Source of the DNA: Clostridia bacterium
Lineage (GTDB): Bacteria > Bacillota > Clostridia > Oscillospirales > Acutalibacteraceae
Direction of reading: 5' to 3'
Assembly: GCA_017437005.1 (NCBI GenBank)
Contig: JAFSBZ010000017.1
Coordinates: 30,599-94,598, forward strand
Length of the DNA stretch: 64,000 bases
Positions 1 through 64,000 of this stretch are shown in pieces. The translations under genes and the position numbers were made by a program. Numbering within the stretch: the first letter of the stretch is position 1; the number at the start of each line of letters is the position of its first letter. Under the pieces are notes generated by a model. That model was not told the origin of the DNA, did no database searches, and worked only from the letters and a program-made list of their open reading frames with translations.

Positions 1-1
1 C

Positions 2-391
2 CTTACCGAAGCTAACTATGCTAATATGAATGCCCACCAGACCATCTACGTTGTAACACCCGAAGCTACAAATTCAAGCCAGCTTATGTTCCGTGACAAT
101 ATTGTTCCTATGATTCAGGGCAAACACGTGCTTATTTTGGCAGTATCGGTAGCTACAGGCCGTACCGTTGAAACCGCTGTTGACGCTATTAAATACTATG
201 GTGGTAATGTTGCGGGCATTTGTTCTATCTTTGCCACAAAAAAAGAGCGCGCAGGAATACCTGTAAACTCTATATTTAATCCCGAGGATCTTCCTGACTA
301 CCAAAACTACAAGCCACACGAATGCCCGCTTTGTAAAGCAGGCCAAAAGATTGACGCGCTTGTAAACTGTCACGGTTGTTCAAAACTTTAA
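2..391 (+). CDS. Phosphoribosyltransferase-fold protein, orotate phosphoribosyltransferase-like (5' end outside window)
   Basis: The frame is open from the first bases, so the gene begins upstream of the window and only the last 129 codons are seen. The segment GKHVLILAVSVATGRT occupies the place of the PRPP-binding loop of type I phosphoribosyltransferases, but the usual pair of acidic residues before the TG is replaced by A-V-S. The tail carries two CxxC pairs (CPLC and CHGC), which could bind a metal. Orotate phosphoribosyltransferases of Clostridia look like this, as far as I recall. The gene ends 18 bases before rhaA and is probably co-transcribed with it. Whether it is catalytically competent cannot be judged without the N-terminal half. 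Confidence 0.55.
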   Translation, partial: LTEANYANMNAHQTIYVVTPEATNSSQLMFRDNIVPMIQGKHVLILAVSVATGRTVETAVDAIKYYGGNVAGICSIFATKKERAGIPVNSIFNPEDLPDYQNYKPHECPLCKAGQKIDALVNCHGCSKL

Positions 392-409
392 TAAAAGAGG
401 TATAAAAAT

Positions 410-1657
410 ATGAGTAGATTAGAAGAAGCTAAAAAACAATACGCGGCGCTTGGCATTGATGTTGACGCTGTAATCGAAACACTAAAAAAACAGCCTGTAT
501 CACTTCACTGCTGGCAGGGTGATGACGTTATTGGTTTTGACCACGACGGCCCACTTACCGGTGGTATACAGACCACAGGTAACTACCCCGGTAAAGCACG
601 CACACCCGAAGAGCTTATGGCAGATATGGATATGGTTATCTCGCTTTGCCCAGGTATGAAAAAAATTAACGTTCACGCGTGCTACGCAATTTTCGAGGAC
701 GGCTTTGTTGACCGTGATAAGTTAGAACCAAAGCACTTTGAAAAGTGGGTCCAATTTGCAAAGAAGCACGGTATGGGTCTTGACTTTAACCCAACCTTCT
801 TCTCGCATCCAATGGCAGACAGCGGTCTTACCCTTTCAAGCCCTGACGAGAATATCCGTAATTTCTGGATTGAGCACGGTAAGGCTTGTGTAAGAATTTC
901 TGAGTATTTTGCAAAAGAAACAGGCGTACCCTGTGTTATGAATATTTGGACAGGCGACGGTCTTAAGGATATTCCTGCTGACAGAATGGGACCACGCGTT
1001 AGATATAAGGAATCTATCGAGGCTATTTTATCAGAGCCATTTGACAAAAATCTTGTTAAGCCTTGCGTAGAATCAAAGGTATTTGGTATCGGTGTAGAGG
1101 CTTATACCGTAGGCTCGGCTGAATTTTCACTAACCTTTGCCGCAACACACGACGGCTGCTTACCGCTTATGGACAACGGTCACTATCATCCAACCGAGGT
1201 TGTATCTGACAAGATTCCGGCTCTTCTTGCCTTCTTCCCAGAAATCGCACTACATATTACACGTCCAATTCGTTGGGACTCTGACCACGTAGTGCTTTTT
1301 GATGATGAAACACGCGAGATGGCAAAGGAAATCGTTCGTTGTGATGCATTTGACCGCGTATATATGGCGCTTGACTACTTTGATGCAAGCATTAACCGTA
1401 TTGCTGCATGGACTGTTGGTCTTCGTAGCTGGCAAAAGGCTTTACTTATGGCAATGCTTACACCAAACGCCCAACTTAAAGAATTACAAGACAAGGGCAA
1501 TTACACCGAGCTTATGGTAAGAAGTGAAGAGGTTAAGACCTTACCTTTCGGTGATATCTGGAACTACTACTGCGAGTGCTGTGGCGCACCTGTAGACGGC
1601 GAGTGGTTTGCACAAGTACAGGCATACGAAAAGGATGTTCTTTCAAAGAGAGCATAA
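410..1657 (+). CDS. rhaA: L-rhamnose isomerase
   Basis: Converts L-rhamnose to L-rhamnulose, the first step of rhamnose catabolism, in the cytoplasm. At 415 residues it has the normal family length and aligns from memory along its whole length with Escherichia coli RhaA: HCWQGDDV at residues 33-40, then GGIQTTGNYPGKAR, LGLDFNP-like and FSHP segments, the metal-binding region around SKVFGIG and DNGHYHPTEV, and the C-terminal SINRIAAW. An AAAAGAGG ribosome binding site precedes the ATG. RhaB, RhaD and a rhamnose transporter are not beside it. A strong terminator follows directly. Confidence 0.93.
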   Translation: MSRLEEAKKQYAALGIDVDAVIETLKKQPVSLHCWQGDDVIGFDHDGPLTGGIQTTGNYPGKARTPEELMADMDMVISLCPGMKKINVHACYAIFEDGFVDRDKLEPKHFEKWVQFAKKHGMGLDFNPTFFSHPMADSGLTLSSPDENIRNFWIEHGKACVRISEYFAKETGVPCVMNIWTGDGLKDIPADRMGPRVRYKESIEAILSEPFDKNLVKPCVESKVFGIGVEAYTVGSAEFSLTFAATHDGCLPLMDNGHYHPTEVVSDKIPALLAFFPEIALHITRPIRWDSDHVVLFDDETREMAKEIVRCDAFDRVYMALDYFDASINRIAAWTVGLRSWQKALLMAMLTPNAQLKELQDKGNYTELMVRSEEVKTLPFGDIWNYYCECCGAPVDGEWFAQVQAYEKDVLSKRA

Positions 1658-1671
1658 TTAAACACAAAGAT

Positions 1672-1700
1672 AAAAGGGATGGCTGTTGCCATCCCTTTTT
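1672..1700 (+). terminator. Rho-independent terminator after rhaA
   Basis: A 12-bp stem (AAAAGGGATGGC / GCCATCCCTTTT) with a four-base loop ends in a T run, 14 bases after the rhaA stop codon. Confidence 0.9.
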
Positions 1701-1787
1701 CCATATATATTATATCACAAAAATCACCTTTTTACAAGTCTTGTAATCTTCCAACTATAACTGTAAAATTGTTATACAAATAATTTA

Positions 1788-2594
1788 ATGATGGTGATTG
1801 ATATAAACAGTCAAATTAATTCACAATTTCTTAAACTATATAATGATAAATTGTTGCTGATAGATTATTTAAATTCTTTAATAAACAATAAAAAAGTTAT
1901 CGCTTTTGAAGATATTGGTTTTTGCTATTGGAATATATCTGATAGTTACGCGTTGCTTAAAGATGGACATCAACTCTTTGATAACCATAAAATATTTTAT
2001 GATTATATAAAAAATTACAATAAGAATTATTTGCTATGGTTGGTTTGCGATGCAACACAAAAATTAACCCTTGAGCATAACGGCTACAGTGATTTTTGGT
2101 GGCAAATTTATAAAGAAGCCGTGACAAAAAATCAAAACAGCATAAATCATTTTGCACTATTTTGTGCTCATCGCGCCGCTCTATACACAAATAAAACTGT
2201 AGTGTATCAAAAACAAAATTTTGATTTTGCAATAGACTGCTTTCAAGATTTTCTCAAAGCCACAAGGAATACTGATGAATATATGTTTTACAAAACAGTC
2301 TATCAATCACTAACTACTAATTTTATGCCATTTGATAAAAACAAATTAAAGACTTTATGCAAAAATTGGTTTTGTTATTTATCACAACCAAAATCCGAAA
2401 GTCGGTTTTTAATCGGCGAATGGCAAAGTTTGGTCACACCGTTTAATAAGCGCAAACAAGCAGAAATTGCCGTAAATTCGGTAATAAACGCGTTTATTTA
2501 TAACAACGAATTAAAACTTGCAAAAGATTTATATAAGACTGCCAGAAATTTCGGATTAAATAAAAACTCGTATATTGAAAAAAGATTAAATTGA
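1788..2594 (+). CDS. Hypothetical protein, helical, AT-rich
   Basis: I do not recognise this 268-residue protein. It is rich in Asn, Lys, Tyr and aromatic residues and looks all-helical, with a C-terminal stretch (NAFIYNNELKLAKDLYKTAR) resembling one TPR-like hairpin. There is no signal peptide and no membrane segment. The gene starts ATG-ATG with no clear AGGAGG upstream, so either methionine could be the start. Codon use is visibly more A/T-rich than in rhaA before it, which together with its isolation between a terminator and a repeat element suggests an acquired gene. No function is proposed. Confidence 0.6.
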   Translation: MMVIDINSQINSQFLKLYNDKLLLIDYLNSLINNKKVIAFEDIGFCYWNISDSYALLKDGHQLFDNHKIFYDYIKNYNKNYLLWLVCDATQKLTLEHNGYSDFWWQIYKEAVTKNQNSINHFALFCAHRAALYTNKTVVYQKQNFDFAIDCFQDFLKATRNTDEYMFYKTVYQSLTTNFMPFDKNKLKTLCKNWFCYLSQPKSESRFLIGEWQSLVTPFNKRKQAEIAVNSVINAFIYNNELKLAKDLYKTARNFGLNKNSYIEKRLN

Positions 2595-2605
2595 ATATTC
2601 ACTCC

Positions 2606-2680
2606 GTAGGGACCGACATCCTTGGCGGTCCGCACATTTAACTAAAAGTCTAACGGACTGTCGAGGACGCCAGTCCCTAC
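2606..2680. repeat. 75-bp inverted-repeat element (GTAGGGAC...GTCCCTAC)
   Basis: Two 27-base arms, GTAGGGACCGACATCC.. at 2606-2632 and its inverted copy at 2654-2680, match at 21 of 27 positions and enclose a short AT-rich loop. The differences are all transitions. A single arm of the same sequence recurs at 4945-4971. This looks like a dispersed palindromic intergenic element of the genome rather than a terminator. Confidence 0.75.
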
Positions 2681-2685
2681 AATAA

Positions 2686-2719
2686 AAAATTCTCTGCTTA
2701 AATCAAAAGCAGAGAATTT
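2686..2719. terminator. Bidirectional rho-independent terminator
   Basis: The stem AAATTCTCTGCTT / AAGCAGAGAATTT is followed by T runs on both strands. It ends the minus-strand alaS-to-esterase operon and can also stop transcription arriving from 1788-2594. Confidence 0.85.
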
Positions 2720-2725
2720 GTTTTT

Positions 2726-3814
2726 TTATAATTTAGCTTTTAAAAACTTAATATAATGATTCCAATCTTCGCGTGATAAGAAATGTCTGCCGGCACGAAG
2801 GTGGTAGCCTATATTACCCTCAGTCAAGTGGTCGTTTACTTCGGGCATTTTATCGGGAGTAATAAGTCCCTTTTCTCCCAAAAGCTCCCAAGCACTGCTT
2901 GCGTGAAGCGTGGTCAAAAACTCTGACACGGGGTCAGCGCCATAGTCCTCTACAGCCGAGCCAACACACACAAGTCGCGGTGCGATTGCTGCTATAACAT
3001 AAGCCTGATCGTAAGGTTTATCGTCTTCAGCGTCTACGAAATCCTTAAAATATTCGCAAAACCAATCCCAGCTGCCCCATCTAAAAAAGTCGGTAATTCG
3101 CTCGCCTGTACCGTGCTTTGAAGTTGCGGCGCCGCCGTAACCCGAATCATTTGATATTGCACACCAAAAACGTTCATCCTGCGCGGCGGTCCAAAGCGCA
3201 GTTTTACCAAGACGTGAATGACCAACAACCGCAGTGTGTGTAGCATCAATATCGTCGCGAGTAAGCAGGTAGTCAAGTGCACGTGATGCGGCATACGACC
3301 ACATACCAATCTTACCCCATTCGCTTTTATCTTGACGGGGGTGTGTTACACCAAACATTTTACCCATTCCGTCTGAAAAATCGCCGCCCAAATTGTCGTT
3401 TACAACATCGGTATAAACCATTATAAACAACGCAAAGCCTTGGTCGGTTATTTCTTCAATAGGCAAATAACGGTCGGGGGCGCGACGAAAAGCGTGGTTT
3501 AAAAACACGGGTGGTTTTTCTACGCCGTTTGGAATATAAAGTTCACTATAAAATGTAAACGGTCCGCTTGGTGTATTAAAGGTAATGTTTATGTGCTGTT
3601 CAGTCACCTTACCGGCATAGGCAAGCTTATCTTCAAAAATCACTTCACCTTTGCCGCACCCCAAACACTCGGGAGTGTAGCCATAAGAATATTTTTGCAA
3701 ATCGTCAAGCATTTCGGCTCGGCGCTCCCGCCAATTTTCTACTGTAACTACGCTGCCGTCGTTCATCTTTAAAATAGGTAGCAAGTCGCGTTCTTTAAGT
3801 ATTTCTTTTAACAT
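2726..3814 (-). CDS. CE15-like glucuronoyl/acetylxylan esterase-type alpha/beta hydrolase
   Basis: The 362-residue protein carries the nucleophile elbow GHSRLGKTALW followed by DERFWCAISNDSGYGG, the pattern of carbohydrate esterase family 15 and its relatives (usual motif GCSRxGK). A late EDYGADP acidic segment and a C-terminal LRAGRHFLSREDW segment are plausible sites for the acidic residue and catalytic histidine. No signal peptide is seen, so it probably acts inside the cell on imported oligosaccharides. It starts one base after the PAP2 stop codon (TAA-A-ATG) with GGTGA as ribosome binding site. Substrate is not determined; annotation as acetylxylan esterase is equally likely. Confidence 0.7.
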   Translation of the reverse strand: MLKEILKERDLLPILKMNDGSVVTVENWRERRAEMLDDLQKYSYGYTPECLGCGKGEVIFEDKLAYAGKVTEQHINITFNTPSGPFTFYSELYIPNGVEKPPVFLNHAFRRAPDRYLPIEEITDQGFALFIMVYTDVVNDNLGGDFSDGMGKMFGVTHPRQDKSEWGKIGMWSYAASRALDYLLTRDDIDATHTAVVGHSRLGKTALWTAAQDERFWCAISNDSGYGGAATSKHGTGERITDFFRWGSWDWFCEYFKDFVDAEDDKPYDQAYVIAAIAPRLVCVGSAVEDYGADPVSEFLTTLHASSAWELLGEKGLITPDKMPEVNDHLTEGNIGYHLRAGRHFLSREDWNHYIKFLKAKL

Positions 3815-3815
3815 T

Positions 3816-4373
3816 TTATTTCACCAACTTAGACTTTTTGTTGTCAATAGCTTTGTATATTTTATCAACTATTATAAATGCGATAAATCCGTTAAGCAGT
3901 CCTAATAACGCGCCTGCAATAACGTCTGTTGGGTAGTGCATATAAAGGTAAATTCTTGAAAAGCCTATAAAGCCACCCAACACAAAAGCAACCTTACCCC
4001 ATCTTTTATCACATAGGTACATTGCCATACCACTTTCAAAGCAACAGCGTGTGTGACCTGATGGAAAAGAATAGTCACTTAGTCTTTCAATAAGCATATT
4101 AGGTACTATTTCGGGATTAACGGTGTATGGACGCGGCCGTGCAAAAAGGTTTTTAAGCCCCAAATTACCTACAATAAGACCAAGCAGTAATGCAAGACCA
4201 AGCGTTATGCCCATTTTTCGTGACGGCTTAAAGCAGATAAGTGCTATTGCCAAAACAATCCACACTATACCGTCATCGGCAAGTCGGGTAAGCAGCACCA
4301 TCATATCATCTAAAAAACCAAAACGAAGATGTTCTTGAATAAAATCAAGAATTTTTAGTTCAAATTCATTCAT
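3816..4373 (-). CDS. PAP2-family membrane phosphatase
   Basis: An integral membrane phosphatase of 185 residues with the three-part PAP2 signature: KNLFARPRP (74-82), SFPSGHT (102-108) and SRIYLYMHYPTD (139-150), including both catalytic histidines. Five or six hydrophobic segments are visible. Relatives remove the terminal phosphate of phosphatidate or undecaprenyl pyrophosphate; the substrate here is unknown. It lies 11 bases downstream of the phosphoribosyltransferase gene in the alaS operon. Confidence 0.88.
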   Translation of the reverse strand: MNEFELKILDFIQEHLRFGFLDDMMVLLTRLADDGIVWIVLAIALICFKPSRKMGITLGLALLLGLIVGNLGLKNLFARPRPYTVNPEIVPNMLIERLSDYSFPSGHTRCCFESGMAMYLCDKRWGKVAFVLGGFIGFSRIYLYMHYPTDVIAGALLGLLNGFIAFIIVDKIYKAIDNKKSKLVK

Positions 4374-4384
4374 AAAATTTCACC

Positions 4385-4924
4385 TTATTTAAAAAATAAA
4401 GGTAATTTTTCCAAAAAGATAATATCGTCACGGTCTGCAGCATCGCCTTCGGCTAAAAATGCGCACGCGGCGGCCTCAACGGCTCCTGCCTGTTTTAAAA
4501 GCTCACGAACAGCGGCAAGTGATTCACCTGTGCTGATAACATCGTCAATAACAAGCACTCTCTTACCCTTTATTTGCTCTACTTCGGTTTCACCAAGGTA
4601 AAGATGCTGTTCATTTTGTGTTGTAATGGAACGCACCGAAACGTCAAGCGGATTTCGCATATAAACCTTTACACCCTTACGAGCGATTATGTAAGGCTTG
4701 CCGCTTTGCCTTGCCATTTCATAAGCCATAGGAATACTCTTTGCCTCGGGGGTAAGAATTACATCAAACTCGGGAACCTTTTTAAGAAGTTCAGCACAGC
4801 CTGCAATAGTAAGCTCAACATCACCAAAGATTATAAAAGCGGCAATATCGAGCTTGTCGCTTACGGGAAATTTTTCGAGCTTGCGCTCAAGACCCGCAAT
4901 TTTTAAAGTATAAAATTCAGACAT
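4385..4924 (-). CDS. Phosphoribosyltransferase, adenine phosphoribosyltransferase-like
   Basis: A 179-residue type I phosphoribosyltransferase with the full PRPP-binding motif VLVIDDVISTGES at residues 123-135. The upstream segment ILTPEAKSIPMAYEMA and the RKGVKVYM hood-like stretch resemble adenine phosphoribosyltransferases, which salvage adenine to AMP in the cytoplasm. The length is right for Apt. The gene is fourth in the alaS operon, separated from the HIT gene by 78 bases holding a half copy of the dispersed repeat. Xanthine or another base as substrate cannot be excluded. Confidence 0.75.
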   Translation of the reverse strand: MSEFYTLKIAGLERKLEKFPVSDKLDIAAFIIFGDVELTIAGCAELLKKVPEFDVILTPEAKSIPMAYEMARQSGKPYIIARKGVKVYMRNPLDVSVRSITTQNEQHLYLGETEVEQIKGKRVLVIDDVISTGESLAAVRELLKQAGAVEAAACAFLAEGDAADRDDIIFLEKLPLFFK

Positions 4925-4944
4925 ATTTATTTCTCCTTACAATA

Positions 4945-4971
4945 CGGACCGTCAAGGATGCCGGTCCCTAC
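4945..4971. repeat. Half copy of the GTAGGGAC dispersed repeat
   Basis: A 27-base segment, CGGACCGTCAAGGATGCC.. ending GGTCCCTAC, is the reverse complement of the arm at 2606-2632 with two differences. It stands alone, without the second arm, in the gap between two genes of the same operon. Confidence 0.75.
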
Positions 4972-5002
4972 AATATAATGCTAATTTAATTGTGCATTAA
5001 TT

Positions 5003-5344
5003 TTAACCTGGAGGCCATTGTAGGTAGCGGCGTGCCAAAAGATGAAAATGAATATGACCCACCGTTTGACCACCGTCTTTACCACAGTTATTTACCACAC
5101 GGAAACCATCTTCAAGTTTTTCTTGCGCCGCAATTTTAGCCACAGCTTCAAAAATTTTTGAAATGTAATGACTGTTTTCTGCATTTATTTCAGCCGCCGA
5201 TGCAATGTGTATCTTTGGCACTATAACTGCGTGAAAAGGCGCTTGTGGATCAATGTCTAAAAAAGCGTAAACCCACTCGTCTTCATAAACCTTGGTAGAG
5301 GGTATCTCCCCTGCGATTATTTTACAAAACAAACAATCAGACAT
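5003..5344 (-). CDS. HIT-family (Hint-type) nucleotide hydrolase
   Basis: A 113-residue histidine-triad protein with the catalytic HIHFHLL motif beginning at residue 97 and the typical N-terminus CLFCKIIAGEIPSTKVYED, where C4 and C7 can bind zinc. It ends WPPG as the family does. Hint proteins hydrolyse nucleoside phosphoramidates such as AMP-lysine in the cytoplasm. It sits between the MBL gene (11-base gap) and the phosphoribosyltransferase gene. The adenylate product of Hint hydrolysis fits an operon that contains an aminoacyl-tRNA synthetase, but that link is inference. Confidence 0.92.
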   Translation of the reverse strand: MSDCLFCKIIAGEIPSTKVYEDEWVYAFLDIDPQAPFHAVIVPKIHIASAAEINAENSHYISKIFEAVAKIAAQEKLEDGFRVVNNCGKDGGQTVGHIHFHLLARRYLQWPPG

Positions 5345-5355
5345 ATTTAATTCTC

Positions 5356-6180
5356 CTATATTTCTATTTCTAAGCCTTCATAAGAAGTGATAAAACCGTT
5401 TTCTTTTGCAATGGGTACAAAATCATCATACACGGCATCTCCGCCATTGTGCGAAAAATGATTGAGTATAAATTTAGTGTTGCCGTCAACAAGTCCACAC
5501 GCAAGCATCTCGTCACGGGTTTTAATATTGCGCGGCAAGCCCATATGTGCTGAATAACCGATATCGGTAGTGCCCGCGGTACAATCCATAACAACCGCAT
5601 CAAAATAAAGACCGCTGTTTTTTAAATATTCCCAAGTTTCTTCGGGCAGCAAGCCTGTATCTTGCGCGTAAAGTAGCGTTTTGTTTTCCTTAACGATTAT
5701 GTATATGTACGGATTTTCGGTACCGTGAGTAGCTTTAAGGGCAGTTACGGCATAATCACCAATATTAAAAGGCTTGAACGCGGGGTGTGATTCACACTTT
5801 AAAAACCCGCGCGAATTTGCCACTATTTCAGAAAGAGGTGCTTTTATATCCACACTACCGTGAACCGTAATACCGTGCCAATCCTCAGGAGGACAAGAAA
5901 AACCTCTTGCCATCCAGTTTAAATCATTAGAATAAAAATGGTCGTCGTGTATATGGGTAATAAGAATATTTTTAATATCTAAAAGATTTATATTGTGCGT
6001 TATTGCGTGATAATAGGTGTCACACGGATAATCTATAAACAAATCGTTATCTATGAGTGTTTGTGACCGTGTGCGAATATTTTTACCGCCAAGAGCTTTT
6101 GCCTTTTTACAATTTTCGCAGTCGCAAAACATTGCGGGGAACGCCTCGGCCGCCGCAGTACCTAAAAATTTAATTTTCAT
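5356..6180 (-). CDS. MBL-fold metallo-hydrolase, PhnP-like phosphodiesterase
   Basis: A 274-residue metallo-beta-lactamase-fold enzyme. The metal motif HIHDDH lies at residues 76-81, with further ligands expected at THG (about 171), the D of DCTAG and the late NHFSHNG histidine. An N-terminal CDCENCKKA cysteine cluster (C19, C21, C24) matches the structural zinc site known in PhnP. PhnP-type enzymes cleave cyclic phosphodiesters; the substrate here is unknown, and no other phn gene is near. The gene follows alaS by five bases, so it is translated from the alaS transcript. Confidence 0.8.
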   Translation of the reverse strand: MKIKFLGTAAAEAFPAMFCDCENCKKAKALGGKNIRTRSQTLIDNDLFIDYPCDTYYHAITHNINLLDIKNILITHIHDDHFYSNDLNWMARGFSCPPEDWHGITVHGSVDIKAPLSEIVANSRGFLKCESHPAFKPFNIGDYAVTALKATHGTENPYIYIIVKENKTLLYAQDTGLLPEETWEYLKNSGLYFDAVVMDCTAGTTDIGYSAHMGLPRNIKTRDEMLACGLVDGNTKFILNHFSHNGGDAVYDDFVPIAKENGFITSYEGLEIEI

Positions 6181-6185
6181 AATAC

Positions 6186-8813
6186 TTATTTCAACTGACC
6201 TTCAACGATAGAGTTTACAGCAGCCAAAGCTTCGTCAACCTTTGCAATTTCTTTACCGCCTGCCATAGCGCTGTCAGGCTTGCCGCCACCGTTACCTCCG
6301 GCAATTTGAGCCACTGCACGAACAATGTTACCTGCGTGTGCGCCCTTTGTAAGCGCCACTTTACCAACACCTGCGCAAAATGTTAGCTTTTCACCGTTAA
6401 CAGCCGCCAAAACTGCAACGGCATCATCATTTTCGGCTTTTATAGTATCAATCATTTTACGAAGCTCGTCGGGTGCTGTGCCGTCAAATTTAGCGGTTGC
6501 TACCTTAACACCGCTTATATCGGTAGCGTTTGCCATAAGGTCATTAAGCTTGCCTGAAGCAAGCTTTGCTTCGAGTGATTCAATTTTCTTTGAATCCTCT
6601 TTCATTTGCTTTACAGTAGCCGCAGCCTTAACCGCTACATCCTCGATATTACCGATTTTAAGGGTAGCCGCAGTGTCTGCAAGCAATGATTTATAATGAT
6701 TTATAAGATTTACAACATTAAAGCCTGTGTATGCCTCAATACGACGTGTGCCTGCCGCAATACCGCTTTCGCTTATAATTCTGAACAAACCGATTTTGCC
6801 CGTATTGTCAACGTGGGTACCGCCGCAAAGTTCGGTAGAAAAGTCACCTGCTTTTACAACGCGAACGATATCACCGTACTTTTCGCCAAAGAGTGCCATA
6901 GCGCCAAGAGCACGAGCCTCGTCAATAGGCATTTCACGATTATCAACCACAATGCCGTCGAGAATAGCCGTATTAACAAGTGTTTCAACCTTTTCGATTT
7001 CTTCGGCAGTTAAAGCTGAAAAATGGGTAAAGTCAAAACGAACTGCCTTTTCATTTACAAGCTGACCTGCCTGCTCAACATGTGTACCAAGAACCTGACG
7101 CAAAGCCGCCTGTAAAAGATGAGCCGCAGTATGATTACGGCGAATAGCCTCACGACGCTCAACAGCAATTTTTACGTTTACTTTATCGCCAACAGAAAGC
7201 GTGCCGTTTACAATAACCGCTTGGTGAGTAAATACACCACCCGTGGTCTTTTTGGTATCTTCGATAATAAATACAGTATCAGAATTTTTTGTACATAAAG
7301 TTCCTCTATCGCCTACCTGACCGCCGCTTTCAGCATAGCATACGGTTTTATCAAGCACAACTATTGCCTTGCAGTTTTCAGCGTTTGATACGTGCTCGCC
7401 CTCAACAACTATATCAAGAACGGTGGCATCACATTCATTTTGTGTATAACCTAAAAATTCGGTAGCGGCAATATCGTCAAAGTTAATGCCGTCACTGCTC
7501 CAGCTTTCACCGTCAGATGCCTTGCGCGCATTACGAGCCTTTTCGCGCTGCTGTTGCATCAAATTGTTAAATCCTTCCTCGTCAACGGTCATACCCTTTT
7601 CGGCCAAAATATCACGTGTTAGGTCAAGCGGGAAGCCATAAGTATCGTAAAGACGGAATGCATCCTCACCAGAGAGTGTGCCGCCGTTTGCGGTAAGGTC
7701 AGCAAGTATTGTAAGGCCTTGGTCAATAGTCTTTGAAAAGCTTGCTTCTTCGTTTGCGATAACCTTTTTTATAAGCTCTTGTTTTTCTATAAGTTCGGGG
7801 TAACCCGAAGCGTTTTCTTTAATTACTGCTTCAACCATTTCTACAAGGAACGGACGGTCAATACCTATAAGACGACCGTGACGGGCAGCACGACGAATAA
7901 GACGGCGAAGCACGTATCCACGGCCCTCATTTGAAGGAATAATACCGTCGCTGATCATAAATGTAGATGCACGTGCGTGGTCGGTAATAGCACGGATAGA
8001 AATGTCAACCTTGTTATCCTTGCCATACTCTTTTCCCGATATTTCGCAAACCTTGTCAAGTATATTGCGGATGGTATCCACCTCAAACATATTGTCAACA
8101 CCCTGCATAACGCAAGCAAGACGCTCAAGACCCATACCTGTGTCAATATTTTTGTGTTCAAGCTCGGTGTAGGTGCCATCACCCATATTGTTAAACTGGG
8201 TGAATACGTTGTTCCAGATTTCCATATATCTGTCACATTCACAGCCTGGCTTACAATCAGGACTGCCACAGCCGTACTTTTCACCGCGGTCAAAGTAAAT
8301 CTCGCTGCAAGGACCGCAGGGACCTGTACCGTGCTCCCAGAAGTTGTCTGCCTTGCCAAGCTTTACAATTCTTTCTTCGGGCACGCCGATAACGTCACGC
8401 CAGAGTGCATATGCCTCGTCATCCTCTTCATAAACAGATGGCCAAAGCAGCTCTGCAGGAATTTCCAAATCCTTTGTCAAGAATTCCCACGCCCACGGAA
8501 TAGCCTCGTTTTTAAAGTAATCACCGAAAGAGAAGTTACCGAGCATTTCAAAATATGTACCGTGACGCGCAGTAATACCAACACGCTCAAGGTCGGGTGT
8601 GCGAATACACTTCTGACAAGTGGTAACGCGACTTCTTGGTGGGATTACCTCGCCTGTGAAATACTTTTTCATAGGCGCCATACCCGAGTTTATAAGCAGT
8701 AATGATTTATCATTATTTGGTACCAAAGAGAAGCTGCCAAGACGCAGGTGACCCTTTGATTCAAAAAATGATAAATACCTTTCTCTAAGTTCGTTAAGTG
8801 ACATCCATTTCAT
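6186..8813 (-). CDS. alaS: Alanine-tRNA ligase
   Basis: Charges tRNA-Ala with alanine and edits mischarged serine or glycine. The start is the ATG at 8813, which has AAGGAAG about eight bases upstream; a longer open frame to 8882 would put the start within the promoter. This gives 875 residues, the normal AlaRS length. Seen in order: the class II catalytic domain (KCIRTPDLERVG, HGTYFEMLGNFSFGDYF), the editing domain with NHTAAHLLQ and CGGTHV zinc ligands, and the C-terminal DHHA1 region ending in a glycine-rich AQIAGGNGGG stretch. First gene of a six-gene operon. Confidence 0.97.
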   Translation of the reverse strand: MKWMSLNELRERYLSFFESKGHLRLGSFSLVPNNDKSLLLINSGMAPMKKYFTGEVIPPRSRVTTCQKCIRTPDLERVGITARHGTYFEMLGNFSFGDYFKNEAIPWAWEFLTKDLEIPAELLWPSVYEEDDEAYALWRDVIGVPEERIVKLGKADNFWEHGTGPCGPCSEIYFDRGEKYGCGSPDCKPGCECDRYMEIWNNVFTQFNNMGDGTYTELEHKNIDTGMGLERLACVMQGVDNMFEVDTIRNILDKVCEISGKEYGKDNKVDISIRAITDHARASTFMISDGIIPSNEGRGYVLRRLIRRAARHGRLIGIDRPFLVEMVEAVIKENASGYPELIEKQELIKKVIANEEASFSKTIDQGLTILADLTANGGTLSGEDAFRLYDTYGFPLDLTRDILAEKGMTVDEEGFNNLMQQQREKARNARKASDGESWSSDGINFDDIAATEFLGYTQNECDATVLDIVVEGEHVSNAENCKAIVVLDKTVCYAESGGQVGDRGTLCTKNSDTVFIIEDTKKTTGGVFTHQAVIVNGTLSVGDKVNVKIAVERREAIRRNHTAAHLLQAALRQVLGTHVEQAGQLVNEKAVRFDFTHFSALTAEEIEKVETLVNTAILDGIVVDNREMPIDEARALGAMALFGEKYGDIVRVVKAGDFSTELCGGTHVDNTGKIGLFRIISESGIAAGTRRIEAYTGFNVVNLINHYKSLLADTAATLKIGNIEDVAVKAAATVKQMKEDSKKIESLEAKLASGKLNDLMANATDISGVKVATAKFDGTAPDELRKMIDTIKAENDDAVAVLAAVNGEKLTFCAGVGKVALTKGAHAGNIVRAVAQIAGGNGGGKPDSAMAGGKEIAKVDEALAAVNSIVEGQLK

Positions 8814-8853
8814 AATTATTACTTCCTTAAAATAAAGATAAACATACACAATG

Positions 8854-8882
8854 ATTATATACCGCAAGCGGTAATTTGTCAA
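8854..8882 (-). promoter_or_regulatory. alaS promoter with palindrome in the spacer
   Basis: On the minus strand a perfect TTGACA (8882-8877) and a perfect TATAAT (8859-8854) stand 17 bases apart. Fourteen of the 17 spacer bases form the palindrome TACCGCTTGCGGTA (8860-8873), which looks like a repressor operator. A looser inverted repeat (ATACC...GGTAT, 8891-8909) lies just upstream. Confidence 0.75.
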
Positions 8883-8926
8883 TGGATACTATACCGTAAA
8901 AGGTGGTATTTTTAAAAAACTTTTTA

Positions 8927-8955
8927 GTGACTTTTTTGTCGAAATGTGTTAGTAT
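8927..8955 (+). promoter_or_regulatory. Promoter of the first YwaF-type gene
   Basis: GTGACT and TAGTAT are 17 bases apart, 18 bases before the start codon. The whole 45-base leader matches without gaps the leader of the paralogue at 10350-10396. Confidence 0.6.
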
Positions 8956-8973
8956 GTTTTCGAGGTGAGAATT

Positions 8974-9726
8974 ATGTTTTTTACTCCTGAGACTAACATC
9001 CCCGAAGGCTTGGGATTTAGGCTATATGATTTAACACATCTTATGTGGCTGGGTATTTTTGTAATACTTTGTGCTGTAAGCGTTATTATTTACAAAAAGC
9101 TTAATACAAAACACCGCAACATAATGCGAATTGGAATTGCCGTGACGGTTATAACACTTGAAACCGCAAAAAATATAGTGGCATTTGCTGTAGGCGACTT
9201 TGGTATAGGCCATATGCCGTTTCATTTGTGCGGCATAAATGTTTTACTTATTACATTTTGCATTTTTAAACGTACTAAAACAGTTGAAAATTTCTTGTAT
9301 TACATAGGCATACCGGGCGCAATGTTAGCCCTTCTTACTCCCGACTGGACCAATATGCCATGCCTTAACTATTTTCATATGCATAGCTTTATAATACATA
9401 TGTTTTTGGTGCTTTATCCGTTTGTTTTGGTAGCAAGCGGCGACCTTAAACCCGATTTTAAATCGATGCCCAAGTGCATACTTTTACTCATTGGCTTTGC
9501 AATACCTGCGCTTATATTAAACTTGATATTTGACCAAAATTTTATGTTTTTAATGAACACGGCAGGCATTGGATTTTTACAAATGTTCGAAGATATATTC
9601 GGCGCGCATCAATGGGCATTCCCGATTTTATTGCCAATAATTATGCTTATTATGTCAATACCGATACTTATTGCAAATAAAATAAAAAAATCAAAAACAA
9701 AACAAAAAGAATTTGCAAACGCATAA
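8974..9726 (+). CDS. YwaF / TIGR02206-type integral membrane protein (copy 1)
   Basis: A 250-residue protein with about six to seven hydrophobic segments, no cleavable signal and conserved polar pieces inside the membrane region: FHLCGINVLLI, LLTPDW, HMHSFIIHM and FGAHQWAFPILLP. These match the TIGR02206/YwaF family of unknown function. The ATG at 8974 is preferred over the in-frame GTG at 8965, because the GTG lies inside the GAGGTGAG ribosome binding site. The paralogue at 10397-11128 shares length, motifs and promoter, so the pair arose by duplication. Both remain without a known role. Confidence 0.82.
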   Translation: MFFTPETNIPEGLGFRLYDLTHLMWLGIFVILCAVSVIIYKKLNTKHRNIMRIGIAVTVITLETAKNIVAFAVGDFGIGHMPFHLCGINVLLITFCIFKRTKTVENFLYYIGIPGAMLALLTPDWTNMPCLNYFHMHSFIIHMFLVLYPFVLVASGDLKPDFKSMPKCILLLIGFAIPALILNLIFDQNFMFLMNTAGIGFLQMFEDIFGAHQWAFPILLPIIMLIMSIPILIANKIKKSKTKQKEFANA

Positions 9727-9731
9727 AATTA

Positions 9732-9756
9732 CTCGGTGCTGTTTTAGCACCGAGTT
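9732..9756. terminator. Bidirectional terminator between convergent genes
   Basis: The perfect 10-bp stem ACTCGGTGCT / AGCACCGAGT with a five-base loop lies between the convergent YwaF-type and isochorismatase genes; a T-rich run follows on the plus strand. Confidence 0.85.
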
Positions 9757-9763
9757 TATTTTT

Positions 9764-10288
9764 TTATATCACATTTATCTGACAGCAACGCATAGTATCA
9801 AGCGCGGCATTGTGTGTTTGCGGCGTAACACCCGCACAGCAAGCTGCATCAACATAAATTTCGGCATCTAACAAATTAGCCTTTAAAAGCAGCGCATTAG
9901 ACACAACGCATATATCGGTACAAAGACCAATAAGTGTAATTTTGGCTTTATCTTCACCGATTTTTTGTTCAATTAATTTTGGCAATTCGACCGAACCAAA
10001 CGTTAATTTTTCTACCGTTTTATAGTCTTTATCCTTTAATGCTTCGGCGATTTTACAATTTAATTCCCAACCCTTTGTCCCCTTTATACAGTGCGGCACA
10101 GGTAGCTTTTTGCCCTCTTGCGTTTCCATATAATTATCAAAATGAGTGTCATAGGTTACAAAGATATCACCATTAAATTTTTTAATTTTTTCTGCGGCAT
10201 TATCTACAATTGCTTGTGCCTCGGCGGTGCCTAAAGCGCCGTCAATAAAATCGTTTTGCATATCTACTACAACTAAAATATTTTTCAT
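9764..10288 (-). CDS. Isochorismatase-family cysteine hydrolase (nicotinamidase-like)
   Basis: Starts at the ATG at 10288, with AAGGAAG upstream; 174 residues. The catalytic triad of the family is visible: Asp in VVVDMQNDFIDG near the N-terminus, Lys in the VEKLTFGSVE stretch, and Cys in LIGLCTDICVVSNALLL. The cis-peptide-like segment before the cysteine is also in place. Nicotinamidases (nicotinamide to nicotinate) have this arrangement, but the metal-binding Asp-x-His set is only partly evident, so the substrate is left open. It lies antisense between two duplicated YwaF-type genes. Confidence 0.78.
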   Translation of the reverse strand: MKNILVVVDMQNDFIDGALGTAEAQAIVDNAAEKIKKFNGDIFVTYDTHFDNYMETQEGKKLPVPHCIKGTKGWELNCKIAEALKDKDYKTVEKLTFGSVELPKLIEQKIGEDKAKITLIGLCTDICVVSNALLLKANLLDAEIYVDAACCAGVTPQTHNAALDTMRCCQINVI

Positions 10289-10349
10289 AAAAACACTTCC
10301 TTTTAAAATATTATACACCTTTTAAAAATACATAGCAACGATTTTTTTC

Positions 10350-10378
10350 GTGACATTTGTCGTGTTTTGTGTTATTAT
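10350..10378 (+). promoter_or_regulatory. Promoter of the second YwaF-type gene
   Basis: GTGACA and TATTAT are 17 bases apart, the same element and spacing as in front of the first copy (8927-8955). Confidence 0.65.
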
Positions 10379-10396
10379 GAATTTGAGGTGGGATTT

Positions 10397-11128
10397 ATGT
10401 TTTTAGATACCGTAGAAACCATACAAGAAGGTGCCGGTTTTAATCTTTTTGGCAAAACGCATTTGATATGGCTTTGCTCGTTTGTTATTGCCGTAATATT
10501 GCTGTCATTCGTGTATAAAAGGCTATCACCCAAGGCACGAAACATTATGCGCATTACTGTCGCCTGTCTTATAATACTTGACGAAATATGGAAATGGGTA
10601 TTTCTTATTATAGGCAACCGATACGAACACAGTTATTTGCCACTACATCTGTGTAGTATAAACGTGTTTTTAGTAGCGTTTCACATTTTTAAACAACCAA
10701 AGGTTATTAACAACTTTTTATATGCTATTTGTATTCCTGCTGGAATAATCGCATTGCTTACGCCATCATGGACGGCATTACCACCCGGCAATTTTATGCA
10801 CATACATAGTTTCAGCATACACATGCTTTTAGCACTTTATCCTCTTATGTTAACCGTTGGCGGAGATATAAAGCCCGATGTTAAAATGGCGCCGAAATGC
10901 CTTTTGCTGTTGCTTGGATTGGCAGTCATTGTATTAGGCGTTAACCTGCTTACAGGTACTACAAATTTTATGTTTCTGATGAGAACCGATGACATAAGTT
11001 TTTTAGTTCTTTTTGAAAACATATTTGGCGCTCACCAATGGGCATTCCCAATATTGTTACCAATTATAATGCTTGTAATGTATTTGCCAATAATCATTAT
11101 AAACAAGATAAAACAAAGCGAAATTTAA
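10397..11128 (+). CDS. YwaF / TIGR02206-type integral membrane protein (copy 2)
   Basis: A 243-residue paralogue of the protein at 8974-9726, with the same segments in the same order: LPLHLCSINVFLVAF, LLTPSW, HIHSFSIHMLLALYPL and FGAHQWAFPILLPIIMLVM. The ATG at 10397 is chosen because GAGGTGG sits six bases before it. The gene runs into the acyltransferase after nine bases, so the two are probably co-transcribed. Function unknown; the fixed His, Trp and Asn residues inside hydrophobic segments suggest a small-molecule or lipid role, which is inference. Confidence 0.82.
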   Translation: MFLDTVETIQEGAGFNLFGKTHLIWLCSFVIAVILLSFVYKRLSPKARNIMRITVACLIILDEIWKWVFLIIGNRYEHSYLPLHLCSINVFLVAFHIFKQPKVINNFLYAICIPAGIIALLTPSWTALPPGNFMHIHSFSIHMLLALYPLMLTVGGDIKPDVKMAPKCLLLLLGLAVIVLGVNLLTGTTNFMFLMRTDDISFLVLFENIFGAHQWAFPILLPIIMLVMYLPIIIINKIKQSEI

Positions 11129-11137
11129 GGGGATTTT

Positions 11138-12409
11138 ATGGAAGTAAATTACAAAAATAAAAAAAGCTACAACACAGCGAAATACCCTATCCGACAACCG
11201 CTCATTATAACCTGGCTTATCTGGGTTTTGAGCAAAATTGTGCTGATAGGTCAAAAATATAAAATTGAAAAAGTTAACACCGAAAATTTAAAACCACCAT
11301 ACATACTTCTTAGCAATCATCAATATTTTGTTGATTTTGAATTAGCGGCACTTGCAACATTTCCACACAGAATAAACAACGTAGTATCTATTGACGGTTA
11401 CTACCGCCGCCCTTGGCTTATGGAGCTTATTGGCGCTATTTGCAAACGTAAATTCACAAACGATTTGCACCTTGTAAAATCTATCCGCCGAGTATTACAA
11501 AGAGGCGACGTTTTTTGTATGTACCCCGAAGCTCGTTACAGCCCTGACGGCACAACTGCCATATTACCCGAAGCCATAGGAAAGCTTATAAAAATGAACA
11601 AAGTGCCTGTAGCCTGTATAGTACACCACGGAAATCACCTTCGTACTCCGTTTTGGAATTTTAGAAAAGCACGCAAGGTACCGCTACACACCACTTTTAC
11701 ACATATTCTTACCGCCGAAGATGTTGAAAAAATGTCGGTGGAAGAAATTAATGACGTAGTACGCAAATCATTAGAGTATGATGAATACCGTTATCAAAAA
11801 GAAAATGGTATAAAAATTACCGAACCCTTTAGAGCGGAAGGATTGCATAAAATACTCTATGAGTGCCCCTCGTGTAAAACCGAGCATAAAATGAATTCCA
11901 AAGGCACCGAAATCTTTTGCGAAGAGTGCGGCAAGCGTTGGACTCTACTCGAAGACGGCAACCTACAAGCCACCGAGGGTGAAACCGAGTTTAACCACAT
12001 ACCAGACTGGTTTGCGTGGGAACGCAGTGAGGTTCGCAAGCAAATAGAAGACGGTACATATCGTTTTGAAGATAAGGTTGACGTGTATTCCCTACCTCGC
12101 TGTTGGCGCTTTTTACATTTAGGCGATGCCACACTTACCCACGATATAAATGATGGTTTTACCCTTACAGGTCACTATCGTGGTAAGGATTATAAAATTG
12201 AACGCAAACCCTTAGGTCAAATAGGATTACATATCGAATACGACTATTGTTATATAAAACCGTTTGACTGTGTAGATATTTCAACCGATAAAGACTCGTT
12301 TTATTGCTACCCAACAAAACAAAATGTAATAACAAAGCTTAGCTTTGCAACCGAGGAAATATACCGTATAAAACAAGAAGAAGCCAAAAAATTAAAAACT
12401 AAAGCATAA
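11138..12409 (+). CDS. PlsC-like acyltransferase with C-terminal zinc ribbon and extension
   Basis: The N-terminal 200 residues are a lysophospholipid acyltransferase domain: NHQYFVD (H61, D66, the HX4D motif), then MYPEARYSPDG near residue 131 in place of the usual FPEGTRS, after a hydrophobic anchor at 22-38. Unusually this is followed by a zinc ribbon, CPSC...CEEC (about 246-265), and roughly 150 further residues without a recognised domain. Standard 1-acyl-glycerol-3-phosphate acyltransferases are about 240 residues, so this 423-residue version is a longer family typical of Clostridia. Acyl donor and acceptor are unknown. Its terminator has been split by an IS element. Confidence 0.8.
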   Translation: MEVNYKNKKSYNTAKYPIRQPLIITWLIWVLSKIVLIGQKYKIEKVNTENLKPPYILLSNHQYFVDFELAALATFPHRINNVVSIDGYYRRPWLMELIGAICKRKFTNDLHLVKSIRRVLQRGDVFCMYPEARYSPDGTTAILPEAIGKLIKMNKVPVACIVHHGNHLRTPFWNFRKARKVPLHTTFTHILTAEDVEKMSVEEINDVVRKSLEYDEYRYQKENGIKITEPFRAEGLHKILYECPSCKTEHKMNSKGTEIFCEECGKRWTLLEDGNLQATEGETEFNHIPDWFAWERSEVRKQIEDGTYRFEDKVDVYSLPRCWRFLHLGDATLTHDINDGFTLTGHYRGKDYKIERKPLGQIGLHIEYDYCYIKPFDCVDISTDKDSFYCYPTKQNVITKLSFATEEIYRIKQEEAKKLKTKA

Positions 12410-12412
12410 GGC

Positions 12413-12427
12413 AAAACTCCCTGCAGT
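12413..12427. terminator. Left arm of a terminator split by the IS element
   Basis: AAAACTCCCTGCAGT is complementary, with one mismatch, to the right arm at 13787-13801. Joined without the IS and one copy of its AAA target, the two arms give a 15-bp hairpin with a loop of about eight bases and a T run on either side, serving the convergent genes at 11138-12409 and 13802-14260. Confidence 0.75.
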
Positions 12428-12495
12428 CCAAATGGACTGCCCCAATTTGTGCGGACAGTACAAAAAAAGCCCCCTATGGTAGTTGAAATTAAATT

Positions 12496-13350
12496 TTAAG
12501 CAACATACTGACATCGCTTTTCGAGTGGTGTCAGTTTTGTTTTTAGTTGTATTCGTTGGTTGTTGTAGAAATGTATGTACTCACCTATGAGGAGGCGAGC
12601 CTCCTCATAGGTCTGAAGTTTTACGCGGTAGATACATTCGGTTTTGAGTATTGAAAAGAAATTTTCGGCTAAAGCATTATCGTATGGATTACCACGTCTT
12701 GACATCGATGGCGTAATGTTGTATTCTTGAGTTAGCTTAAAATACCCGTGTGAAGTGTATTGAAAGCCTTGGTCACTGTGGAGTTGCAGCTCTGCGGTGA
12801 CCTTTTCTTTTTTCTTAGCTTCTTTGATAGTACTCAAAACAAGATTTATGTTTTGTTCAGTGCCAGTTTTGTAAGCAACAATACTGTTGTCGTACAAATC
12901 TCTAATTACCGAAAGATACATAACACCTTGTTTGGTATGGATATATGAAATGTCTGTAACCCATTTTTGATTTGGTCTTTCGGCAGAGAAATCTCTGTTA
13001 AGCAAATTTGGATATCTGTGTAAATAGTCTCCGTAGTTACGATATTTCTTTCTTCTTATTACCGAGAGTAAACCATATTTCTGCATAACTCTAAGTATTG
13101 TCTTTTGATTTCGATAAATACCATTCCTCTCAAGCCATATATGTACTCTGCGATAACCATATGTTTTACCGCACTGTTCCTGACATTCCTTGATTTTCTC
13201 TGCTAACGGTAAATCCCTAGCAGGTATATCCATTCTTTTAACATAGTCATAATATCCACTTCGTGACACTTTAAAGAACAGACACATTTCACTAATGGAA
13301 TATTTATCTTTGTGTCGATAGATTACCATAAATTTTACGCTTGTCCTCAC
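12496..13350 (-). CDS. IS3-family transposase OrfB (DDE catalytic part)
   Basis: The 284-residue integrase-fold transposase has all three catalytic acids in family context: Asp in KWVTDISYIHT, Asp in LHSDQGFQYTS and Glu in NPYDNALAENFFSILK. A helical HTH-like N-terminal region with GYRRVHIWLERNG precedes the core. Its frame overlaps the end of orfA by four bases (GTGA) in the -1 frame, so it is made either by -1 frameshifting as an OrfAB fusion or by coupled restart at GTG; AAAGGAAG before the overlap could serve either. Intact. Confidence 0.93.
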   Translation of the reverse strand: MRTSVKFMVIYRHKDKYSISEMCLFFKVSRSGYYDYVKRMDIPARDLPLAEKIKECQEQCGKTYGYRRVHIWLERNGIYRNQKTILRVMQKYGLLSVIRRKKYRNYGDYLHRYPNLLNRDFSAERPNQKWVTDISYIHTKQGVMYLSVIRDLYDNSIVAYKTGTEQNINLVLSTIKEAKKKEKVTAELQLHSDQGFQYTSHGYFKLTQEYNITPSMSRRGNPYDNALAENFFSILKTECIYRVKLQTYEEARLLIGEYIHFYNNQRIQLKTKLTPLEKRCQYVA

Positions 13351-13736
13351 TTCCTTTCTGTGAGCGAGAGAAAATCCCGCATCAGTTCATTTTCCATTTC
13401 TAAGCGTTTGATATATCTATCCTTGCTTGCCAGCTCGTATTGTAGTTGAGTGAGTTTGCTTAATTGTTGAATTGACGGTGGTAATGCGTTTTCACCTTTT
13501 TTAGGTCTTCCTTTTGGCTTTATTTTTATTCCTGATGCAAGCTTCCTTTGGTTTCTGTTGTATCGATTAAAAAATTGTTTTATATGTTCTTTTGTTAATC
13601 CATATTTTTCCGCTATTTCTCTGTGAGTTAATCCGTTTTCTTTTAACTCAAGTATTTCTTTTTCATAATCCTTTATGTGTCTATAACTTCTGGGCATAAA
13701 AATTCCTCCTATAGTAGATATTTTTAATTCTACCAT
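13347..13736 (-). CDS. IS3-family OrfA (DNA-binding part)
   Basis: A 129-residue protein with an N-terminal helix-turn-helix of the Tnp/HTH_23 kind (YEKEILELKENGLTHREIAE) and a C-terminal leucine-zipper-like coiled coil (TQLQYELASKDRYIKRLEME), the usual OrfA architecture. It recognises the element ends and supplies the N-terminal half of the fusion transposase. The frame may start further in, at the ATG of MPRSYRHIKDYEKE (13697), because the stretch before it overlaps the terminal inverted repeat. Confidence 0.88.
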   Translation of the reverse strand: MVELKISTIGGIFMPRSYRHIKDYEKEILELKENGLTHREIAEKYGLTKEHIKQFFNRYNRNQRKLASGIKIKPKGRPKKGENALPPSIQQLSKLTQLQYELASKDRYIKRLEMENELMRDFLSLTERK

Positions 13737-13786
13737 AGGAGGGGGATTTTTTCTATTGTCCGTTTTTACTGGACCTGTTCAAAAAA

Positions 13787-13801
13787 ACTGCAAGGAGTTT
13801 T
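13787..13801. terminator. Right arm of the split terminator
   Basis: ACTGCAAGGAGTTTT pairs with the arm at 12413-12427 and is followed by TTTATTTT. The IS now separates the arms by more than 1.3 kb, so neither convergent gene keeps this terminator. Confidence 0.75.
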
Positions 13802-14260
13802 TTATTTTACAATTTTTCTTTTTATTTTACTCAATACTGCGTGAATTTTTGTTTTCCATATATATCTTATAGGATAGAAAAATTTATTCATTTTTACATA
13901 AAACATATATCGCTTTGACGTATTACAATCAATGTATTTTCCTCCGCGATAAATTGACGTCATAACCCCTATAACATCACTTGGCAAAACATATTCTTTA
14001 TGATAGGTATTATCCCCTCGCGTAATATATGTACCGTCATCACATATATCAATTATACGATGCAAAATAAGTTTTTGTACGCCTGTCTTTTTGTAAAGCG
14101 GTACCTGCCCTATTTGTAGTGGATGCGCAGCCTTTTTTATTACAACAATATCCTTATGCGTGCGAAGTAGCGGTTGCATACTTGCACCACTTGTTAAAAA
14201 TGCCGCGGTATCTTGCGTATTCAGTATTTTCTCAACGTCATTTATATCGTGTGTTTTCAT
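13802..14260 (-). CDS. S24/S26-type signal-peptidase-like serine protease
   Basis: A 152-residue protein with the signal-peptidase box SGASMQPLL (Ser27 as nucleophile), then LHRI (His69) where bacterial type I peptidases have Lys, and the late RGDN box at residues 82-85. The Ser-His pattern resembles the archaeal/ER type such as SipW. No N-terminal membrane anchor is visible, which is odd for a signal peptidase; the basic C-terminus may associate with the membrane. It overlaps the PqqD-like gene by four bases (ATGA), so the two are translationally coupled. The natural substrate is unknown. Confidence 0.72.
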   Translation of the reverse strand: MKTHDINDVEKILNTQDTAAFLTSGASMQPLLRTHKDIVVIKKAAHPLQIGQVPLYKKTGVQKLILHRIIDICDDGTYITRGDNTYHKEYVLPSDVIGVMTSIYRGGKYIDCNTSKRYMFYVKMNKFFYPIRYIWKTKIHAVLSKIKRKIVK

Positions 14261-14523
14261 GCCAAAAGCTCTGCCTTAGTAAGTTTTTCAATCAATTCGT
14301 CAACACTTTCTGTCGCATCTTTTTCACTGGCATCGGGATATTCCTCAAGCAGTTTTTTTATGATTTCTTCACGGGTTGTATCGTCTTTTAGCATATCAAA
14401 AATAAATGCACCCGTTTTATTAAGCTTTATATAGCCGTTGAATGCGCCCGCTACATTGCCAACCGATACTGCAACCGTTTCGCCCGCTACATCATTTACT
14501 ACAAAATTATATTTAAGCTTCAT
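14257..14523 (-). CDS. PqqD-like (RRE-fold) protein
   Basis: An 88-residue protein that fits the PqqD/RiPP-recognition-element pattern: an N-terminal beta part, then the LNKTGAFIFDML segment typical of the family and a helical VDELIEKLTKAELL end. Such domains bind leader peptides in peptide-modification systems. The start at 14523 has GAGGAG upstream, which lies across the stop of the YfhO-type gene. No radical SAM enzyme or precursor peptide is seen beside it, so its partner is missing or encoded elsewhere. Confidence 0.72.
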   Translation of the reverse strand: MKLKYNFVVNDVAGETVAVSVGNVAGAFNGYIKLNKTGAFIFDMLKDDTTREEIIKKLLEEYPDASEKDATESVDELIEKLTKAELLA

Positions 14524-14527
14524 ATTT

Positions 14528-17134
14528 TTACTCCTCATCGAATACGTTTGGATCAACTACAAATCCCCCAGGAAATTCACTTTTAGAAATGTGATTATTT
14601 TCTTCCTGCAACTGTTCAAGCACACTTTTAAGCGGTATGCTTGAGCCTTCGGTGTTTTCCGATTTTAATACTTCATCTGCCAACCAACTATTAAGCAGCT
14701 CGTCCCCCTCGGGATAATCGGTATTGCTTATGTGATTTTTAAGATATATCGCGCTAATAAAAACATAAATTATAAATACCAAGCTTGCGCCTAATGTTAC
14801 AGTTAAGCCAAGAGCAAGTCCCGTGTTTTTATAATCAAAGCGTATTTGTGACACACCTTTGTCTACAGGAACTGCCATAAAGCCTTCGTTTACCTTTTCT
14901 ACCAAAACGGCTTTACCGTTAACCGTAGCGGTCCAACCCTCGTTAAACGGAACCGAAAAGAAAACAAGTGATTTTTTATCTCGCTTTACTTTGGCTGTAA
15001 AGCCGTTGTTATCAATTTTAAATTCATCGGCCGAAGTTTCACGCAAAGCGGCGGCATCGGTCGCCATTGCACTATCAGAAAGGCTAAGGCTAATATTACC
15101 GCTTGTATATAAACCGCCTGATTTAAGCGTAGAAATATCGGTCATATACTCGCCGTATTTTTTAATTTGTTCGTCGGTGAGCAGCATTGCCTTTAACATA
15201 AGGCGAGAACGACTACCCTTACCATAGTTGTCACAAAAATCATAGCTCATATAATAATCATACGAAAATCCATACGGTACGTAATTTTGATTTTTATAAA
15301 CGTAATAATTACCGCTGGTTTTAATGTACTCATAACCCGACATAAGCGTTTCGCCATCTTCGCCTACAAAGCTATCACCATCAGTGCGATTAAGTAAATA
15401 TTTTACCGAAAGTAGTGAGCGAATGGCAGGAACATTGGTATCGGGTCTACTTGCAACGCTACGCTCAACACCTATATAATCATAAAATTCCATTATAGAC
15501 GGTGACACCACCGAATGAAATGCATTAATAGTAGGTAACCCTAAATACATACCTGTATTATCAACGCCGTCGTATATGTCTATTCTGTAGTTGCTGTCAT
15601 CGTCAAGATAAACCTCACCTTCAATAAGTGAATCTATCATAACACTTTTTACATCATAAGAATGTGTGCGTCCAAGAGCGATAAACACATTTCCGTAAAG
15701 GATTGATATTAAACAAACACAAGCAATAGCCGCCTTGTAAAACCTAATGCGATTGCCCTTTAATGTTTCAAACAACAACTTTTGTATAGGAAGGCAAATA
15801 ACAGCAATAAGTGCCGTTATCCAAAAACGAGCTATATACATACCGTTTTCACTTTGCGTATAAAGGCCAAATACAATCTTCTCTTCTTCCCCGCTTTTAA
15901 CAGTTTGAGGGAAAAAGCCTATTACAAGCACAAAAGCAAGCGTAATAACCGCAGTCCAACGAAGTCCGCTTGACAAATCAACATTTTTATCCTCGGTAAG
16001 CATTACTGTAACCAGCGCGATTATAAGAATAGGCATATAAAACCAGCGCGCATAGTAAGAACTATTAAAAGCATAAAACGCGCTATTAAGCACCGGCACC
16101 ATGGCGCAAAGAACACATACTGCCAAAAGACGTTTTTGCCACGATTTTTCACGAAGCTTAAACCAAGCAAAAAATCCAGTCATACTAAACACGGGTAACC
16201 ACCCTGCGACCGACGACCATTTAACATTAGCTTCGGGGAAAAATACCGGACGAGCTGGTAAATCGGGTGGAAAAAAGAAGCTTTGTATAACATAAAGGTA
16301 TATTTGCTCTTTGCCATAGGTAATACCGTTCCAACCCATAAGTATGTTAGAAATTCTTTCATTACCCATAATCGCATTAAGTGCAGGAACAAGCAAAGCC
16401 GCCGATAAGCATAATCCTAATACAGCCTCAAAAACAAAAACAATAAATCGCGAAACTTTTACCTTTATCGCATTTGAAAAAAGTCGCACAAAGAAATATA
16501 TTACGCAAAATACAACCATTCCAAAAAAGAAGAAATAGTTTGTAATCGCGCAAAATGCTACAGCTAATGCAAATACACCACGGCGGTTTTCGGTGATGAG
16601 CAATTCAATTGCAAGAAGTAAAAGCGGAAATGCGATTATTGCTTCGTGAAAATGATTAAAGAAGATATTGTAAATTGAAAATCCCGAAAAGGCATACAAA
16701 AGACCGCCAAGACTTGCGGCGTAGGAAGTCTTAGTAAACCTGCGTATATACATATAACCTGTAAGGGCTGCACAAGCAAATTTTAAAATTAAAAGCGGTC
16801 CCATTAAATATGGTACAAAGCTGTTTGGAAAAACAAGCGTTATCCAAAAGAAAGGACTACCAAGCAAATAAAAAGCGTACGAGCCTACAAAATCGGAGCC
16901 TAAATCGGTAAGCCAGTTCCAGTTGATGTTACCATCTCTTATAGCACCGTGGCACATCTGGTAAAAAGGAATTTGCTGAACGTTAAAATCACCGTAAAAG
17001 GTAAAATAACCCTCACCCATTATCATATATGGCACAAAAAGACAAGCGGCTGTAACAAGTGCCACCAAAAATGTAGATAATCTTTTTTCTTTTTGTGGTT
17101 GCAAAAGTGTTTTTTTACTTTCGGTAAAGGTCAT
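14528..17134 (-). CDS. YfhO-family multi-spanning membrane protein
   Basis: An 868-residue membrane protein with about twelve hydrophobic segments in the first 500 residues, a large extracytoplasmic domain, one more segment near residue 770 and a soluble C-terminal tail. The opening (MGEGYFTFYGDFNVQQIPFY) and the HFHEAIIAFPLLLLAIE region match the YfhO family; in Bacillus and Listeria such proteins glycosylate lipoteichoic acid or help to. The GT-C-like Asp in YGDFN is present. It leads an operon with the PqqD-like protein and the S26-like peptidase. GAGGTGAG precedes the ATG. Confidence 0.85.
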   Translation of the reverse strand: MTFTESKKTLLQPQKEKRLSTFLVALVTAACLFVPYMIMGEGYFTFYGDFNVQQIPFYQMCHGAIRDGNINWNWLTDLGSDFVGSYAFYLLGSPFFWITLVFPNSFVPYLMGPLLILKFACAALTGYMYIRRFTKTSYAASLGGLLYAFSGFSIYNIFFNHFHEAIIAFPLLLLAIELLITENRRGVFALAVAFCAITNYFFFFGMVVFCVIYFFVRLFSNAIKVKVSRFIVFVFEAVLGLCLSAALLVPALNAIMGNERISNILMGWNGITYGKEQIYLYVIQSFFFPPDLPARPVFFPEANVKWSSVAGWLPVFSMTGFFAWFKLREKSWQKRLLAVCVLCAMVPVLNSAFYAFNSSYYARWFYMPILIIALVTVMLTEDKNVDLSSGLRWTAVITLAFVLVIGFFPQTVKSGEEEKIVFGLYTQSENGMYIARFWITALIAVICLPIQKLLFETLKGNRIRFYKAAIACVCLISILYGNVFIALGRTHSYDVKSVMIDSLIEGEVYLDDDSNYRIDIYDGVDNTGMYLGLPTINAFHSVVSPSIMEFYDYIGVERSVASRPDTNVPAIRSLLSVKYLLNRTDGDSFVGEDGETLMSGYEYIKTSGNYYVYKNQNYVPYGFSYDYYMSYDFCDNYGKGSRSRLMLKAMLLTDEQIKKYGEYMTDISTLKSGGLYTSGNISLSLSDSAMATDAAALRETSADEFKIDNNGFTAKVKRDKKSLVFFSVPFNEGWTATVNGKAVLVEKVNEGFMAVPVDKGVSQIRFDYKNTGLALGLTVTLGASLVFIIYVFISAIYLKNHISNTDYPEGDELLNSWLADEVLKSENTEGSSIPLKSVLEQLQEENNHISKSEFPGGFVVDPNVFDEE

Positions 17135-17218
17135 TTCATCTCACCTCGATGTTAAAAATATTATTCATAATTATTATATCAAACAGACGCCAGATATTCA
17201 AGAAAAAATAGACACCAA

Positions 17219-17398
17219 AAGCTAAATTCGCTGTCGCGAGTTAAATGCACCTTGTGATGCGCTAAATTACTTCATAGCTAAATGTGTCTCCCACACGCTA
17301 TGCGCGAATTTTATTTAGCTGCTCTATAAGAGCTATTTAACTATTAAGCACAGCTTAATAATTTAGCTTTGCACACAAGTGCAAAATTTAGCCATAAA
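17219..17398. repeat. Array of small variable hairpins separated by GCTAAAT / ATTTAGC
   Basis: This fills most of the gene-free stretch 17135-17437. Short palindromes with different stems (TCGC/GCGA, GTGT/ACAC, GCTCT/AGAGC, TATTAAGC/GCTTAATA, TTGCAC/GTGCAA) alternate with a nearly constant GCTAAAT, GTTAAAT or ATTTAGCT spacer. It is not coding on either strand. The same architecture with another spacer occurs at 63472-63600. Confidence 0.7.
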
Positions 17399-17437
17399 TA
17401 AAGGCTCTGCTTCGTATCAAAAGCAAAGCCGTAAAAT

Positions 17438-17659
17438 TTATCTCTTTGGATATTGCAAATTTTTAGGTAAACCTAAAACATAATCTGCTGATAAACCCAA
17501 ATATTCACAAACCTTCTTTAAATGGGTTATCGGCATTAAATTTATACCTTTTTCGTATCTTGCATATTGTTGCTGTTTAATTCCTAAATATTCCGCAACT
17601 TGTTTTTGAGTTTTGTTTTGTGTTTCTCGCTCAAATTGAATAATTTCATTATAATACAT
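17438..17659 (-). CDS. Small XRE-family HTH regulator
   Basis: A 73-residue protein consisting of one helix-turn-helix domain (TQKQVAEYLGIKQQQYARYEKG, residues about 15-36) and a short tail. The start at 17659 has GGTGA upstream; a longer frame to 17716 runs into the operator region and is not preferred. It probably represses its own promoter through the palindromes at 17686-17729. No toxin or phage gene is adjacent, so it is an orphan regulator between a hairpin array and trpB. Confidence 0.82.
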   Translation of the reverse strand: MYYNEIIQFERETQNKTQKQVAEYLGIKQQQYARYEKGINLMPITHLKKVCEYLGLSADYVLGLPKNLQYPKR

Positions 17660-17685
17660 AAAATCACCAATACAACGATAACATC

Positions 17686-17729
17686 TTTTACAACAAAAGT
17701 GTTGACTTTTGAACACAAGTGTTGTAAAA
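17686..17729. promoter_or_regulatory. Probable operator of the XRE regulator
   Basis: A perfect outer inverted repeat, TTTTACAACA (17686-17695) and TGTTGTAAAA (17720-17729), encloses two further matches, CAACAaaagTGTTG (17691-17704) and AACAcaagTGTT (17713-17723 region). Such paired TGTTG half-sites directly upstream of a small XRE gene fit autoregulation. Confidence 0.65.
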
Positions 17730-17793
17730 TATGGTCATAACTCCGCCGGTCGCCACACAAGTTAAATTACTGAGACGTGATATATTCTAAAGA

Positions 17794-17830
17794 AAAAACA
17801 AAACAGCGATGTCATCGCTGTTTTGTTTTT
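17794..17830 (-). terminator. Terminator after trpB
   Basis: The stem AACAAAACAGCGATG / CATCGCTGTTTTGTT carries a T run on the minus strand and lies about 25 bases beyond the trpB stop codon. Confidence 0.85.
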
Positions 17831-17852
17831 ATATCGAATTATGAATTGTGAA

Positions 17853-19073
17853 TTATCTTATTCCGTAATTTTCAATTACGTAGTCCATATCCTTGTCGCC
17901 GCGACCTGAAAGGTTAATAAGCACAGAGCCGTGATCCATAGTTTTTGCAAGCTTCATACCGTAAGCTACCGCATGGGATGACTCAATCGCAGGGATTATA
18001 CCCTCTAATCGAGCAAGCTTAAAGAACGCGTCAATGGTTTCTTCATCATCAATAACGTCATATTTAACACGTCCAATATCCTGCAAAAATGCGTGTTCAG
18101 GACCGCTTGACGGGTAGTCAAGACCGCTTGCTACCGAGTAAACGGGCGCAGGCTCACCGTTTTCGTCTTTAAGCATTATACTGTTAAAGCCGTGCATAAT
18201 GCCTTCGGTACCGTATTTTAAGCTTGCCGCGTGGTCGCCAAGCTTAGGGCCACGACCTAATGGCTCAATACCGTAAATATCAACAGGGTCGTTTAAAAAG
18301 CCCGAGAAAAGACCTGCCGCATTAGAGCCACCACCAACACACGCCACAATGGCTGATGGCAAATGACCTGTCATTTCAATAAACTGTTCGCGAGCCTCAA
18401 TGCCCACAACGCTTTGAAAATCACGTACCATCATTGGAAATGGGTGTGGGCCCAAAACCGAGCCTATGCAGTAAATACAGTCCTTGTATTCCTTGCTGTA
18501 AGCATCAAAGGCAGCGTCAACAGCCTCTTTAAGAGTAGCAAGGCCGTGTGTTACCTCGATAACATTGGCGCCCAAAATCTTCATTCTTGCTACGTTTGGA
18601 GCCTGTTTTTTTATATCAACACTGCCCATATATATATCGCACTCAAGTCCAAAGTAAGCCGCTGCTGTGGCAAGCGCCACACCGTGCTGACCGGCGCCCG
18701 TTTCGGCAATAATTTTTTTCTTGCCCATATATTTTGCCAAAAGCGCCTCACCCATACAGTGATTAAGCTTGTGCGCGCCCGAATGGTTTAAATCCTCACG
18801 CTTTGCGTAAAGCTGAACCTTACCGCCCAAAGCATCAGACAGACGCTCAAGGTGTGACACAGGTGTAGGTCTACCCTGAAATTCTTTTCTGATTCTACGA
18901 AGCTCGGCAATAAACTTACGTGACTGACAAATTGAATAGTAAGCCTCGGTAATTTCGGCCATAGCGTTTTTTAGCTTATCCTCTATATAACAACCACCGT
19001 ATTTGCCGAAATAACCGTCTTTGTCGGGGTAATTGTTAAAATAAGTATCAAAATCTACATTGTTAAGTTTCAT
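17853..19073 (-). CDS. trpB: Tryptophan synthase beta chain, stand-alone
   Basis: Condenses indole with serine to give tryptophan (PLP enzyme, cytoplasm). At 406 residues it is a TrpB1-type chain: FGKYGGCYI near the N-terminus, PLP lysine K102 in HSGAHKLNH, catalytic glutamate E124 in AETGAGQHG, the phosphate-binding GGGSNAAG, and C-terminal [13 protein letters not shown]. No trpA, trpC, trpF or trpD lies beside it, so here it may use indole from outside or TrpA encoded elsewhere. Expression is set by a Trp-specific T-box upstream (19205-19460). GGAG-type ribosome binding site before the ATG. Confidence 0.95.
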
Positions 19074-19155
19074 AATTGTTTCTCCTTTTTAAAAATACAT
19101 TTTATTGTGATGAAAAACAAATTCGCCATCGTTTTGTAAGCAATATCATAGGTAT

Positions 19156-19202
19156 ATCCCTCCACCGCTATCGCGGTCCCCCTCCCTTTAGGCAAGGGAG
19201 GC
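19156..19202. repeat. Dispersed GC-rich hairpin repeat
   Basis: CCCTCCACCGCTATCGCGG followed by CCTCCCTTTAGGCAAGGGAGG forms two adjacent hairpins, much more GC-rich than the surroundings. It lies between the T-box and trpB. From memory, closely similar elements are scattered in gut Clostridia genomes; a copy count in this genome would confirm it. Confidence 0.55.
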
Positions 19203-19204
19203 AA

Positions 19205-19460
19205 AAATAAAAAAAATCCCATCCCTAAAAGTCTAGGGACAAGATATAATCCTGCGGTGCCACCCTGATTGATGAAAAATATCATCCGCTCACGCTTATA
19301 CCAACATATAAGCCGCACTGTAACGGGTGCTACCGTCGATTACTACTCGGGCCACTGCCCTTTTGATCGCCCTCATAAGTCCATTCACCAAAATCTCTGC
19401 TACGGCATTTACACCATCGGCCGCTCTCTGAAAGTTTAAATTTTGGTTACTACTCTTAAT
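19205..19460 (-). promoter_or_regulatory. T-box riboswitch, tryptophan-specific, controlling trpB
   Basis: On the minus strand the T-box sequence AGGGTGGCACCGCAGG (about 19265-19250) is followed by the competing terminator CCCTAGACTTTTAGGG and a run of eight T. The start of stem I (AGAGAGCGG near 19428) is present, and the specifier loop reads GAA-TGG-A, giving TGG (19383-19381), the Trp codon. Uncharged tRNA-Trp should stabilise the antiterminator and switch trpB on. The 19074-19605 gap is thus mostly T-box plus the repeat at 19156-19202. Confidence 0.92.
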
Positions 19461-19529
19461 CATAGGTTTTTTCTATGTAAAACATACTATCACTTTAGCA
19501 TATAAAAGTCAAGTGTTTTTATTTGGTAC

Positions 19530-19558
19530 TTGAAAATTTTAAAAAAATATATTATATT
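19530..19558 (+). promoter_or_regulatory. Promoter of the aminotransferase gene
   Basis: TTGAAA and TATATT are 17 bases apart, about 48 bases before the start codon, directly behind the upstream end of the trpB T-box on the other strand. Confidence 0.6.
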
Positions 19559-19605
19559 ATATATTTAGTATGCATTTTTGCTATTTTCCCTTGGAGGTAT
19601 TTTAT

Positions 19606-20886
19606 ATGTCTGATTATTTTAAGATGACTAAAGACGAATTAAACGCTGAATATAAATCGGCTAAAGCCGAATATGAGGCACTTCGTGCTTTGCATTTAAC
19701 GCTTGATATGTCACGCGGTAAGCCGGGTGGCGACAATATGGATCTAAGCGGAAAAATGTTTGATATGGTTGGTAACGAAACAGGCTTTAAAAACATTGAC
19801 GGTATTGACTGCCGTAACTATGGCGGTCTTGACGGCCTTTGCGAGCTTAAAAATCTTTTTGGTAAGGTTTTGGGCTTAGAACCCGACCAGATTATTGTTG
19901 GCGGCAATTCTTCGCTTAATATGATGTTTGACACCATTGCTCAGGCTATGACACACGGCTTGGGCGGCAAGCCATGGGGACAAGAGGAAGGCATCAAGTT
20001 TTTATGCCCTGCCCCAGGTTATGACCGTCACTTTGCAATAACCGAATATTTTGGTTTTGAGCTTATTCCTGTAAAGCTAAACAGCGACGGTCCTGATATG
20101 GACGAGGTTGAGCAGCTTATAAAGGACGAAAAGGTTAAGGGTATTTGGTGTGTACCAAAATACGCTAATCCAGAAGGCATTACCTATAGTGACGAGGTTG
20201 TTCGCCGCTTTGCCGCGTTAAAACCTGCCGCAAAGGATTTTAAAATCTTTTGGGATAACGCTTACTGCATTCACGACCTTTATGATGAAGGTGACAAACT
20301 GCTCAACATTTATGATGAATGCGTAAAAGCAGGCAACCCGGATTTGCCAATTATTTTTGCTTCTACTTCAAAAATCACCTTCCCTGGTGCCGGTGTTGCG
20401 GTAGCGGCAGGTAGCCACAACAACGTGGCAATTTTAAAAAGCCGTATGAAGTTTCAGACCATCGGCCCCGATAAGCTTAATCAATTGCGCCACGCACGTA
20501 TGTTTAAATCGGTAGACGACCTATACGCTCATATGAAAAAGCATGCCGCAAGCATAAGGCCAAAGTTTGAAAGCGTGCTTACCGAGCTTGACGCTCGTAT
20601 AAAAGGTACAGGTATTGCCCATTGGACAAATCCAAAAGGCGGATATTTTATAAGCCTTTATGTGCTACCGGGTTGCGCTAAACGCGTTGAACAGCTTTGC
20701 GCAAACGCAGGTCTTATACTCACCCCTGCGGGCGCTGCATACCCTTATGGCATTGACCCTGAAGATTCTAATCTTCGTATAGCGCCGACATATCCAAGCG
20801 CCGAAGAAATTAAAACCGCGGCAGTAATTTTGTGCGCGGCGGTTAAGGTTGCGGCACTTGAAAAATTAATGGCTGATGAGGTTTAA
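19606..20886 (+). CDS. Aspartate aminotransferase-like enzyme, subgroup Ic (PF12897 type)
   Basis: A 426-residue fold-type I PLP aminotransferase. The start at 19606 has GGAGG eight bases upstream. Landmarks: LDMSRGKPGG at the N-terminus, the cofactor pocket IVGGNSSLNMM, the FWDNAYCIHDL region and the Schiff-base lysine in FASTSKITFPGAGVA, then a substrate-carboxylate arginine in NLRIAPTYPS. This matches the Ic subgroup described for aspartate aminotransferases, which exchange amino groups between aspartate and 2-oxoglutarate. A close alternative is a general PLP aminotransferase of the same Pfam family. Confidence 0.85.
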   Translation: MSDYFKMTKDELNAEYKSAKAEYEALRALHLTLDMSRGKPGGDNMDLSGKMFDMVGNETGFKNIDGIDCRNYGGLDGLCELKNLFGKVLGLEPDQIIVGGNSSLNMMFDTIAQAMTHGLGGKPWGQEEGIKFLCPAPGYDRHFAITEYFGFELIPVKLNSDGPDMDEVEQLIKDEKVKGIWCVPKYANPEGITYSDEVVRRFAALKPAAKDFKIFWDNAYCIHDLYDEGDKLLNIYDECVKAGNPDLPIIFASTSKITFPGAGVAVAAGSHNNVAILKSRMKFQTIGPDKLNQLRHARMFKSVDDLYAHMKKHAASIRPKFESVLTELDARIKGTGIAHWTNPKGGYFISLYVLPGCAKRVEQLCANAGLILTPAGAAYPYGIDPEDSNLRIAPTYPSAEEIKTAAVILCAAVKVAALEKLMADEV

Positions 20887-20891
20887 TTTAA

Positions 20892-20920
20892 TTGACATTG
20901 TATGTCGATTTTAGTATAAT
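20892..20920 (+). promoter_or_regulatory. secDF promoter
   Basis: Perfect TTGACA and TATAAT boxes stand 17 bases apart, about 38 bases before the secD start codon. Confidence 0.85.
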
Positions 20921-20958
20921 AGTAAAATAATATTTTAAAAATATTGGAGGATACAAAA

Positions 20959-22341
20959 ATGAAGTCAAAAACTTCACGCAAGTCGACCTTTTTTGTAATC
21001 CTGGCACTAATTTTAGCGCTTACATATTTTGCTTTTTTTGGTGCTGAGAATTACTACGGCGACATAAGACAGGTTTACGTTAAGGGTGCTAATGACATCC
21101 GTTGGGGTATTGATATCCGCGGCGGTGTTGAAGCAGTATTTAGCCCCGACAAAGAGGATGTTGAAATTACAAGCGAGGATATGGACTCGGCAAAAGCAAT
21201 TATTGAAACTCGTCTTGTAAACAACAACATCACCGACTATGAGGTTTATACCGATTCTTTCAATCATCAGATTATCGTTCGTTTCCCTTGGGCCGCAGAC
21301 GAAAGCGACTTTGACGCTCAAAAAGCAGTTCAAGAATTGGGTGAGACCGCAATGCTTACATTCTGCGGTAATCAGACCCAAGACGACGTTATTCTAAAGG
21401 GTGCTGATGACATTAAATCAGCGCAAGCGGGTGTTAACCCCGAAAATCCAACAGAACCACTCGTAGTCCTTGAACTTACCGATATAGGTAGAGCTAAGTT
21501 TGCAGCAGGAACACAAAAGTATCACGGTCAACAAATTTCTATCTGGATGGACGATACTATGATTTCGGCTCCTACTGTTGATTCGGTTATTACCGAAGGC
21601 ATTGCAACCATTTCGGGTATTGGTTCTGCCGACGAGGCAAAAGACCTTGCCGACAAAATTAACGCAGGTTCACTTCCATTTGCGCTTACCGTTGACGAAA
21701 GCAAGCTTCAGATAATCTCTCCTTCCCTTGGTTCTGATGCGCTTAAAGTAATGGTTATTGCTGGCGCTATTGCATTTGGTATTGTTTGTCTTATTATGAT
21801 AACTCGTTACCGTATAAACGGTTTAGTAGCAGCTATCGCGCTTCTTGGTCAGCTCGCAGGCTCTATTGCTTGCATCTCGGGATTCTTCCCTAATGCTTCA
21901 AGCTTTACGCTTACTATTCCTGGTATTGCAGGTATTATACTTTCAATCGGTGTTGGTGTTGACTGTAACGTTATTGCAGCAGAACGTATACGTGACGAGT
22001 TTAAACGCGGCAAACCGCTTGATGCTGCTATTAACTCAGGCTTTAAAAACAGTCTTTCAGCAATTATTGACGGTAACGTTACCATCGTTATCGTAGCAAT
22101 CGTGCTTATGGGCGCGTTTGGTTCACCTGACAGCTTCCTTTCAAAAGTGTTCTCACCTGTTATGTCACTCTTTGGCACATCAATAACAGGTTCTATCTAC
22201 TCATTTGGTTATACATTGCTTATCGGTGTTATATTCAATCTTATTATGGGCGTTCTTGCTTCTAAGTTAATGGTTAAGAGCATCTCTCAATTTAAATGCA
22301 TGAGAAATCCTGCCCTTTACGGAGGTAAGAAAAATGGCTAA
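20959..22341 (+). CDS. secD: Protein translocase subunit SecD
   Basis: Membrane subunit that uses the proton-motive force to aid late steps of Sec export. The ATG at 20959 with GGAGGA upstream is chosen over the in-frame TTG at 20944. The 460-residue protein has one N-terminal membrane span, a periplasmic-type P1 domain with the conserved GIDIRGGVEAVF segment, and a block of about five spans from residue 270 onward with GVDCNVIAAERIRDE. It is shorter than E. coli SecD (615) because P1 is reduced, as is usual in Firmicutes. It overlaps secF by eight bases. Confidence 0.94.
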   Translation: MKSKTSRKSTFFVILALILALTYFAFFGAENYYGDIRQVYVKGANDIRWGIDIRGGVEAVFSPDKEDVEITSEDMDSAKAIIETRLVNNNITDYEVYTDSFNHQIIVRFPWAADESDFDAQKAVQELGETAMLTFCGNQTQDDVILKGADDIKSAQAGVNPENPTEPLVVLELTDIGRAKFAAGTQKYHGQQISIWMDDTMISAPTVDSVITEGIATISGIGSADEAKDLADKINAGSLPFALTVDESKLQIISPSLGSDALKVMVIAGAIAFGIVCLIMITRYRINGLVAAIALLGQLAGSIACISGFFPNASSFTLTIPGIAGIILSIGVGVDCNVIAAERIRDEFKRGKPLDAAINSGFKNSLSAIIDGNVTIVIVAIVLMGAFGSPDSFLSKVFSPVMSLFGTSITGSIYSFGYTLLIGVIFNLIMGVLASKLMVKSISQFKCMRNPALYGGKKNG

Positions 22342-23251
22342 TAAAATAATTAACACTAAAAAGTGGTTTAAAATATCTATCATTGCCTATGCAATTTTAA
22401 TTGTTGCAGGTATTGTAATGACCGTAGTTTTTGGACCTAAGCTTGATATCAACTTTAGCGGCGGTACACAAATTTCTTACGAATTTGAAGGTGAAATTGC
22501 CGAAGACAAGTTTAAAGCAACCGTTAGCGGTTCGCTTGATAAGGATTTTACCGTCAGCAAAAGCACATCTCTTACAGGCGATGCTAATTACATTGTAATA
22601 ACTCTTGCAGGCAAGAATTCTATCTCGGCCGAAACTCAAGAAAACATTACAAAAGCTTTAGAAAAGGATTTTGCCGACAACAAAATCTCGCTTCGCGATT
22701 CTAACTCTGTAAGCCCAACTGTTGCAGGTACTTTCTTCTTAAAAAGCTTGGTTGCCGTACTTATAACCGCAGTTCTTGTTGTAATTTATGTTGGTATTCG
22801 TTTCAAAAAAATCGGCGGTGTATCGGCATCTCTCACAGCGTTTTGCGCGCTTATTCTTGACTTGCTTACTGCATTCTTTATTTGCGTAATCTTTAGATTA
22901 CCAATTGATATGAACTTTATGGCTGTAGTGCTTACAATTCTTGGTTACTCGCTTAACGACACAATAGTTATTTATGACCGTGTTCGCGAAAACAAGAGTA
23001 TGTACCCCGAGATGCCTCTTTCGGAAAATGTGGACAAAAGCGTATCCAACACACTTGTACGTAACATTGTTACAACCGTTACAACCGTATGCGCAGTGCT
23101 TACAATAGTTGTAGTATCGGAACTTTTTGGTCTTACCACGCTACGTTCATTTGCAATTCCTATGGCATTTGGTTTGGTATCCGGCTGCTTCTCTTCACTG
23201 TTTATATCCGGTCCGTTATGGGTTATGTACAAAGAAAGAAAAGCAAAATAA
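22334..23251 (+). CDS. secF: Protein translocase subunit SecF
   Basis: Partner of SecD in the SecDF complex. The 305-residue protein has an N-terminal span, the PKLDINFSGGTQISYEF motif, a short extracytoplasmic domain, and five further spans carrying LGYSLNDTIVIYDRVREN, the SecF signature. GGAGG lies inside the end of secD, seven bases before the ATG. The gene pair is kept separate, whereas some Firmicutes fuse secD and secF. Confidence 0.95.
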   Translation: MANKIINTKKWFKISIIAYAILIVAGIVMTVVFGPKLDINFSGGTQISYEFEGEIAEDKFKATVSGSLDKDFTVSKSTSLTGDANYIVITLAGKNSISAETQENITKALEKDFADNKISLRDSNSVSPTVAGTFFLKSLVAVLITAVLVVIYVGIRFKKIGGVSASLTAFCALILDLLTAFFICVIFRLPIDMNFMAVVLTILGYSLNDTIVIYDRVRENKSMYPEMPLSENVDKSVSNTLVRNIVTTVTTVCAVLTIVVVSELFGLTTLRSFAIPMAFGLVSGCFSSLFISGPLWVMYKERKAK

Positions 23252-23265
23252 TTTACGTATATTTA

Positions 23266-23288
23266 ATCCCCCGTGTAAAGCGGGGGAT
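23266..23288. terminator. Bidirectional terminator after secF
   Basis: Stem ATCCCCC / GGGGGAT followed by TTTTTTA on the plus strand; it ends 4 bases before the stop of the converging phosphoesterase gene and can serve both. Confidence 0.85.
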
Positions 23289-23291
23289 TTT

Positions 23292-24359
23292 TTATTTGGG
23301 GGATGTTCCGTCGCTTAATATATACGGTTGATCTTGATCGGTTTTAAGCGCAGATAACCAACAAGTTGTAAATTCTTTAGGGTTTTGCTGATTAAATTTT
23401 ATTAACCTTCCGCCGCGACAAGTATTGTCACTATAGCACCCTGTAGACAATTTTCCCGCAAAACCCAACAACACACCTTTATAAGAGCCAATAAAATTGT
23501 TGCGATGATTGTGTCCAAAAATAACCGCTTTAATATCGCCCTGTTGCAAGATTGTTTCAAATATATTATTATCGAGTTCTTTTGACGAGGTGTGAATATT
23601 AATTTTATCTATTTTCTTTCCACTTTGTGTGATATATCCGTTGTTGTTAAAATTTATCTCGTTTGCAATACCATAAATTGTGCTTTCACCACCGTAATAC
23701 ATTTCAAGTATTTGCGGCAAGGGTATATGCATACACAAAACCGATGTTACAGCCATTCCACTGTTAATCTTTTTAAAAGCATTGGATTGTTCTTTATACC
23801 ACTCTATCTGCTTTAGACTAAGTCCTTCATAACCACCGTCTCCTGCAGTACCGCTGTCCATACCGTATATTGCAAACACAATTTTGCTACCGTCATTTGA
23901 ATACACGGGCAACACATAGTTCATAGGTCGCGTAGAATCATATCCTATATCATTTGCGCTTACAATATTATTCATACAAAGCTCATAACTCTTATACATT
24001 TTATAATACTTGTATTTAAATGGGTCGTGATTGCCGTTGGTGGTTGCCCAATATATGTTTCTTTTGCTTAGCGGAGATATAAACAAATCCCACATATCCA
24101 TAGGTATCACATTTTTAGAATTCATATCACCATTTATCATAACAAAATCAGGATTTGACCTTTTAACAAGCGTTTCAAGCTCATTACGTGCCTCGCGCCA
24201 TTGAGTTACAGTATCACATTGCGGATCAGAAACTATAAGGATTGTAAAATCTCCATTTTCATCGCATATAAGCATTTTATTGTTAGAACCTTGTGCAACG
24301 GTTGCCACCGCAAACACCAAAAAAATTGTAATAAATGTAAACAGTAGTATTTTTTTCAT
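23292..24359 (-). CDS. Secreted calcineurin-like metallophosphoesterase
   Basis: The 355-residue protein begins with a signal peptide (MKKILLFTFITIFLVFAVATVAQ, about residues 1-23), so it acts outside the membrane. The metallophosphoesterase motifs appear in order: SDPQCD (for the usual DxH), GDMN (GDxx), GNHD, MHIPLP and GHNHRNN. The first motif has Gln-Cys where many relatives have Thr/His, so one metal ligand may differ. Substrates in this family range from nucleotides to phospholipid head groups and cannot be told here. It stands alone between convergent secF and divergent ychF. Confidence 0.82.
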   Translation of the reverse strand: MKKILLFTFITIFLVFAVATVAQGSNNKMLICDENGDFTILIVSDPQCDTVTQWREARNELETLVKRSNPDFVMINGDMNSKNVIPMDMWDLFISPLSKRNIYWATTNGNHDPFKYKYYKMYKSYELCMNNIVSANDIGYDSTRPMNYVLPVYSNDGSKIVFAIYGMDSGTAGDGGYEGLSLKQIEWYKEQSNAFKKINSGMAVTSVLCMHIPLPQILEMYYGGESTIYGIANEINFNNNGYITQSGKKIDKINIHTSSKELDNNIFETILQQGDIKAVIFGHNHRNNFIGSYKGVLLGFAGKLSTGCYSDNTCRGGRLIKFNQQNPKEFTTCWLSALKTDQDQPYILSDGTSPK

Positions 24360-24425
24360 TTTTTCACCATATCCCTATTTATAAATTAACATCTCCATTT
24401 TTTTAATTTACATAACAAGAAAATA

Positions 24426-24454
24426 TTGAAAAAATAATTATAATGCGATATAAT
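24426..24454 (+). promoter_or_regulatory. ychF promoter
   Basis: TTGAAA and TATAAT are 17 bases apart, 39 bases before the ychF start codon. Confidence 0.75.
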
Positions 24455-24493
24455 AAATTGATAATTACCAAATTTAAGGAGAATTAAAAAATT

Positions 24494-25594
24494 ATGAAGC
24501 TTGGTATGGTTGGACTTCCAAATGTTGGTAAGTCAACTCTTTTTAACGCAATAACAAATGCAGGCGCACAGTCGGCAAACTATCCATTTTGCACCATTGA
24601 GCCAAATGTTGGTATGGTAAGCGTGCCTGATGAACGACTTGAAAAATTGGCTGAAATATATAATCCTGACAAATTCACTCCTGCTGTAATTGAGTTTGTT
24701 GATATTGCAGGTCTTGTAAAGGGCGCATCAAAGGGTGAAGGTCTTGGCAATAAGTTTTTAAGTAACATTCGTGAGGTTGATGCGGTTGTTCACGTTGTTC
24801 GCTGTTTTGAAAGCACTGATATTATTCACGTAGAAGGCTCGGTTAATCCGCTTCGCGATATAGAAACTATAAATCTTGAACTTATATTCTCTGATATTGA
24901 AATCACACAGCGTCGTCTTGACAAAGCTACAAAGGCACTAAAAGGCGATAAATCTATGCAGGCCGAGGTTGACTTTTTAAAACGTCTTATTACACATCTT
25001 GAAGACGGTCTTCCCGCTCGTTCGGTAGAGATTACAAGCGATACCGAAGCAGAGGTTTTGGCTACAACGTCATTGCTTTCGGCAAAGCCTGTAATTTACG
25101 CTTGCAATATGAGTGAAGATGATTTTAAAAACGGCATTGATTCTAACGCAGGTTATAATGCAGTAAAAGAGGCCGCCGCAAAAGAAAATGCCGAAATTTT
25201 ACCTATTTGCGCAGCGCTTGAAGCCGAACTTGCAGGTCTTGACGACGAGGAAAAATCAATGTTTTTAGAAGATTTGGGCCTTGAGCGTTCGGGTCTTGAC
25301 CGTATGATTCAAAAATGCTATAGCCTTTTAGGTCTTATTTCTTATCTTACCGCAGGCAAACCTGAAGTTCGCGCTTGGACTATTGAGCGCGGCACAAAGG
25401 CTCCGCAGGCGGCGGGTAAAATTCACACCGATTTTGAGCGTGGATTTATTCGCGCCGAAGTAATTGCTTATGATGACTTTATGGCTTGCGGCGGCAATAT
25501 GGTTACCGCAAAAGAAAAGGGCCTTGTAAGAAGCGAAGGCAAGGAATACGTTATGAACGACGGAGATATTGTTCTTTTTAGATTTAATGTATAA
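24494..25594 (+). CDS. ychF: Ribosome-associated ATPase YchF (Obg family)
   Basis: A translation-linked P-loop ATPase found in nearly all bacteria. At 366 residues it has the normal length: G1 motif GLPNVGKST at 7-15, G3-like [17 protein letters not shown], an altered G4 region (CNMSEDD) that accounts for ATP rather than GTP preference in the family, a coiled-coil insertion, and a C-terminal TGS domain starting near residue 280 ([19 protein letters not shown]). AAGGAG precedes the ATG. Followed by a terminator that overlaps the next gene's start. Confidence 0.96.
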
Positions 25595-25599
25595 CAAAT

Positions 25600-25634
25600 A
25601 AATAATCACCCAAAATAGTCTTGGGTGATTATTT
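25600..25634 (+). terminator. ychF terminator overlapping the next start codon
   Basis: Perfect 14-bp stem AAATAATCACCCAA / TTGGGTGATTATTT with a seven-base loop. The right arm also contains the GGGTGA ribosome binding site and the first base of the start codon of the next gene. Confidence 0.8.
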
Positions 25635-26017
25635 TGAAAAAGCACAAATGCAGCCTAACTCTTTTTGGTTTGGGCGCTATTGGTTATGGGCTTATAGAAA
25701 TATTATGGCGCGGAAGAACACACCCGTCGATGCTGCTTGCGGGCGGAATATCGTTCTTAGGATTATCAAAAATATCCGAAAAGCTTAAAAATTCAAGCCT
25801 TATTAAAAAGGCGCTTACAGCGTGCATTTTTATTACGGCTATTGAGTATTTTTTTGGAATACTCTTTAATGTAATTTTAAAACGCAAGGTTTGGGATTAC
25901 AGTAAAATGCCGCTTAATATTGGCGGTCAGGTTTGCGCGCTATATTCTTTTTTTTGGTTTATACTAAGTTTGTTATTCATACCACTATCCGATAAAATAC
26001 GACATAAAATGAGGTAA
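25634..26017 (+). CDS. Putative ABC-transporter type IV-like membrane protein (PF06541 type)
   Basis: A membrane protein of about 127 residues with four hydrophobic segments. YGLIEILWRGRTHPSMLLAGG near the start and EYFFGILFN...VWDYSKMPLNIGGQVCALYSFFW are the conserved pieces of the CmpB-like family of unknown function found across Clostridia. There is no ATG; a TTG at 25634 with GGGTGA five bases upstream is the best start, and GTG at 25625 is an alternative without a ribosome binding site. It ends six bases before alr. Confidence 0.72.
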   Translation: MKKHKCSLTLFGLGAIGYGLIEILWRGRTHPSMLLAGGISFLGLSKISEKLKNSSLIKKALTACIFITAIEYFFGILFNVILKRKVWDYSKMPLNIGGQVCALYSFFWFILSLLFIPLSDKIRHKMR

Positions 26018-26023
26018 TACATT

Positions 26024-27154
26024 GTGGCAAAGTTTTTACGTAGGACCTGGGCAGAAATAGATGTAAATGCCCTTATACATAATTTTAATATTATTAAATC
26101 CACGGCAAAAGTTCCCATTTGCGCAGTAGTTAAAGCCAATGCTTATGGTCATAATGTTGATATTGTAGTACCTGTTTTAGAAAAAGCAGGCGCTGACTTT
26201 TTTGCGGTATCAAATATAGAAGAAGCTATCGAACTTCGAGAGCTCGGCATTACTAAACCAATTTTAATTTTGGGGTATACCCCGTGCGAATATGTAACCG
26301 AACTTAATAAATACGACATTTCACAATGCGTATATTCTCTTGACTATGCCAGGGAGCTTTCTTTTGAAGCTATCAAAAATAACATAAAAATCAAAATACA
26401 CATTAAGCTTGATACCGGTATGTCTCGTATTGGTTTTGACTGCCGTAGCAATGCGTTAAACGGCATAAACGATGCCATAGTCTCGGCAAAGCTTGAAGGC
26501 TTTATTTTAGAGGGGGTATTTACCCACTTTGCCGTTTCTGACAGAAATAAGATGCAAGAAGACGGATTTACAGATGAACAATATAATCGTTTTGATAATG
26601 CAGTAGTCTTATTAAAACAAAGCGGATTAAATCCACAACTTTGTCACTGCTGTAATTCGGCGGCTTTGTGCCTTGATAATAATAAGCACTTTGATATGTG
26701 TCGCGCCGGTATTATTCTTTATGGGCTTACACCGTCATCAGACCTTAAACTGCCTCAAGATTTTATACCTGCTATGAATTTCAAATCAGTAGTATCTTTG
26801 GTTAAAACAATAAGCAAGGGTGATACCGTAAGCTATGGAAGAACCTTTAAAGCGCAAAAAGATATGACTATAGCAACCGTTAGTTGCGGTTATGCCGACG
26901 GCTATCCCCGCTTACTGTCAAGCAAGGGTTATGTTTTAATTAATGGCAAACGCGCAAATATATTAGGTCGCGTTTGTATGGACCAGTTTTGTGTTGACAT
27001 TACCAATATACCCAATATTAAGCGTGGCGACGAGGTTTTGCTTTGGGGACGTGATTTACCCGTAGAGCAGTTTGCCGATATGATCGGCACCATAAATTAC
27101 GAGCTTGTATGTGGTGTGTCAGAACGCGTTAAAAAAATAAAAAAAGAGCAATAA
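26024..27154 (+). CDS. alr: Alanine racemase
   Basis: Makes D-alanine for peptidoglycan (PLP enzyme, fold type III). The 376 residues are typical. PLP lysine K37 lies in AVVKANAYGHN, LDTGMSRIGF and HCCNSAA follow, and the second catalytic base is the Tyr in VSYGRTF. The C-terminal beta domain ends GVSERVKKIKKE. Start is a GTG at 26024 with GAGG nine bases upstream; the gene follows the small membrane protein by six bases and ends in a terminator. Confidence 0.95.
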   Translation: MAKFLRRTWAEIDVNALIHNFNIIKSTAKVPICAVVKANAYGHNVDIVVPVLEKAGADFFAVSNIEEAIELRELGITKPILILGYTPCEYVTELNKYDISQCVYSLDYARELSFEAIKNNIKIKIHIKLDTGMSRIGFDCRSNALNGINDAIVSAKLEGFILEGVFTHFAVSDRNKMQEDGFTDEQYNRFDNAVVLLKQSGLNPQLCHCCNSAALCLDNNKHFDMCRAGIILYGLTPSSDLKLPQDFIPAMNFKSVVSLVKTISKGDTVSYGRTFKAQKDMTIATVSCGYADGYPRLLSSKGYVLINGKRANILGRVCMDQFCVDITNIPNIKRGDEVLLWGRDLPVEQFADMIGTINYELVCGVSERVKKIKKEQ

Positions 27155-27178
27155 TACCAAGGGGTATTATTGCCTTTT
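27149..27178 (+). terminator. Terminator after alr
   Basis: Stem CAATAATACC / GGTATTATTG with a four-base loop and seven following T. It overlaps the alr stop codon and stops shortly before glpK. Confidence 0.8.
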
Positions 27179-27203
27179 TTTGATTTACGAAAGGATTTTT
27201 GCC

Positions 27204-28685
27204 GTGAAAAAATATATTCTCACTTTAGATGAAGGTACAACAAGCGCCAGAGCGATTATTTTTGATGAGTGCGGTAATGTGGTTTCTATTGCTCAAAACG
27301 AATTTACACAAATCTATCCACAACCAGGTTTTGTGGAGCACGACCCGATTGAAATACTATCGGCGCAATATTCCGCAATAACAGAATGTATTATTAAATC
27401 AGGGCTTAGCGCAAGCGATATTTCCTGTGTCGGTATTACAAATCAGCGCGAAACAGTTGTGGTATGGGATAAAAATACCGGTGCGCCAATTTGCAATGCT
27501 ATTGTATGGCAATGCCGCCGGACAGCGCCAATTTGTGAAGAATTAAAATCGCAAGGTCTTGAAGAATACATAAAAAACACAACAGGGCTTAAAATCGATG
27601 CATACTTTTCCGCTACAAAAATCAAATGGATACTGGATAATATTGACGGTGCGAAAGAGTCAGCGCGGCGCGGCGAATTGCTTTTTGGCACAATAGATAC
27701 CTGGCTTATGTGGAAACTCTCGGGCGGTAAAATACACGCGACCGATGAGACAAATGCCTCTCGCACAATGCTTTATGATATAAACAATTTGTGTTGGGAT
27801 AAAAAACTGCTCGAAATATTTGAGATTCCAACGAGTATGCTTCCCACAGTGCAAAAAAGCGGTAGTGTGTACGGCAACATAGATATAATGGGTACATCAC
27901 TTGCAGTATGCGGTGTGGCAGGCGACCAACAATCCGCTCTTTTTGGCCAAAACTGTATAAACATAGGTGACGTTAAAAACACCTATGGCACTGGTTGCTT
28001 TTTGTTGATGAATACGGGCAAAAACGCTATTTTAAGTCATAACGGTATGCTTACAACCATTGCCGCCACAGTAGAGAACACACCCACTCAATATGCGCTT
28101 GAAGGCAGTGTTTTTATTGGTGGTGCCGTAATACAATGGCTCAGAGATGAATTGAAGCTTATTGAAAATGCTGCGCAAAGCGAAGAGCTTGCTTTATCGA
28201 TACCCGATAGCGCAGGAGTATATATCGTCCCCGCCTTTGCAGGACTGGGTGCTCCTTATTGGGATATGTATGCCCGTGGAACAATTTGCGGGCTAACTCG
28301 AGGAGCTGGTCGCAATCATATTGTTAGAGCCGCGCTCGAATCAATTGCATATCAAACAAACGACCTTATAATTGCTATGCAAAACGATGCTAACATTGCC
28401 GTTACTTCCCTTAAAGCCGACGGCGGTGCGGCGAGAAATAAATTTTTAATGCAATTTCAAGCTAATATATCAAACGTAGATGTAATTTGTCCCCAAAACG
28501 CAGAAGCCACCGCGTTAGGTGCCGCGCTACTTGCAGGCAAAACAGCAGGTATAATCAACAATATTGATAACATAAATTCTACTGCTGATGTTTTTAAATC
28601 AAATATGGAAGATACAACAAGAAAAAATAATTTGAGTGGTTGGCATCGGGCGGTAAACAGCACAATCTCATTTGCAAAGGAATGA
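27204..28685 (+). CDS. glpK: Glycerol kinase
   Basis: Phosphorylates glycerol to sn-glycerol 3-phosphate with ATP. With the GTG at 27204 as start (AAGGAT upstream) the protein is 493 residues, matching the family; the frame is open back to 27180 without a better start. FGGY-kinase landmarks: LDEGTTSARAIIFD, the glycerol site QRETVVVWD and WQCRRT, ATP-site GTGCFLLMNTG, FAGLGAPYWD and a late ADGGAARNKFLMQ. It is followed four bases on by a monoglyceride-lipase-like gene, so together they could release and trap glycerol from glycerides. No glpF or glpD is adjacent. Confidence 0.95.
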   Translation: MKKYILTLDEGTTSARAIIFDECGNVVSIAQNEFTQIYPQPGFVEHDPIEILSAQYSAITECIIKSGLSASDISCVGITNQRETVVVWDKNTGAPICNAIVWQCRRTAPICEELKSQGLEEYIKNTTGLKIDAYFSATKIKWILDNIDGAKESARRGELLFGTIDTWLMWKLSGGKIHATDETNASRTMLYDINNLCWDKKLLEIFEIPTSMLPTVQKSGSVYGNIDIMGTSLAVCGVAGDQQSALFGQNCINIGDVKNTYGTGCFLLMNTGKNAILSHNGMLTTIAATVENTPTQYALEGSVFIGGAVIQWLRDELKLIENAAQSEELALSIPDSAGVYIVPAFAGLGAPYWDMYARGTICGLTRGAGRNHIVRAALESIAYQTNDLIIAMQNDANIAVTSLKADGGAARNKFLMQFQANISNVDVICPQNAEATALGAALLAGKTAGIINNIDNINSTADVFKSNMEDTTRKNNLSGWHRAVNSTISFAKE

Positions 28686-28689
28686 TAAT

Positions 28690-29607
28690 ATGAAATTTAC
28701 AGTAAGCGAAAAGCAAGTCTTATCAAGCGATCAAAAAAACACCCTTGCAGGTGTTATGTACATTCCTGATGGTGAAATTAAGGGAATATTTCATTTGGTA
28801 CACGGTATGACCGAATATATTGGCAGATACGCTCCGCTTTTTGAAAGTCTTGCAAGCGTAGGATATTTATGTGTGGGTTTTGATAATTTAGGACACGGTT
28901 ATACTGCACGCGAAGAAGATTTAGGCTTTATAGCGTCTAAAAACGGCTGGAGCTATATGGTAGATGACGTCAAGCTGTTTGCTGACAACATAAAGGCAGA
29001 TTACCCCGACCTGCCTTATATTTTAATGGGACACAGTATGGGCTCGTTTATAACTCGTGTAGCAGTTGCAAGATACCACGAACTTGCCGATAAATATATT
29101 TGCTGTGGCACAGCAGGTAAAAACCCTGCCGCTTCAGCAGGAATTGCGCTGTGTAATATTGTAAAGGTCTTTAAAGGCGAACGGGCAATATCTCCTTTTT
29201 TAGAAAATATGGCATTTGGTGCCTATAACAAGCGCTTTGAGGGTAATACAAAATACGAATGGCTTACAAAAGACCGTAATATAATTGAAAAATATGCTAA
29301 AGATAAGTATTGCACATTTCACTTTACCGTATCGGCTATGCGCGACCTTATGACGCTTTTAAAAAATTGTAACAGCGAAAAATGTTTTAATAATACACAA
29401 AACGATTTACCAATATTACTTATCGCCGGCGATATGGACCCCGTAGGTAATTACGGTGAAGGTGTAAAAGAGGTATATCGCAACTACAAAGCGACGGGCA
29501 AAAAAGATGTATCAATGTTTCTTTATAAAAACTGCCGTCACGAAATACATAACGACAGTTGTAAAGAGCAAATGACCAATGATATTTTAAAATTCATCGC
29601 AAAATAA
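28690..29607 (+). CDS. Monoacylglycerol lipase-like alpha/beta hydrolase
   Basis: The 305-residue cytoplasmic hydrolase has HGMTEYIGRY (oxyanion region), nucleophile Ser116 in MGHSMGSF, Asp in IAGDMDPVGNYG and His in CRHEIHND, the triad of the serine aminopeptidase S33 / monoglyceride lipase group. The ATG at 28690 with AAAGGA upstream is preferred to a TTG inside the glpK end. Co-transcription with glpK supports a role in freeing glycerol from monoglycerides or lysophospholipids; the acyl substrate is inferred only. Confidence 0.8.
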   Translation: MKFTVSEKQVLSSDQKNTLAGVMYIPDGEIKGIFHLVHGMTEYIGRYAPLFESLASVGYLCVGFDNLGHGYTAREEDLGFIASKNGWSYMVDDVKLFADNIKADYPDLPYILMGHSMGSFITRVAVARYHELADKYICCGTAGKNPAASAGIALCNIVKVFKGERAISPFLENMAFGAYNKRFEGNTKYEWLTKDRNIIEKYAKDKYCTFHFTVSAMRDLMTLLKNCNSEKCFNNTQNDLPILLIAGDMDPVGNYGEGVKEVYRNYKATGKKDVSMFLYKNCRHEIHNDSCKEQMTNDILKFIAK

Positions 29608-29612
29608 AAACC

Positions 29613-29649
29613 AAAAATACCAACGCTGAAATTCAACGTTGGTATTTTT
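29613..29649 (+). terminator. Terminator after the lipase gene
   Basis: Stem AAAAATACCAACG / CGTTGGTATTTTT with an eleven-base loop, directly behind the stop codon. Confidence 0.85.
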
Positions 29650-29687
29650 CATAATTATTTTATATTAAAAAAGTTCCCCAAGTGCAT

Positions 29688-29900
29688 TTATTCCTCGTTA
29701 TCTTTTTGTATGTTATTTTTATGCAAATTTTTTTGAATTTTATGTTCATCATACTTTTCGCATAGAGTTCGTGCCAACCAAAACATACCGCCAGCCAATA
29801 TAAGTGTAGGTATGCCACCTAAAACAACACCAAATTGCTTAATAAGTGTGGTAATTAAACCAAACGCAAAACAGCAACCTACCCAAATTAACGCTTTCAT
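29688..29900 (-). CDS. Small membrane protein, function unknown
   Basis: A 70-residue protein with two hydrophobic segments (about 3-17 and 25-42) joined by a short loop, followed by a charged, Lys/Asn-rich cytoplasmic tail. A strong GGGAGG ribosome binding site stands eight bases before the ATG, which supports it as a real gene. It is divergent from the ribbon-helix-helix gene. I recognise no family. Confidence 0.65.
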   Translation of the reverse strand: MKALIWVGCCFAFGLITTLIKQFGVVLGGIPTLILAGGMFWLARTLCEKYDEHKIQKNLHKNNIQKDNEE

Positions 29901-29957
29901 ATCTAAACCTCCCTTGTTTTATAAGTATTATTTTATATTACTAAATATTATTTGTCA

Positions 29958-29991
29958 ACACTAAATAATAGAAAAGCATATAATTTAGTGT
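29958..29991. promoter_or_regulatory. Promoter and operator of the ribbon-helix-helix gene
   Basis: A perfect TATAAT at 29979-29984 lies between and overlaps the arms of the inverted repeat ACACTAAAT (29958-29966) and ATTTAGTGT (29983-29991). A third half-site, ACTAAAT, is at 29940-29946. The arrangement suits autorepression by the downstream regulator; no good -35 box is present. Confidence 0.6.
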
Positions 29992-30006
29992 GTGAGGTGG
30001 TAGATA

Positions 30007-30159
30007 ATGAAACCTTTAAAGGAAAGAATAAGTATAACAATAGATGCAGACTTATTAGAGAAAATCCGCTTTCAAGCCGAGTATGATGACCGTTCAGTTT
30101 CACAATATATAAACATCGTCCTAAAAGAACATATTAAAAATTTAGAAAACTCAAAATAA
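30007..30159 (+). CDS. Ribbon-helix-helix (CopG/Arc-type) DNA-binding protein, 50 residues
   Basis: A 50-codon gene starting ATG at 30007 and ending TAA at 30159, with GAGGTGG seven bases before the start. The protein reads as a minimal ribbon-helix-helix domain: a basic beta strand (KERISITID), helix A (ADLLEKIRFQAEYDD), the turn DDRSVSQYI and helix B (INIVLKEHIKNL). It is alone, without an adjacent toxin, and probably binds the ACACTAAAT repeats in its own promoter. It is too short for common gene-length cut-offs. Confidence 0.78.
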   Translation: MKPLKERISITIDADLLEKIRFQAEYDDRSVSQYINIVLKEHIKNLENSK

Positions 30160-30211
30160 GTATTTTGTAAAAACTCATTTTAATAAACGAAAATTTTCAA
30201 TTCCTGATTAA

Positions 30212-30239
30212 AAAGCACTCATCATTTGATGAGTGCTTT
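30212..30239. terminator. Bidirectional terminator
   Basis: Stem AAAGCACTCATC / GATGAGTGCTTT between the convergent ribbon-helix-helix gene and gdhA, with T-rich runs on both strands. Confidence 0.85.
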
Positions 30240-30264
30240 CTCTTAGTCTAATTGTATTTTTGAA

Positions 30265-31617
30265 TTAGTATGCAATACCTTGTGCGATCATAGCCTCTGC
30301 AACCTTTTCAAAGCCGGCAATGTTTGCGCCTGCAATAAGGTCGCCTTCCATACCGTACTTTTTAGCGGCATCCCAAGAATTCTTGTAAATGTCAGCCATA
30401 ATCTGATGAAGCTTAGCATCAACCTCTTCAGCGGTCCAACTGTAACGCATTGAGTTTTGGCTCATTTCAAGACCGGATACCGCGACACCGCCGGCATTTA
30501 CTGCCTTAGATGGAGCAATAACTACGCCTGCAGCCTTAAGCACCTTGATAGCCTCGTCGGTAGAAGGCATATTAGCAACCTCGGCATAATACTTAACACC
30601 GTTAGCAACAATGTTTTTAGCATCTTCTTCGCCAACCTCGTTTTGAGTAGCGCAAGGCATAACAACGTCAACCTTTTGCTCCCAAGGACGCTTGCCTGCA
30701 AAGAAAGGAACACCGAATTTATTGGCATAATCTTCAACCTTATCGCGACCCGAAGCGCGCATTTCAAGCATAAAGTTAAGCTTTTCTTCGGTTACAACAC
30801 CGTCAGCGTCATAAACGTAACCGTCAGGACCCGAAATGGTAACAACCTTACCGCCAAGCTCTGCAACCTTCATTGCGGTACCCCAAGCAACGTTACCGAA
30901 GCCTGAGATTGCAAAGGTTTTGCCCTTTACTTCTTCACCAAAGGTCTTAAGCATTTCCTGTACATAGTAAACAGCGCCAAAGCCTGTAGCTTCAGGACGG
31001 ATAAGTGAACCGCCAAATGAACGGCCCTTACCTGTAAGAACACCTGTAAACTCGTTACGAAGACGCTTGTACTGACCATAAAGATAGCCTACCTCACGGG
31101 CACCTACGCCGATATCTCCTGCAGGAACGTCGGTATCAGCACCGATATGTTTAGCAAGCTCGGTCATAAAGCTCTGACAAAATCTCATTATTTCACCGTC
31201 TGAACGGCCGCGTGGGTCAAAGTCTGAACCACCCTTACCGCCGCCCATAGGAAGACCTGTAAGGCTGTTTTTAAATGTTTGCTCAAAGCCTAAGAACTTC
31301 ATAATAGAAGCGTTTACAGATGGGTGGAAACGAAGACCGCCCTTGTATGGACCAATAGCAGAATTAAACTGAACACGGAAACCACGATTAACCTGAACGG
31401 TGCCGTTATCGTCTACCCAAGATACGCGGAATGTAATCATACGCTCGGGCTCTACCATACGCTCAATAACACCATGCTTTTCAAATTTTGAATCCTGTGC
31501 TACTACGGGTTCAAGAGATTCAAGAACATCACGTACTGCCTGTAAAAATTCAGGCTCGTTGCCGTTACGCTTTTCGGTATCGGCATAAACTTTGTTTAAA
31601 TATTCTGACTTAAACAT
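30265..31617 (-). CDS. gdhA: NADP-type glutamate dehydrogenase
   Basis: Fixes ammonia by reductive amination of 2-oxoglutarate. With the ATG at 31617 (GGAGGT upstream) the protein is 450 residues, the length of the class I hexameric enzymes. K92 in GPYKGGLRFHPS and catalytic K128 in LPMGGGKGGSDFDP are in place, and the Rossmann motif GFGNVAWG starts the nucleotide domain. The stretch after the second strand (TISGPDGYVYD) fits the NADPH-using assimilatory group, but coenzyme preference is inference. Monocistronic, with a perfect palindrome in its leader. Confidence 0.95.
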   Translation of the reverse strand: MFKSEYLNKVYADTEKRNGNEPEFLQAVRDVLESLEPVVAQDSKFEKHGVIERMVEPERMITFRVSWVDDNGTVQVNRGFRVQFNSAIGPYKGGLRFHPSVNASIMKFLGFEQTFKNSLTGLPMGGGKGGSDFDPRGRSDGEIMRFCQSFMTELAKHIGADTDVPAGDIGVGAREVGYLYGQYKRLRNEFTGVLTGKGRSFGGSLIRPEATGFGAVYYVQEMLKTFGEEVKGKTFAISGFGNVAWGTAMKVAELGGKVVTISGPDGYVYDADGVVTEEKLNFMLEMRASGRDKVEDYANKFGVPFFAGKRPWEQKVDVVMPCATQNEVGEEDAKNIVANGVKYYAEVANMPSTDEAIKVLKAAGVVIAPSKAVNAGGVAVSGLEMSQNSMRYSWTAEEVDAKLHQIMADIYKNSWDAAKKYGMEGDLIAGANIAGFEKVAEAMIAQGIAY

Positions 31618-31630
31618 AATATGTACCTCC

Positions 31631-31644
31631 ACACTTTAAAGTGT
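31631..31644. promoter_or_regulatory. Perfect 14-bp palindrome in the gdhA leader
   Basis: ACACTTTAAAGTGT lies just upstream of the gdhA ribosome binding site. It may be an operator or a small leader hairpin. No regulator is assigned. Confidence 0.4.
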
Positions 31645-31739
31645 TAAAATAATATACTATATACTACTACTATTTTTTTTTACAGTCAATAAAAAATTTA
31701 AAAATTTTTTTATTTTTTTGCAATTTAACCGCATTTTGC

Positions 31740-31768
31740 TTGACAAAACATTAAAAATTCGTTATTAT
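31740..31768 (+). promoter_or_regulatory. thrS promoter
   Basis: TTGACA and TATTAT are 17 bases apart, directly before the T-box leader. Confidence 0.8.
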
Positions 31769-31784
31769 GTATTATTGTAAAGCG

Positions 31785-32025
31785 TTGATAAGGACAGTAA
31801 CTTTATAAATTACATCTTTTAAGAGAGTGACTTCATCGGCTGTAAGGGTCACAGGATGTTGTAAGGCGAACACCACCTTTGAGCGCTGTGGGGTAACAAC
31901 CGCAGACGTAGCCGCTGCGTTAAAGCGTTAAAAGTGCCGTAAATTAGTTTGCGGAATGTGGGTGGAACCACGGAGAGTATATTACACTTCGTCCCTGTTT
32001 TTTTACAGGCGACGAAGTTTTTTAT
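31785..32025 (+). promoter_or_regulatory. T-box riboswitch, threonine-specific, controlling thrS
   Basis: A typical T-box leader: stem I with AAGAGAGTGACTT, specifier loop GAAC-ACC-A giving the Thr codon ACC at 31872-31874, the T-box motif TGGGTGGAACCACGG (31959-31973), and a terminator ACTTCGTC / GACGAAGT followed by TTTTTT (31986-32024). Uncharged tRNA-Thr should relieve termination. With its promoter it accounts for the gene-free stretch 31618-32094. Confidence 0.93.
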
Positions 32026-32094
32026 TTATAGGAAACGCGCCTATGTGCCGTTCCGTTCAATATTAAAAAATATTATGCGAAAGGATAAAATAAT

Positions 32095-33894
32095 ATGAAA
32101 ATCATTTACAAAGATGGTACTGTTGCGGAAGCCGAGGCTTCCCAGGAGCTTGAAGTACTACGTCACTCTGCCGCGCATATTATGGCTCAGGCTGTAAAGC
32201 GCCTTTATCCCCATGCCGATTTTGGCTATGGTCCTGCAACCGAAAAAGGCTTTTACTATGATATTGACCTTGGTGATACCAAGCTTTCTGACGAGGATTT
32301 GGCTGCTATTGAGGCAGAAATGAAAAAAATCACAAAAGAAAATTTGCCTATTCGCCCTTACGTTATGTCACGTGAAGAGGCAATTGCACATATGCAAGAG
32401 CTTGGCGAAAAGTATAAGGTTGAGCATATTGGTGATTTGCCCGAAGATGCCCAAATCAGCTTCTTTAAGCAAGGCGATTACGTAGATATGTGTACAGGCC
32501 CTCACCTTTGCTACACAAAGGCACTTAAGGCATTTAAAATCACAGGTCAGTCGGGCGCTTACTGGAAAAACGACAAAAATAACAAGATGCTTACCCGTAT
32601 TTACGGTACCGCGTTCAAAACTCAGGAAGAGCTTGACGCATACTTAAAAATGGTTGAAGAAGCAGAACGCCGCGACCACAATAAGCTTGGCCGTGAGCTT
32701 GGTTTCTTTACTACAGTTGACTCAATCGGTCAAGGCTTACCAATCCTTTTACCAAAGGGCTCACGCGTAATTCAGCTATTACAGCGCTGGGTTGAAGACG
32801 TTGAGCAAGAGCACGGATATCTGCTTACAAAAACTCCTCTTATGGCAAAGCGTGACCTTTACCGCATCTCTGGTCACTGGGATCACTACCTTGACGGTAT
32901 GTTTGTGTTGGGTGACCCACATGACGAAGAAAAAGAATGCTTGGCAATGAGACCTATGACCTGCCCGTTCCAGTATCAAGTATTTCTTAATGCTGCTCGC
33001 AGCTATCGTGATTTGCCAATGCGTTTGGGCGAAACCTCTACCCTCTTTAGAAACGAAGATTCGGGCGAAATGCACGGTCTTATCCGTGTGCGCCAGTTCA
33101 CAATTTCCGAAGGTCACTTGGTGCTTCGCCCCGACCAATTAGAGCAGGAATTTGCCGACTGCTTAAGCCTTTGCAAATATTTCCTTGGTACTGTAGGTCT
33201 ACTCGAAGACTGTACCTTCCGTTTCTCACAATGGGATCCTAACAATACCGACAAGTACGAGGGTACCGCAGAACAATGGAACACCGCACAGGCTACTATG
33301 GAAAAGATACTTGAGCATTTGGGTGTTAAATATGAAATTGGTATTGACGAAGCTGCATTCTACGGACCAAAGCTTGATATTCAGTACAAGAATGTATTTG
33401 GTAAAGAGGATACTATTGTTACAATTCAAATAGATATGCTGCTTGCTGAAAAATTTGGTATGTACTATACCGATGCTGACGGTCAAAAGAAATTGCCATA
33501 TATCATTCACCGTACAAGCCTTGGTTGCTACGAGCGTACACTTGCATACCTTATTGAAAAGTACGCAGGTGCGCTTCCTACCTGGATTTCACCCGAGCAG
33601 GTTCGTATTCTTACCATTACTGACCGCGCAAACGACTATGCTGAAGAAATTCGCGCACAATTGGCCGCTAAAAAGTATCGCGTAAGTGTTGATGACAGTC
33701 AAAACACACTTAAATATAAAATCAGAAATGCACAGCTTGAAAAGGTGCCATATATGATTATTTTGGGTGACAAGGATATTGAAAACAAAACGGTATCTGT
33801 TCGTCACCGTTCGGGCGAAGACCTTGGTGCTATTAGCATGGAGCAGTTCCAAACAATTCTCGCCGATGTTGTAGACAACAAACTTAAAAAGTAA
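32095..33894 (+). CDS. thrS: Threonine-tRNA ligase lacking most of the TGS domain
   Basis: Charges tRNA-Thr. The 599-residue protein is about 40-50 residues shorter than the usual enzyme: only the first strand of the N-terminal TGS domain (MKIIYKDGTVAEAE) remains before the editing domain begins at LEVLRHSAAHIMAQ. Editing motifs HSAAH and CTGPHL are intact. The class II core has PMTCPFQYQ, the zinc ligands expected around these segments, FRNEDSGEMHGLIRVRQFT (motif 2) and the anticodon-binding domain from about residue 500. AAAGGA precedes the ATG. Confidence 0.95.
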   Translation: MKIIYKDGTVAEAEASQELEVLRHSAAHIMAQAVKRLYPHADFGYGPATEKGFYYDIDLGDTKLSDEDLAAIEAEMKKITKENLPIRPYVMSREEAIAHMQELGEKYKVEHIGDLPEDAQISFFKQGDYVDMCTGPHLCYTKALKAFKITGQSGAYWKNDKNNKMLTRIYGTAFKTQEELDAYLKMVEEAERRDHNKLGRELGFFTTVDSIGQGLPILLPKGSRVIQLLQRWVEDVEQEHGYLLTKTPLMAKRDLYRISGHWDHYLDGMFVLGDPHDEEKECLAMRPMTCPFQYQVFLNAARSYRDLPMRLGETSTLFRNEDSGEMHGLIRVRQFTISEGHLVLRPDQLEQEFADCLSLCKYFLGTVGLLEDCTFRFSQWDPNNTDKYEGTAEQWNTAQATMEKILEHLGVKYEIGIDEAAFYGPKLDIQYKNVFGKEDTIVTIQIDMLLAEKFGMYYTDADGQKKLPYIIHRTSLGCYERTLAYLIEKYAGALPTWISPEQVRILTITDRANDYAEEIRAQLAAKKYRVSVDDSQNTLKYKIRNAQLEKVPYMIILGDKDIENKTVSVRHRSGEDLGAISMEQFQTILADVVDNKLKK

Positions 33895-33900
33895 TATAAA

Positions 33901-33935
33901 ATTAATGGCTTGGAGATTTTCTCCAAGCCATTAAT
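33901..33935. terminator. Bidirectional terminator after thrS
   Basis: A perfect 16-bp stem ATTAATGGCTTGGAGA / TCTCCAAGCCATTAAT between convergent thrS and the pgsA-like gene. Confidence 0.9.
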
Positions 33936-33936
33936 T

Positions 33937-34512
33937 TTACTCTTTTTCTTTTTTTATTGCCTTTACGTCTGATTTGGTGTAAAGGAATGATGATACAACC
34001 ATCATAACAATACATACAAGAATCAAAACGTTTGAAACGGTAGATGGAATATTAAACCACACGATATGTATAAACATCATTGAATAAATGAGCACAGTAT
34101 TTAATTTTCCATGCCATTTAGCCGCTACAACAAAACCCGCTTTTTCAAGCGTTATCATATTCATTATTGCGGCGAGCGCTTCCTTTATGATTAAAATAAT
34201 CAGTGGTATCAGCATAAGCGGAAAACGCGTTACAAGACAAAATAGCATTGCAATTTGCGTAAGCTTATCTGCCACCGGATCAAATGCCTTTCCAAAGTCG
34301 CTTATCATATCAAATTTTCGAGCAATGAAACCGTCTACAATATCGGTAATGCCTGATATTATAAATATTATCGTTGTCCAAAAATAACTTTTTTCAAAGC
34401 AATACAGCCATACGATTATCGGTATCAGACATAATCTAAAAAACGACAAAATATTTGGTATGGTAATGATTTTATCTTTATATCTATCTGTGTTTTGAGT
34501 AACCGTAAAAAT
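33937..34512 (-). CDS. CDP-alcohol phosphatidyltransferase, PgsA-like
   Basis: An integral membrane enzyme of about 190 residues with the family motif DIVDGFIARKF followed by GKAFDPVADK (pattern D-x2-DG-x2-AR-x8-G-x3-D-x3-D) and four to six membrane segments. It probably makes phosphatidylglycerol phosphate from CDP-diacylglycerol and glycerol 3-phosphate. The start is unclear. The conserved N-terminal ITIPNILSFFRL is encoded, but no ATG is in frame: an ATG at 34516 is one base out of frame across a five-T run, and a TGA precedes an ATT at 34512. TTG at 34449 would cut off the conserved start. Confidence 0.8.
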   Translation of the reverse strand: MFTVTQNTDRYKDKIITIPNILSFFRLCLIPIIVWLYCFEKSYFWTTIIFIISGITDIVDGFIARKFDMISDFGKAFDPVADKLTQIAMLFCLVTRFPLMLIPLIILIIKEALAAIMNMITLEKAGFVVAAKWHGKLNTVLIYSMMFIHIVWFNIPSTVSNVLILVCIVMMVVSSFLYTKSDVKAIKKEKE

Positions 34513-34534
34513 TCATCTCCTATAAAAAACCGCG

Positions 34535-35917
34535 TTACACAAGCGGCACTACAAATGCGCCCTCGCCATACTCAAACTCAAAGCGGTATTTATTTTCTTC
34601 GTCAAGCTCTACAATTTTAGGTGTTCCGTCAAAGCCCTTACCGCCGTAAACTGCTAACTTACTACAATCCTTAAATGTAATTGTAGCAACGTTTGTTGGC
34701 TTGTCACTCAATGCATAGTTAACAAGCATATATGCTTCGCCATATTTTTCGCTGACAAAGCGGCTAATTGCAAGGTCAGAAGAAGAAATCGCTTTTTGGA
34801 AATGCTTGGCATTTTCAAATTCTCGGTCCAACATTGCCATCATATCGGTATTGCTGCTAAAGCCTACGGGGTTTCTTGCAATTATACTATCCCAATCATA
34901 AGCTAAAATTACGCTCGAAAATGACTGTATTTCTTTATGTATATCCTTCAACCAATAGTACATCTCATTGGGTGTACTGTCTTGGTTTAAAATACAATGC
35001 TCGTACATATATTCAATTGTTCCGTCTTCGTTATATGTTCTTGGCACCTCGTAACAATAATATTGTATATGGTCAAAGCCAAACGCGAGTGCAATATTTA
35101 CCTGCAAACGCATATCGCCTTCTGTAAGCACCGAAGCAAATTCATTAGTAACACTGCTTTGTATAATTGCCGTTTTATAAGCATCATGTTTTTTTGCAAG
35201 GTTAGCAATAATTTCGTGGCCTAAAAGCCAATCCTTATGACGTGTACACCTGTATATTTTTTCATCGGGGAATGGATAACAGTCAACCGAAATAAACTTT
35301 TTGTCAAAATGAGTCATTATCTCTTTTTCATAGGTATCGACAAGCTCATCGTAATCTGCAAAATCCCAATATGTTCCGCCTGCATATCGCGGTGAAATAT
35401 TTACCATGTAATAAGCGTCAGGATAAACCTTTTGAAAATCATCCATCATAGCTTTACTGTTATATCTGCCGTCATAGTGCTCCTTTGAGGGCTCATCAAC
35501 AATGCTTACACCTGTAATTATATCTTTATAATCCCCATATAGATCATATTGACTAAACGGTGTTTTGCTAAAGTAATCAAGATTATTTTCCGACCAGGTT
35601 GCTAACCAATCGCCGTATTGCAAAATCGCCTTTAGCCCCGTTTTTCGACAAAGCTGGAGCGCCTTCATAGTACGGTCAGAGCCAAGATAAAACTGATGCT
35701 CACTATCTTTTTCAAGAGAATGATTAATCATTGCCAACGTAGTAAAACCGACATCTTTATACTGCTTAAAGCTTTCTTCGGTTATTTCATACGGTGCCCA
35801 AAAGCCTGATATTTCAAACGACTTTTCAGGATATTTAGGTAATCCGTCTGATTTACAGCCTACCATTGAAGCAATCATAACAACCGTTAAAAATAAAACT
35901 GTTATCTTTCTTATCAT
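34535..35917 (-). CDS. Secreted lipoprotein, probable TIM-barrel glycosidase, array member 1
   Basis: A 460-residue protein with a lipoprotein signal (MIRKITVLFLTVVMIASMVGC, lipobox MVGC), so it is anchored outside the membrane. It shares with four neighbours the order EISGFWAPYEITEE, LAMINHS, KAILQYGDW, YKDIITGVSIVDEP, FISVDCYPF, HIQYYCYEVP and a C-terminal beta-rich domain ending YGEGAFVVPLV. A D-E-P at the end of a predicted strand 4 and the S-V-D-x-Y-P-F strand are typical of (beta/alpha)8 glycosidases of clan GH-A, which makes the Glu a candidate acid/base. I cannot assign a family. It has its own promoter at 35948-35976. Confidence 0.7.
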   Translation of the reverse strand: MIRKITVLFLTVVMIASMVGCKSDGLPKYPEKSFEISGFWAPYEITEESFKQYKDVGFTTLAMINHSLEKDSEHQFYLGSDRTMKALQLCRKTGLKAILQYGDWLATWSENNLDYFSKTPFSQYDLYGDYKDIITGVSIVDEPSKEHYDGRYNSKAMMDDFQKVYPDAYYMVNISPRYAGGTYWDFADYDELVDTYEKEIMTHFDKKFISVDCYPFPDEKIYRCTRHKDWLLGHEIIANLAKKHDAYKTAIIQSSVTNEFASVLTEGDMRLQVNIALAFGFDHIQYYCYEVPRTYNEDGTIEYMYEHCILNQDSTPNEMYYWLKDIHKEIQSFSSVILAYDWDSIIARNPVGFSSNTDMMAMLDREFENAKHFQKAISSSDLAISRFVSEKYGEAYMLVNYALSDKPTNVATITFKDCSKLAVYGGKGFDGTPKIVELDEENKYRFEFEYGEGAFVVPLV

Positions 35918-35947
35918 AGCACAACATCCTTCATTATGGTTTTATTT

Positions 35948-35976
35948 ATTATACTGCTAAATTTTGCTAAATTCAA
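35948..35976 (-). promoter_or_regulatory. Promoter of array member 1
   Basis: On the minus strand TTGAAT (35976-35971) and TATAAT (35953-35948) stand 17 bases apart, about 31 bases before the start codon. Confidence 0.7.
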
Positions 35977-35993
35977 TCTATATTTTAAAAGCC

Positions 35994-36017
35994 AAAACTC
36001 CCCTTTAAAAGAGGAGC
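35994..36017 (-). terminator. Weak hairpin after array member 2
   Basis: CTCC and GGAG arms around an AT-rich loop, followed on the minus strand by TTTTGG and CTTTT. A short stem, so only a possible terminator. Confidence 0.35.
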
Positions 36018-36025
36018 TTATTTAT

Positions 36026-37645
36026 TTATATAAGCGGTATTATAAACACACCTTCACCGTACTCAAGTTCAAGAGTAAGCTGTCCGTTTTGATCAATTTT
36101 TACAATTTGGGGTACATCGCCTTTTGCGGCATTATATATAGCAACCGACTTGCAATCTCTGAATTTTGCTGTAATAGTACTGCCTTTTCTATCAGCAAAA
36201 TTCACAAACATATATCCCTCGCCATATTCTTTGTTTGTAAATCGACTAACAAGCGCCTCTTGGGTCGCGGTAGCCGACACAAAGTGTTTTGGATCTTTAA
36301 AGCTTTTAACATTAAAATCCTTGTCATAAACCAATGTAGCAACTCGGCCGATATAATCCTCTGTGCCTAAAATTCCGATTGATTCATCCCAATCATATGC
36401 AAGTATTACATTAGAAATATTTTTTAATTCGCTGTGTAACTTCTGCAAATGATAGTATATTGGGCTTGGAGTATTGTCTCGATTAAGTATACAGTAATCG
36501 TACATATATACCATTGTGCCATTGCTAATTGAACCGGGAACTGAATAACAATAATATTGAAGTGTATCTGCGCCAAATGCCAAAGCAGAATTTATCTCCC
36601 AGCGCAAATCACCCTCACTAAGCTCCATTTCAAACTCTTTGTTCCCCGTGTCAGCACCACCAACACTTGACTGTAAAATATATCCCGGTTTTACACCGTA
36701 TTTTTTTGCCGAATTTGCTATATATTCATAATTTAGAGCCAATGTACCGTCGTCTTGTTTTGAACCTTCATGGAACGGATACACGTCAACCGATACAAAA
36801 GGATTTTCAAACGGTTCCATAAAGGTTTTTTCGTAAAGCTCCATCATTTCATCGTAAGAAGCAAATCCGCGACTCGAACTCGCTGTATATGGTATTAGAT
36901 TTACTATAAATTTAGCGTTAGGATAAACCTTTTTGAAATCATTAATAAGAGTTTTATCTCCATACAACGGAAAATGACGATCTTTATACGGTTCATCGCA
37001 AATATGAACACCCGTAATAATGTCCTTGTAATCGCTATAAAGGTCGTATTTACTAAAAGGAGTATTACCATTATAGTTTTTGTCACCGCTTACACGTTCG
37101 GCCATCCAATCATTGTAGTTTAAAATAGCCTTAAGACCTACCTTGCGACAAACCTCAAGAGCCTTCATCGTGCGTTGAGAACCAAGATAAAATTGCTCCT
37201 CGCTTGTGTTGCCGAGCGAATGATTTATCATTGCAATAGTAGTAAAACCAGCGTTTTTATACGTTGTAAAGCTTTCTTCTGTTATTTCATACGGCGCCCA
37301 AAAACCCGATATTTCAAAAATGCGATTTGCAAATTGCGGCAATTTACCCTCAGACAAGGTTGGTAAACTACCGGTATATGGTTTTAAAGTGTCTTGCTCG
37401 TTGTTAGAAACATCGTTGTCAGAATTTGAAGAAGAATTTTCACTTGATGTATTATTCTGCGTGTTAGAATTATCTTGCTGTAATATTGGTGGATTGTTTT
37501 CAGTACCTTCTATTATTTCAACAGTGCCCCAGGCAATCTCAGAATTTTCACCCGAGCTATATGCACTTTGTTCATTAATTTTTCTACACGATGCAAATGA
37601 AAATACCATTGCTGTCACAAGTATAAAGCATAAAAATTTTTTCAC
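36026..37645 (-). CDS. Secreted lipoprotein, probable TIM-barrel glycosidase, array member 2
   Basis: The longest member, 539 residues. After the lipobox (FASC) it has an extra Asn/Ser/Glu-rich linker of about 80 residues (NSNTQNNTSSENSSSNSDND) that would hold the catalytic part away from the membrane. The core repeats the family motifs: EISGFWAPYEITEE, TIAMINHSLG, ILNYNDW, GVHICDEP, VSVDVYPF, LQYYCYSVP, and the terminal YGEGVFIIPLI. It is closest to member 5, sharing YDEMMELYEKTFM and LQSSVGGAD. It begins 17 bases after member 3 with AAGGTGAG as ribosome binding site, so the two form one transcript. Confidence 0.7.
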   Translation of the reverse strand: MKKFLCFILVTAMVFSFASCRKINEQSAYSSGENSEIAWGTVEIIEGTENNPPILQQDNSNTQNNTSSENSSSNSDNDVSNNEQDTLKPYTGSLPTLSEGKLPQFANRIFEISGFWAPYEITEESFTTYKNAGFTTIAMINHSLGNTSEEQFYLGSQRTMKALEVCRKVGLKAILNYNDWMAERVSGDKNYNGNTPFSKYDLYSDYKDIITGVHICDEPYKDRHFPLYGDKTLINDFKKVYPNAKFIVNLIPYTASSSRGFASYDEMMELYEKTFMEPFENPFVSVDVYPFHEGSKQDDGTLALNYEYIANSAKKYGVKPGYILQSSVGGADTGNKEFEMELSEGDLRWEINSALAFGADTLQYYCYSVPGSISNGTMVYMYDYCILNRDNTPSPIYYHLQKLHSELKNISNVILAYDWDESIGILGTEDYIGRVATLVYDKDFNVKSFKDPKHFVSATATQEALVSRFTNKEYGEGYMFVNFADRKGSTITAKFRDCKSVAIYNAAKGDVPQIVKIDQNGQLTLELEYGEGVFIIPLI

Positions 37646-37662
37646 ATTCTCACCTTCATATT

Positions 37663-39066
37663 TTATACAATTGGTGTTACGAATACGCCTTCTCCGTAAT
37701 TTAACTCTATTGCTACATTACCGTTTTCATCCAATTCGGCTATTTCCGGTGTGCCGCTATAGCCTTCGCCACCGTAAATTGCTATTGCTTTGCAATCCTT
37801 AAACGTCAAATTTACAGTGTTATTATCACTTTCAGCTCTTGCAAAGTTTACAAGCATATATGCTTCGCCGTATTCTTCGCTTTTAAATTGACTTATTACC
37901 AAATCCTGCGTAGCAGTAGCCGAAACATAATGTTTTGGATTACTCAACTTTCTTGGGTCAAAATTTTCATCGTATTGCAATACGTTTGCGCGGAAGGTTT
38001 GGTCCACTGTGCCGGTAATAGCTATTGCTTCTTCCCAGTCATATGCCAATGCTACGCTTGCAAACTTTTGAATTTCTTGGTTAACAGTTTTTAAATCATA
38101 ATAGAGTTGATTTGGTGTGCCGTCTTGATTAAGTATGCAATGATCATACAAATAACCTTCTATCGTGCTACCGTCTTCGCTGTAGTAAGTTGGCACAGAA
38201 TAGCAGTAATACTGTAAATTATCCGCGCCAAACGCGATTGCCAAATACGCCTGCCAACGCATATCCGCCTGACTTAAGGCTTCCTTAAATTCGCTACCCG
38301 TGCTTGACTGTAAAATCATTGTAGTTTCGGCATCATATTTTTTAGCAGCCTTTGCAATCTCGTTATAGTTATAAACTATCATATTTTCAGGATTTTTTGA
38401 GTTAGAGAAAGGATAAACATCAACACAAACATAGGGTGTTTCAAATTTAGACATAATGGTTTCGCCATATATTTTCATCATTTCATCGTAATCGACAAAA
38501 TCTCGGCTTGTTACTGCCGTAGCAGGAATAAGATTTATCATATACTTAGCCTTAGGGAAAACCTTTTTAAAATCATCTATAAGCTCATCCTTGGCTAATT
38601 GTTCCATTGTTTCTTTATTGGGCTCATCGTTTATATGTACACCCTTTATTATATCCTTATATTCACCATATTGATCATAGGTGCTAAAAGGCTTATTATC
38701 AAAATACTCGTCACCCTCATTTGCTCGATTAAACCACGATGCACCATAGGCAATATAGGCATCAATACCTATTTTTTTGCACAATTTAAGCGCTTCTAAA
38801 GTGCGCTTTGAGCCTATATAATACTGATTTTCGCTGCTACGCGGTTGAGCATCGTGATTGGTAAATGAAAGCACGTTAAAGCCTGCGTTTTTATACTGTA
38901 AAAATGCTTCTTCGGTTATTTGATGCGGTGCCCACAAGCCACAAATTTCAAACTCTTGGCTGGGGTATTGGGGCAGATCCTTTTTCGATGGTTTGCCACA
39001 TGAGCACGAGGTACAACAAATAATACAAACCAAACAAATACAAATTAATTTTTTTAGATTTTTCAT
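37663..39066 (-). CDS. Secreted lipoprotein, probable TIM-barrel glycosidase, array member 3
   Basis: Starts at the ATG at 39066 (GGTGA upstream); 467 residues. The signal MKNLKKLICICLVCIICC is unusually cysteine-rich and several lipoprotein cysteines are possible (SCSCG). The core has EICGLWAPHQITEE, GVHINDEPNKE, VCVDVYPF, ILQSSTGSEF and LQYYCYSVP. It departs from the others at LSFTNHDA, where they have LAMINHS, so its binding site may differ. It is closest to member 4. First gene of a two-gene transcript with member 2. Confidence 0.7.
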   Translation of the reverse strand: MKNLKKLICICLVCIICCTSCSCGKPSKKDLPQYPSQEFEICGLWAPHQITEEAFLQYKNAGFNVLSFTNHDAQPRSSENQYYIGSKRTLEALKLCKKIGIDAYIAYGASWFNRANEGDEYFDNKPFSTYDQYGEYKDIIKGVHINDEPNKETMEQLAKDELIDDFKKVFPKAKYMINLIPATAVTSRDFVDYDEMMKIYGETIMSKFETPYVCVDVYPFSNSKNPENMIVYNYNEIAKAAKKYDAETTMILQSSTGSEFKEALSQADMRWQAYLAIAFGADNLQYYCYSVPTYYSEDGSTIEGYLYDHCILNQDGTPNQLYYDLKTVNQEIQKFASVALAYDWEEAIAITGTVDQTFRANVLQYDENFDPRKLSNPKHYVSATATQDLVISQFKSEEYGEAYMLVNFARAESDNNTVNLTFKDCKAIAIYGGEGYSGTPEIAELDENGNVAIELNYGEGVFVTPIV

Positions 39067-39101
39067 TTTATTCACCTTGCTAAAAATTATTTTATAGTAA
39101 A

Positions 39102-39130
39102 ATTTTAACACATTATGTGATTATAATCAA
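39102..39130 (-). promoter_or_regulatory. Promoter of array members 3 and 2
   Basis: TTGATT (39130-39125) and TAAAAT (39107-39102) on the minus strand, 17 bases apart, in a context CTTGATTATA...TGTGTTAAAATTTTACT shared with the promoter of member 4. Confidence 0.65.
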
Positions 39131-39133
39131 GAA

Positions 39134-39167
39134 AAACAAGGACCTTTACATAGAAAAGTCCTTGTTT
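39134..39167 (-). terminator. Terminator after array member 4
   Basis: Stem AAACAAGGAC / GTCCTTGTTT with a fourteen-base loop, directly behind the stop codon of member 4. Confidence 0.75.
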
Positions 39168-39174
39168 AAACATA

Positions 39175-40542
39175 TTATTTTGTTAATGGTGTTACAAACA
39201 CACCTTCACCATATTCGAATTTAAGTTCAAATTTGCCGTTTTCATCAAGCTCTACAATTTTAGGTGTTCCATCATAATCAGCGCCGCCGTATATTGCAAT
39301 AGCATCACATTCTTTAAAGGTAGCAGTTATAGTATTGCTTTCGCTCAATTCTTTGGCAAAATTTACAAACATATACGCTTCGCCGTATTGCTCGCTTAAA
39401 AACTTGCTTACTACTGTGTCATACGTACTCTCAACACCTACATAGTGCTTGGTGTCTTTGAATACTTTTTGGTCATAATTTTCATCGTACTGAATATAAC
39501 TCATACGATACGTTGAGTTAACTGTACCGGGAAATCCAAGTGAATCTTCCCAGTTATATGCTAATACGACACTTGCAAATTTTTGGACTTCGGCATTAAT
39601 CTCTTTAACATAGTCGTAAAGCACGCTGGGTGTACCGTCTTCATTTAAAATACAGTAATTATATGCTATACCCTTTGGAAGTGAATAGCAATAATACTGC
39701 AGGTTATCTGCACCAAAAGCAATTGCTAAATAGGCTTGCCAACGCATATCTCCTTCGCTCAATGTATCCTTAAACTCGTTACCCGTGCTTGATTGCAAAA
39801 TCATAGTTGTTTTTGCATTGTACTCTTTGGCCGCAATTGCAATTTTGTAATAATTTTCAAGTATACGCTCATCCTTGGTGTTCCAAAACGGATAACAGTC
39901 TACCGAAATGTACGGAACATCAAACTGACTCATTATGGCAGTGCTATAATGATTTAACAAATCGTCATACGTAGCATAACCTCTACCGTCCGGCCAAGTT
40001 ATATCACTTAAATTTATTATATAACTCGCATTGGGATAAACCTTTTTAAAATCATCTACAAGGGTTTTGTTGGCCATTTCATCCATTGTTTCTTTGTTGG
40101 GCTCGTCGCAAATATGAACACCGGTGATAATATCTTTATATTCACCGTAGAGGTCATATTTGCTAAAAGGTGTTTCACCGTTATAGTCCTCGCCCTCGCA
40201 TTGTTCGGCCTTCCAATCGTTGTAATTAAGTATTGCATTAAGACCCACTTTTTTGCAATTTTCAAGCGCTGTCATTGTGCGTTTAGAGCCAAGATAAAAC
40301 TGCTCTTCACTTGTATTGCCCAATGAGTGATTTATCATAGCAAGGGTATTAAAACCGGCATCTTTATAAAATCGTAGTCCCTCTTCACTTATATCATACG
40401 GTGCCCAAAAACCCGAGATTTCGAACTGCTGCGCTTCATACTGCGGCAAATCTTTTTCGGTTGGTTTTCCACAAGAGCAAAGTATACTAAAAAGCATACA
40501 TACAATAACAAATACGCAAATGATTCTTTTTAATTTTTTCAT
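39175..40542 (-). CDS. Secreted lipoprotein, probable TIM-barrel glycosidase, array member 4
   Basis: A 455-residue lipoprotein (signal MKKLKRIICVFVIVCMLFS, lipobox within ILCSC) with the same core: EISGFWAPYDISEE, LAMINHSLG, ILNYNDW, GVHICDEPNKE, ISVDCYPFW, ILQSSTGNEF, LQYYCYSLP, and a terminal YGEGVFVTPLTK. It lacks the insertion that members 2 and 5 carry after DEPY. It has its own promoter and terminator and so is an independent unit. Substrate unknown; an outer-surface role on host or plant glycans fits the GH29 and GH36 genes further along. Confidence 0.7.
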   Translation of the reverse strand: MKKLKRIICVFVIVCMLFSILCSCGKPTEKDLPQYEAQQFEISGFWAPYDISEEGLRFYKDAGFNTLAMINHSLGNTSEEQFYLGSKRTMTALENCKKVGLNAILNYNDWKAEQCEGEDYNGETPFSKYDLYGEYKDIITGVHICDEPNKETMDEMANKTLVDDFKKVYPNASYIINLSDITWPDGRGYATYDDLLNHYSTAIMSQFDVPYISVDCYPFWNTKDERILENYYKIAIAAKEYNAKTTMILQSSTGNEFKDTLSEGDMRWQAYLAIAFGADNLQYYCYSLPKGIAYNYCILNEDGTPSVLYDYVKEINAEVQKFASVVLAYNWEDSLGFPGTVNSTYRMSYIQYDENYDQKVFKDTKHYVGVESTYDTVVSKFLSEQYGEAYMFVNFAKELSESNTITATFKECDAIAIYGGADYDGTPKIVELDENGKFELKFEYGEGVFVTPLTK

Positions 40543-40579
40543 TAGCGGCCACCCCCGACAAATATTTATTTACAGTAAA

Positions 40580-40608
40580 ATTTTAACACACAACACTTAT
40601 ATAATCAA
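40580..40608 (-). promoter_or_regulatory. Promoter of array member 4
   Basis: TTGATT (40608-40603) and TAAAAT (40585-40580), 17 bases apart, in the same extended context as the promoter at 39102-39130. Confidence 0.65.
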
Positions 40609-40614
40609 GCAAAA

Positions 40615-40647
40615 AACGATGATTTTCTTGTATTGAAAATCATCGTT
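40615..40647 (-). terminator. Terminator after array member 5
   Basis: Perfect stem AACGATGATTTTC / GAAAATCATCGTT with a seven-base loop and a T run on the minus strand. Confidence 0.85.
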
Positions 40648-40653
40648 AAAAAA

Positions 40654-42081
40654 TTATTTCGTAATAGGTGTTACAAACACACCTTCACCATATTCGAGTT
40701 TAAGTTCAAATTTGCCGTTTTCGTCAAGTTCTACTATCTCAGGAGTACCCTCAAAGCCTACGCCACCATAAATTGCAACTGACTTGCAATTTTTAAATGT
40801 AGCGGTTATTGTATTGCTGTCGCCACGCTCTGCCCAGTTGTGGAATAAATATGCTTCGCCGTATTCTTTACTTGTGAAACGGCTTATTAACATATCATGT
40901 GTACTGGTAGCATCTTCATAGATTTCGCAATCCTTCAATCTAATAGGTTCCCACGTTGTATGGTCAAGTTCAATTTGACTCATTCTAAAGGTTTGGTCAT
41001 CTACACCTGTTACACCAACCGTCTGAGCCCAGTCATAAGCGAGAATAACACTTGCAAAAGACTGTATTTCTTTATGTATTTTTTGTAAGCTATAATAAAC
41101 ATCACTTGGTGTATCGTCACGATTTAATATACAATTATCGTACATAAACACTTCGTTTCCGTCTTCATCAAAGCTCTTTGGAACAGAATAACAATAATAT
41201 TGTAAACTATCGGTGCCATATGCTAAGGCATTATATACCTCCCAGCGAAGATCACTTTCGCTAAGCTCCATTTCAAATTCTTTTCTGCCCTCGTCTGCTC
41301 CGCCTACGCTTGACTGCAAAATAAAGGTAGGCTTTACACCGTATTTTTTAGCAGAGTTTGCAATGTACTGATAGTTAAGAAGCAACGTTCCGTCATCTTG
41401 CTTGTTGTCCTGATGGAACGGATAAACGTCTACCGATACCATTGGCTTTTCAAACGGATCCATAAATGTTTTTTCATAAAGTTCCATCATTTCATCGTAG
41501 CTTTCAAATCCACGACTTGCATATGCTGTATAAGGGATAAGATTTACTATATACTTAGCATCAGGATATATCTTTTTAAAATCATCTATAAGGGTTTTAT
41601 TGCCATAGATTTCAAAATGATTTTGATTGTTCCAATTTTTTAAGTAAGGCTCATCACATATGTGTATGCCTGTAATTATATCCTTGTAATCGCCATAAAT
41701 GTCAAACTTACTAAATGGCGTGTCACCGTAAAAATCTTCGCCCTCTTCTTCACAGCGAGGAACCATCCAGTCATTATAATTAAGTATTGCTTTAAGACCA
41801 ACTTTTTTACAAATTTCAAGTGATTTCATTGTGCGGTCTGAACCCAAATAAAACTGCTCTTCACTTGTACCGCCAAGCGAATGATTTATCATTGCAAGGT
41901 GTGTAAAGCCAACATCTTTATACTGCTTAAAAGCATCTTCCGTTATTTCATACGGCGCCCAAAAGCCCGAAATTTCAAACTGCTTTTCAGCATATTTAGG
42001 TAATTTTGATGCCTTATCACAGCCAAATAAACCTATTGCCATAACAATACATAAAGCCAATGCTACAATTCTTTTAATCAT
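40654..42081 (-). CDS. Secreted lipoprotein, probable TIM-barrel glycosidase, array member 5
   Basis: A 475-residue lipoprotein (signal MIKRIVALALCIVMAIG, lipobox LFGC). It shares with member 2 the segments YGNKTLIDDFKK, NLIPYTA, YDEMMELYEKTFM, VSVDVYPFH and ILQSSVGGAD, and ends YGEGVFVTPITK. It starts 11 bases after the Na/Pi transporter gene with AGGAGG, and is therefore on the glyS-transporter transcript rather than behind its own promoter. The family motif DEP lies in GIHICDEPY. Confidence 0.7.
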   Translation of the reverse strand: MIKRIVALALCIVMAIGLFGCDKASKLPKYAEKQFEISGFWAPYEITEDAFKQYKDVGFTHLAMINHSLGGTSEEQFYLGSDRTMKSLEICKKVGLKAILNYNDWMVPRCEEEGEDFYGDTPFSKFDIYGDYKDIITGIHICDEPYLKNWNNQNHFEIYGNKTLIDDFKKIYPDAKYIVNLIPYTAYASRGFESYDEMMELYEKTFMDPFEKPMVSVDVYPFHQDNKQDDGTLLLNYQYIANSAKKYGVKPTFILQSSVGGADEGRKEFEMELSESDLRWEVYNALAYGTDSLQYYCYSVPKSFDEDGNEVFMYDNCILNRDDTPSDVYYSLQKIHKEIQSFASVILAYDWAQTVGVTGVDDQTFRMSQIELDHTTWEPIRLKDCEIYEDATSTHDMLISRFTSKEYGEAYLFHNWAERGDSNTITATFKNCKSVAIYGGVGFEGTPEIVELDENGKFELKLEYGEGVFVTPITK

Positions 42082-42092
42082 AAATAAACCTC

Positions 42093-43874
42093 CTAATCAA
42101 GTGAATATTTCTTTTCGTAAGAATTATATTCTTCTATAAAATTACCTACTGATTCGGTTTTGACCTTTCTTAAATACTTGTGTGTATCAAGCTTAGGTGA
42201 ATCCTGTTGTATTGTATATACCGCAATGTTTGAACAGTGGTCAGAAACACGCTCGATATTGGTAAGCAAGTCTGAGAACACAAAACCGAGCTGTACGGTA
42301 CATTCGCCTTTTTGCAAACGATCAATATGACGCGCCTTAAGCTCGTCTTTGAGCTTATCAATAACCTGCTCAATGGGTTCAACATGTGCAGCTTTTTCAA
42401 AATCATCGTGCACAAAAGAATCTATCGTAATATCTACAATTTCTCTAAGGGCTTGGGTAGTAACACCAAGTTCACGCTTTGCATCATTAGAAAATTGAAT
42501 ATTTTTTTCCTTAATTTCAAGCGCAGTCCCACAAAGGTTGAGCGCGTGGTCGCTAATACGTTCAAGGTCGCTAAGTGAGTGAAGCATACGAGATACCGAA
42601 TGAGAATCTTCTTCGGTAAGATTATTACTACTAAGCCTTACAAGGTATGTACCGAGCCTGTCCTCATATTTGTCGGTAAGAGTTTCAGTTTGCTTTACAA
42701 ACTGCGCCTTTTCCTCGTCATAACCAACTATAAGATCAAGAGAAGTCATTATTGCCTGACGGGTGTACTCCGCCATCTCATTTGCAAGACGACGACACTC
42801 ACTGATAGCAAGCGGAGTATTATGAAATATACGCTCGTCCAAGAAAGCCGTGTGCTGTTTTTCTTCATTGTCTTCTGGTACAAGTTTTGCACAAAAACCA
42901 ATGAGAAATTTTTTTATGGGGAATAAAACAACAGTAGTTACAACATTAAACAGCGTATGAACTATTGCAACGCCAACCATACCAATTTCGGCACCAAGCA
43001 ATGTTACATCAAACGCTTTCATAATGTACATTATAATCATACAAATTCCTGAACCAAACACGTTTACAAAGAAATGCATTGTTACAACGCGCTTTGCATT
43101 TTTATTGGTACCAACGCTTGAAATAAGCGCAGTAACACACGTACCGATATTTGCACCAAGCACAAGCGGTATTGCCATCTGCCAAGTAATACCACCCGAG
43201 AGGGCCAAAGCCTGAACGATACCGATTGTTGCAGCCGATGACTGAATTACACCTGTAAATATAGTGGATACCAGCAGTGCAATTATAGGGCTTGAAAGAC
43301 TTGCTAAAAATTTATCAAATCCCGGTATTTCTCGAACAGATACCATTGAAGCACTCATTAACTCCATACCAAACATAAGCACTGCAAAGCCAATGAATAT
43401 AATACCAAGATTATGCTTTTTTTCGGATTTGGTAAACATTCGGATTACTATACCTATAAATGCAAGTATGGGCGAAAAGGTCATTGGTTGTAACAATGTC
43501 ATTACAAAACTGTCCTTACTGATACCGGCAAGACTAAGTATCCACGCAGTAAGGGTAGTACCTACGTTTGAACCCATTATCATACCAAACGTATTACCAA
43601 ACTGAACAATACCAGAGTTAACAAGACCTACAAGCATTACAGTAAATGCTGATGATGACTGAATAGCAACGGTTATACCTGCACCCAAGAAGAATCCTAA
43701 AAAGTCATTTGCGGTAACCTTTTTCATAGTGCGCTCTAATCCGCCACCCGCCATTGTTTCAAGTCCGCTTGACATTACATTCATTCCGTACATAAAAAAT
43801 GCCAAACCGCCAACAAGCATTGCAAACATTATGAGTATTTGTGTTGCACCGGTGGATTCTATTAATATTTCCAT
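42093..43874 (-). CDS. Na+/phosphate cotransporter, NptA type, with PhoU-like tail
   Basis: A 593-residue membrane protein with two repeated Na/Pi-cotransporter units, each with the QSS signature (AIQSSSAFTVMLVGLVNSG and VIQSSAATIGIVQALALSG), about eight to ten membrane segments, and a C-terminal PhoU-like helical domain from about residue 350 (RLANEMAEYTRQAIMTSLDL, SLSDLERISDHALNL, IERVSDHCSNIA). It moves phosphate with sodium. Start at ATG 43874; the longer TTG start at 43892 falls in the GGGGGA ribosome binding site. It lies 34 bases after glyS. Confidence 0.9.
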   Translation of the reverse strand: MEILIESTGATQILIMFAMLVGGLAFFMYGMNVMSSGLETMAGGGLERTMKKVTANDFLGFFLGAGITVAIQSSSAFTVMLVGLVNSGIVQFGNTFGMIMGSNVGTTLTAWILSLAGISKDSFVMTLLQPMTFSPILAFIGIVIRMFTKSEKKHNLGIIFIGFAVLMFGMELMSASMVSVREIPGFDKFLASLSSPIIALLVSTIFTGVIQSSAATIGIVQALALSGGITWQMAIPLVLGANIGTCVTALISSVGTNKNAKRVVTMHFFVNVFGSGICMIIMYIMKAFDVTLLGAEIGMVGVAIVHTLFNVVTTVVLFPIKKFLIGFCAKLVPEDNEEKQHTAFLDERIFHNTPLAISECRRLANEMAEYTRQAIMTSLDLIVGYDEEKAQFVKQTETLTDKYEDRLGTYLVRLSSNNLTEEDSHSVSRMLHSLSDLERISDHALNLCGTALEIKEKNIQFSNDAKRELGVTTQALREIVDITIDSFVHDDFEKAAHVEPIEQVIDKLKDELKARHIDRLQKGECTVQLGFVFSDLLTNIERVSDHCSNIAVYTIQQDSPKLDTHKYLRKVKTESVGNFIEEYNSYEKKYSLD

Positions 43875-43908
43875 ACTGAAAGTGTCCCCCAAATATTATT
43901 CAGCAAAA

Positions 43909-45300
43909 TTAGAATTTTATTTTTTCAGCAATATATGATTTAAGTTCAGCAATCGGAATACGAACCTGTTCCATACTGTCGCGTTCACGAACTGTAACGC
44001 AACCGTCCTCTTCACTTTCAAAGTCATAGGTAATGCAGAAAGGTGTACCGATTTCGTCCTCACGACGATAACGTTTACCAATCGAGCCTGCATCATCAAA
44101 GTCAACCATAAATTCTTTTGCCAAATCATTCTTGATTTCCATAGCCTTATCAGAAAGCTTTTTAGAAAGTGGAAGAATTGCTGCTTTAAATGGAGCAATC
44201 GCGGGATGAAGTCTAAGTACTACACGCTTGTCGCCCTTTTCGTCAACCTCTTCATCATAAGCGTTGCAAAGGAATGCAAGCGTCACGCGGTCGGCACCCA
44301 AAGATGGCTCAATAACATATGGCACATATTTTTCATTTGTTTCGGGATCAAAATATTCCATAGGCTCGCCCGAATGTTCAGCATGCTGCGAAAGGTCATA
44401 GTCAGTACGGTCAGCAACGCCCCAAAGCTCGCCCCAACCAAATGGGAACAAGAACTCAAAATCGGTGGTAGCCTTTGAATAGAAGCAAAGCTCATCTTTA
44501 TCGTGATCGCGAAGACGAAGTGAATCCTCGTCCATACCAAGATTTATAAGCCAATCGCGGCAGAAGCTACGCCAATAATCAAACCACTCAAGGTCAGTAC
44601 CCGGCTTACAGAAGAATTCAAGCTCCATCTGTTCAAATTCACGAATACGGAAAATAAAGTTACCGGGAGTAATTTCGTTACGGAAAGATTTACCTATCTG
44701 ACCTACACCAAAAGGCAACTTACGGCGTGTTGTACGCTGAATATTTTTAAAGTTAACAAATATACCCTGCGCGGTTTCAGGACGAAGGTAAAGTGTTGAA
44801 GAGCTGTCCTCTGTAACACCCTGAAAGGTTTTAAACATAAGGTTAAATTTACGGATATCGGTAAAATCGTGTGAACCGCAGTCGGGGCAAGCAATTCCTT
44901 TTTCACGAATATACTCCATCATCTCGGCATCGGTCATTGCAGCAGGATTATCGTCAAGTCCATTTTCTGCTACATAATCCTCAATAAGCTTGTCGGCTCT
45001 GTGACGTGTTTTACACTGACGGCAGTCCATAAGCGGATCAGAGAAACCGCCCAAGTGACCTGATGCCACCCATGTTTCAGGATTCATAATAATAGCGCTG
45101 TCAAGACCTACGTTATATGGATTTTCTTGTACAAACTTTTTCCACCAAGCGCGTTTAATATTGTTTTTAAGTTCAACACCCAACGGGCCGTAGTCCCACG
45201 CGTTTGCAAGACCACCGTATATTTCGCTCCCCGGATATACAAAACCTCTACCTTTAGCAAGGTTTACTATTGTTTCCATTGTTTTTTGCGAATTGTTCAT
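43909..45300 (-). CDS. glyQS: Glycine-tRNA ligase, homodimeric type
   Basis: Charges tRNA-Gly. This is the single-chain alpha2 form of Gram-positives and eukaryotes, 463 residues: [20 protein letters not shown] at the N-terminus, a CRQC...CPDC zinc-ribbon-like insertion (about residues 90-150), [21 protein letters not shown] (motif 2), [13 protein letters not shown] (motif 3) and a C-terminal anticodon domain. The ATG at 45300 is chosen because the one at 45312 abuts the AAGGG ribosome binding site without spacing. No T-box is present in the leader, unlike thrS and trpB. Confidence 0.95.
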
Positions 45301-45343
45301 TTTTTCTTTCATCCCTTCGGAAAATCAAATTTTTACAAATATA

Positions 45344-45372
45344 ATAGTAATAAAAGTTGCTCCAAAAGTCAA
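45344..45372 (-). promoter_or_regulatory. glyQS promoter
   Basis: TTGACT (45372-45367) and TACTAT (45349-45344) on the minus strand, 17 bases apart. Confidence 0.6.
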
Positions 45373-45394
45373 CATTTTTGTAAATTTTATCTTC

Positions 45395-45423
45395 TTGACA
45401 TATTTATATGTATGATATATAAT
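45395..45423 (+). promoter_or_regulatory. Consensus promoter of the 94-residue protein gene
   Basis: Perfect TTGACA and TATAAT with a 17-base spacer, 41 bases before the start codon and back to back with the glyQS promoter. Confidence 0.85.
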
Positions 45424-45464
45424 TTTAAGGTAGCATTTTACTTTTATATTTAGGAGATACAGTT

Positions 45465-45749
45465 ATGGCAGATACAAACTTTTTAACCTATAAAGGCAAG
45501 CCACTCGTTCGCAAAGGTAAAGAAATTTACTATGGCGATATGAGTGAGAAATATGTAGTTAGATTTGAAATTCTTTCGGCAAAAAAAGATGGTAATTTAG
45601 AAATTGCAGACAAAGTATCGGTGCAGTTGCTTGACAGCAATACCGACAAACCTATGAACGACCGCATAAAAAAGAACAGCACAAAAGACGATTTGTTCAC
45701 CGCTCTTGACCTTGGTCTTACTTGGCTTGAGCGCGCTTTAAAAGAATAA
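45465..45749 (+). CDS. Conserved-looking 94-residue protein, function unknown
   Basis: A small soluble protein with a beta-rich start (FLTYKGKPLVRKGKEIYYGD, KYVVRFEILSAKK, DKVSVQLLDS) and a C-terminal helix (DLFTALDLGLTWLERALK). It has a consensus promoter and a TAGGAGA ribosome binding site and ends in a terminator, so it is very likely expressed strongly on its own. I do not recognise the family; nothing suggests an enzyme. Confidence 0.75.
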   Translation: MADTNFLTYKGKPLVRKGKEIYYGDMSEKYVVRFEILSAKKDGNLEIADKVSVQLLDSNTDKPMNDRIKKNSTKDDLFTALDLGLTWLERALKE

Positions 45750-45758
45750 TTTTTACTG

Positions 45759-45795
45759 TACCCAAGTTGTTTTTACAGCTTGGGTATTGTTGCTT
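45759..45795 (+). terminator. Terminator after the 94-residue protein gene
   Basis: Stem TACCCAAG / CTTGGGTA, a twelve-base loop, then TTGTTGCTTTTT. Confidence 0.7.
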
Positions 45796-45883
45796 TTTAA
45801 AATACCCGATTTTTTTGCAAAATTATTTTAAAAAAATCGATAAAACCCCTTTTCAAAATGAAAAATATATGTTATTATATATA

Positions 45884-45913
45884 TTGATACAATTTTAACA
45901 ATCTATTTGTTAT
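45884..45913 (+). promoter_or_regulatory. Probable promoter and operator of the hydrogenase operon
   Basis: TTGATA and TGTTAT, 18 bases apart, 33 bases before the first gene. The inverted repeat TAACAA (45896-45901) and TTGTTA (45907-45912) covers the -10 box. The half-sites are those of the redox repressor Rex but in the opposite order, so the regulator is left open. Confidence 0.5.
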
Positions 45914-45945
45914 ATCTTGTCAAAATCTGTAAGGAGGAAATTCTT

Positions 45946-46443
45946 ATGAAGAAAAAAATTAGCAAACTTCCCTTTAAGGGAACTGCCGAGCAGGAAGCTC
46001 AATTAAAAGCAGTTATTGCTGAAAACTGTCACGACAAAAGCAATGTGATGGTAGTTATGCAAAAGGCTCAGGATATCTACGGATATTTGCCGATTGAGGT
46101 TCAGGAAATGATTGCCGAAGGTATGGGCGTATCACTTGAAAAAGTATACGGTGTTGCCACCTTCTATGCACAGTTTTCACTTTCACCTAAGGGTAAGTAC
46201 AACATCTCTGTTTGTCTTGGTACAGCTTGCTACGTTGTAGGCTCGGGCGATATTTTTAATAAGCTCAGCGAAAAGCTTGGCATTGGCGCTGACGAATGTA
46301 CCGAAGACGGTAAATTTTCACTTACCGCTTGCCGTTGCATAGGCGCTTGTGGTTTGGCTCCTGTTCTTACCGTTAACGAGGATGTTTTTGGTCGTCTTAC
46401 TGTTGACGACGTTGACGGCATCCTTGCTAAATACGCCGATTAA
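45946..46443 (+). CDS. hydC: NuoE-like [2Fe-2S] subunit of NAD-linked [FeFe] hydrogenase (HydC type)
   Basis: A 165-residue thioredoxin-like ferredoxin subunit. The four cluster ligands are C90, C95, C131 and C135 (CLGTAC and CRCIGAC), the NuoE pattern. It passes electrons between the NADH/FMN subunit and the catalytic subunit. Start at 45946 with AAGGAGG nine bases upstream. It opens the ten-gene operon, with eight genes between it and hydA, most of them regulatory. Confidence 0.88.
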   Translation: MKKKISKLPFKGTAEQEAQLKAVIAENCHDKSNVMVVMQKAQDIYGYLPIEVQEMIAEGMGVSLEKVYGVATFYAQFSLSPKGKYNISVCLGTACYVVGSGDIFNKLSEKLGIGADECTEDGKFSLTACRCIGACGLAPVLTVNEDVFGRLTVDDVDGILAKYAD

Positions 46444-46461
46444 TTCAAAGGATAGATACTT

Positions 46462-46815
46462 ATGAAAATAAGCGAAATGCAAAAACTTCTTGAAGCAAGG
46501 GTACTTTGCTGTGAGGAGAATATCAACCACGAGATACATTCTGCATGCGGTTGCGACCTTATGAGTGATGTTTTGGCCTTTGTAAAGGATCAAGCAGTTT
46601 TGCTTACGGGACTTGTTAATCCTCAGGTTATTCGTACAGCCGAAATGATGGATATGATTTGTATTGTTTTTGTTCGTTCGAAAATTCCCACACAGGAAAT
46701 GATTGACTTAGCTCGTGACAGCGGCATAGTTTTAATGGTTTCCGACAAAAGACTTTACGAGGCTTGTGGTCTTTTGTACACAAACGGTCTTGTAGGAAAC
46801 AAGGTAAAAGAATGA
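46462..46815 (+). CDS. DRTGG-domain-like protein of the hydrogenase operon (copy 1)
   Basis: A 117-residue protein related to the DRTGG domain of unknown function that accompanies [FeFe] hydrogenase genes in Clostridia. It shows alternating strands and helices (VLLTGLVNPQVIRTAEMMDM, ICIVFVRSK, GIVLMVSDKRLYEACGLLY) and an N-terminal C-rich CCEENINHEIHSACGCD stretch. The stop codon overlaps the next start (ATGA). A second, weaker relative lies at 48505-48831. Confidence 0.65.
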   Translation: MKISEMQKLLEARVLCCEENINHEIHSACGCDLMSDVLAFVKDQAVLLTGLVNPQVIRTAEMMDMICIVFVRSKIPTQEMIDLARDSGIVLMVSDKRLYEACGLLYTNGLVGNKVKE

Positions 46816-47234
46816 GCGAGTTACTCAACTTTCACTTTGACGTAGACGGAAACGACTTTACTTCTGCCGGTCAGGCATCAATACAAATCAAAAAAAATCT
46901 AAGACGTTTAGGTCTTGATCCCGAAACCATCAGGCGAGTATCTATCGCCATGTACGAAGGCGAAATCAATATGGTCATTCACGCTCACGGCGGCGAAGCC
47001 GACGTTAATATTTATGAAAACTATATTGAAATAATCCTAAAGGATAACGGCCCTGGTATTAAAAATATCGAACAGGCTATGCAAGAAGGTTTTTCTACCG
47101 CACCTGATCAAATTCGTTCTCTCGGTTTTGGCGCTGGTATGGGTCTCCCTAATATGAAGCGCTACACCGATTATATGAAAATTGAATCAGAGGTTGGAAA
47201 AGGCACTACCGTTACAATGCGTGTAGATATATAA
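46812..47234 (+). CDS. GHKL ATP-binding protein, anti-sigma-factor-kinase-like (copy 1)
   Basis: A 140-residue stand-alone ATPase domain of the RsbW/SpoIIAB type: N box AMYEGEINMVIHAHGG, G1 box DNGPGI and G2 box FGAGMGLPNM. No histidine phosphorylation domain is attached, so it should act as a Ser/Thr protein kinase or an ATP-dependent regulator. The start at 46812 is coupled to the previous gene. Genes of this type are regularly found with HydS-like hydrogenases, suggesting a control role. Confidence 0.82.
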   Translation: MSELLNFHFDVDGNDFTSAGQASIQIKKNLRRLGLDPETIRRVSIAMYEGEINMVIHAHGGEADVNIYENYIEIILKDNGPGIKNIEQAMQEGFSTAPDQIRSLGFGAGMGLPNMKRYTDYMKIESEVGKGTTVTMRVDI

Positions 47235-47246
47235 CAGGAGGATATT

Positions 47247-48503
47247 ATGCAAACCTATGAACACTCGGTTTTACTTGACACAAGTAAATGCACCGGCTGT
47301 ACCACTTGTTTGCGTCACTGTCCTACCGAGGCTATTCGCATAAAGGACGGTCACGCTGTTATAAACAGCGATAGATGTATTGATTGTGGTGAGTGCATTC
47401 GCGTTTGTCCACACAAGGCAAAAAAAGCCGTGTGCAGCAAGCTTGAAGCCATGGATCGCTTTAAGTGGAAAATTGCGCTTCCCGCTCCTACATTGTACGG
47501 CCAGTTTGATAATCTTGATGATATTGACTATGTGCTGAACGGACTTTTAAACATAGGCTTTGACGATGTTTATGAAGTTTCAAAAGCAGCTGAGCTTGTG
47601 TCGGCATATACACGTCTTTATCTTAAAACCGACGGAGTTAAAAAGCCTGCTATCAGTTCTGCGTGCCCCGTGGTAATGCGTCTTATAGCGTTAAGATATC
47701 CGTCACTAAACGATAACATTATTCATATGCTTCCTCCTATGGAGGTTGCCGCGCGCCTTGCTCGCGAACGCGCATTACGAAATCACCCAGAACTTGACCC
47801 ATCGGATATAGGTATATGCTTTATATCACCCTGCCCTGCCAAAGCCAGTTATGTAAAAAACGGTTTTGCGGGTTACAAAAGTCAGGTTGACGAGGTTGTT
47901 TCAATAAGCGATATTTATTTCTTGCTTATAAACGCAATGAAAAGAGAAGCACCTGTTGAAACACTTTCCGAATCGGGTATGATTGGAATTGGTTGGGCGC
48001 GTTCAGGCGGAGAAGCCACAGCAATTTTTAATGAAAATTATCTGGCGGCCGACGGTATTGAAAATGTTAATCGTGTTCTTGACCAAATAGAAAACGGAAA
48101 TATACCAAATCTTGAGTTTGTTGAGCTAAATGCCTGCACGGGCGGTTGCGTAGGCGGTGTGCTTACAATGCAAAACCCGTTTATTGCAAAAGCAAGACTT
48201 CAAACACTTAGACGATATTTACCCGTTTCACAAAACTTTTTAAACGGTGAGGAATCTAAATACATTCCCGATTACTACCTTTTTAACGAGCTACCCGAAT
48301 ATCAACCTATTGCAAGACTTAGTGACAATATGGCTGAATCTATGCGAATGATGGCAGATATTCAAAAATTACGCAATTCGTTACCAGGTATTGATTGCGG
48401 CTCTTGCGGTGCGCCTACGTGCCGAGCATTTGCCGAAGACGTAGTAAAAGGAAATGCAAATATAGATGATTGTCTTATAAATCTGCACAAAAAGGAAGAT
48501 TAA
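47247..48503 (+). CDS. HydS-like [Fe] hydrogenase large-subunit C-terminal domain protein with Fe-S clusters
   Basis: A 418-residue protein with two [4Fe-4S] clusters at the start (C15, C18, C21, C25 and C44, C47, C50, C54), a hydrogenase H-domain-like core and a C-terminal Fe-S domain (CGSCGAPTC). The H-cluster cysteines remain, but motifs are altered: SSACP for TSCSP, SPCPAK for MPCTAK and NACTGGCVGG for the third. The glycines and ligands that tune catalysis differ, as in sensory [FeFe] hydrogenases. It probably senses redox state or H2 and signals through the adjacent ATPases. It lacks the PAS domain of classical HydS. Confidence 0.8.
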   Translation: MQTYEHSVLLDTSKCTGCTTCLRHCPTEAIRIKDGHAVINSDRCIDCGECIRVCPHKAKKAVCSKLEAMDRFKWKIALPAPTLYGQFDNLDDIDYVLNGLLNIGFDDVYEVSKAAELVSAYTRLYLKTDGVKKPAISSACPVVMRLIALRYPSLNDNIIHMLPPMEVAARLARERALRNHPELDPSDIGICFISPCPAKASYVKNGFAGYKSQVDEVVSISDIYFLLINAMKREAPVETLSESGMIGIGWARSGGEATAIFNENYLAADGIENVNRVLDQIENGNIPNLEFVELNACTGGCVGGVLTMQNPFIAKARLQTLRRYLPVSQNFLNGEESKYIPDYYLFNELPEYQPIARLSDNMAESMRMMADIQKLRNSLPGIDCGSCGAPTCRAFAEDVVKGNANIDDCLINLHKKED

Positions 48504-48504
48504 A

Positions 48505-48831
48505 ATGACGGTATATGAATTAAGTCAAAACAGTCAGTTTAATGTTTTGTGCTTGCCCGAACCCGAGCGTGAAATAAGCGGAGTTTACATAGGTGACCTG
48601 CTCAGTTGGGTTATGGGCAGAGCCCAAGGTGATAATGTTTGGATTACCATTATGTCCAACATAAATGTTATTGCCGTGGCTTCACTTTCCGATGTGTCCT
48701 GCGTTCTTTTGGCAGAGGATGTTACTCTTGAAGAAAACATTCTTAAAACTGCCATAGAAAAAGGTATAAATATTCTTTCAACACCACTTGCTGCATATGA
48801 GACTGCAATCAAAATATCAGGTATGATATAA
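48505..48831 (+). CDS. DRTGG-domain-like protein of the hydrogenase operon (copy 2)
   Basis: A 108-residue protein (GVYIGDLLSWVMGRAQGDNVW, INVIAVASLSDVSCVLLAEDV, GINILSTPLAAYETAIKI) with the same fold pattern as the product at 46462-46815 and a match to DRTGG-domain neighbours of hydrogenase genes. It starts one base after the HydS-like stop codon and overlaps the PHP gene by one base (TAATG), so all three are translationally coupled. Function unknown. Confidence 0.7.
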   Translation: MTVYELSQNSQFNVLCLPEPEREISGVYIGDLLSWVMGRAQGDNVWITIMSNINVIAVASLSDVSCVLLAEDVTLEENILKTAIEKGINILSTPLAAYETAIKISGMI

Positions 48832-49556
48832 TGAACAGGTATTATTACGACCTACATATTCATTCTTGTCTATCCCCTTGCGGTGATGATGACAACACAC
48901 CTAACAATATTGCAGGTATGGCATCTCTTTGCGGACTTAACATTGTGGCGCTTACCGACCACAACTCAACCGACAACTGCCCTGCTTTTTTTGAAGCGGC
49001 TCGGCGTTACGGCATTATACCAATTGCCGGTATGGAGCTTACAACAAGTGAAGATATACACGTTGTATGTCTTTTTGAAACGCTTGAAGATGCTATGAAT
49101 TTTGGTGCTCGGGTAAAGGAATTAAGCATACCAATTAAAAATCGTCCTGATATTTTTGGAAATCAGTTGATTTTAGACGGACAGGATAACATAATCGGAG
49201 AAGAAGAAAACTTGCTTATAAATGCAACCCTTATATCTGTAAACGATGTGCCCGATTTGGTGGGTGAGTTTGACGGTATTTGTTACCCCGCTCACATTGA
49301 TAGGCAGTCAAACGGTATTATATCGGTACTTGGTACATTTCCCGTGGCTCCGCATTTTAACTGTGTAGAGTTTCACGACGGAAGCCGTGCAGATGAATAT
49401 ATAAAAAAATACGGTTTGCAGGATAAAAAAATAATAGTAAGTTCAGATGCGCACAATCTTACCGATATGCGTGATAAAGAAAACTATTTCGACCTTGACG
49501 ACGAGCCTTACAGCAGTAGCTATGTAAGAAGTCAGTTATTCAAGCTTTTGAGGTGA
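48831..49556 (+). CDS. PHP-domain phosphoesterase of the hydrogenase operon
   Basis: A 241-residue PHP metal-dependent phosphoesterase: DLHIHSCLSPCGDD (residues 7-20) with H9 and H11, ALTDHNS, GMELTT with its glutamate, PAHIDR and SSDAHN, together forming the metal-binding set. The substrate is unknown. Its fixed place beside DRTGG and GHKL genes in [FeFe] hydrogenase loci points to signal turnover or cofactor care rather than to H2 chemistry itself, which is inference. Confidence 0.85.
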   Translation: MNRYYYDLHIHSCLSPCGDDDNTPNNIAGMASLCGLNIVALTDHNSTDNCPAFFEAARRYGIIPIAGMELTTSEDIHVVCLFETLEDAMNFGARVKELSIPIKNRPDIFGNQLILDGQDNIIGEEENLLINATLISVNDVPDLVGEFDGICYPAHIDRQSNGIISVLGTFPVAPHFNCVEFHDGSRADEYIKKYGLQDKKIIVSSDAHNLTDMRDKENYFDLDDEPYSSSYVRSQLFKLLR

Positions 49557-49560
49557 TATT

Positions 49561-50109
49561 ATGAAGGAACTATCACTTAATATTCTTGATATTACCGAAA
49601 ATTCCGTCAAAGCAGGCGCAACACTAACCGAAATCTCTATTATTGAAAATGGCGATACGCTTACAATTGTAATAAAGGATGACGGTTGTGGTATGAGCGA
49701 TGAGATTTTAAAAACAGTTGAAAATCCGTTTTATACAACTCGCATCACACGAAAGGTTGGTCTTGGCATTCCTCTACTTAAAATGGCGGCGGAACAAACG
49801 GGCGGAAGCGTTAAAATAGTTTCAAACACAAATGTAGCGACACACGGTACTACTGTTACTGCCAACTTTTTTAAAAATCATCTGGACTTTACTCCACTCG
49901 GTGACATAAAAGAAACTATCGTTACCCTAATACAAGGTCATCCCGATACCGATTTTCTTTTTATTCACCAAACACAATTAGGCGAAGTTAAACTCGACAC
50001 CCGTGAACTTCGCGCGGTCCTTGAGGGTGTCCCACTTGACACATACGAGGTAATCGTATGGATAAAAGAGTATCTTAACGAGCAGTATCAACTGCTAGAT
50101 AATAGATAA
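49561..50109 (+). CDS. GHKL ATP-binding protein (copy 2)
   Basis: A 182-residue protein with an ATPase domain in residues 1-100: LNILDITENSVKAGA (N box), KDDGCGM (G1) and KVGLGIPLLKMAAEQTGGSV (G2). The remaining 80 residues are a separate C-terminal part of unknown fold. It is longer than and distinct from copy 1, so the operon holds two different ATP-binding regulators. Four bases separate it from the PHP gene. Confidence 0.8.
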   Translation: MKELSLNILDITENSVKAGATLTEISIIENGDTLTIVIKDDGCGMSDEILKTVENPFYTTRITRKVGLGIPLLKMAAEQTGGSVKIVSNTNVATHGTTVTANFFKNHLDFTPLGDIKETIVTLIQGHPDTDFLFIHQTQLGEVKLDTRELRAVLEGVPLDTYEVIVWIKEYLNEQYQLLDNR

Positions 50110-50145
50110 ATTTATAAAATATTTCCAAGAAAGGAAGTTATAAAA

Positions 50146-50514
50146 ATGAAATCTTTGGCTGAACTTCAAGCAATCAAAGACAAAATGAAAGACAAGGTTG
50201 TAATCCGTGAAGGCGTAAGCACAACACGCGTTGTTGTTGGTATGGCTACCTGCGGTATTGCAGCAGGCGCACGTCCTGTGCTTAGCGCATTTGTTGAGGC
50301 AGTAAACGAGGGTGGACTTGCTCAAACAGTAACTGTTTCACAAACAGGTTGTGTTGGTCTATGCCAGTATGAACCTATCGTAGAGGTTTATGAAGCAGGT
50401 AAAGAAAAGGTTACCTATGTTAAAATGACTGCTGACAAGGCAAAAGAAGTTGTAGAAAAGCATCTTAAAGGTGGCAAGGTTGTAACCGAATACACCGTTG
50501 CTAACTGTGAATAA
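50146..50514 (+). CDS. Thioredoxin-like [2Fe-2S] ferredoxin subunit (HndB type)
   Basis: A 122-residue protein with an N-terminal helix and a thioredoxin-like [2Fe-2S] domain: ATCGIAAGA at residue 35 on, and TGCVGLCQYEP later. This is the small ferredoxin known as HndB in the NADP-reducing hydrogenase of Desulfovibrio. AAAGGAAG stands before the ATG. Codon use from here to 54124 is visibly more biased (frequent CTT, GGT, GTT), as in highly expressed genes. Confidence 0.85.
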   Translation: MKSLAELQAIKDKMKDKVVIREGVSTTRVVVGMATCGIAAGARPVLSAFVEAVNEGGLAQTVTVSQTGCVGLCQYEPIVEVYEAGKEKVTYVKMTADKAKEVVEKHLKGGKVVTEYTVANCE

Positions 50515-50531
50515 TATTTGGAGGTAAAGTT

Positions 50532-52352
50532 ATGATTCGTGCACATGTACTTATTTGTGGCGGTACTGGCTGTACCTCATCAGGTAGTAAAAAAATTCAG
50601 GAAGCATTTGAGCAAAACATTGCAGCTGCAGGTCTTGAGGAAGAAGTAAAGCTCGTTCAGACAGGCTGTTTTGGTCTTTGTGCATTGGGTCCTGTTGTTA
50701 TCGTTTATCCTGATGGTACTTTCTATAGCCGTGTTACCACAGACGACGTAAAAGAAATCGTTGAAGAGCATCTTCTTAAAGGCCGTCCTGTAGAGCGTTT
50801 GGTTTACAGCGACACAGGTGCCGAAGAGGTCGTAGAGGCTGCAAGCGTATCTCTTAACGATACAGCATTCTACAAATCACAAAACCGTGTTGTTCTTCGT
50901 AACTGCGGCGTTATTGACCCTGAAAACATAGACGAATACATCGCTATGGACGGTTACGCAGCACTTGGTAAGGTTCTTACCGAAATGAAGCCTGAAGACG
51001 TTATCCAAACTGTTTTAGATTCAGGTCTTCGCGGTCGTGGTGGCGGTGGCTTCCCAACCGGTCTTAAATGGAAATTCTGCGCTCCTAACAAGGCAGCTCA
51101 GAAATATGTAGTATGTAACGCCGACGAGGGTGACCCAGGTGCATTTATGGACCGTTCAGTTCTTGAGGGTGACCCACACTGTATTATTGAAGCTATGGCA
51201 ATTGCAGGTTATGCAGTAGGCGCTACAAAGGGTTACGTATATGTTCGTGCCGAGTACCCAATTGCTGTTGCTCGTTTGCAAAAGGCTATTGATCAGGCTA
51301 ACGAATACGGTCTTCTTGGTAAAGACATCTTTGGTTCAGGCTTTGACTTTGACCTTCAAATTCGTCTTGGTGCAGGCGCATTCGTTTGCGGTGAAGAAAC
51401 CGCTCTTATGACATCTATCGAGGGCAACCGTGGTGAACCACGTCCACGTCCTCCATTCCCTGCTGTTAAGGGTCTTTACAACTCACCAACAGTTGAAAAC
51501 AACGTTGAAACCTTTGCTAACATTCCACAAATCATCCTTAAGGGTGCTGACTGGTTTAAGACTATGGGTACCGAAAAGGCTCCCGGTACAAAGGTATTTG
51601 CACTGGGTGGTAAGATTGAGCACACAGGTCTTGTAGAAATTTCTATGGGTACTACACTTCGCCACATTATCGAAGATATCGGCGGCGGTATTCCTAACGG
51701 TAAGAAATTTAAGGCTGCTCAAACAGGTGGTCCTTCAGGCGGTTGTATTCCTGAATCACTTATTGATACCGAGGTTGACTTCGACAATCTTACAGCCATT
51801 GGTTGTATGATGGGTTCAGGCGGTCTTATCGTTATGGACGAAGACAACTGTATGGTTGATATGGCTAAATTCTTCCTTGAATTTACCGTTGACGAGTCTT
51901 GCGGTAAGTGTACTCCTTGCCGTGTTGGTACAAAACGTCTTCTTGAAATGCTTGACAAGATTACCGAAGGTAAGGCAACACTTGAAGACCTTGATAAGCT
52001 TGAAGAGCTTTGCTACTACATTAAGCAAAACTCTCTCTGTGGTCTTGGTCAGACAGCTCCAAACCCTGTACTCGCAACACTTAAGTTCTTCCGTGACGAG
52101 TATATTGCTCACGTTGTTGATAAAAAGTGTCCTGCAGGCGTATGTAAAGATCTTCTTACATTCGTTATTGATAAAGACAAGTGTATCGGTTGTGGTCTTT
52201 GCGCTCGTAATTGTCCTGTTAGCGCAATTGAAAAGACCGACTACATAGCACCCGGTCACAAGCTTGCTTCTTACGAAATTGATACTACCAAGTGCATTAA
52301 GTGCGGCGTATGTATCGGCAATTGTAAGTTTAAAGCAATTAGTAAAGTATAA
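50532..52352 (+). CDS. hydB: NuoF-like NAD(H)/FMN subunit of [FeFe] hydrogenase (HydB type)
   Basis: A 606-residue flavoprotein. In order: an N-terminal [2Fe-2S] domain (CGGTGCTSSGS, TGCFGLC), the NuoF core with GLRGRGGGGFPTGLKW (FMN/NADH site), NADEGDPGAFMDR and GAFVCGEETAL, a soluble-ligand-binding (SLBB) part, the NuoF 4Fe-4S site SCGKCTPCR, and two C-terminal [4Fe-4S] clusters (CIGCGLCARNC, CIKCGVCIGNC). It oxidises or reduces NAD(P) and, in bifurcating enzymes, splits electrons with ferredoxin. Full length and intact. Confidence 0.95.
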   Translation: MIRAHVLICGGTGCTSSGSKKIQEAFEQNIAAAGLEEEVKLVQTGCFGLCALGPVVIVYPDGTFYSRVTTDDVKEIVEEHLLKGRPVERLVYSDTGAEEVVEAASVSLNDTAFYKSQNRVVLRNCGVIDPENIDEYIAMDGYAALGKVLTEMKPEDVIQTVLDSGLRGRGGGGFPTGLKWKFCAPNKAAQKYVVCNADEGDPGAFMDRSVLEGDPHCIIEAMAIAGYAVGATKGYVYVRAEYPIAVARLQKAIDQANEYGLLGKDIFGSGFDFDLQIRLGAGAFVCGEETALMTSIEGNRGEPRPRPPFPAVKGLYNSPTVENNVETFANIPQIILKGADWFKTMGTEKAPGTKVFALGGKIEHTGLVEISMGTTLRHIIEDIGGGIPNGKKFKAAQTGGPSGGCIPESLIDTEVDFDNLTAIGCMMGSGGLIVMDEDNCMVDMAKFFLEFTVDESCGKCTPCRVGTKRLLEMLDKITEGKATLEDLDKLEELCYYIKQNSLCGLGQTAPNPVLATLKFFRDEYIAHVVDKKCPAGVCKDLLTFVIDKDKCIGCGLCARNCPVSAIEKTDYIAPGHKLASYEIDTTKCIKCGVCIGNCKFKAISKV

Positions 52353-52369
52353 GAAAGGAGCCAAATATA

Positions 52370-54124
52370 ATGGATATGATTAACGTAAAAATTAACGGTA
52401 TTGCAGTAAGTGTACCACAGGGCTCCACAGTATTAGAGGCTGCCCGCGTAGCAGGTGTAGAAATTCCTACCCTTTGCTTTATGAAAGAACGCAACGAAAT
52501 TGGCGCTTGCCGTATTTGTATGGTAGAGGTTAACGAAGGTCGCGGTTTCCGTATGGTTACTGCCTGCGTATATCCTTGTACCGATGGTATGGAGGTTATC
52601 ACTAATTCAGAAAAAGTTCAAAAGTCACGTAAGACTACACTTGAACTTATTCTTTCAACTCACGATAAAAAATGTCTTTCTTGCGCACGTTCTACCAACT
52701 GCGAGCTTCAAAAGCTTTGCCGTGATTACGGTGTAGATGAAGGCGCATTCGACGGCTTTAAGCCGGTTTACGAGCTTGACTACAGCACACCACACCTTGT
52801 ACGCGACAACAACAAGTGTATTCTTTGCCGTCGTTGCGTAGCAGTTTGTGAAGAGCAGTATGTAAGCGTTATTGGCGCAAATGACCGTGGTATTGACACC
52901 AACATCGGTCAGGCATTTGAGCTTTCACTCAACAACACACCTTGTATCTCTTGCGGTCAGTGTACTGCAGTTTGTCCTACAGGCGCTCTTACCGAAAAGG
53001 ATGATACAGACAAGATTTGGGCAGCTTTGGCTGATCCTACCAAGACAGTTGTTGTTCAGACTGCTCCATCAGTTCGTGCAACCTTGGGCGAATGCTTTGG
53101 TATGCCAATCGGCTCAAACGTAGAGGGCAAAATGGTAGCCGCTCTTCGTCGTCTTGGCTTCGCAAAAGTATTCGATACCAACTTTGCAGCTGACCTTACA
53201 ATCGTTGAAGAGGCTAACGAGCTTATTGACCGCGTTAAGAACGGCGGCGTGCTTCCGATGATTACCTCTTGCTCACCAGGTTGGGTTAAGTTCTGCGAAT
53301 TTTATTACCCAGATATGATTAATCATCTTTCTACCTGTAAGTCACCACAACAGATGGCTGGCGCAGTTATTAAGACATACTGGGCAGAAAAAGAAGGCAT
53401 TGACGCTAAAGATATCGTAAGCGTATCTGTAATGCCTTGTACTGCCAAGAAGTTTGAAATTGGTCGTGACGATCAGTCTGCTGCAGGTGTTCCTGACGTT
53501 GATATTGCTATCACAACACGTGAGCTTGGCCGTATGATTGAGCGTGCAGGTCTTAACTTCGTAAATCTTCCTGACGAAGACTTTGATAATCCACTCGGTG
53601 AAGATACCGGTGCTGCTGTTATCTTTGGTGCAACAGGCGGCGTTATGGAAGCAGCTTTACGTACAGCTAACGACTGGATTAGCGGTAAAGACAACGCTGA
53701 CGTTGACTACACTGCAGTTCGTGGCACAATGGGACTTAAGCAAGCTACTGCTAAGCTTGGCGATATGGAAGTTAAGGTTGCTGTAGCGAGTGGCGCTGCT
53801 GCTGCAAAGGTTGTTATGGACAAGATGAAGGCCGGCAACCCAGACGGTTGGACCTTTGTTGAAATTATGGGATGCCCTGGCGGTTGCGTAAACGGCGGCG
53901 GTCAGCCAATTCAGCCACAGTCAGTACGTGACACAGTTGATTTGAAGGCCGTTCGTGCTAAAGCACTCTACGACCAGGATGCTGCAAGCGCTATTCGTAA
54001 ATCACACGAGTCACCTGTTGTAAAGGCACTTTACAGCGAATGGTACGACGGTTTTGGCGGCCACAAGGCTCACCACGACCTCCACACAAGCTATGTAACT
54101 CGTAAGAAATACAACGCTGAATAA
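52370..54124 (+). CDS. hydA: NADH-dependent [FeFe] hydrogenase catalytic subunit, group A
   Basis: Makes or oxidises H2 at the H-cluster. The 584 residues contain a [2Fe-2S] domain (C36, C47, C50, C65), a His-Cys [4Fe-4S] site (HDKKCLSCARSTNC), two ferredoxin clusters (CILCRRCVAVC, CISCGQCTAVC), and the three catalytic motifs TSCSPGW, MPCTAKKFE and GCPGGCVNGGGQP, all canonical. A small-subunit-like tail follows. With HydB and HydC it forms the trimeric NAD(H)-linked enzyme of fermentative Clostridia. Maturation genes hydE, hydF and hydG are not in the window. Confidence 0.96.
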   Translation: MDMINVKINGIAVSVPQGSTVLEAARVAGVEIPTLCFMKERNEIGACRICMVEVNEGRGFRMVTACVYPCTDGMEVITNSEKVQKSRKTTLELILSTHDKKCLSCARSTNCELQKLCRDYGVDEGAFDGFKPVYELDYSTPHLVRDNNKCILCRRCVAVCEEQYVSVIGANDRGIDTNIGQAFELSLNNTPCISCGQCTAVCPTGALTEKDDTDKIWAALADPTKTVVVQTAPSVRATLGECFGMPIGSNVEGKMVAALRRLGFAKVFDTNFAADLTIVEEANELIDRVKNGGVLPMITSCSPGWVKFCEFYYPDMINHLSTCKSPQQMAGAVIKTYWAEKEGIDAKDIVSVSVMPCTAKKFEIGRDDQSAAGVPDVDIAITTRELGRMIERAGLNFVNLPDEDFDNPLGEDTGAAVIFGATGGVMEAALRTANDWISGKDNADVDYTAVRGTMGLKQATAKLGDMEVKVAVASGAAAAKVVMDKMKAGNPDGWTFVEIMGCPGGCVNGGGQPIQPQSVRDTVDLKAVRAKALYDQDAASAIRKSHESPVVKALYSEWYDGFGGHKAHHDLHTSYVTRKKYNAE

Positions 54125-54133
54125 TTAAAAACC

Positions 54134-54169
54134 AAAAGCACTTGCTATAGTGATATAGCAAGTGCTTTT
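54134..54169. terminator. Terminator after hydA
   Basis: Perfect 15-bp stem AAAAGCACTTGCTAT / ATAGCAAGTGCTTTT with a six-base loop; ends the hydrogenase operon and may serve the converging membrane-protein gene too. Confidence 0.9.
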
Positions 54170-54190
54170 CTTATTACTTTTTCTTATTAC

Positions 54191-54487
54191 TTAATACCCT
54201 TTTATTGCATGTATAATTAAATAAATTATAATAATCGCTGCGGTAACTCCAGGCAAAATAAATTTGACTGTATATTGCATAGTGTCAGTTTCGGAACCAC
54301 TTGATTTGTCGAAAAAATACAAACCTGTAACAAGTAGCGCATATAACGGTATAAAAACCAAAAAATCAATACTTCTAAATAAATCAGCACTGTAATTAAA
54401 ATACATATATGCGACAACACCGACAAAATACGCAAAGGATATTTTAAACCAAAACTTATAATCTCTCCAAAATTTTTCAGTTTTCAT
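54191..54487 (-). CDS. Small membrane protein at the end of the glycan operon
   Basis: A 98-residue protein with three hydrophobic segments and no known domain. The preferred start, ATG at 54487, lies inside the last codons of the serine hydrolase gene (an 11-base overlap), so it is coupled to it. No strong ribosome binding site is visible. Function unknown. Confidence 0.6.
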   Translation of the reverse strand: MKTEKFWRDYKFWFKISFAYFVGVVAYMYFNYSADLFRSIDFLVFIPLYALLVTGLYFFDKSSGSETDTMQYTVKFILPGVTAAIIIIYLIIHAIKGY

Positions 54488-55667
54488 TGCTTGTACCCAA
54501 ATCTTTATACAGTGCATTTCTTATTGCGCTCTGGTCGGGAGAATTACCCATTATATTTTGAAAATATGTAAGAGATACGTGGTTTATTGGGTCCACCATA
54601 GAAAATGCTCCTGCGGCGCCATCCCAACCAAATTCGCCCACAGGGCTTATAGTACCACTGGTTTCTGGTCGCATATGTACGCGCACACCAAGACCGTAGC
54701 CATAACCGCGGCGCATCTCGTCAAAATCGTCTGCTGCCGCTCCACTTACATGGTTAGTACCCCATAGTTTTACAGTTTCTTCTTTTAATATACGAGCACC
54801 CGTTTTACCTACACCACCACAGGCAACCATATCAAGAAATAATGCGTAATCCTCGGTAGTAGAGGTAAGGCCTGCGCCGCCGCTTTCGTACTCAGGAGAA
54901 ATGTTATATACACATTTTAAAGCTTCTTTTTTGAATACCGGCGGATTACCAAAATAACTATAGAGTGACGGCATTTTAGATTTATCTTCAGGCACACCAA
55001 AAAAGGTGTTTTTCATACCGAGTGGCTCAAATACATTTTTGCTCATATAATTGCCCAACGTTTCGCCCGACCAAATTTCAATAAGTGCGCCCAAAACATC
55101 GTGACAAAGGCTATATCTAAAACGAGTACCCGGCTCAAAGCCGAGTGTTTTATTTGCCATAGCACATACTAATTCTTGCGTGGTTTTTTTACCCTCGGCA
55201 GCAGCATTTCTCAATACATCGTCATAAAGGCTATAATCAAGACCCGCCGTCATGGTAAACAGATGCTTTACAGTAATTGGTGTTTTAGCGTAGCCGTCAT
55301 CGGTTACATCGACGTTTTCACCCACACTTTGACCACTTGCAATCTTTTTAGCGTTTTCGGTGTTAAGAGCATCGGCGGTTATCTTCATTTTGCTAAATTC
55401 GGGCAACCATTTAGAAATTTCGTCATCAAGACCATATTTACCCTGTTCAAGCAACTGCAGTGCACAACAGCAGGTAATCATCTTGGTCATTGAGTATATA
55501 AAGTATTGCTCATCACCTTTAATTTCGCCGCCGTTTTCTATATCCATAACACCTGTAAAATAGCGATATAATAATTCGTGATTGCGGTAAACAGCCACAT
55601 CAACACTCGGTCTTAGTTCATCGCTTACAAGCTCATCCATACATTTTTTAAGATTGCTAAAATTCAT
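54477..55667 (-). CDS. Serine hydrolase of the beta-lactamase class C / esterase family
   Basis: A 396-residue protein with the penicillin-binding fold motifs: S59-x-x-K62 (YSMTKMITCCCALQLLEQG), the tyrosine motif in FRYSLCHDVLG, and FGWDGAAG where beta-lactamases have KTG. There is no signal peptide, so it acts in the cytoplasm, more likely as an esterase or deacylase than as a beta-lactamase. It follows the GH29 gene by 12 bases, which suggests removal of ester groups from sugars released by the fucosidases; this is inference. Confidence 0.85.
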   Translation of the reverse strand: MNFSNLKKCMDELVSDELRPSVDVAVYRNHELLYRYFTGVMDIENGGEIKGDEQYFIYSMTKMITCCCALQLLEQGKYGLDDEISKWLPEFSKMKITADALNTENAKKIASGQSVGENVDVTDDGYAKTPITVKHLFTMTAGLDYSLYDDVLRNAAAEGKKTTQELVCAMANKTLGFEPGTRFRYSLCHDVLGALIEIWSGETLGNYMSKNVFEPLGMKNTFFGVPEDKSKMPSLYSYFGNPPVFKKEALKCVYNISPEYESGGAGLTSTTEDYALFLDMVACGGVGKTGARILKEETVKLWGTNHVSGAAADDFDEMRRGYGYGLGVRVHMRPETSGTISPVGEFGWDGAAGAFSMVDPINHVSLTYFQNIMGNSPDQSAIRNALYKDLGTSNEN

Positions 55668-55679
55668 AATATCTCCTCT

Positions 55680-56882
55680 TTACCACTCAATTTCAATTAC
55701 AATTGGCTCGTCTGCATATTTATCGGCATCAATTCCGTATATATGAAGCAACTCATCTTGGTTTGTCTTTGACATATCCATAAATTCGGGCAACGGAATA
55801 ACGTTGTAGTGAAGCACTTCACCCGAATTGACAAATCTAACACATTTAGGAACGTTAGGATAATTTTTAATTGCTACTGAATTTGAGATAATTCCCTCAT
55901 AAAAATGCAAATAGGTTTTCCCATTTTTTATGTTAGCTATGTATTTATTGTTTTTTATGCCATAATCAGTATCGTCAGCTTCGTGACATTCAAGGCAGCC
56001 GTTCATTCTATTATACCAATCAGAAATCTTTAAAAGATTTTGTTTGTATTCGTCGGTTATAACGCCTTTTTTATCGGGACCTACATTAAGCAGATAACTC
56101 GCCCCTGCCGACATATATCGATCAATTGCAGAGCACAAATGACGCTTGGTGTAAAAATCCTCGCCCACGCGATAACCCCAAGAGTGTACGCCGACAGAGT
56201 TACAGGCTTCGGTCATACGGGTAAAGCGACCACTGTTTTCCGCCTCGTATTCTCGCTCAGGAGTAGAAAAATCGCCTTCGCTCCAACCACGGTCGTTTAT
56301 GTAAATATCGGGTTGCAGTTTTCTTGCAAGTTCATTTAAAGACGGATCATAAATACACGGTGGTATGTCCCAAAATAGCGTGTAAATATCACCATAATTT
56401 GTAAGTAATTCAGTTATCTGCGCTTTAATAAACTCTCGCAGTTTTACTGTATCTACTTTAGTCTTATACTTAGCGCCCCATTGATGCGACTTGCTTTCGG
56501 GATTGTAGCCATATTCATAATGCCAGTCAGGATTGCTGTAATAAAGTGATAATAACATACCATGTTTTTTGCACGCATCTGCTAACATTTTGAGCACATC
56601 CTTACCATAAGGCGTGTTCATTATATTATAATCTGTGGCCTTTGTGTCCCACATACAAAATCCATCATGGTGCTTGGCAGTAAAACAGATGTATTTCATA
56701 CCGCACTTTTTTGCAAGCAACACCCATTCTTCAGGGTTATATTCAGTAGGATTAAACTGCATAGCCATTGCTTCATATTCAGTATATGGAATATTATAAC
56801 GCGCTAATGCCTGCTCGTGAAGACCAAACGTGGCATACGGACCCCAATGAATAAACATGCCAAATTTGTTATCAAATTTCAT
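55680..56882 (-). CDS. Alpha-L-fucosidase, GH29, cytoplasmic (gene 1)
   Basis: A 400-residue GH29 retaining fucosidase: FGMFIHWGPYATFG, TAKHHDGFCMWDTK (substrate HHDGF), LSLYYSNPDW, and the nucleophile-bearing strand LFWDIPP, with Asp in the place of the usual WFDG. The C-terminal beta domain is short. No signal peptide, so fucosides are imported first. Twenty bases separate it from the second GH29 gene. Linkage preference cannot be read from sequence alone. Confidence 0.9.
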   Translation of the reverse strand: MKFDNKFGMFIHWGPYATFGLHEQALARYNIPYTEYEAMAMQFNPTEYNPEEWVLLAKKCGMKYICFTAKHHDGFCMWDTKATDYNIMNTPYGKDVLKMLADACKKHGMLLSLYYSNPDWHYEYGYNPESKSHQWGAKYKTKVDTVKLREFIKAQITELLTNYGDIYTLFWDIPPCIYDPSLNELARKLQPDIYINDRGWSEGDFSTPEREYEAENSGRFTRMTEACNSVGVHSWGYRVGEDFYTKRHLCSAIDRYMSAGASYLLNVGPDKKGVITDEYKQNLLKISDWYNRMNGCLECHEADDTDYGIKNNKYIANIKNGKTYLHFYEGIISNSVAIKNYPNVPKCVRFVNSGEVLHYNVIPLPEFMDMSKTNQDELLHIYGIDADKYADEPIVIEIEW

Positions 56883-56902
56883 AAAATCCTCTTGTGTTAA
56901 AG

Positions 56903-58177
56903 TTATTTTGCGTAAAATGCTTTTATATCTTTAATTACATAGTCGCCACTATAAGAATTAATTACTACCTCATATTTTGAAGCACGCAAAGGACTAAACT
57001 TACATATAACCTTATGTCCTATTGTTCTGCCCTCAAAAAGCAAAATCTTTTTATGTCTGTATGCAGGAAGGTAACCATAAACGCTAAACGATTCTACCTT
57101 TTGTCCGTTTGTAAGGTCCTCTTTAATCACAACACAGTTGGTAAGATTTTTTTCCTGTGGCTTTTTCCACTCGTCAGTAGGACCTGCTTCGTTATGCGTT
57201 ATTGTATATGTATCGCCGTCTTTTTCCATTTCGCCAAAGTTAGCGGGAGAACCATAACCTGCCTTAATACGCTCGCCGAGTTCTAAAATGCGCTTAACGT
57301 CAGCATCAGGCAAAAGTCCGCGATTGTCGGGACCAATGTTTATAAGAAAATTAGAGCCGTGACCTACCGACATTTCGTACATACCAAAAAGCTCGTCAAG
57401 GCTTTTAATGGTATCTTCATTGTGGTCATAAAACCAAGTTGCACGTAGTTTGCAGTCACATTCAGCCGGTAAAAATACCGCCTTTGAAAGCTTTTGCTCT
57501 TCGATTGCAAACTCCGAAAAATCGGTTGATGATACAACAAGCGGATTATTAAGCGAAGCGTAACCGTCCTCGTTACCTACCCAGCGCACACCGGGTGTCC
57601 ACTCAGGGTCACAGAAGGTGAGCAAATCGGGTTGCATTTCTCCCATAGCTTTTACAATGCGGGCTTTGTCATATTCGTGGCCCTCGCTACCACAGCCATC
57701 AAACCACAAATAGTCAATTTTGCCGTAGTTTGTAAGCAGTTCCGTAATTTGATTTATAAAATAATCGTCATATTCCTTTTCGTTTTCAAACGGAATTGAG
57801 TATTTACCCCATTGCGCAGGCGAGTAATATAAGCCTACCTTTAAATCATATTTGCGGCAAGCGTCAACAAACTCGCGCACAACGTCGCCTTTACCGTCTT
57901 TCCACGGTGTTTGAGCAACGCTGTAGTTAGAATATTTACTAGGCCACAACGCAAAGCCGTCGTGATGCTTGGTAGTAAGTATAGCATATGTAGCACCCGC
58001 TTCTTTAGCAACGCGAATCCATTTCTCACAATCCAGCTCAGTTGGGTTAAACTTTTCGGGCGGCATATCCTTGTTGTCCCAGTCAACGTGACCGGGGTAA
58101 AAGCTACGAATACCAAAATGGAAAAACACACCGTATTCCCAATCTAAAAATTCTACCTGTTTTTTAAAACCGTTCAT
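56903..58177 (-). CDS. Alpha-L-fucosidase, GH29, cytoplasmic (gene 2)
   Basis: A 424-residue GH29 enzyme with YGVFFHFGIRSFYPGHVDW, TTKHHDGFALWPSK, GLYYSPAQWGKYS and the classical nucleophile strand YLWFDGCGSEG. A C-terminal beta-sandwich follows from about residue 310. It differs strongly from the neighbouring GH29 gene, so the two probably cut different fucosyl linkages. No signal peptide. It starts 12 bases after the deacetylase gene. Confidence 0.92.
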   Translation of the reverse strand: MNGFKKQVEFLDWEYGVFFHFGIRSFYPGHVDWDNKDMPPEKFNPTELDCEKWIRVAKEAGATYAILTTKHHDGFALWPSKYSNYSVAQTPWKDGKGDVVREFVDACRKYDLKVGLYYSPAQWGKYSIPFENEKEYDDYFINQITELLTNYGKIDYLWFDGCGSEGHEYDKARIVKAMGEMQPDLLTFCDPEWTPGVRWVGNEDGYASLNNPLVVSSTDFSEFAIEEQKLSKAVFLPAECDCKLRATWFYDHNEDTIKSLDELFGMYEMSVGHGSNFLINIGPDNRGLLPDADVKRILELGERIKAGYGSPANFGEMEKDGDTYTITHNEAGPTDEWKKPQEKNLTNCVVIKEDLTNGQKVESFSVYGYLPAYRHKKILLFEGRTIGHKVICKFSPLRASKYEVVINSYSGDYVIKDIKAFYAK

Positions 58178-58189
58178 AAAAATGCTCCT

Positions 58190-59221
58190 TTATTTACCGC
58201 CCTTTGCTGCATCGACAATATTTGTAACCATACCTCTGTTATTATCGTAATCTTTAAGCTCGCCCGAAATTTGATCTATTGTAATACCGCGCAACCTCAT
58301 AAGCTCACTTATAGAGCAAAAACGATATCCGGCCCTAAAGTAATCAGGCAATACTTCTTGTATAATTTCATAGGTGTTTTGGCTCGTTTCGTGACAAAGA
58401 ATAATATCTCCGTCTTTCCAAGTGCCTATACCCTTTTTAAATACATTATAGCTGTCTTCTTTTGAATTGCTACCCCAATCAAGTGCATCATAACTAAGCC
58501 ATATAACCGCCAAATTTTCTTCACCGCATATCTTAAATGTATTTGCAGTTGGTTTAATATTAGGCGGTCTGTAAAAACTTACTTCATACGGTGAGCCGTC
58601 ACGGAATTTAAGATTAGATTCAAGCTTGTGTATAAGATTTGTTATATCGGCTTTTATCTCATCGTATGTTGCTTCTCCGCCGCCGGTACCACCAATGGTT
58701 GCCACAAGGTGATTATCACCGTGATTGCCAATATCCCAACCGTAGTTTATAGCATTTTGCATTTGCTTATATTCATAATCACCTTTAATGTTATGTCCAT
58801 TTACAAAAAATGTACCTGCTCCTTCAAACGCCGCAAAATACTGCACGTATTGTGGCATCAGGTCCTTTGGACCATCGTCAAAAGTGAAAGCAATCAGTTT
58901 AAAGTCTTGTGGGTGCGATTTCCACTCGTAGTCAATATTAATTTTATCGTCCTCAGCAGATGTGCTTGTTATCGAACTTGTTTGTGAAGTTGTTGTGCTT
59001 GGCTGCTCGCTTGAAGCCGGTGTATCCACGCTACTGTCATTGTTTGTAATTTCAGAACTAACAACACTCTCGTTTAACACTGTATCATCCCCTTCAACAA
59101 CTACCTCTTCTTCAACAATAACCTCCACATTATCTGACAAATCAGGTTCCGAATTGCCACAACCAACAAAAGAAGTTAGCATTAAAAGAGCTAATAAAAA
59201 AGCCGTTATTCGTTTATTCAT
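58190..59221 (-). CDS. Lipoprotein polysaccharide deacetylase (NodB homology, CE4)
   Basis: A 343-residue membrane-anchored enzyme: signal MNKRITAFLLALLMLTSFVGC, a Ser/Thr/Glu-rich linker of about 75 residues, then the NodB domain with TFDDGPKD (catalytic and metal Asp), HGDNH (metal histidines), FYRPPN and LCHETSQNT near the end. It removes acetyl groups from N-acetylated glycans at the cell surface, either peptidoglycan or nutrient glycans. Start ATG at 59221. First gene of the operon running to 54191, and the only exported protein in it. Confidence 0.88.
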   Translation of the reverse strand: MNKRITAFLLALLMLTSFVGCGNSEPDLSDNVEVIVEEEVVVEGDDTVLNESVVSSEITNNDSSVDTPASSEQPSTTTSQTSSITSTSAEDDKINIDYEWKSHPQDFKLIAFTFDDGPKDLMPQYVQYFAAFEGAGTFFVNGHNIKGDYEYKQMQNAINYGWDIGNHGDNHLVATIGGTGGGEATYDEIKADITNLIHKLESNLKFRDGSPYEVSFYRPPNIKPTANTFKICGEENLAVIWLSYDALDWGSNSKEDSYNVFKKGIGTWKDGDIILCHETSQNTYEIIQEVLPDYFRAGYRFCSISELMRLRGITIDQISGELKDYDNNRGMVTNIVDAAKGGK

Positions 59222-59283
59222 CCAAAAAACTCCAATCGCCATTTTCTAAACTGATTTTAACATTACAAAGATATAAAGTCAAT

Positions 59284-59312
59284 AAAAAGCAGTGAGTATT
59301 CACCGCTTTTTA
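59284..59312 (-). terminator. Terminator after the GH36-like gene
   Basis: AAAAAGC-GTGA / TCAC-GCTTTTT hairpin with one bulged pair and a T run on the minus strand. Confidence 0.65.
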
Positions 59313-59322
59313 TTTTAAAAAA

Positions 59323-61341
59323 TCATTTAATTCTTACCCACACAAAACTGCGTTGTTCGGCAAATTTAATCGTAATACTATTTCCGCTTATATTAATATC
59401 CATAGGCGAATTTTGGTAGATAATCTCTACATTTTTACCATCAATATTATCAGGTAGTTTAAATGTATAGGTATCATCACTTGTAGCCTCACGGAACAAA
59501 ATAAGGTTATAGGTTTTATTCTCAACATTTTTACAAGCATATCCAGAAAACGTCATTCCGTTTGGCATATCGCCAATTGGAATTACGCGTGAAGCAAATA
59601 TCTCTTGCTTATATTTTTTATAAACATTTGAAATTTTGGCAAGCGTTTCGGCATAGTCATCATCAAGATTGCTCATTTCCATCCAAAAAAGAGGATTAGC
59701 TACCATAACCGTCGCAAACAAATAATCAGGACTATATGTATTTGGTGCAAATAATACACTCTCGTAATTTTTTGTGTTACGTCTTGTGTTAAGCAACTCC
59801 ATCTGCAAACGACGGGTTGGTATAACGTGGGCCAAATTCCATAAATTTTTAAACGTGTTATGCGGGAAATAGTTTGTAAAATCGGTGTAACGGTTTTCTA
59901 CAAAAAGGGTACCAAACTGCGACATATACATATAGCCAAAGCGGTCCTCGGCGGTTACGTCAAGGTTAAAACGCATATCACCATGAGTTAGGTTTGTAAG
60001 CTCCTCGAGTAGCTTTATAAAACGCATTTCACAAAGCTTGTTACGAATTTTTACGCCGTCAAGCTTGAAATATCTAACACCGTATGTATTATAAAGGTTC
60101 ATAAGTGTGGCAACATCTTTTTTATAGTTTTCAAAATCATTTGACGAGTCGGGGCTAAACCATAGACCAAATTCAATGCCATATTCACGCGCTTTGTCAA
60201 CCACCGTTTTTAGACCGCTTGGAAAACGCTCGTGATTAACTGCCCAAAAGTCGCTGTTGTCGGCATAATAGCCTTCCCAAACACCGCCCTTCTTACGAAG
60301 CGAGTTTGCTGTAACGCCAAGCTGCCAACCGTCGTCGATTTGAATTATATCAACACCCATTTGACGAGCTCGCTCAATTTCACGCAACATAAACGACTCG
60401 CAAACCGCCATATCTTGACTGCGGTCGCCCCAGGTGTTTGACATACAAAACAGTGATTTCCTTGGGTCATCAAGACAAAAGGCGGTATTATATTGCCACA
60501 TCTCATCATATATATCAGCAGTTTTGCCCACACCCACAGCCGATGCGTAATATGGCACCTTGCCGTCAGGTAAATCGTTAAAATCAATACCCGTACCGTA
60601 AAGTGTTGCATACACGTTACCCTGCATATAAAAATCTTTGTTTTTGCGATTAAGTGCCGAACTTTCGGTTGGCGAATGTTTAATCATCATAATTGAGTTA
60701 TCGCTTGTATAATCGTTTATACAAAAAACGTTACCTTCGCGATAAAGTTCACCATTTCTAAAAGAATAAACACTGGCGTTTTGCTTTTCTACAAGCATAT
60801 CGTTATAGTCGGTTTTGTCATAAAGTTTGTAAGACTCAACGCTTAAATGACGGCAAGACATTGGAATACTGTCAAGAATATCAAAATCTACCTTATCATT
60901 TACAGCCGTCTTATTTTGCTCTTCCTCAACACCGGTAGGTCCTGCTTTTGTTGTTGTTTCTTCCGCAATAACAACATTGCCTAATTTAGAAACAAAATTT
61001 TGATTATATATAAAACTGATTTCGGGGAATATTAAATACTCGTACCAAGCGGAGCCCTCTCTACCTTTTAAGCAAAGTGATGCCTTAAGGTGGGGCTTCA
61101 TAATGTAAGGATTTTCTAATATCTTGGTTTCAAAGATTATTTCGGGAATTTCATCCGCATTAAGCACAGGACTGCGTTGCCACAATGAAGTACCCGACCA
61201 TTCAAAACCGTTTACAACGTCACGCACGTTTTCGGTACGAACAGAACTACCGTCTATTTTTATAATCTTTTCTACCTTACTGTTACCAAGTCGAACAGTA
61301 GCGGTGTTTTCATCATAATAAGCAAAACAATCCTTTAACAT
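59323..61341 (-). CDS. Alpha-galactosidase-like glycosidase, clan GH-D (GH36 type)
   Basis: A 672-residue intracellular glycosidase. An N-terminal beta-sandwich of about 270 residues leads to the barrel: DIIQIDDGWQLG, YGIEFGLWFSPDS, and the nucleophile strand RYFKLDGVKIR, with DVTAEDRFGYM and VENRYTDFTNYF in the region that normally holds the acid/base aspartate. A C-terminal beta domain ends the protein. It removes alpha-galactosyl groups (raffinose type or host glycans). The acid/base motif is not the usual CSGG type, so alpha-N-acetylgalactosaminidase or another GH36 activity is possible. Own promoter and terminator. Confidence 0.78.
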   Translation of the reverse strand: MLKDCFAYYDENTATVRLGNSKVEKIIKIDGSSVRTENVRDVVNGFEWSGTSLWQRSPVLNADEIPEIIFETKILENPYIMKPHLKASLCLKGREGSAWYEYLIFPEISFIYNQNFVSKLGNVVIAEETTTKAGPTGVEEEQNKTAVNDKVDFDILDSIPMSCRHLSVESYKLYDKTDYNDMLVEKQNASVYSFRNGELYREGNVFCINDYTSDNSIMMIKHSPTESSALNRKNKDFYMQGNVYATLYGTGIDFNDLPDGKVPYYASAVGVGKTADIYDEMWQYNTAFCLDDPRKSLFCMSNTWGDRSQDMAVCESFMLREIERARQMGVDIIQIDDGWQLGVTANSLRKKGGVWEGYYADNSDFWAVNHERFPSGLKTVVDKAREYGIEFGLWFSPDSSNDFENYKKDVATLMNLYNTYGVRYFKLDGVKIRNKLCEMRFIKLLEELTNLTHGDMRFNLDVTAEDRFGYMYMSQFGTLFVENRYTDFTNYFPHNTFKNLWNLAHVIPTRRLQMELLNTRRNTKNYESVLFAPNTYSPDYLFATVMVANPLFWMEMSNLDDDYAETLAKISNVYKKYKQEIFASRVIPIGDMPNGMTFSGYACKNVENKTYNLILFREATSDDTYTFKLPDNIDGKNVEIIYQNSPMDINISGNSITIKFAEQRSFVWVRIK

Positions 61342-61384
61342 AAATATTCTCCTTATAAATCACTTTTGCAATTATTTATCTAAT

Positions 61385-61413
61385 AGTATATTGATGATAG
61401 AAAATAAAATCAA
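61385..61413 (-). promoter_or_regulatory. Promoter of the GH36-like gene
   Basis: TTGATT (61413-61408) and TATACT (61390-61385) on the minus strand, 17 bases apart, about 44 bases before the start codon. Confidence 0.7.
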
Positions 61414-61498
61414 GTTATTATCTATCATACATTTTGCCGAATCAATCAAATATTTCTCCTTAATAAAATTTTATCATAAATATAATAAATTGCAAGAA

Positions 61499-61534
61499 AA
61501 AAGAACGGAAAATACAACTATTTTCCGTTCTTTT
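61499..61534 (-). terminator. Terminator after the SAP-nuclease gene
   Basis: Perfect 16-bp stem AAAAGAACGGAAAATA / TATTTTCCGTTCTTTT with a CAAC loop, six bases beyond the stop codon. Confidence 0.9.
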
Positions 61535-61540
61535 CTATTC

Positions 61541-63079
61541 TTATAAATTCAATAGCTTTATGTCAAATCTTCCATTTTGCTTGAAATAACCTAAATTAAA
61601 TATTTCGCCATTGTGATATTTATTCCATTTTTCTGCAACGGTTTTTAATTCCTCTGCGGTTATCAATAAAATTTGAGTATCATTATTCAACGAGTAATCA
61701 ACGCATTCCTGTATGCTTTGTGGCGTAAATTCTGGTGCGATAACCATAAATACAACAACATCCTTATCGGATGATTTGATATATCTATCAAATTGTTGTA
61801 TATGATCCTTAAGATTTACAGCAGTTTCTTTTGATTTATTATCCCACATAATATATTTATCTTTGAATGAAAGTTTTCCATCAGGATGATCTGTTCCCGT
61901 CAAAGTAAGTGGTTTGTTTAATAAAATTTTTTCAAATATATAATTTGTAGCATCTTCGAAATAGTGTTCACACTGTAAATCTTTCTCAATAATATTATTT
62001 GCTCGCAAGAACTTCAAATCTCGTTTTGCTAATTCATAATAAACAGAAACTAATTTTTCTCTATTATCTTCTGTTTTTAATTCTATTCGTCGAATAGAAT
62101 CGTAATATTCTAACAATCTATCAATCAATGCCTTTTTTGTACCAGAAACATTCAAACCTAAATCTGCACACCAATTTGAAAGAGTTTCAACGTTCATACC
62201 ATCGTATATTGAAAATCCACCTATCAAATGCGAAGGTTGTACCGACCTTAAAATAATTGACTTAAGTTCATTAACGGTTAAATTGTTTGATATTTCAATA
62301 TCCGCAATTTTATAATATTTACTTGCCTTTGTAGTAATATCTACCAAATATTGTTTTTTAGTTTTTTTAATTACATAATCAACTAATTTTTCATATCCGT
62401 AGGAACGAATTTCAATATTATAATATTTTCTTATTTCTTTTGCTATATCATCAGGTATCATATCACACATTATACCATCAGAATTTTTTATTGACACTAA
62501 CAAACCCTTTGATTGTAAAACGCGCCGAGTTATATCAATCTCTTCATAAGTGTGTAAAGTATTGCCGAAATTAGGAAATCTACCTGATTTAGCTTCTAGT
62601 ATTTGCTGTTCATATATAGTTATTGATAAATATTTTCTTAAATTTTCTAACAGGTTTTTTTCATCAATAGAAATATCATTATTATGCGCCCACGCTGTAT
62701 CAAGCATATACTTAAACAAAGATAAATCTTTTGAAATTTTATCTATTTCAAAATTATTAGACTCATCAATAATACTTTTTTCATAGTTCAAAACTGCAGA
62801 ATCTGTATCTTTTGAACTTGAAATAAAATCATCTTGATCAAGTAAATAGTCGCGTAATAAAATAGGTGCAATAATTCTGACTGATCTGTTATTATCAAGT
62901 TTAATTTCGTCTAAACGATTAGATATATTTTCAAAAGATGTATATTGTTTCTCTGTTTTTTTCAAAAAATCTTTTATTTCCTCAAACTCTAACCGTCTAT
63001 AATCTGCAACATATGCTGATGCTATTTTCTTAGCGATAGTTATATTAGGTATTAGATCAATATATTGCATAAAATTCAT
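61541..63079 (-). CDS. SAP-domain PD-(D/E)XK nuclease, putative restriction-type defence enzyme
   Basis: A 512-residue soluble protein, AT-rich compared with its neighbours. The first 280 residues are helical and of unknown fold. A SAP-type DNA-binding helix pair follows at 295-325 (MNVETLSNWCADLGLNVSGT, then KKALIDRLLEY). The C-terminal part reads as a PD-(D/E)XK nuclease: TDHPDGKL (D400), MWDNK (D413, K415) and HIQQFDRYI (Q428/Q429), with hydrophobic strand VVVFMVIAP after it. No methyltransferase is adjacent. It faces the XRE gene across two operators, the layout of controller-protein-regulated restriction genes. Ribosome binding site GGTGAT. Confidence 0.68.
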   Translation of the reverse strand: MNFMQYIDLIPNITIAKKIASAYVADYRRLEFEEIKDFLKKTEKQYTSFENISNRLDEIKLDNNRSVRIIAPILLRDYLLDQDDFISSSKDTDSAVLNYEKSIIDESNNFEIDKISKDLSLFKYMLDTAWAHNNDISIDEKNLLENLRKYLSITIYEQQILEAKSGRFPNFGNTLHTYEEIDITRRVLQSKGLLVSIKNSDGIMCDMIPDDIAKEIRKYYNIEIRSYGYEKLVDYVIKKTKKQYLVDITTKASKYYKIADIEISNNLTVNELKSIILRSVQPSHLIGGFSIYDGMNVETLSNWCADLGLNVSGTKKALIDRLLEYYDSIRRIELKTEDNREKLVSVYYELAKRDLKFLRANNIIEKDLQCEHYFEDATNYIFEKILLNKPLTLTGTDHPDGKLSFKDKYIMWDNKSKETAVNLKDHIQQFDRYIKSSDKDVVVFMVIAPEFTPQSIQECVDYSLNNDTQILLITAEELKTVAEKWNKYHNGEIFNLGYFKQNGRFDIKLLNL

Positions 63080-63112
63080 AAAATATCACCACATTATAAT
63101 TAATATACTTAA

Positions 63113-63141
63113 ATTCTACCGCAATTTGCGGTAGATGTCAA
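63113..63141 (-). promoter_or_regulatory. Nuclease promoter with operator 1 in the spacer
   Basis: On the minus strand TTGACA (63141-63136) and TAGAAT (63118-63113) are 17 bases apart. The perfect palindrome CTACCGCAATTTGCGGTAG (63116-63134) fills the spacer and touches the -10 box. Confidence 0.75.
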
Positions 63142-63142
63142 T

Positions 63143-63167
63143 ACCGCAAATTGCGGTTACTTATAAT
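63143..63167 (+). promoter_or_regulatory. XRE promoter with operator 2
   Basis: The palindrome ACCGCAAATTGCGGT (63143-63157) lies five bases upstream of a perfect TATAAT (63162-63167), with no good -35 box. Its centre is 25 bases from that of operator 1. Confidence 0.7.
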
Positions 63168-63186
63168 AAATTTGGTGATATTATAT

Positions 63187-63399
63187 ATGTTCGAAAGAGT
63201 ACGTAATCTTCGCGAAGATCGCGATTTAACACAAAAACAGGTTGCACATGAACTTAATTGTTCCCAACAAGTTTACAGCAATTATGAGCTGGGGCAACGT
63301 GATTTACCAACAGATATTTTAATAAAACTTTCAAAATTTTATAATGTCTCTATCGATTATATTTTAGAAATAAGCAATAATCCAAATATACAAAAGTAA
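63187..63399 (+). CDS. XRE-family regulator, controller-protein-like
   Basis: A 70-residue protein that is almost entirely one helix-turn-helix domain (LTQKQVAHELNCSQQVYSNYELG, residues about 14-36) with the tail LPTDILIKLSKFYNVSIDYIL. The size and layout resemble the C proteins of restriction-modification systems. The ATG at 63187 has GGTGAT seven bases upstream; the longer frame from 63151 runs through operator 2 and is rejected. It probably binds both ACCGCAA-N-TTGCGGT palindromes and controls itself and the divergent nuclease. Confidence 0.82.
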   Translation: MFERVRNLREDRDLTQKQVAHELNCSQQVYSNYELGQRDLPTDILIKLSKFYNVSIDYILEISNNPNIQK

Positions 63400-63422
63400 G
63401 CCGTGAAAATTTCACGGCTTTT
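63398..63422 (+). terminator. Terminator after the XRE gene
   Basis: Stem AAGCCGTGAAA / TTTCACGGCTT followed by TTAATT; overlaps the stop codon. Confidence 0.8.
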
Positions 63423-63471
63423 AATTATTATATATGATATATTTCACTGACGTGCGATAAGTTATCAGTTT

Positions 63472-63600
63472 ACAGTTATGAATTTGCCTAAAGGCAAATG
63501 TTATGATATATTCGCTATTATAACTGTGTGCTTAGCACACATCATAACTTGTACGCAAGTACAATTATAACACATAACTCGCCGCAAGGCGAATATAACT
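63472..63600. repeat. Array of small variable hairpins separated by ATAACT
   Basis: Four palindromes with different stems, ATTTGCCT/AGGCAAAT, GTGTGC/GCACAC, TGTAC/GTACA and CGCC/GGCG, each with a two- to four-base loop, are separated by (T)ATAACT or its inverse GTTATGA and a short AT stretch. Non-coding. It occupies the gap between the XRE gene and the 5S rRNA gene. Confidence 0.75.
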
Positions 63601-63636
63601 AAAAAAGACTTGATGGAAATTCATCAAGTCTTTTTT
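63601..63636 (-). terminator. Terminator downstream of 5S rRNA
   Basis: Stem AAAAAAGACTTGATG / CATCAAGTCTTTTTT with a six-base loop; gives a T run on the minus strand just beyond the 5S 3' end. Confidence 0.9.
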
Positions 63637-63750
63637 GTGTTGGCATCTACTTATTTTCCCAGGCAGCTGCCCGCCAAGTATCTTCAGCGCAAGTGAGCTT
63701 AACTTCTGTGTTCGGTATGGGAACAGGTGGACCCTCACCGCAATCAACAC
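63637..63750 (-). rRNA. rrf: 5S ribosomal RNA
   Basis: On the minus strand the sequence has the universal 5S core CCCATACCGAACACAGAAG and GATACTTGGCGGG, with the closing stem GTGTTG (63750-63745) / CAACAC (63642-63637). About 114 nt, ends set by that stem. It lies downstream of tRNA-Glu and tRNA-Asn; 16S and 23S are not within the window. Confidence 0.93.
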
Positions 63751-63756
63751 CAACTA

Positions 63757-63832
63757 TGGCGCCTCAAGTAGGACTCGAACCTACGACAACTCGGTTAACA
63801 GCCGAGTGCTCTACCGACTGAGCTATTAAGGC
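63757..63832 (-). tRNA. tRNA-Asn (anticodon GTT), CCA encoded
   Basis: Cloverleaf on the minus strand: acceptor GCCTTAA / TTGAGGC (one G-U pair), D arm TAGCTCAGTCGGTAGAGCA, anticodon stem CTCGG with loop CTGTTAA (anticodon GTT), T arm GTAGGTTCGAGTCCTAC, discriminator G and an encoded CCA. Confidence 0.95.
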
Positions 63833-63904
63833 GTATTTGTGCGTGCCTTACGGCACTTATATATTAAACAGTATGCACTGTTTAATGCAAATTATGATAA
63901 AATT

Positions 63905-63980
63905 TGGTGACCCGTACGAGATTCGAACTCGTGTTGCCGGCGTGAGAGGCCGGAGTCTTAGGCCACTTGACCAACGGGCC
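63905..63980 (-). tRNA. tRNA-Glu (anticodon CTC), CCA encoded
   Basis: Cloverleaf on the minus strand: acceptor GGCCCGT / ACGGGTC, anticodon stem CCGGC with loop CTCTCAC (anticodon CTC, codon GAG), T arm with GAGTTCGAATCTC, discriminator A and encoded CCA. Upstream neighbour of tRNA-Asn in what looks like one transcript. Confidence 0.93.
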
Positions 63981-64000
63981 ACATATATATCAACGTGAAC

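Follow-up and report, generated by a model that had tools for sequence, protein, structure and literature searches.

In the window, by which we mean the whole 64,000-nucleotide stretch analyzed here, a gene for a 512-residue protein (61541..63079, minus strand), assigned a SAP domain and a FokI-like PD-(D/E)XK domain from the ORF call, domain profiles and conservation, diverges from xre (63187..63399, plus strand; start ATG at 63187), which codes for an autorepressor-like HTH_3 protein of 70 residues. The 107-bp gap between the two genes contains two near-identical palindromes with cores 25 bp apart: O1, a perfect palindrome of 21 bp (TCTACCGCAATTTGCGGTAGA; 63115..63135), and O2, of 15 bp (ACCGCAAATTGCGGT; 63143..63157). 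O1 lies in the spacer of a putative nuclease promoter on the minus strand, TTGACA-17-TAGAAT, with the -35 element between O1 and O2 (63136..63141) and the -10 element at 63113..63118. O2 is just upstream of the xre -10 element, TATAAT (63162..63167, plus strand); the corresponding -35 element, TCAATA (63138-63143, plus strand), is weak, and the predicted -35 elements of the two divergent promoters overlap. This arrangement of genes, palindromes and promoters is as the earlier note on this DNA had read it. In dinucleotide shuffles of the gap (n = 5000), at least one palindrome of such grade was found in 438 and at least two in 20, a count that did not require any likeness between the palindromes. 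The exact operator core is unique in the host assembly, which is 85% complete, and two further sites were found at one mismatch.

Terminator-like hairpins stand on either side, again as proposed. The one past xre (63398..63420) was flagged on both strands, and the one past the nuclease gene (61499..61534) on the plus strand only, its minus-strand reading ending in a T run too. The AT-rich composition noticed before was also found: the nuclease gene falls in two 1-kb bins with a G+C of 0.27-0.30, as against 0.35-0.48 in the bins covering 52000-60999. A 5S rRNA gene (63638-63754) followed by tRNA-Asn and tRNA-Glu genes (63638..63980 in all, minus strand) borders the slot, and the idea that the genes sit in a variable slot beside this cluster is supported.

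The nuclease is best described in three parts. Residues 1-280 (62240..63079, minus strand) are conserved in relatives, but the profile check suggested for this region led to no family; the only matches of its profile among solved structures, 29 chains, all of 14-3-3 sigma and with E of at least 0.23, were judged to be due to chance. Residues 292-326 (62102..62206, minus strand) form a SAP domain (PF02037; E 2.4e-10, 40.2 bits against a curated cut-off of 23.9), which was matched by 25 of 27 family members at E ≤0.1. A match to the FokI-type cleavage domain spans residues 367-485 (61625..61981, minus strand) and includes D400, D413 and K415. The likeness to FokI was tested by profile comparison. 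An hhalign comparison of the C-terminal family with FokI-domain proteins gave a probability of 94.9% (E 4.6e-8) with the PDG and DxK motifs aligned, whereas the control with the N-terminal part gave 0.04%. With single sequences, FokI_cleav_dom (PF09254) was found in 8 of 27 members at E ≤0.1 (best E 2.6e-4), but none of the members scanned reached its cut-off of 25 bits (top homolog, 20.9 bits) and the Pfam scan of the window nuclease itself gave no PF09254 match. The C-terminal profile found no match among solved structures in a sequence search, and queries with the entire protein returned nothing beyond chance matches and weak ones over the SAP region. D400, D413 and K415 are invariant in all 27 aligned members, and [PA]DG…WDNK is kept in every nuclease-bearing locus scanned except L006, a 31%-identical homolog with an intact frame that is without the nuclease motif. 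Together, profile comparison and conservation support the view, already put forward in the earlier note, that the gene encodes a PD-(D/E)XK-type nuclease, and one that is FokI-like. Weak Pfam matches on the family (ENT, HipA_2, DUF1843, VP9 and others) were judged to be due to chance. The window nuclease matched none of the defense models of PADLOC-DB 2.0.0; three model families of that database were weakly matched by 2, 1 and 1 of the 27 members, and the SIR2, PDC-S21 and MTase_II matches were likewise judged to be due to chance. As in FokI, a Type IIS enzyme, the putative cleavage domain is C-terminal. The N-terminal half of FokI consists of its recognition domains, whereas the window protein has an N-terminal half of its own plus SAP; it also differs from FokI in scoring under the Pfam cut-off and in that no methyltransferase partner was found.

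The earlier note had taken the two genes as one self-contained unit, and had named homologs lacking the XRE gene, outside defense contexts, as the finding that would speak against this. Outside the window, 28 loci extend at least 500 bp upstream of the nuclease gene, and in none of them does an XRE gene face it. The genes around the relatives vary from locus to locus and, as far as seen, few are defense-like (2 of 10 chosen neighbor genes scanned were of a defense type), so the two-gene unit falls by its own test. The nuclease gene is thus independent of xre elsewhere. In most close relatives the gene has its own sigma-70 promoter, at a constant distance ahead of it: TTGAC[AT]-17/18-TANNNT with a leader of 17-22 nt was found in 20 of 29 relatives, 19 of these 20 with a TG extended -10. 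The -35 letters differ from TTGAC[AT] in another five, and four (L006, L012, L035 and L038) have no promoter above chance. In the window the leader is 33 nt and there is no TG extended -10. The same figures bear on a toxin-antitoxin-like pair, in which XRE would neutralize or repress a self-toxic nuclease. XRE antitoxins are common, and the XRE protein shows weak similarity to antitoxin models; but a nuclease that does without a facing XRE gene in 28 of 28 loci, and has a clear promoter of its own in most relatives, makes such a pair highly improbable.

Sequence identity among the relatives does not agree with host kinship and the distribution is patchy, and the family has probably spread horizontally. 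At about 21% identity, relatives occur in a haloarchaeal virus and a haloarchaeal plasmid. Unlinked copies share DNA similarity from about -50 to near the stop codon in seven of eight pairs, insertion sites are diverse and often within 1 kb of a tRNA gene, and one copy is flanked by long direct repeats. The patchiness, the identity pattern and these traits of the copies could be expected of a selfish or mobile single gene, a homing-like endonuclease whose cutting aids its own spread to new sites. So could the strong purifying selection: dN/dS is 0.032-0.041 in 7 of the 14 nuclease pairs printed, those with dS below 1.4. Defense genes are not known for such low ratios, and the values would equally suit a housekeeping or a selfish role. 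Against a homing-like gene, however, the neighbors vary by locus, no known homing family was matched, and flanking repeats were found at only 4 of 25 loci (L022, L027, L031 and L036), so that they are not a general mark of insertion. We regard this explanation as improbable.

The absence of a linked methyltransferase, claimed before for the two genes, extends to most of the family. In a crude scan for motifs, none appeared in the final 15 kb of the window or in 30 of 31 nuclease loci; the one methyltransferase-like ORF, in L036, is of Type III and lies 1.3 kb from the nuclease gene. An annotated N-6 DNA methylase is found about 5.4 kb from the nuclease copy of a Natrinema plasmid. When methyltransferases acting in trans were searched for among the D12 and C5 families, D12 enzymes were present in 2 and C5 enzymes in 5 of 11 nuclease-bearing genomes. 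Neither is universal, and the D12 and C5 complement of the 11 genomes gave no clue to the specificity of the nuclease. An ordinary orphan restriction enzyme of Type II, whose methyltransferase is unlinked or whose gene is not expressed, has a precedent in the solitary restriction enzymes summarized in PMC3488263, where a distant methyltransferase was predicted for 57 of 272. Yet no D12 or C5 enzyme is common to the 11 genomes, the only linked candidate of the motif scan is the Type III ORF, and most close relatives retain their promoter, which together leave an orphan enzyme of this kind rather unlikely. Since a linked methyltransferase is rare, the nuclease should be one that spares the host's own DNA. 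The likeliest route would be to confine cleavage to foreign DNA that carries a modification or some other mark, as in type IV-like defense. The same argument has been made for the stand-alone, modification-dependent (type IV) winged-helix fusion endonucleases outlined in PMC11037411, which also mostly lack a neighboring methyltransferase; their domains differ, as far as annotated, and modification dependence is hypothetical for the window nuclease. The reading that we prefer, by inference, is of a defense endonuclease that acts alone and may depend on DNA modification.

The XRE protein belongs to a different circle of genes. It matches HTH_3 with an E of 4.6e-16, and the region of its recognition helix reads SQQVYSNYE. 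Its best relatives in sequence are the RstR-type phage repressors (NF041951; 48.7 bits, under the cut-off of 80) and, among solved chains, the ICEBs1 Xre regulator (7t8i), but next to xre we saw neither phage nor ICE genes. Thirty phage records matched it at E ≤1e-8, the first listed at 62.5%. Among 20 XRE homologs examined, 17 have two or more operators, spaced 25-26 bp apart, and 18 have a divergent promoter with an operator in the spacer; no operators were found at L094. A search of 315 genomes with the DNA pattern alone returned eight cassettes, our own included, all of which adjoin such an XRE gene and face differing ORFs; viral contigs gave no exact match. The same layout with other operator letters is present at L095 and at the host paralogs L046, L047, L049 and L051 (0-3 of 500 shuffles as good), and is not beyond chance at the host paralogs L048 and L053. 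In two operator classes, a joint change of recognition helix and operator is read from single genes. As judged from these comparisons, xre and its two operators make up a cassette separate from the nuclease, and the XRE protein plausibly binds both palindromes.

This also bears on the controller role that had been proposed by analogy with C proteins, which was not supported; the operator architecture belongs to an XRE family that faces other genes elsewhere. C proteins have operators so placed that activation comes from the distal one, whereas the window operators, in promoter spacers, suit repression. C-protein control of a restriction-modification nuclease with an unlinked methyltransferase would account for operators in both promoters. 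It would also fit the weak xre -35, and since that element is poor, C-protein-like activation through O1 could still operate here. C proteins, as summarized in PMC3874152 and PMC6237814, are HTH proteins with operators at their own and the nuclease promoter, and are activators or repressors that time nuclease expression (PMC3874152). However, no restriction-modification system was found, nuclease relatives manage without XRE, no D12 or C5 methyltransferase is shared by the 11 nuclease-bearing genomes, and PADLOC control-protein models score under several general HTH models on the XRE protein. Control of this type is therefore quite unlikely. RptR, as outlined in PMC12255303, is similarly a small repressor adjoining a defense-type nuclease gene, but it is reported to be strongly associated with Type I restriction-modification systems, whereas the pairing of XRE with a nuclease was seen here once. 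Among the titles and beginnings of abstracts listed in our literature search, none dealt with this SAP/FokI-like nuclease family or with the XRE cassette.

The reading that we favor, with a probability of about 0.6, is of two adjacent but independent elements, a stand-alone nuclease gene and an XRE autorepressor cassette. The former would combine an N-terminal region without a family, a SAP DNA-binding domain and a FokI-type PD-(D/E)XK cleavage domain. The latter would consist of a small XRE autorepressor and a bidirectional promoter, with one of two operators, 25 bp apart, in each divergent promoter. In the window genome the cassette appears to occupy the place of the native nuclease promoter, and most likely it has replaced that promoter. 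Behind the cassette there is no relic of the native -10 beyond chance (209 of 2000 shuffles as good), so the case for replacement comes from the comparison with relatives. Given this position, XRE dimers bound at O1 should shut the nuclease promoter off, and O2 would set the level of XRE. A broader proposal, to which we give slightly less than an even chance, is that in Clostridia a portable, self-regulating XRE cassette lands before genes of unrelated kinds and brings their expression under its control while its operator and recognition helix diversify together. Its cargo here would be a stand-alone FokI-like nuclease, for which most close relatives use a native promoter.

The analysis splits what appeared to be a single system into a nuclease family and an XRE cassette. 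With few linked methyltransferases, and evolving slowly yet patchily distributed, the SAP/FokI-like nucleases are a testable candidate for single-gene defense in gut Clostridia. The conserved operator pair may be of use in genetic tools, as a compact promoter that works in both directions, and the XRE cassette is a ready case for following the joint change of a repressor and its operator and the attachment of a repressor circuit to new cargo.

The nuclease gene (61541-63079, minus strand; 512 residues) and the divergent xre gene (63187-63399, plus strand; 70 residues) lie within the final 2.5 kb of the window, whose end coincides with that of contig C14 (the genome comprises 1.97 Mb in 49 contigs). 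Terminator-like hairpins lie outside the pair, and the 5S/tRNA cluster is found further out. The intergenic gap of 107 bp contains two palindromes, O1 on the nuclease side and O2 on the xre side, with the core ACCGCAA(A/T)TTGCGGT in common; O1 is a perfect 21-mer palindrome, and the two cores are 25 bp apart. Merely two palindromes of matching grade, of any sequence, were found in 20 of 5000 shuffles of the gap, so that the occurrence of two alike is well beyond chance. O1 occupies the spacer of the nuclease-directed promoter (TTGACA-17-TAGAAT), and O2 precedes the xre-directed −10 box, TATAAT. Because both operators lie in promoter spacers, repression is favoured over activation of the kind exerted by the C proteins of restriction-modification systems, but with its weak −35 box xre may be subject to C-type activation. 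Hairpin-rich repeats were also seen ahead of the 5S gene (63430-63600); in a congener, G848, a match to the Gut-1 RNA family lies immediately ahead of the 5S (L074:2170-2241).

The earlier note had regarded the two genes as a module, a view that the neighbourhoods of the nuclease homologues do not sustain. When the window XRE was searched against the ORFs of the fetched loci, an XRE facing the nuclease was found only in the window's own copy, and was absent from all 28 non-window nuclease loci with at least 500 bp upstream (a count that excludes twice-fetched contigs, the truncated L037 and L041-L043, the archaeal L007, L008 and L044, and L040, with 112 bp upstream). Other XRE-domain ORFs lie downstream of the nuclease at 365 bp (L016), 1.4 kb (L039) and 2.4 kb (L015), and another, in L029, is co-oriented with the nuclease and 7.4 kb upstream of it; the remaining neighbours vary from locus to locus.

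The operator architecture itself had been correctly seen, but is not specific to the module. The host genome has 12 further XRE matches at E ≤ 0.001, and 50 of 349 genomes of the family, its own included, carry a match at E 1e-22 or better. Among the 20 best matches (the window and L078-L096, the best-scoring part of the XRE family), 17 have at least two upstream copies of ACYGCAAWTTGCRGT with no more than two mismatches, 25 bp apart in 16 and 26 bp apart in one; L091 has a single copy, and L094 and L095 have none. The best divergent promoter scored 10-12 of 12, with an operator inside the spacer, in 18 of the 20 (a raw score, taken with no shuffled control). L095 shows the same layout with a different operator, AGCGTAATTTCCGCT, and the helix SQRVYSNYE. 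Eight paralogues of the host could be placed: L046, L047, L049 and L051 have the layout in other letters, with scores reached by 0-3 of 500 shuffles, and in L046 (C41:66709-66897) the operator letters are ATAACA and the helix is SQVAYSHYE; in L048 and L053 the layout was not above chance (500 shuffles), and L054 and L056 had no site to score. With mechanically called ORFs, the nearest upstream ORF of at least 60 residues is on the opposite strand in 19 of the 20 homologues. Ten of these divergent partners were scanned, and matched BspA-type leucine-rich repeats (three), zinc-ribbon-type proteins (three, one with DUF4352) and a bacterial PH/SHOCT protein (one); three had no match over the cut-off. 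Using the DNA pattern of the cassette (the xre gene, operator pair and divergent promoters), independently of the protein, we found eight matches in 315 genomes of the order, own included, and none with the reversed control. Each of the eight is immediately followed by an XRE gene with 65-100% identity and has another ORF on its divergent side, this being the nuclease only in the window. Two genomes, G059 and G831, carry the nuclease and the cassette or an XRE homologue on different contigs. Judging from these comparisons, the operator architecture is the XRE family's own. The XRE protein may have a phage origin, in view of its likeness to phage repressors (E 1e-8 or better for 30 phage records); viral contigs contained no exact copy of the cassette pattern.

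Most relatives of the nuclease have a promoter of their own. In 20 of 29, TTGAC[AT] and TANNNT are separated by 17 bp (18 in L023) and followed by a 17-22-nt leader, and the −10 is extended by TG in 19 of the 20; five others (L031, L033, L034, L036 and L039) reach 10-11 of 12 but differ in sequence or position, and L006, L012, L035 and L038 had no promoter above shuffles. For several of the 20, shuffling the AT-rich leader equalled the single score in up to 70 of 300 trials, and the evidence for a native promoter lies in its fixed place, not in single scores. We aligned the promoters of 19 relatives with the window, where the nuclease promoter is without TG and has a leader of 33 nt; a relic of the native −10 was looked for in the window and was not found.

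That the protein is a PD-(D/E)XK nuclease, as had been proposed, is supported by profile comparison. Its SAP domain scores above the Pfam cut-off, and 8 of the 27 family members match PF09254 (FokI cleavage) at scores under its own cut-off, the best with E 2.6e-4. No family could be assigned to residues 1-280. An alignment of 15 family C-termini compared with one of C-termini of PF09254 proteins (from five of six loci, such proteins having been found in 6 of 291 genomes) gave a probability of 94.9% (E 4.6e-8) over residues 367-485, in which PDG (D400) aligns with the PDG of the FokI type and D413-N-K415 with its DxK; the N-terminal alignment, compared as a control with the same PF09254 set, gave 0.04%. 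The FokI link is one of profiles only, under the Pfam cut-off. All 27 aligned sequences, one of them from a haloarchaeal virus contig, have D400, G401, W412, D413, N414 and K415, so the expected conservation of D413 and K415 held there, but a pattern scan found [PA]DG…WDNK in all nuclease-bearing loci scanned except L006. This 31%-identical homologue (L006:1363-2913) has lost PDG and WDNK with its frame intact, and therefore a non-catalytic branch probably exists.

Nuclease matches are sparse: of the genomes compared, many of them metagenome bins, 6 of 295 at order level, 5 of 391 at class level and 2 of 200 at family level have one (own genome included each time). Thirty loci, four of them truncated copies, came from genome contigs; their titles all name metagenome-assembled Clostridia, Clostridiales, Eubacteriales, Oscillospiraceae, Ruminococcaceae or, once, Erysipelotrichaceae, and many derive from gut samples of goat, sheep, roe deer, water buffalo and yak. 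Identity is discordant with kinship (80% for the class-level L009; from 83% down to 62, 59 and 30% at order level). One haloarchaeal virus and one plasmid encode a 21%-identical protein of 546 residues; DG…WDNK is retained by relatives of about 21-23% identity from halovirus Humcor1, a Natrinema plasmid and an IMG/VR contig (L008:5446-7086, L007:5446-7086 and L061:8001-9638). Among the 14 closest pairs listed, the seven with dS below 1.4 gave dN/dS of 0.032-0.041, although dS is moderate only for L024/L025 (0.32, ratio 0.037), L015/L016 are nearly identical, and the remaining values are high and rough. Conservation is higher towards the C-terminus, with a mean pairwise identity of 0.73-0.86 in the last five 32-residue bins versus 0.58-0.68 earlier. 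Between copies at different sites, DNA similarity starts at about −50, at the −35 box, and ends no more than about 27 bases from the stop codon in seven of eight pairs; the eighth, L015/L016, has 2.25 kb in common (95% identity, with differing flanks), including a four-helix-bundle gene. Such a gene adjoins the nuclease in L015, L016, L025 and L032 (TIGR02436 in three, L016 by similarity). A direct repeat of about 85 bp or more lies on both sides of the copy in L027 (7840-7935 and 9740-9840). In L024 (5678-10188) the nuclease lies between a tyrosine-recombinase-like gene, beside tRNA genes, and a serine-recombinase-like gene, both matches being below NCBIfam cut-offs; this region is perhaps an integrative element.

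Comparison with congeners supports a variable slot beside the 5S/tRNA cluster, where the earlier note had suspected an integration site. The neighbouring alpha-galactosidase gene has six matches in 61 genomes of the genus, own included, and the slot between it and the 5S was compared in four of the five other genomes (the fifth, a 40% match, was left out). Its flanks, about 2.1 kb apart in the window, are separated by 78 bp in G898, an empty slot; G848 retains the final 110 bp of the nuclease gene (L074, about 329-438), followed by ORFs of 347 and 118 residues and the 5S; in G855 it is occupied by ORFs of 194 and 199 residues. G876 matched at the alpha-galactosidase end only, with no 5S within the 5 kb examined. 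As the slot is empty, remnant-bearing or otherwise filled, it is a site of turnover, and the nuclease or part of it was once present in the G848 line too. Across 27 loci, a tRNA lies no more than 1 kb from nine nuclease genes, versus 3.5 expected if the genes were placed at random in those loci (24 of 20000 trials as high); at 500 bp the count is 5 versus 2.6 (1675 of 20000) and at 300 bp 5 versus 2.2 (903 of 20000), which makes the association moderate.

A defence scan of ten hand-picked neighbours, which gives no rate, had two matches: a protein in L038 (6523-7494), some 500 bp upstream of the nuclease copy, that matches PDC-S72, a candidate family of single-gene defence (E 2e-127), and a Type III methyltransferase by L036. 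The latter was the only DNA methyltransferase in a crude motif scan of ORFs of at least 200 residues over 31 loci and 426 kb (the 30 genome-contig loci plus the final 15 kb of the window, a stretch with none, in agreement with the earlier note); an N-6 DNA methylase is annotated about 5.4 kb from the Natrinema plasmid copy, which is outside this set. As for enzymes in trans, D12 methyltransferases are present in 2 of 11 nuclease-bearing versus 9 of 33 other genomes, and C5 enzymes in 5 of 11 versus 15 of 33, the 11 including G284, whose copy is without the motif. If expressed without a protecting methyltransferase, the enzyme should leave host DNA uncut, a need it would have in common with stand-alone winged-helix fusion nucleases, for which PMC11037411 puts forward the same argument.

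In the simplest history, the cassette would have come to sit upstream of the nuclease gene in the alpha-galactosidase/5S slot and displaced its native promoter. A self-promoted nuclease gene would thereby have become one held down by an autorepressor.
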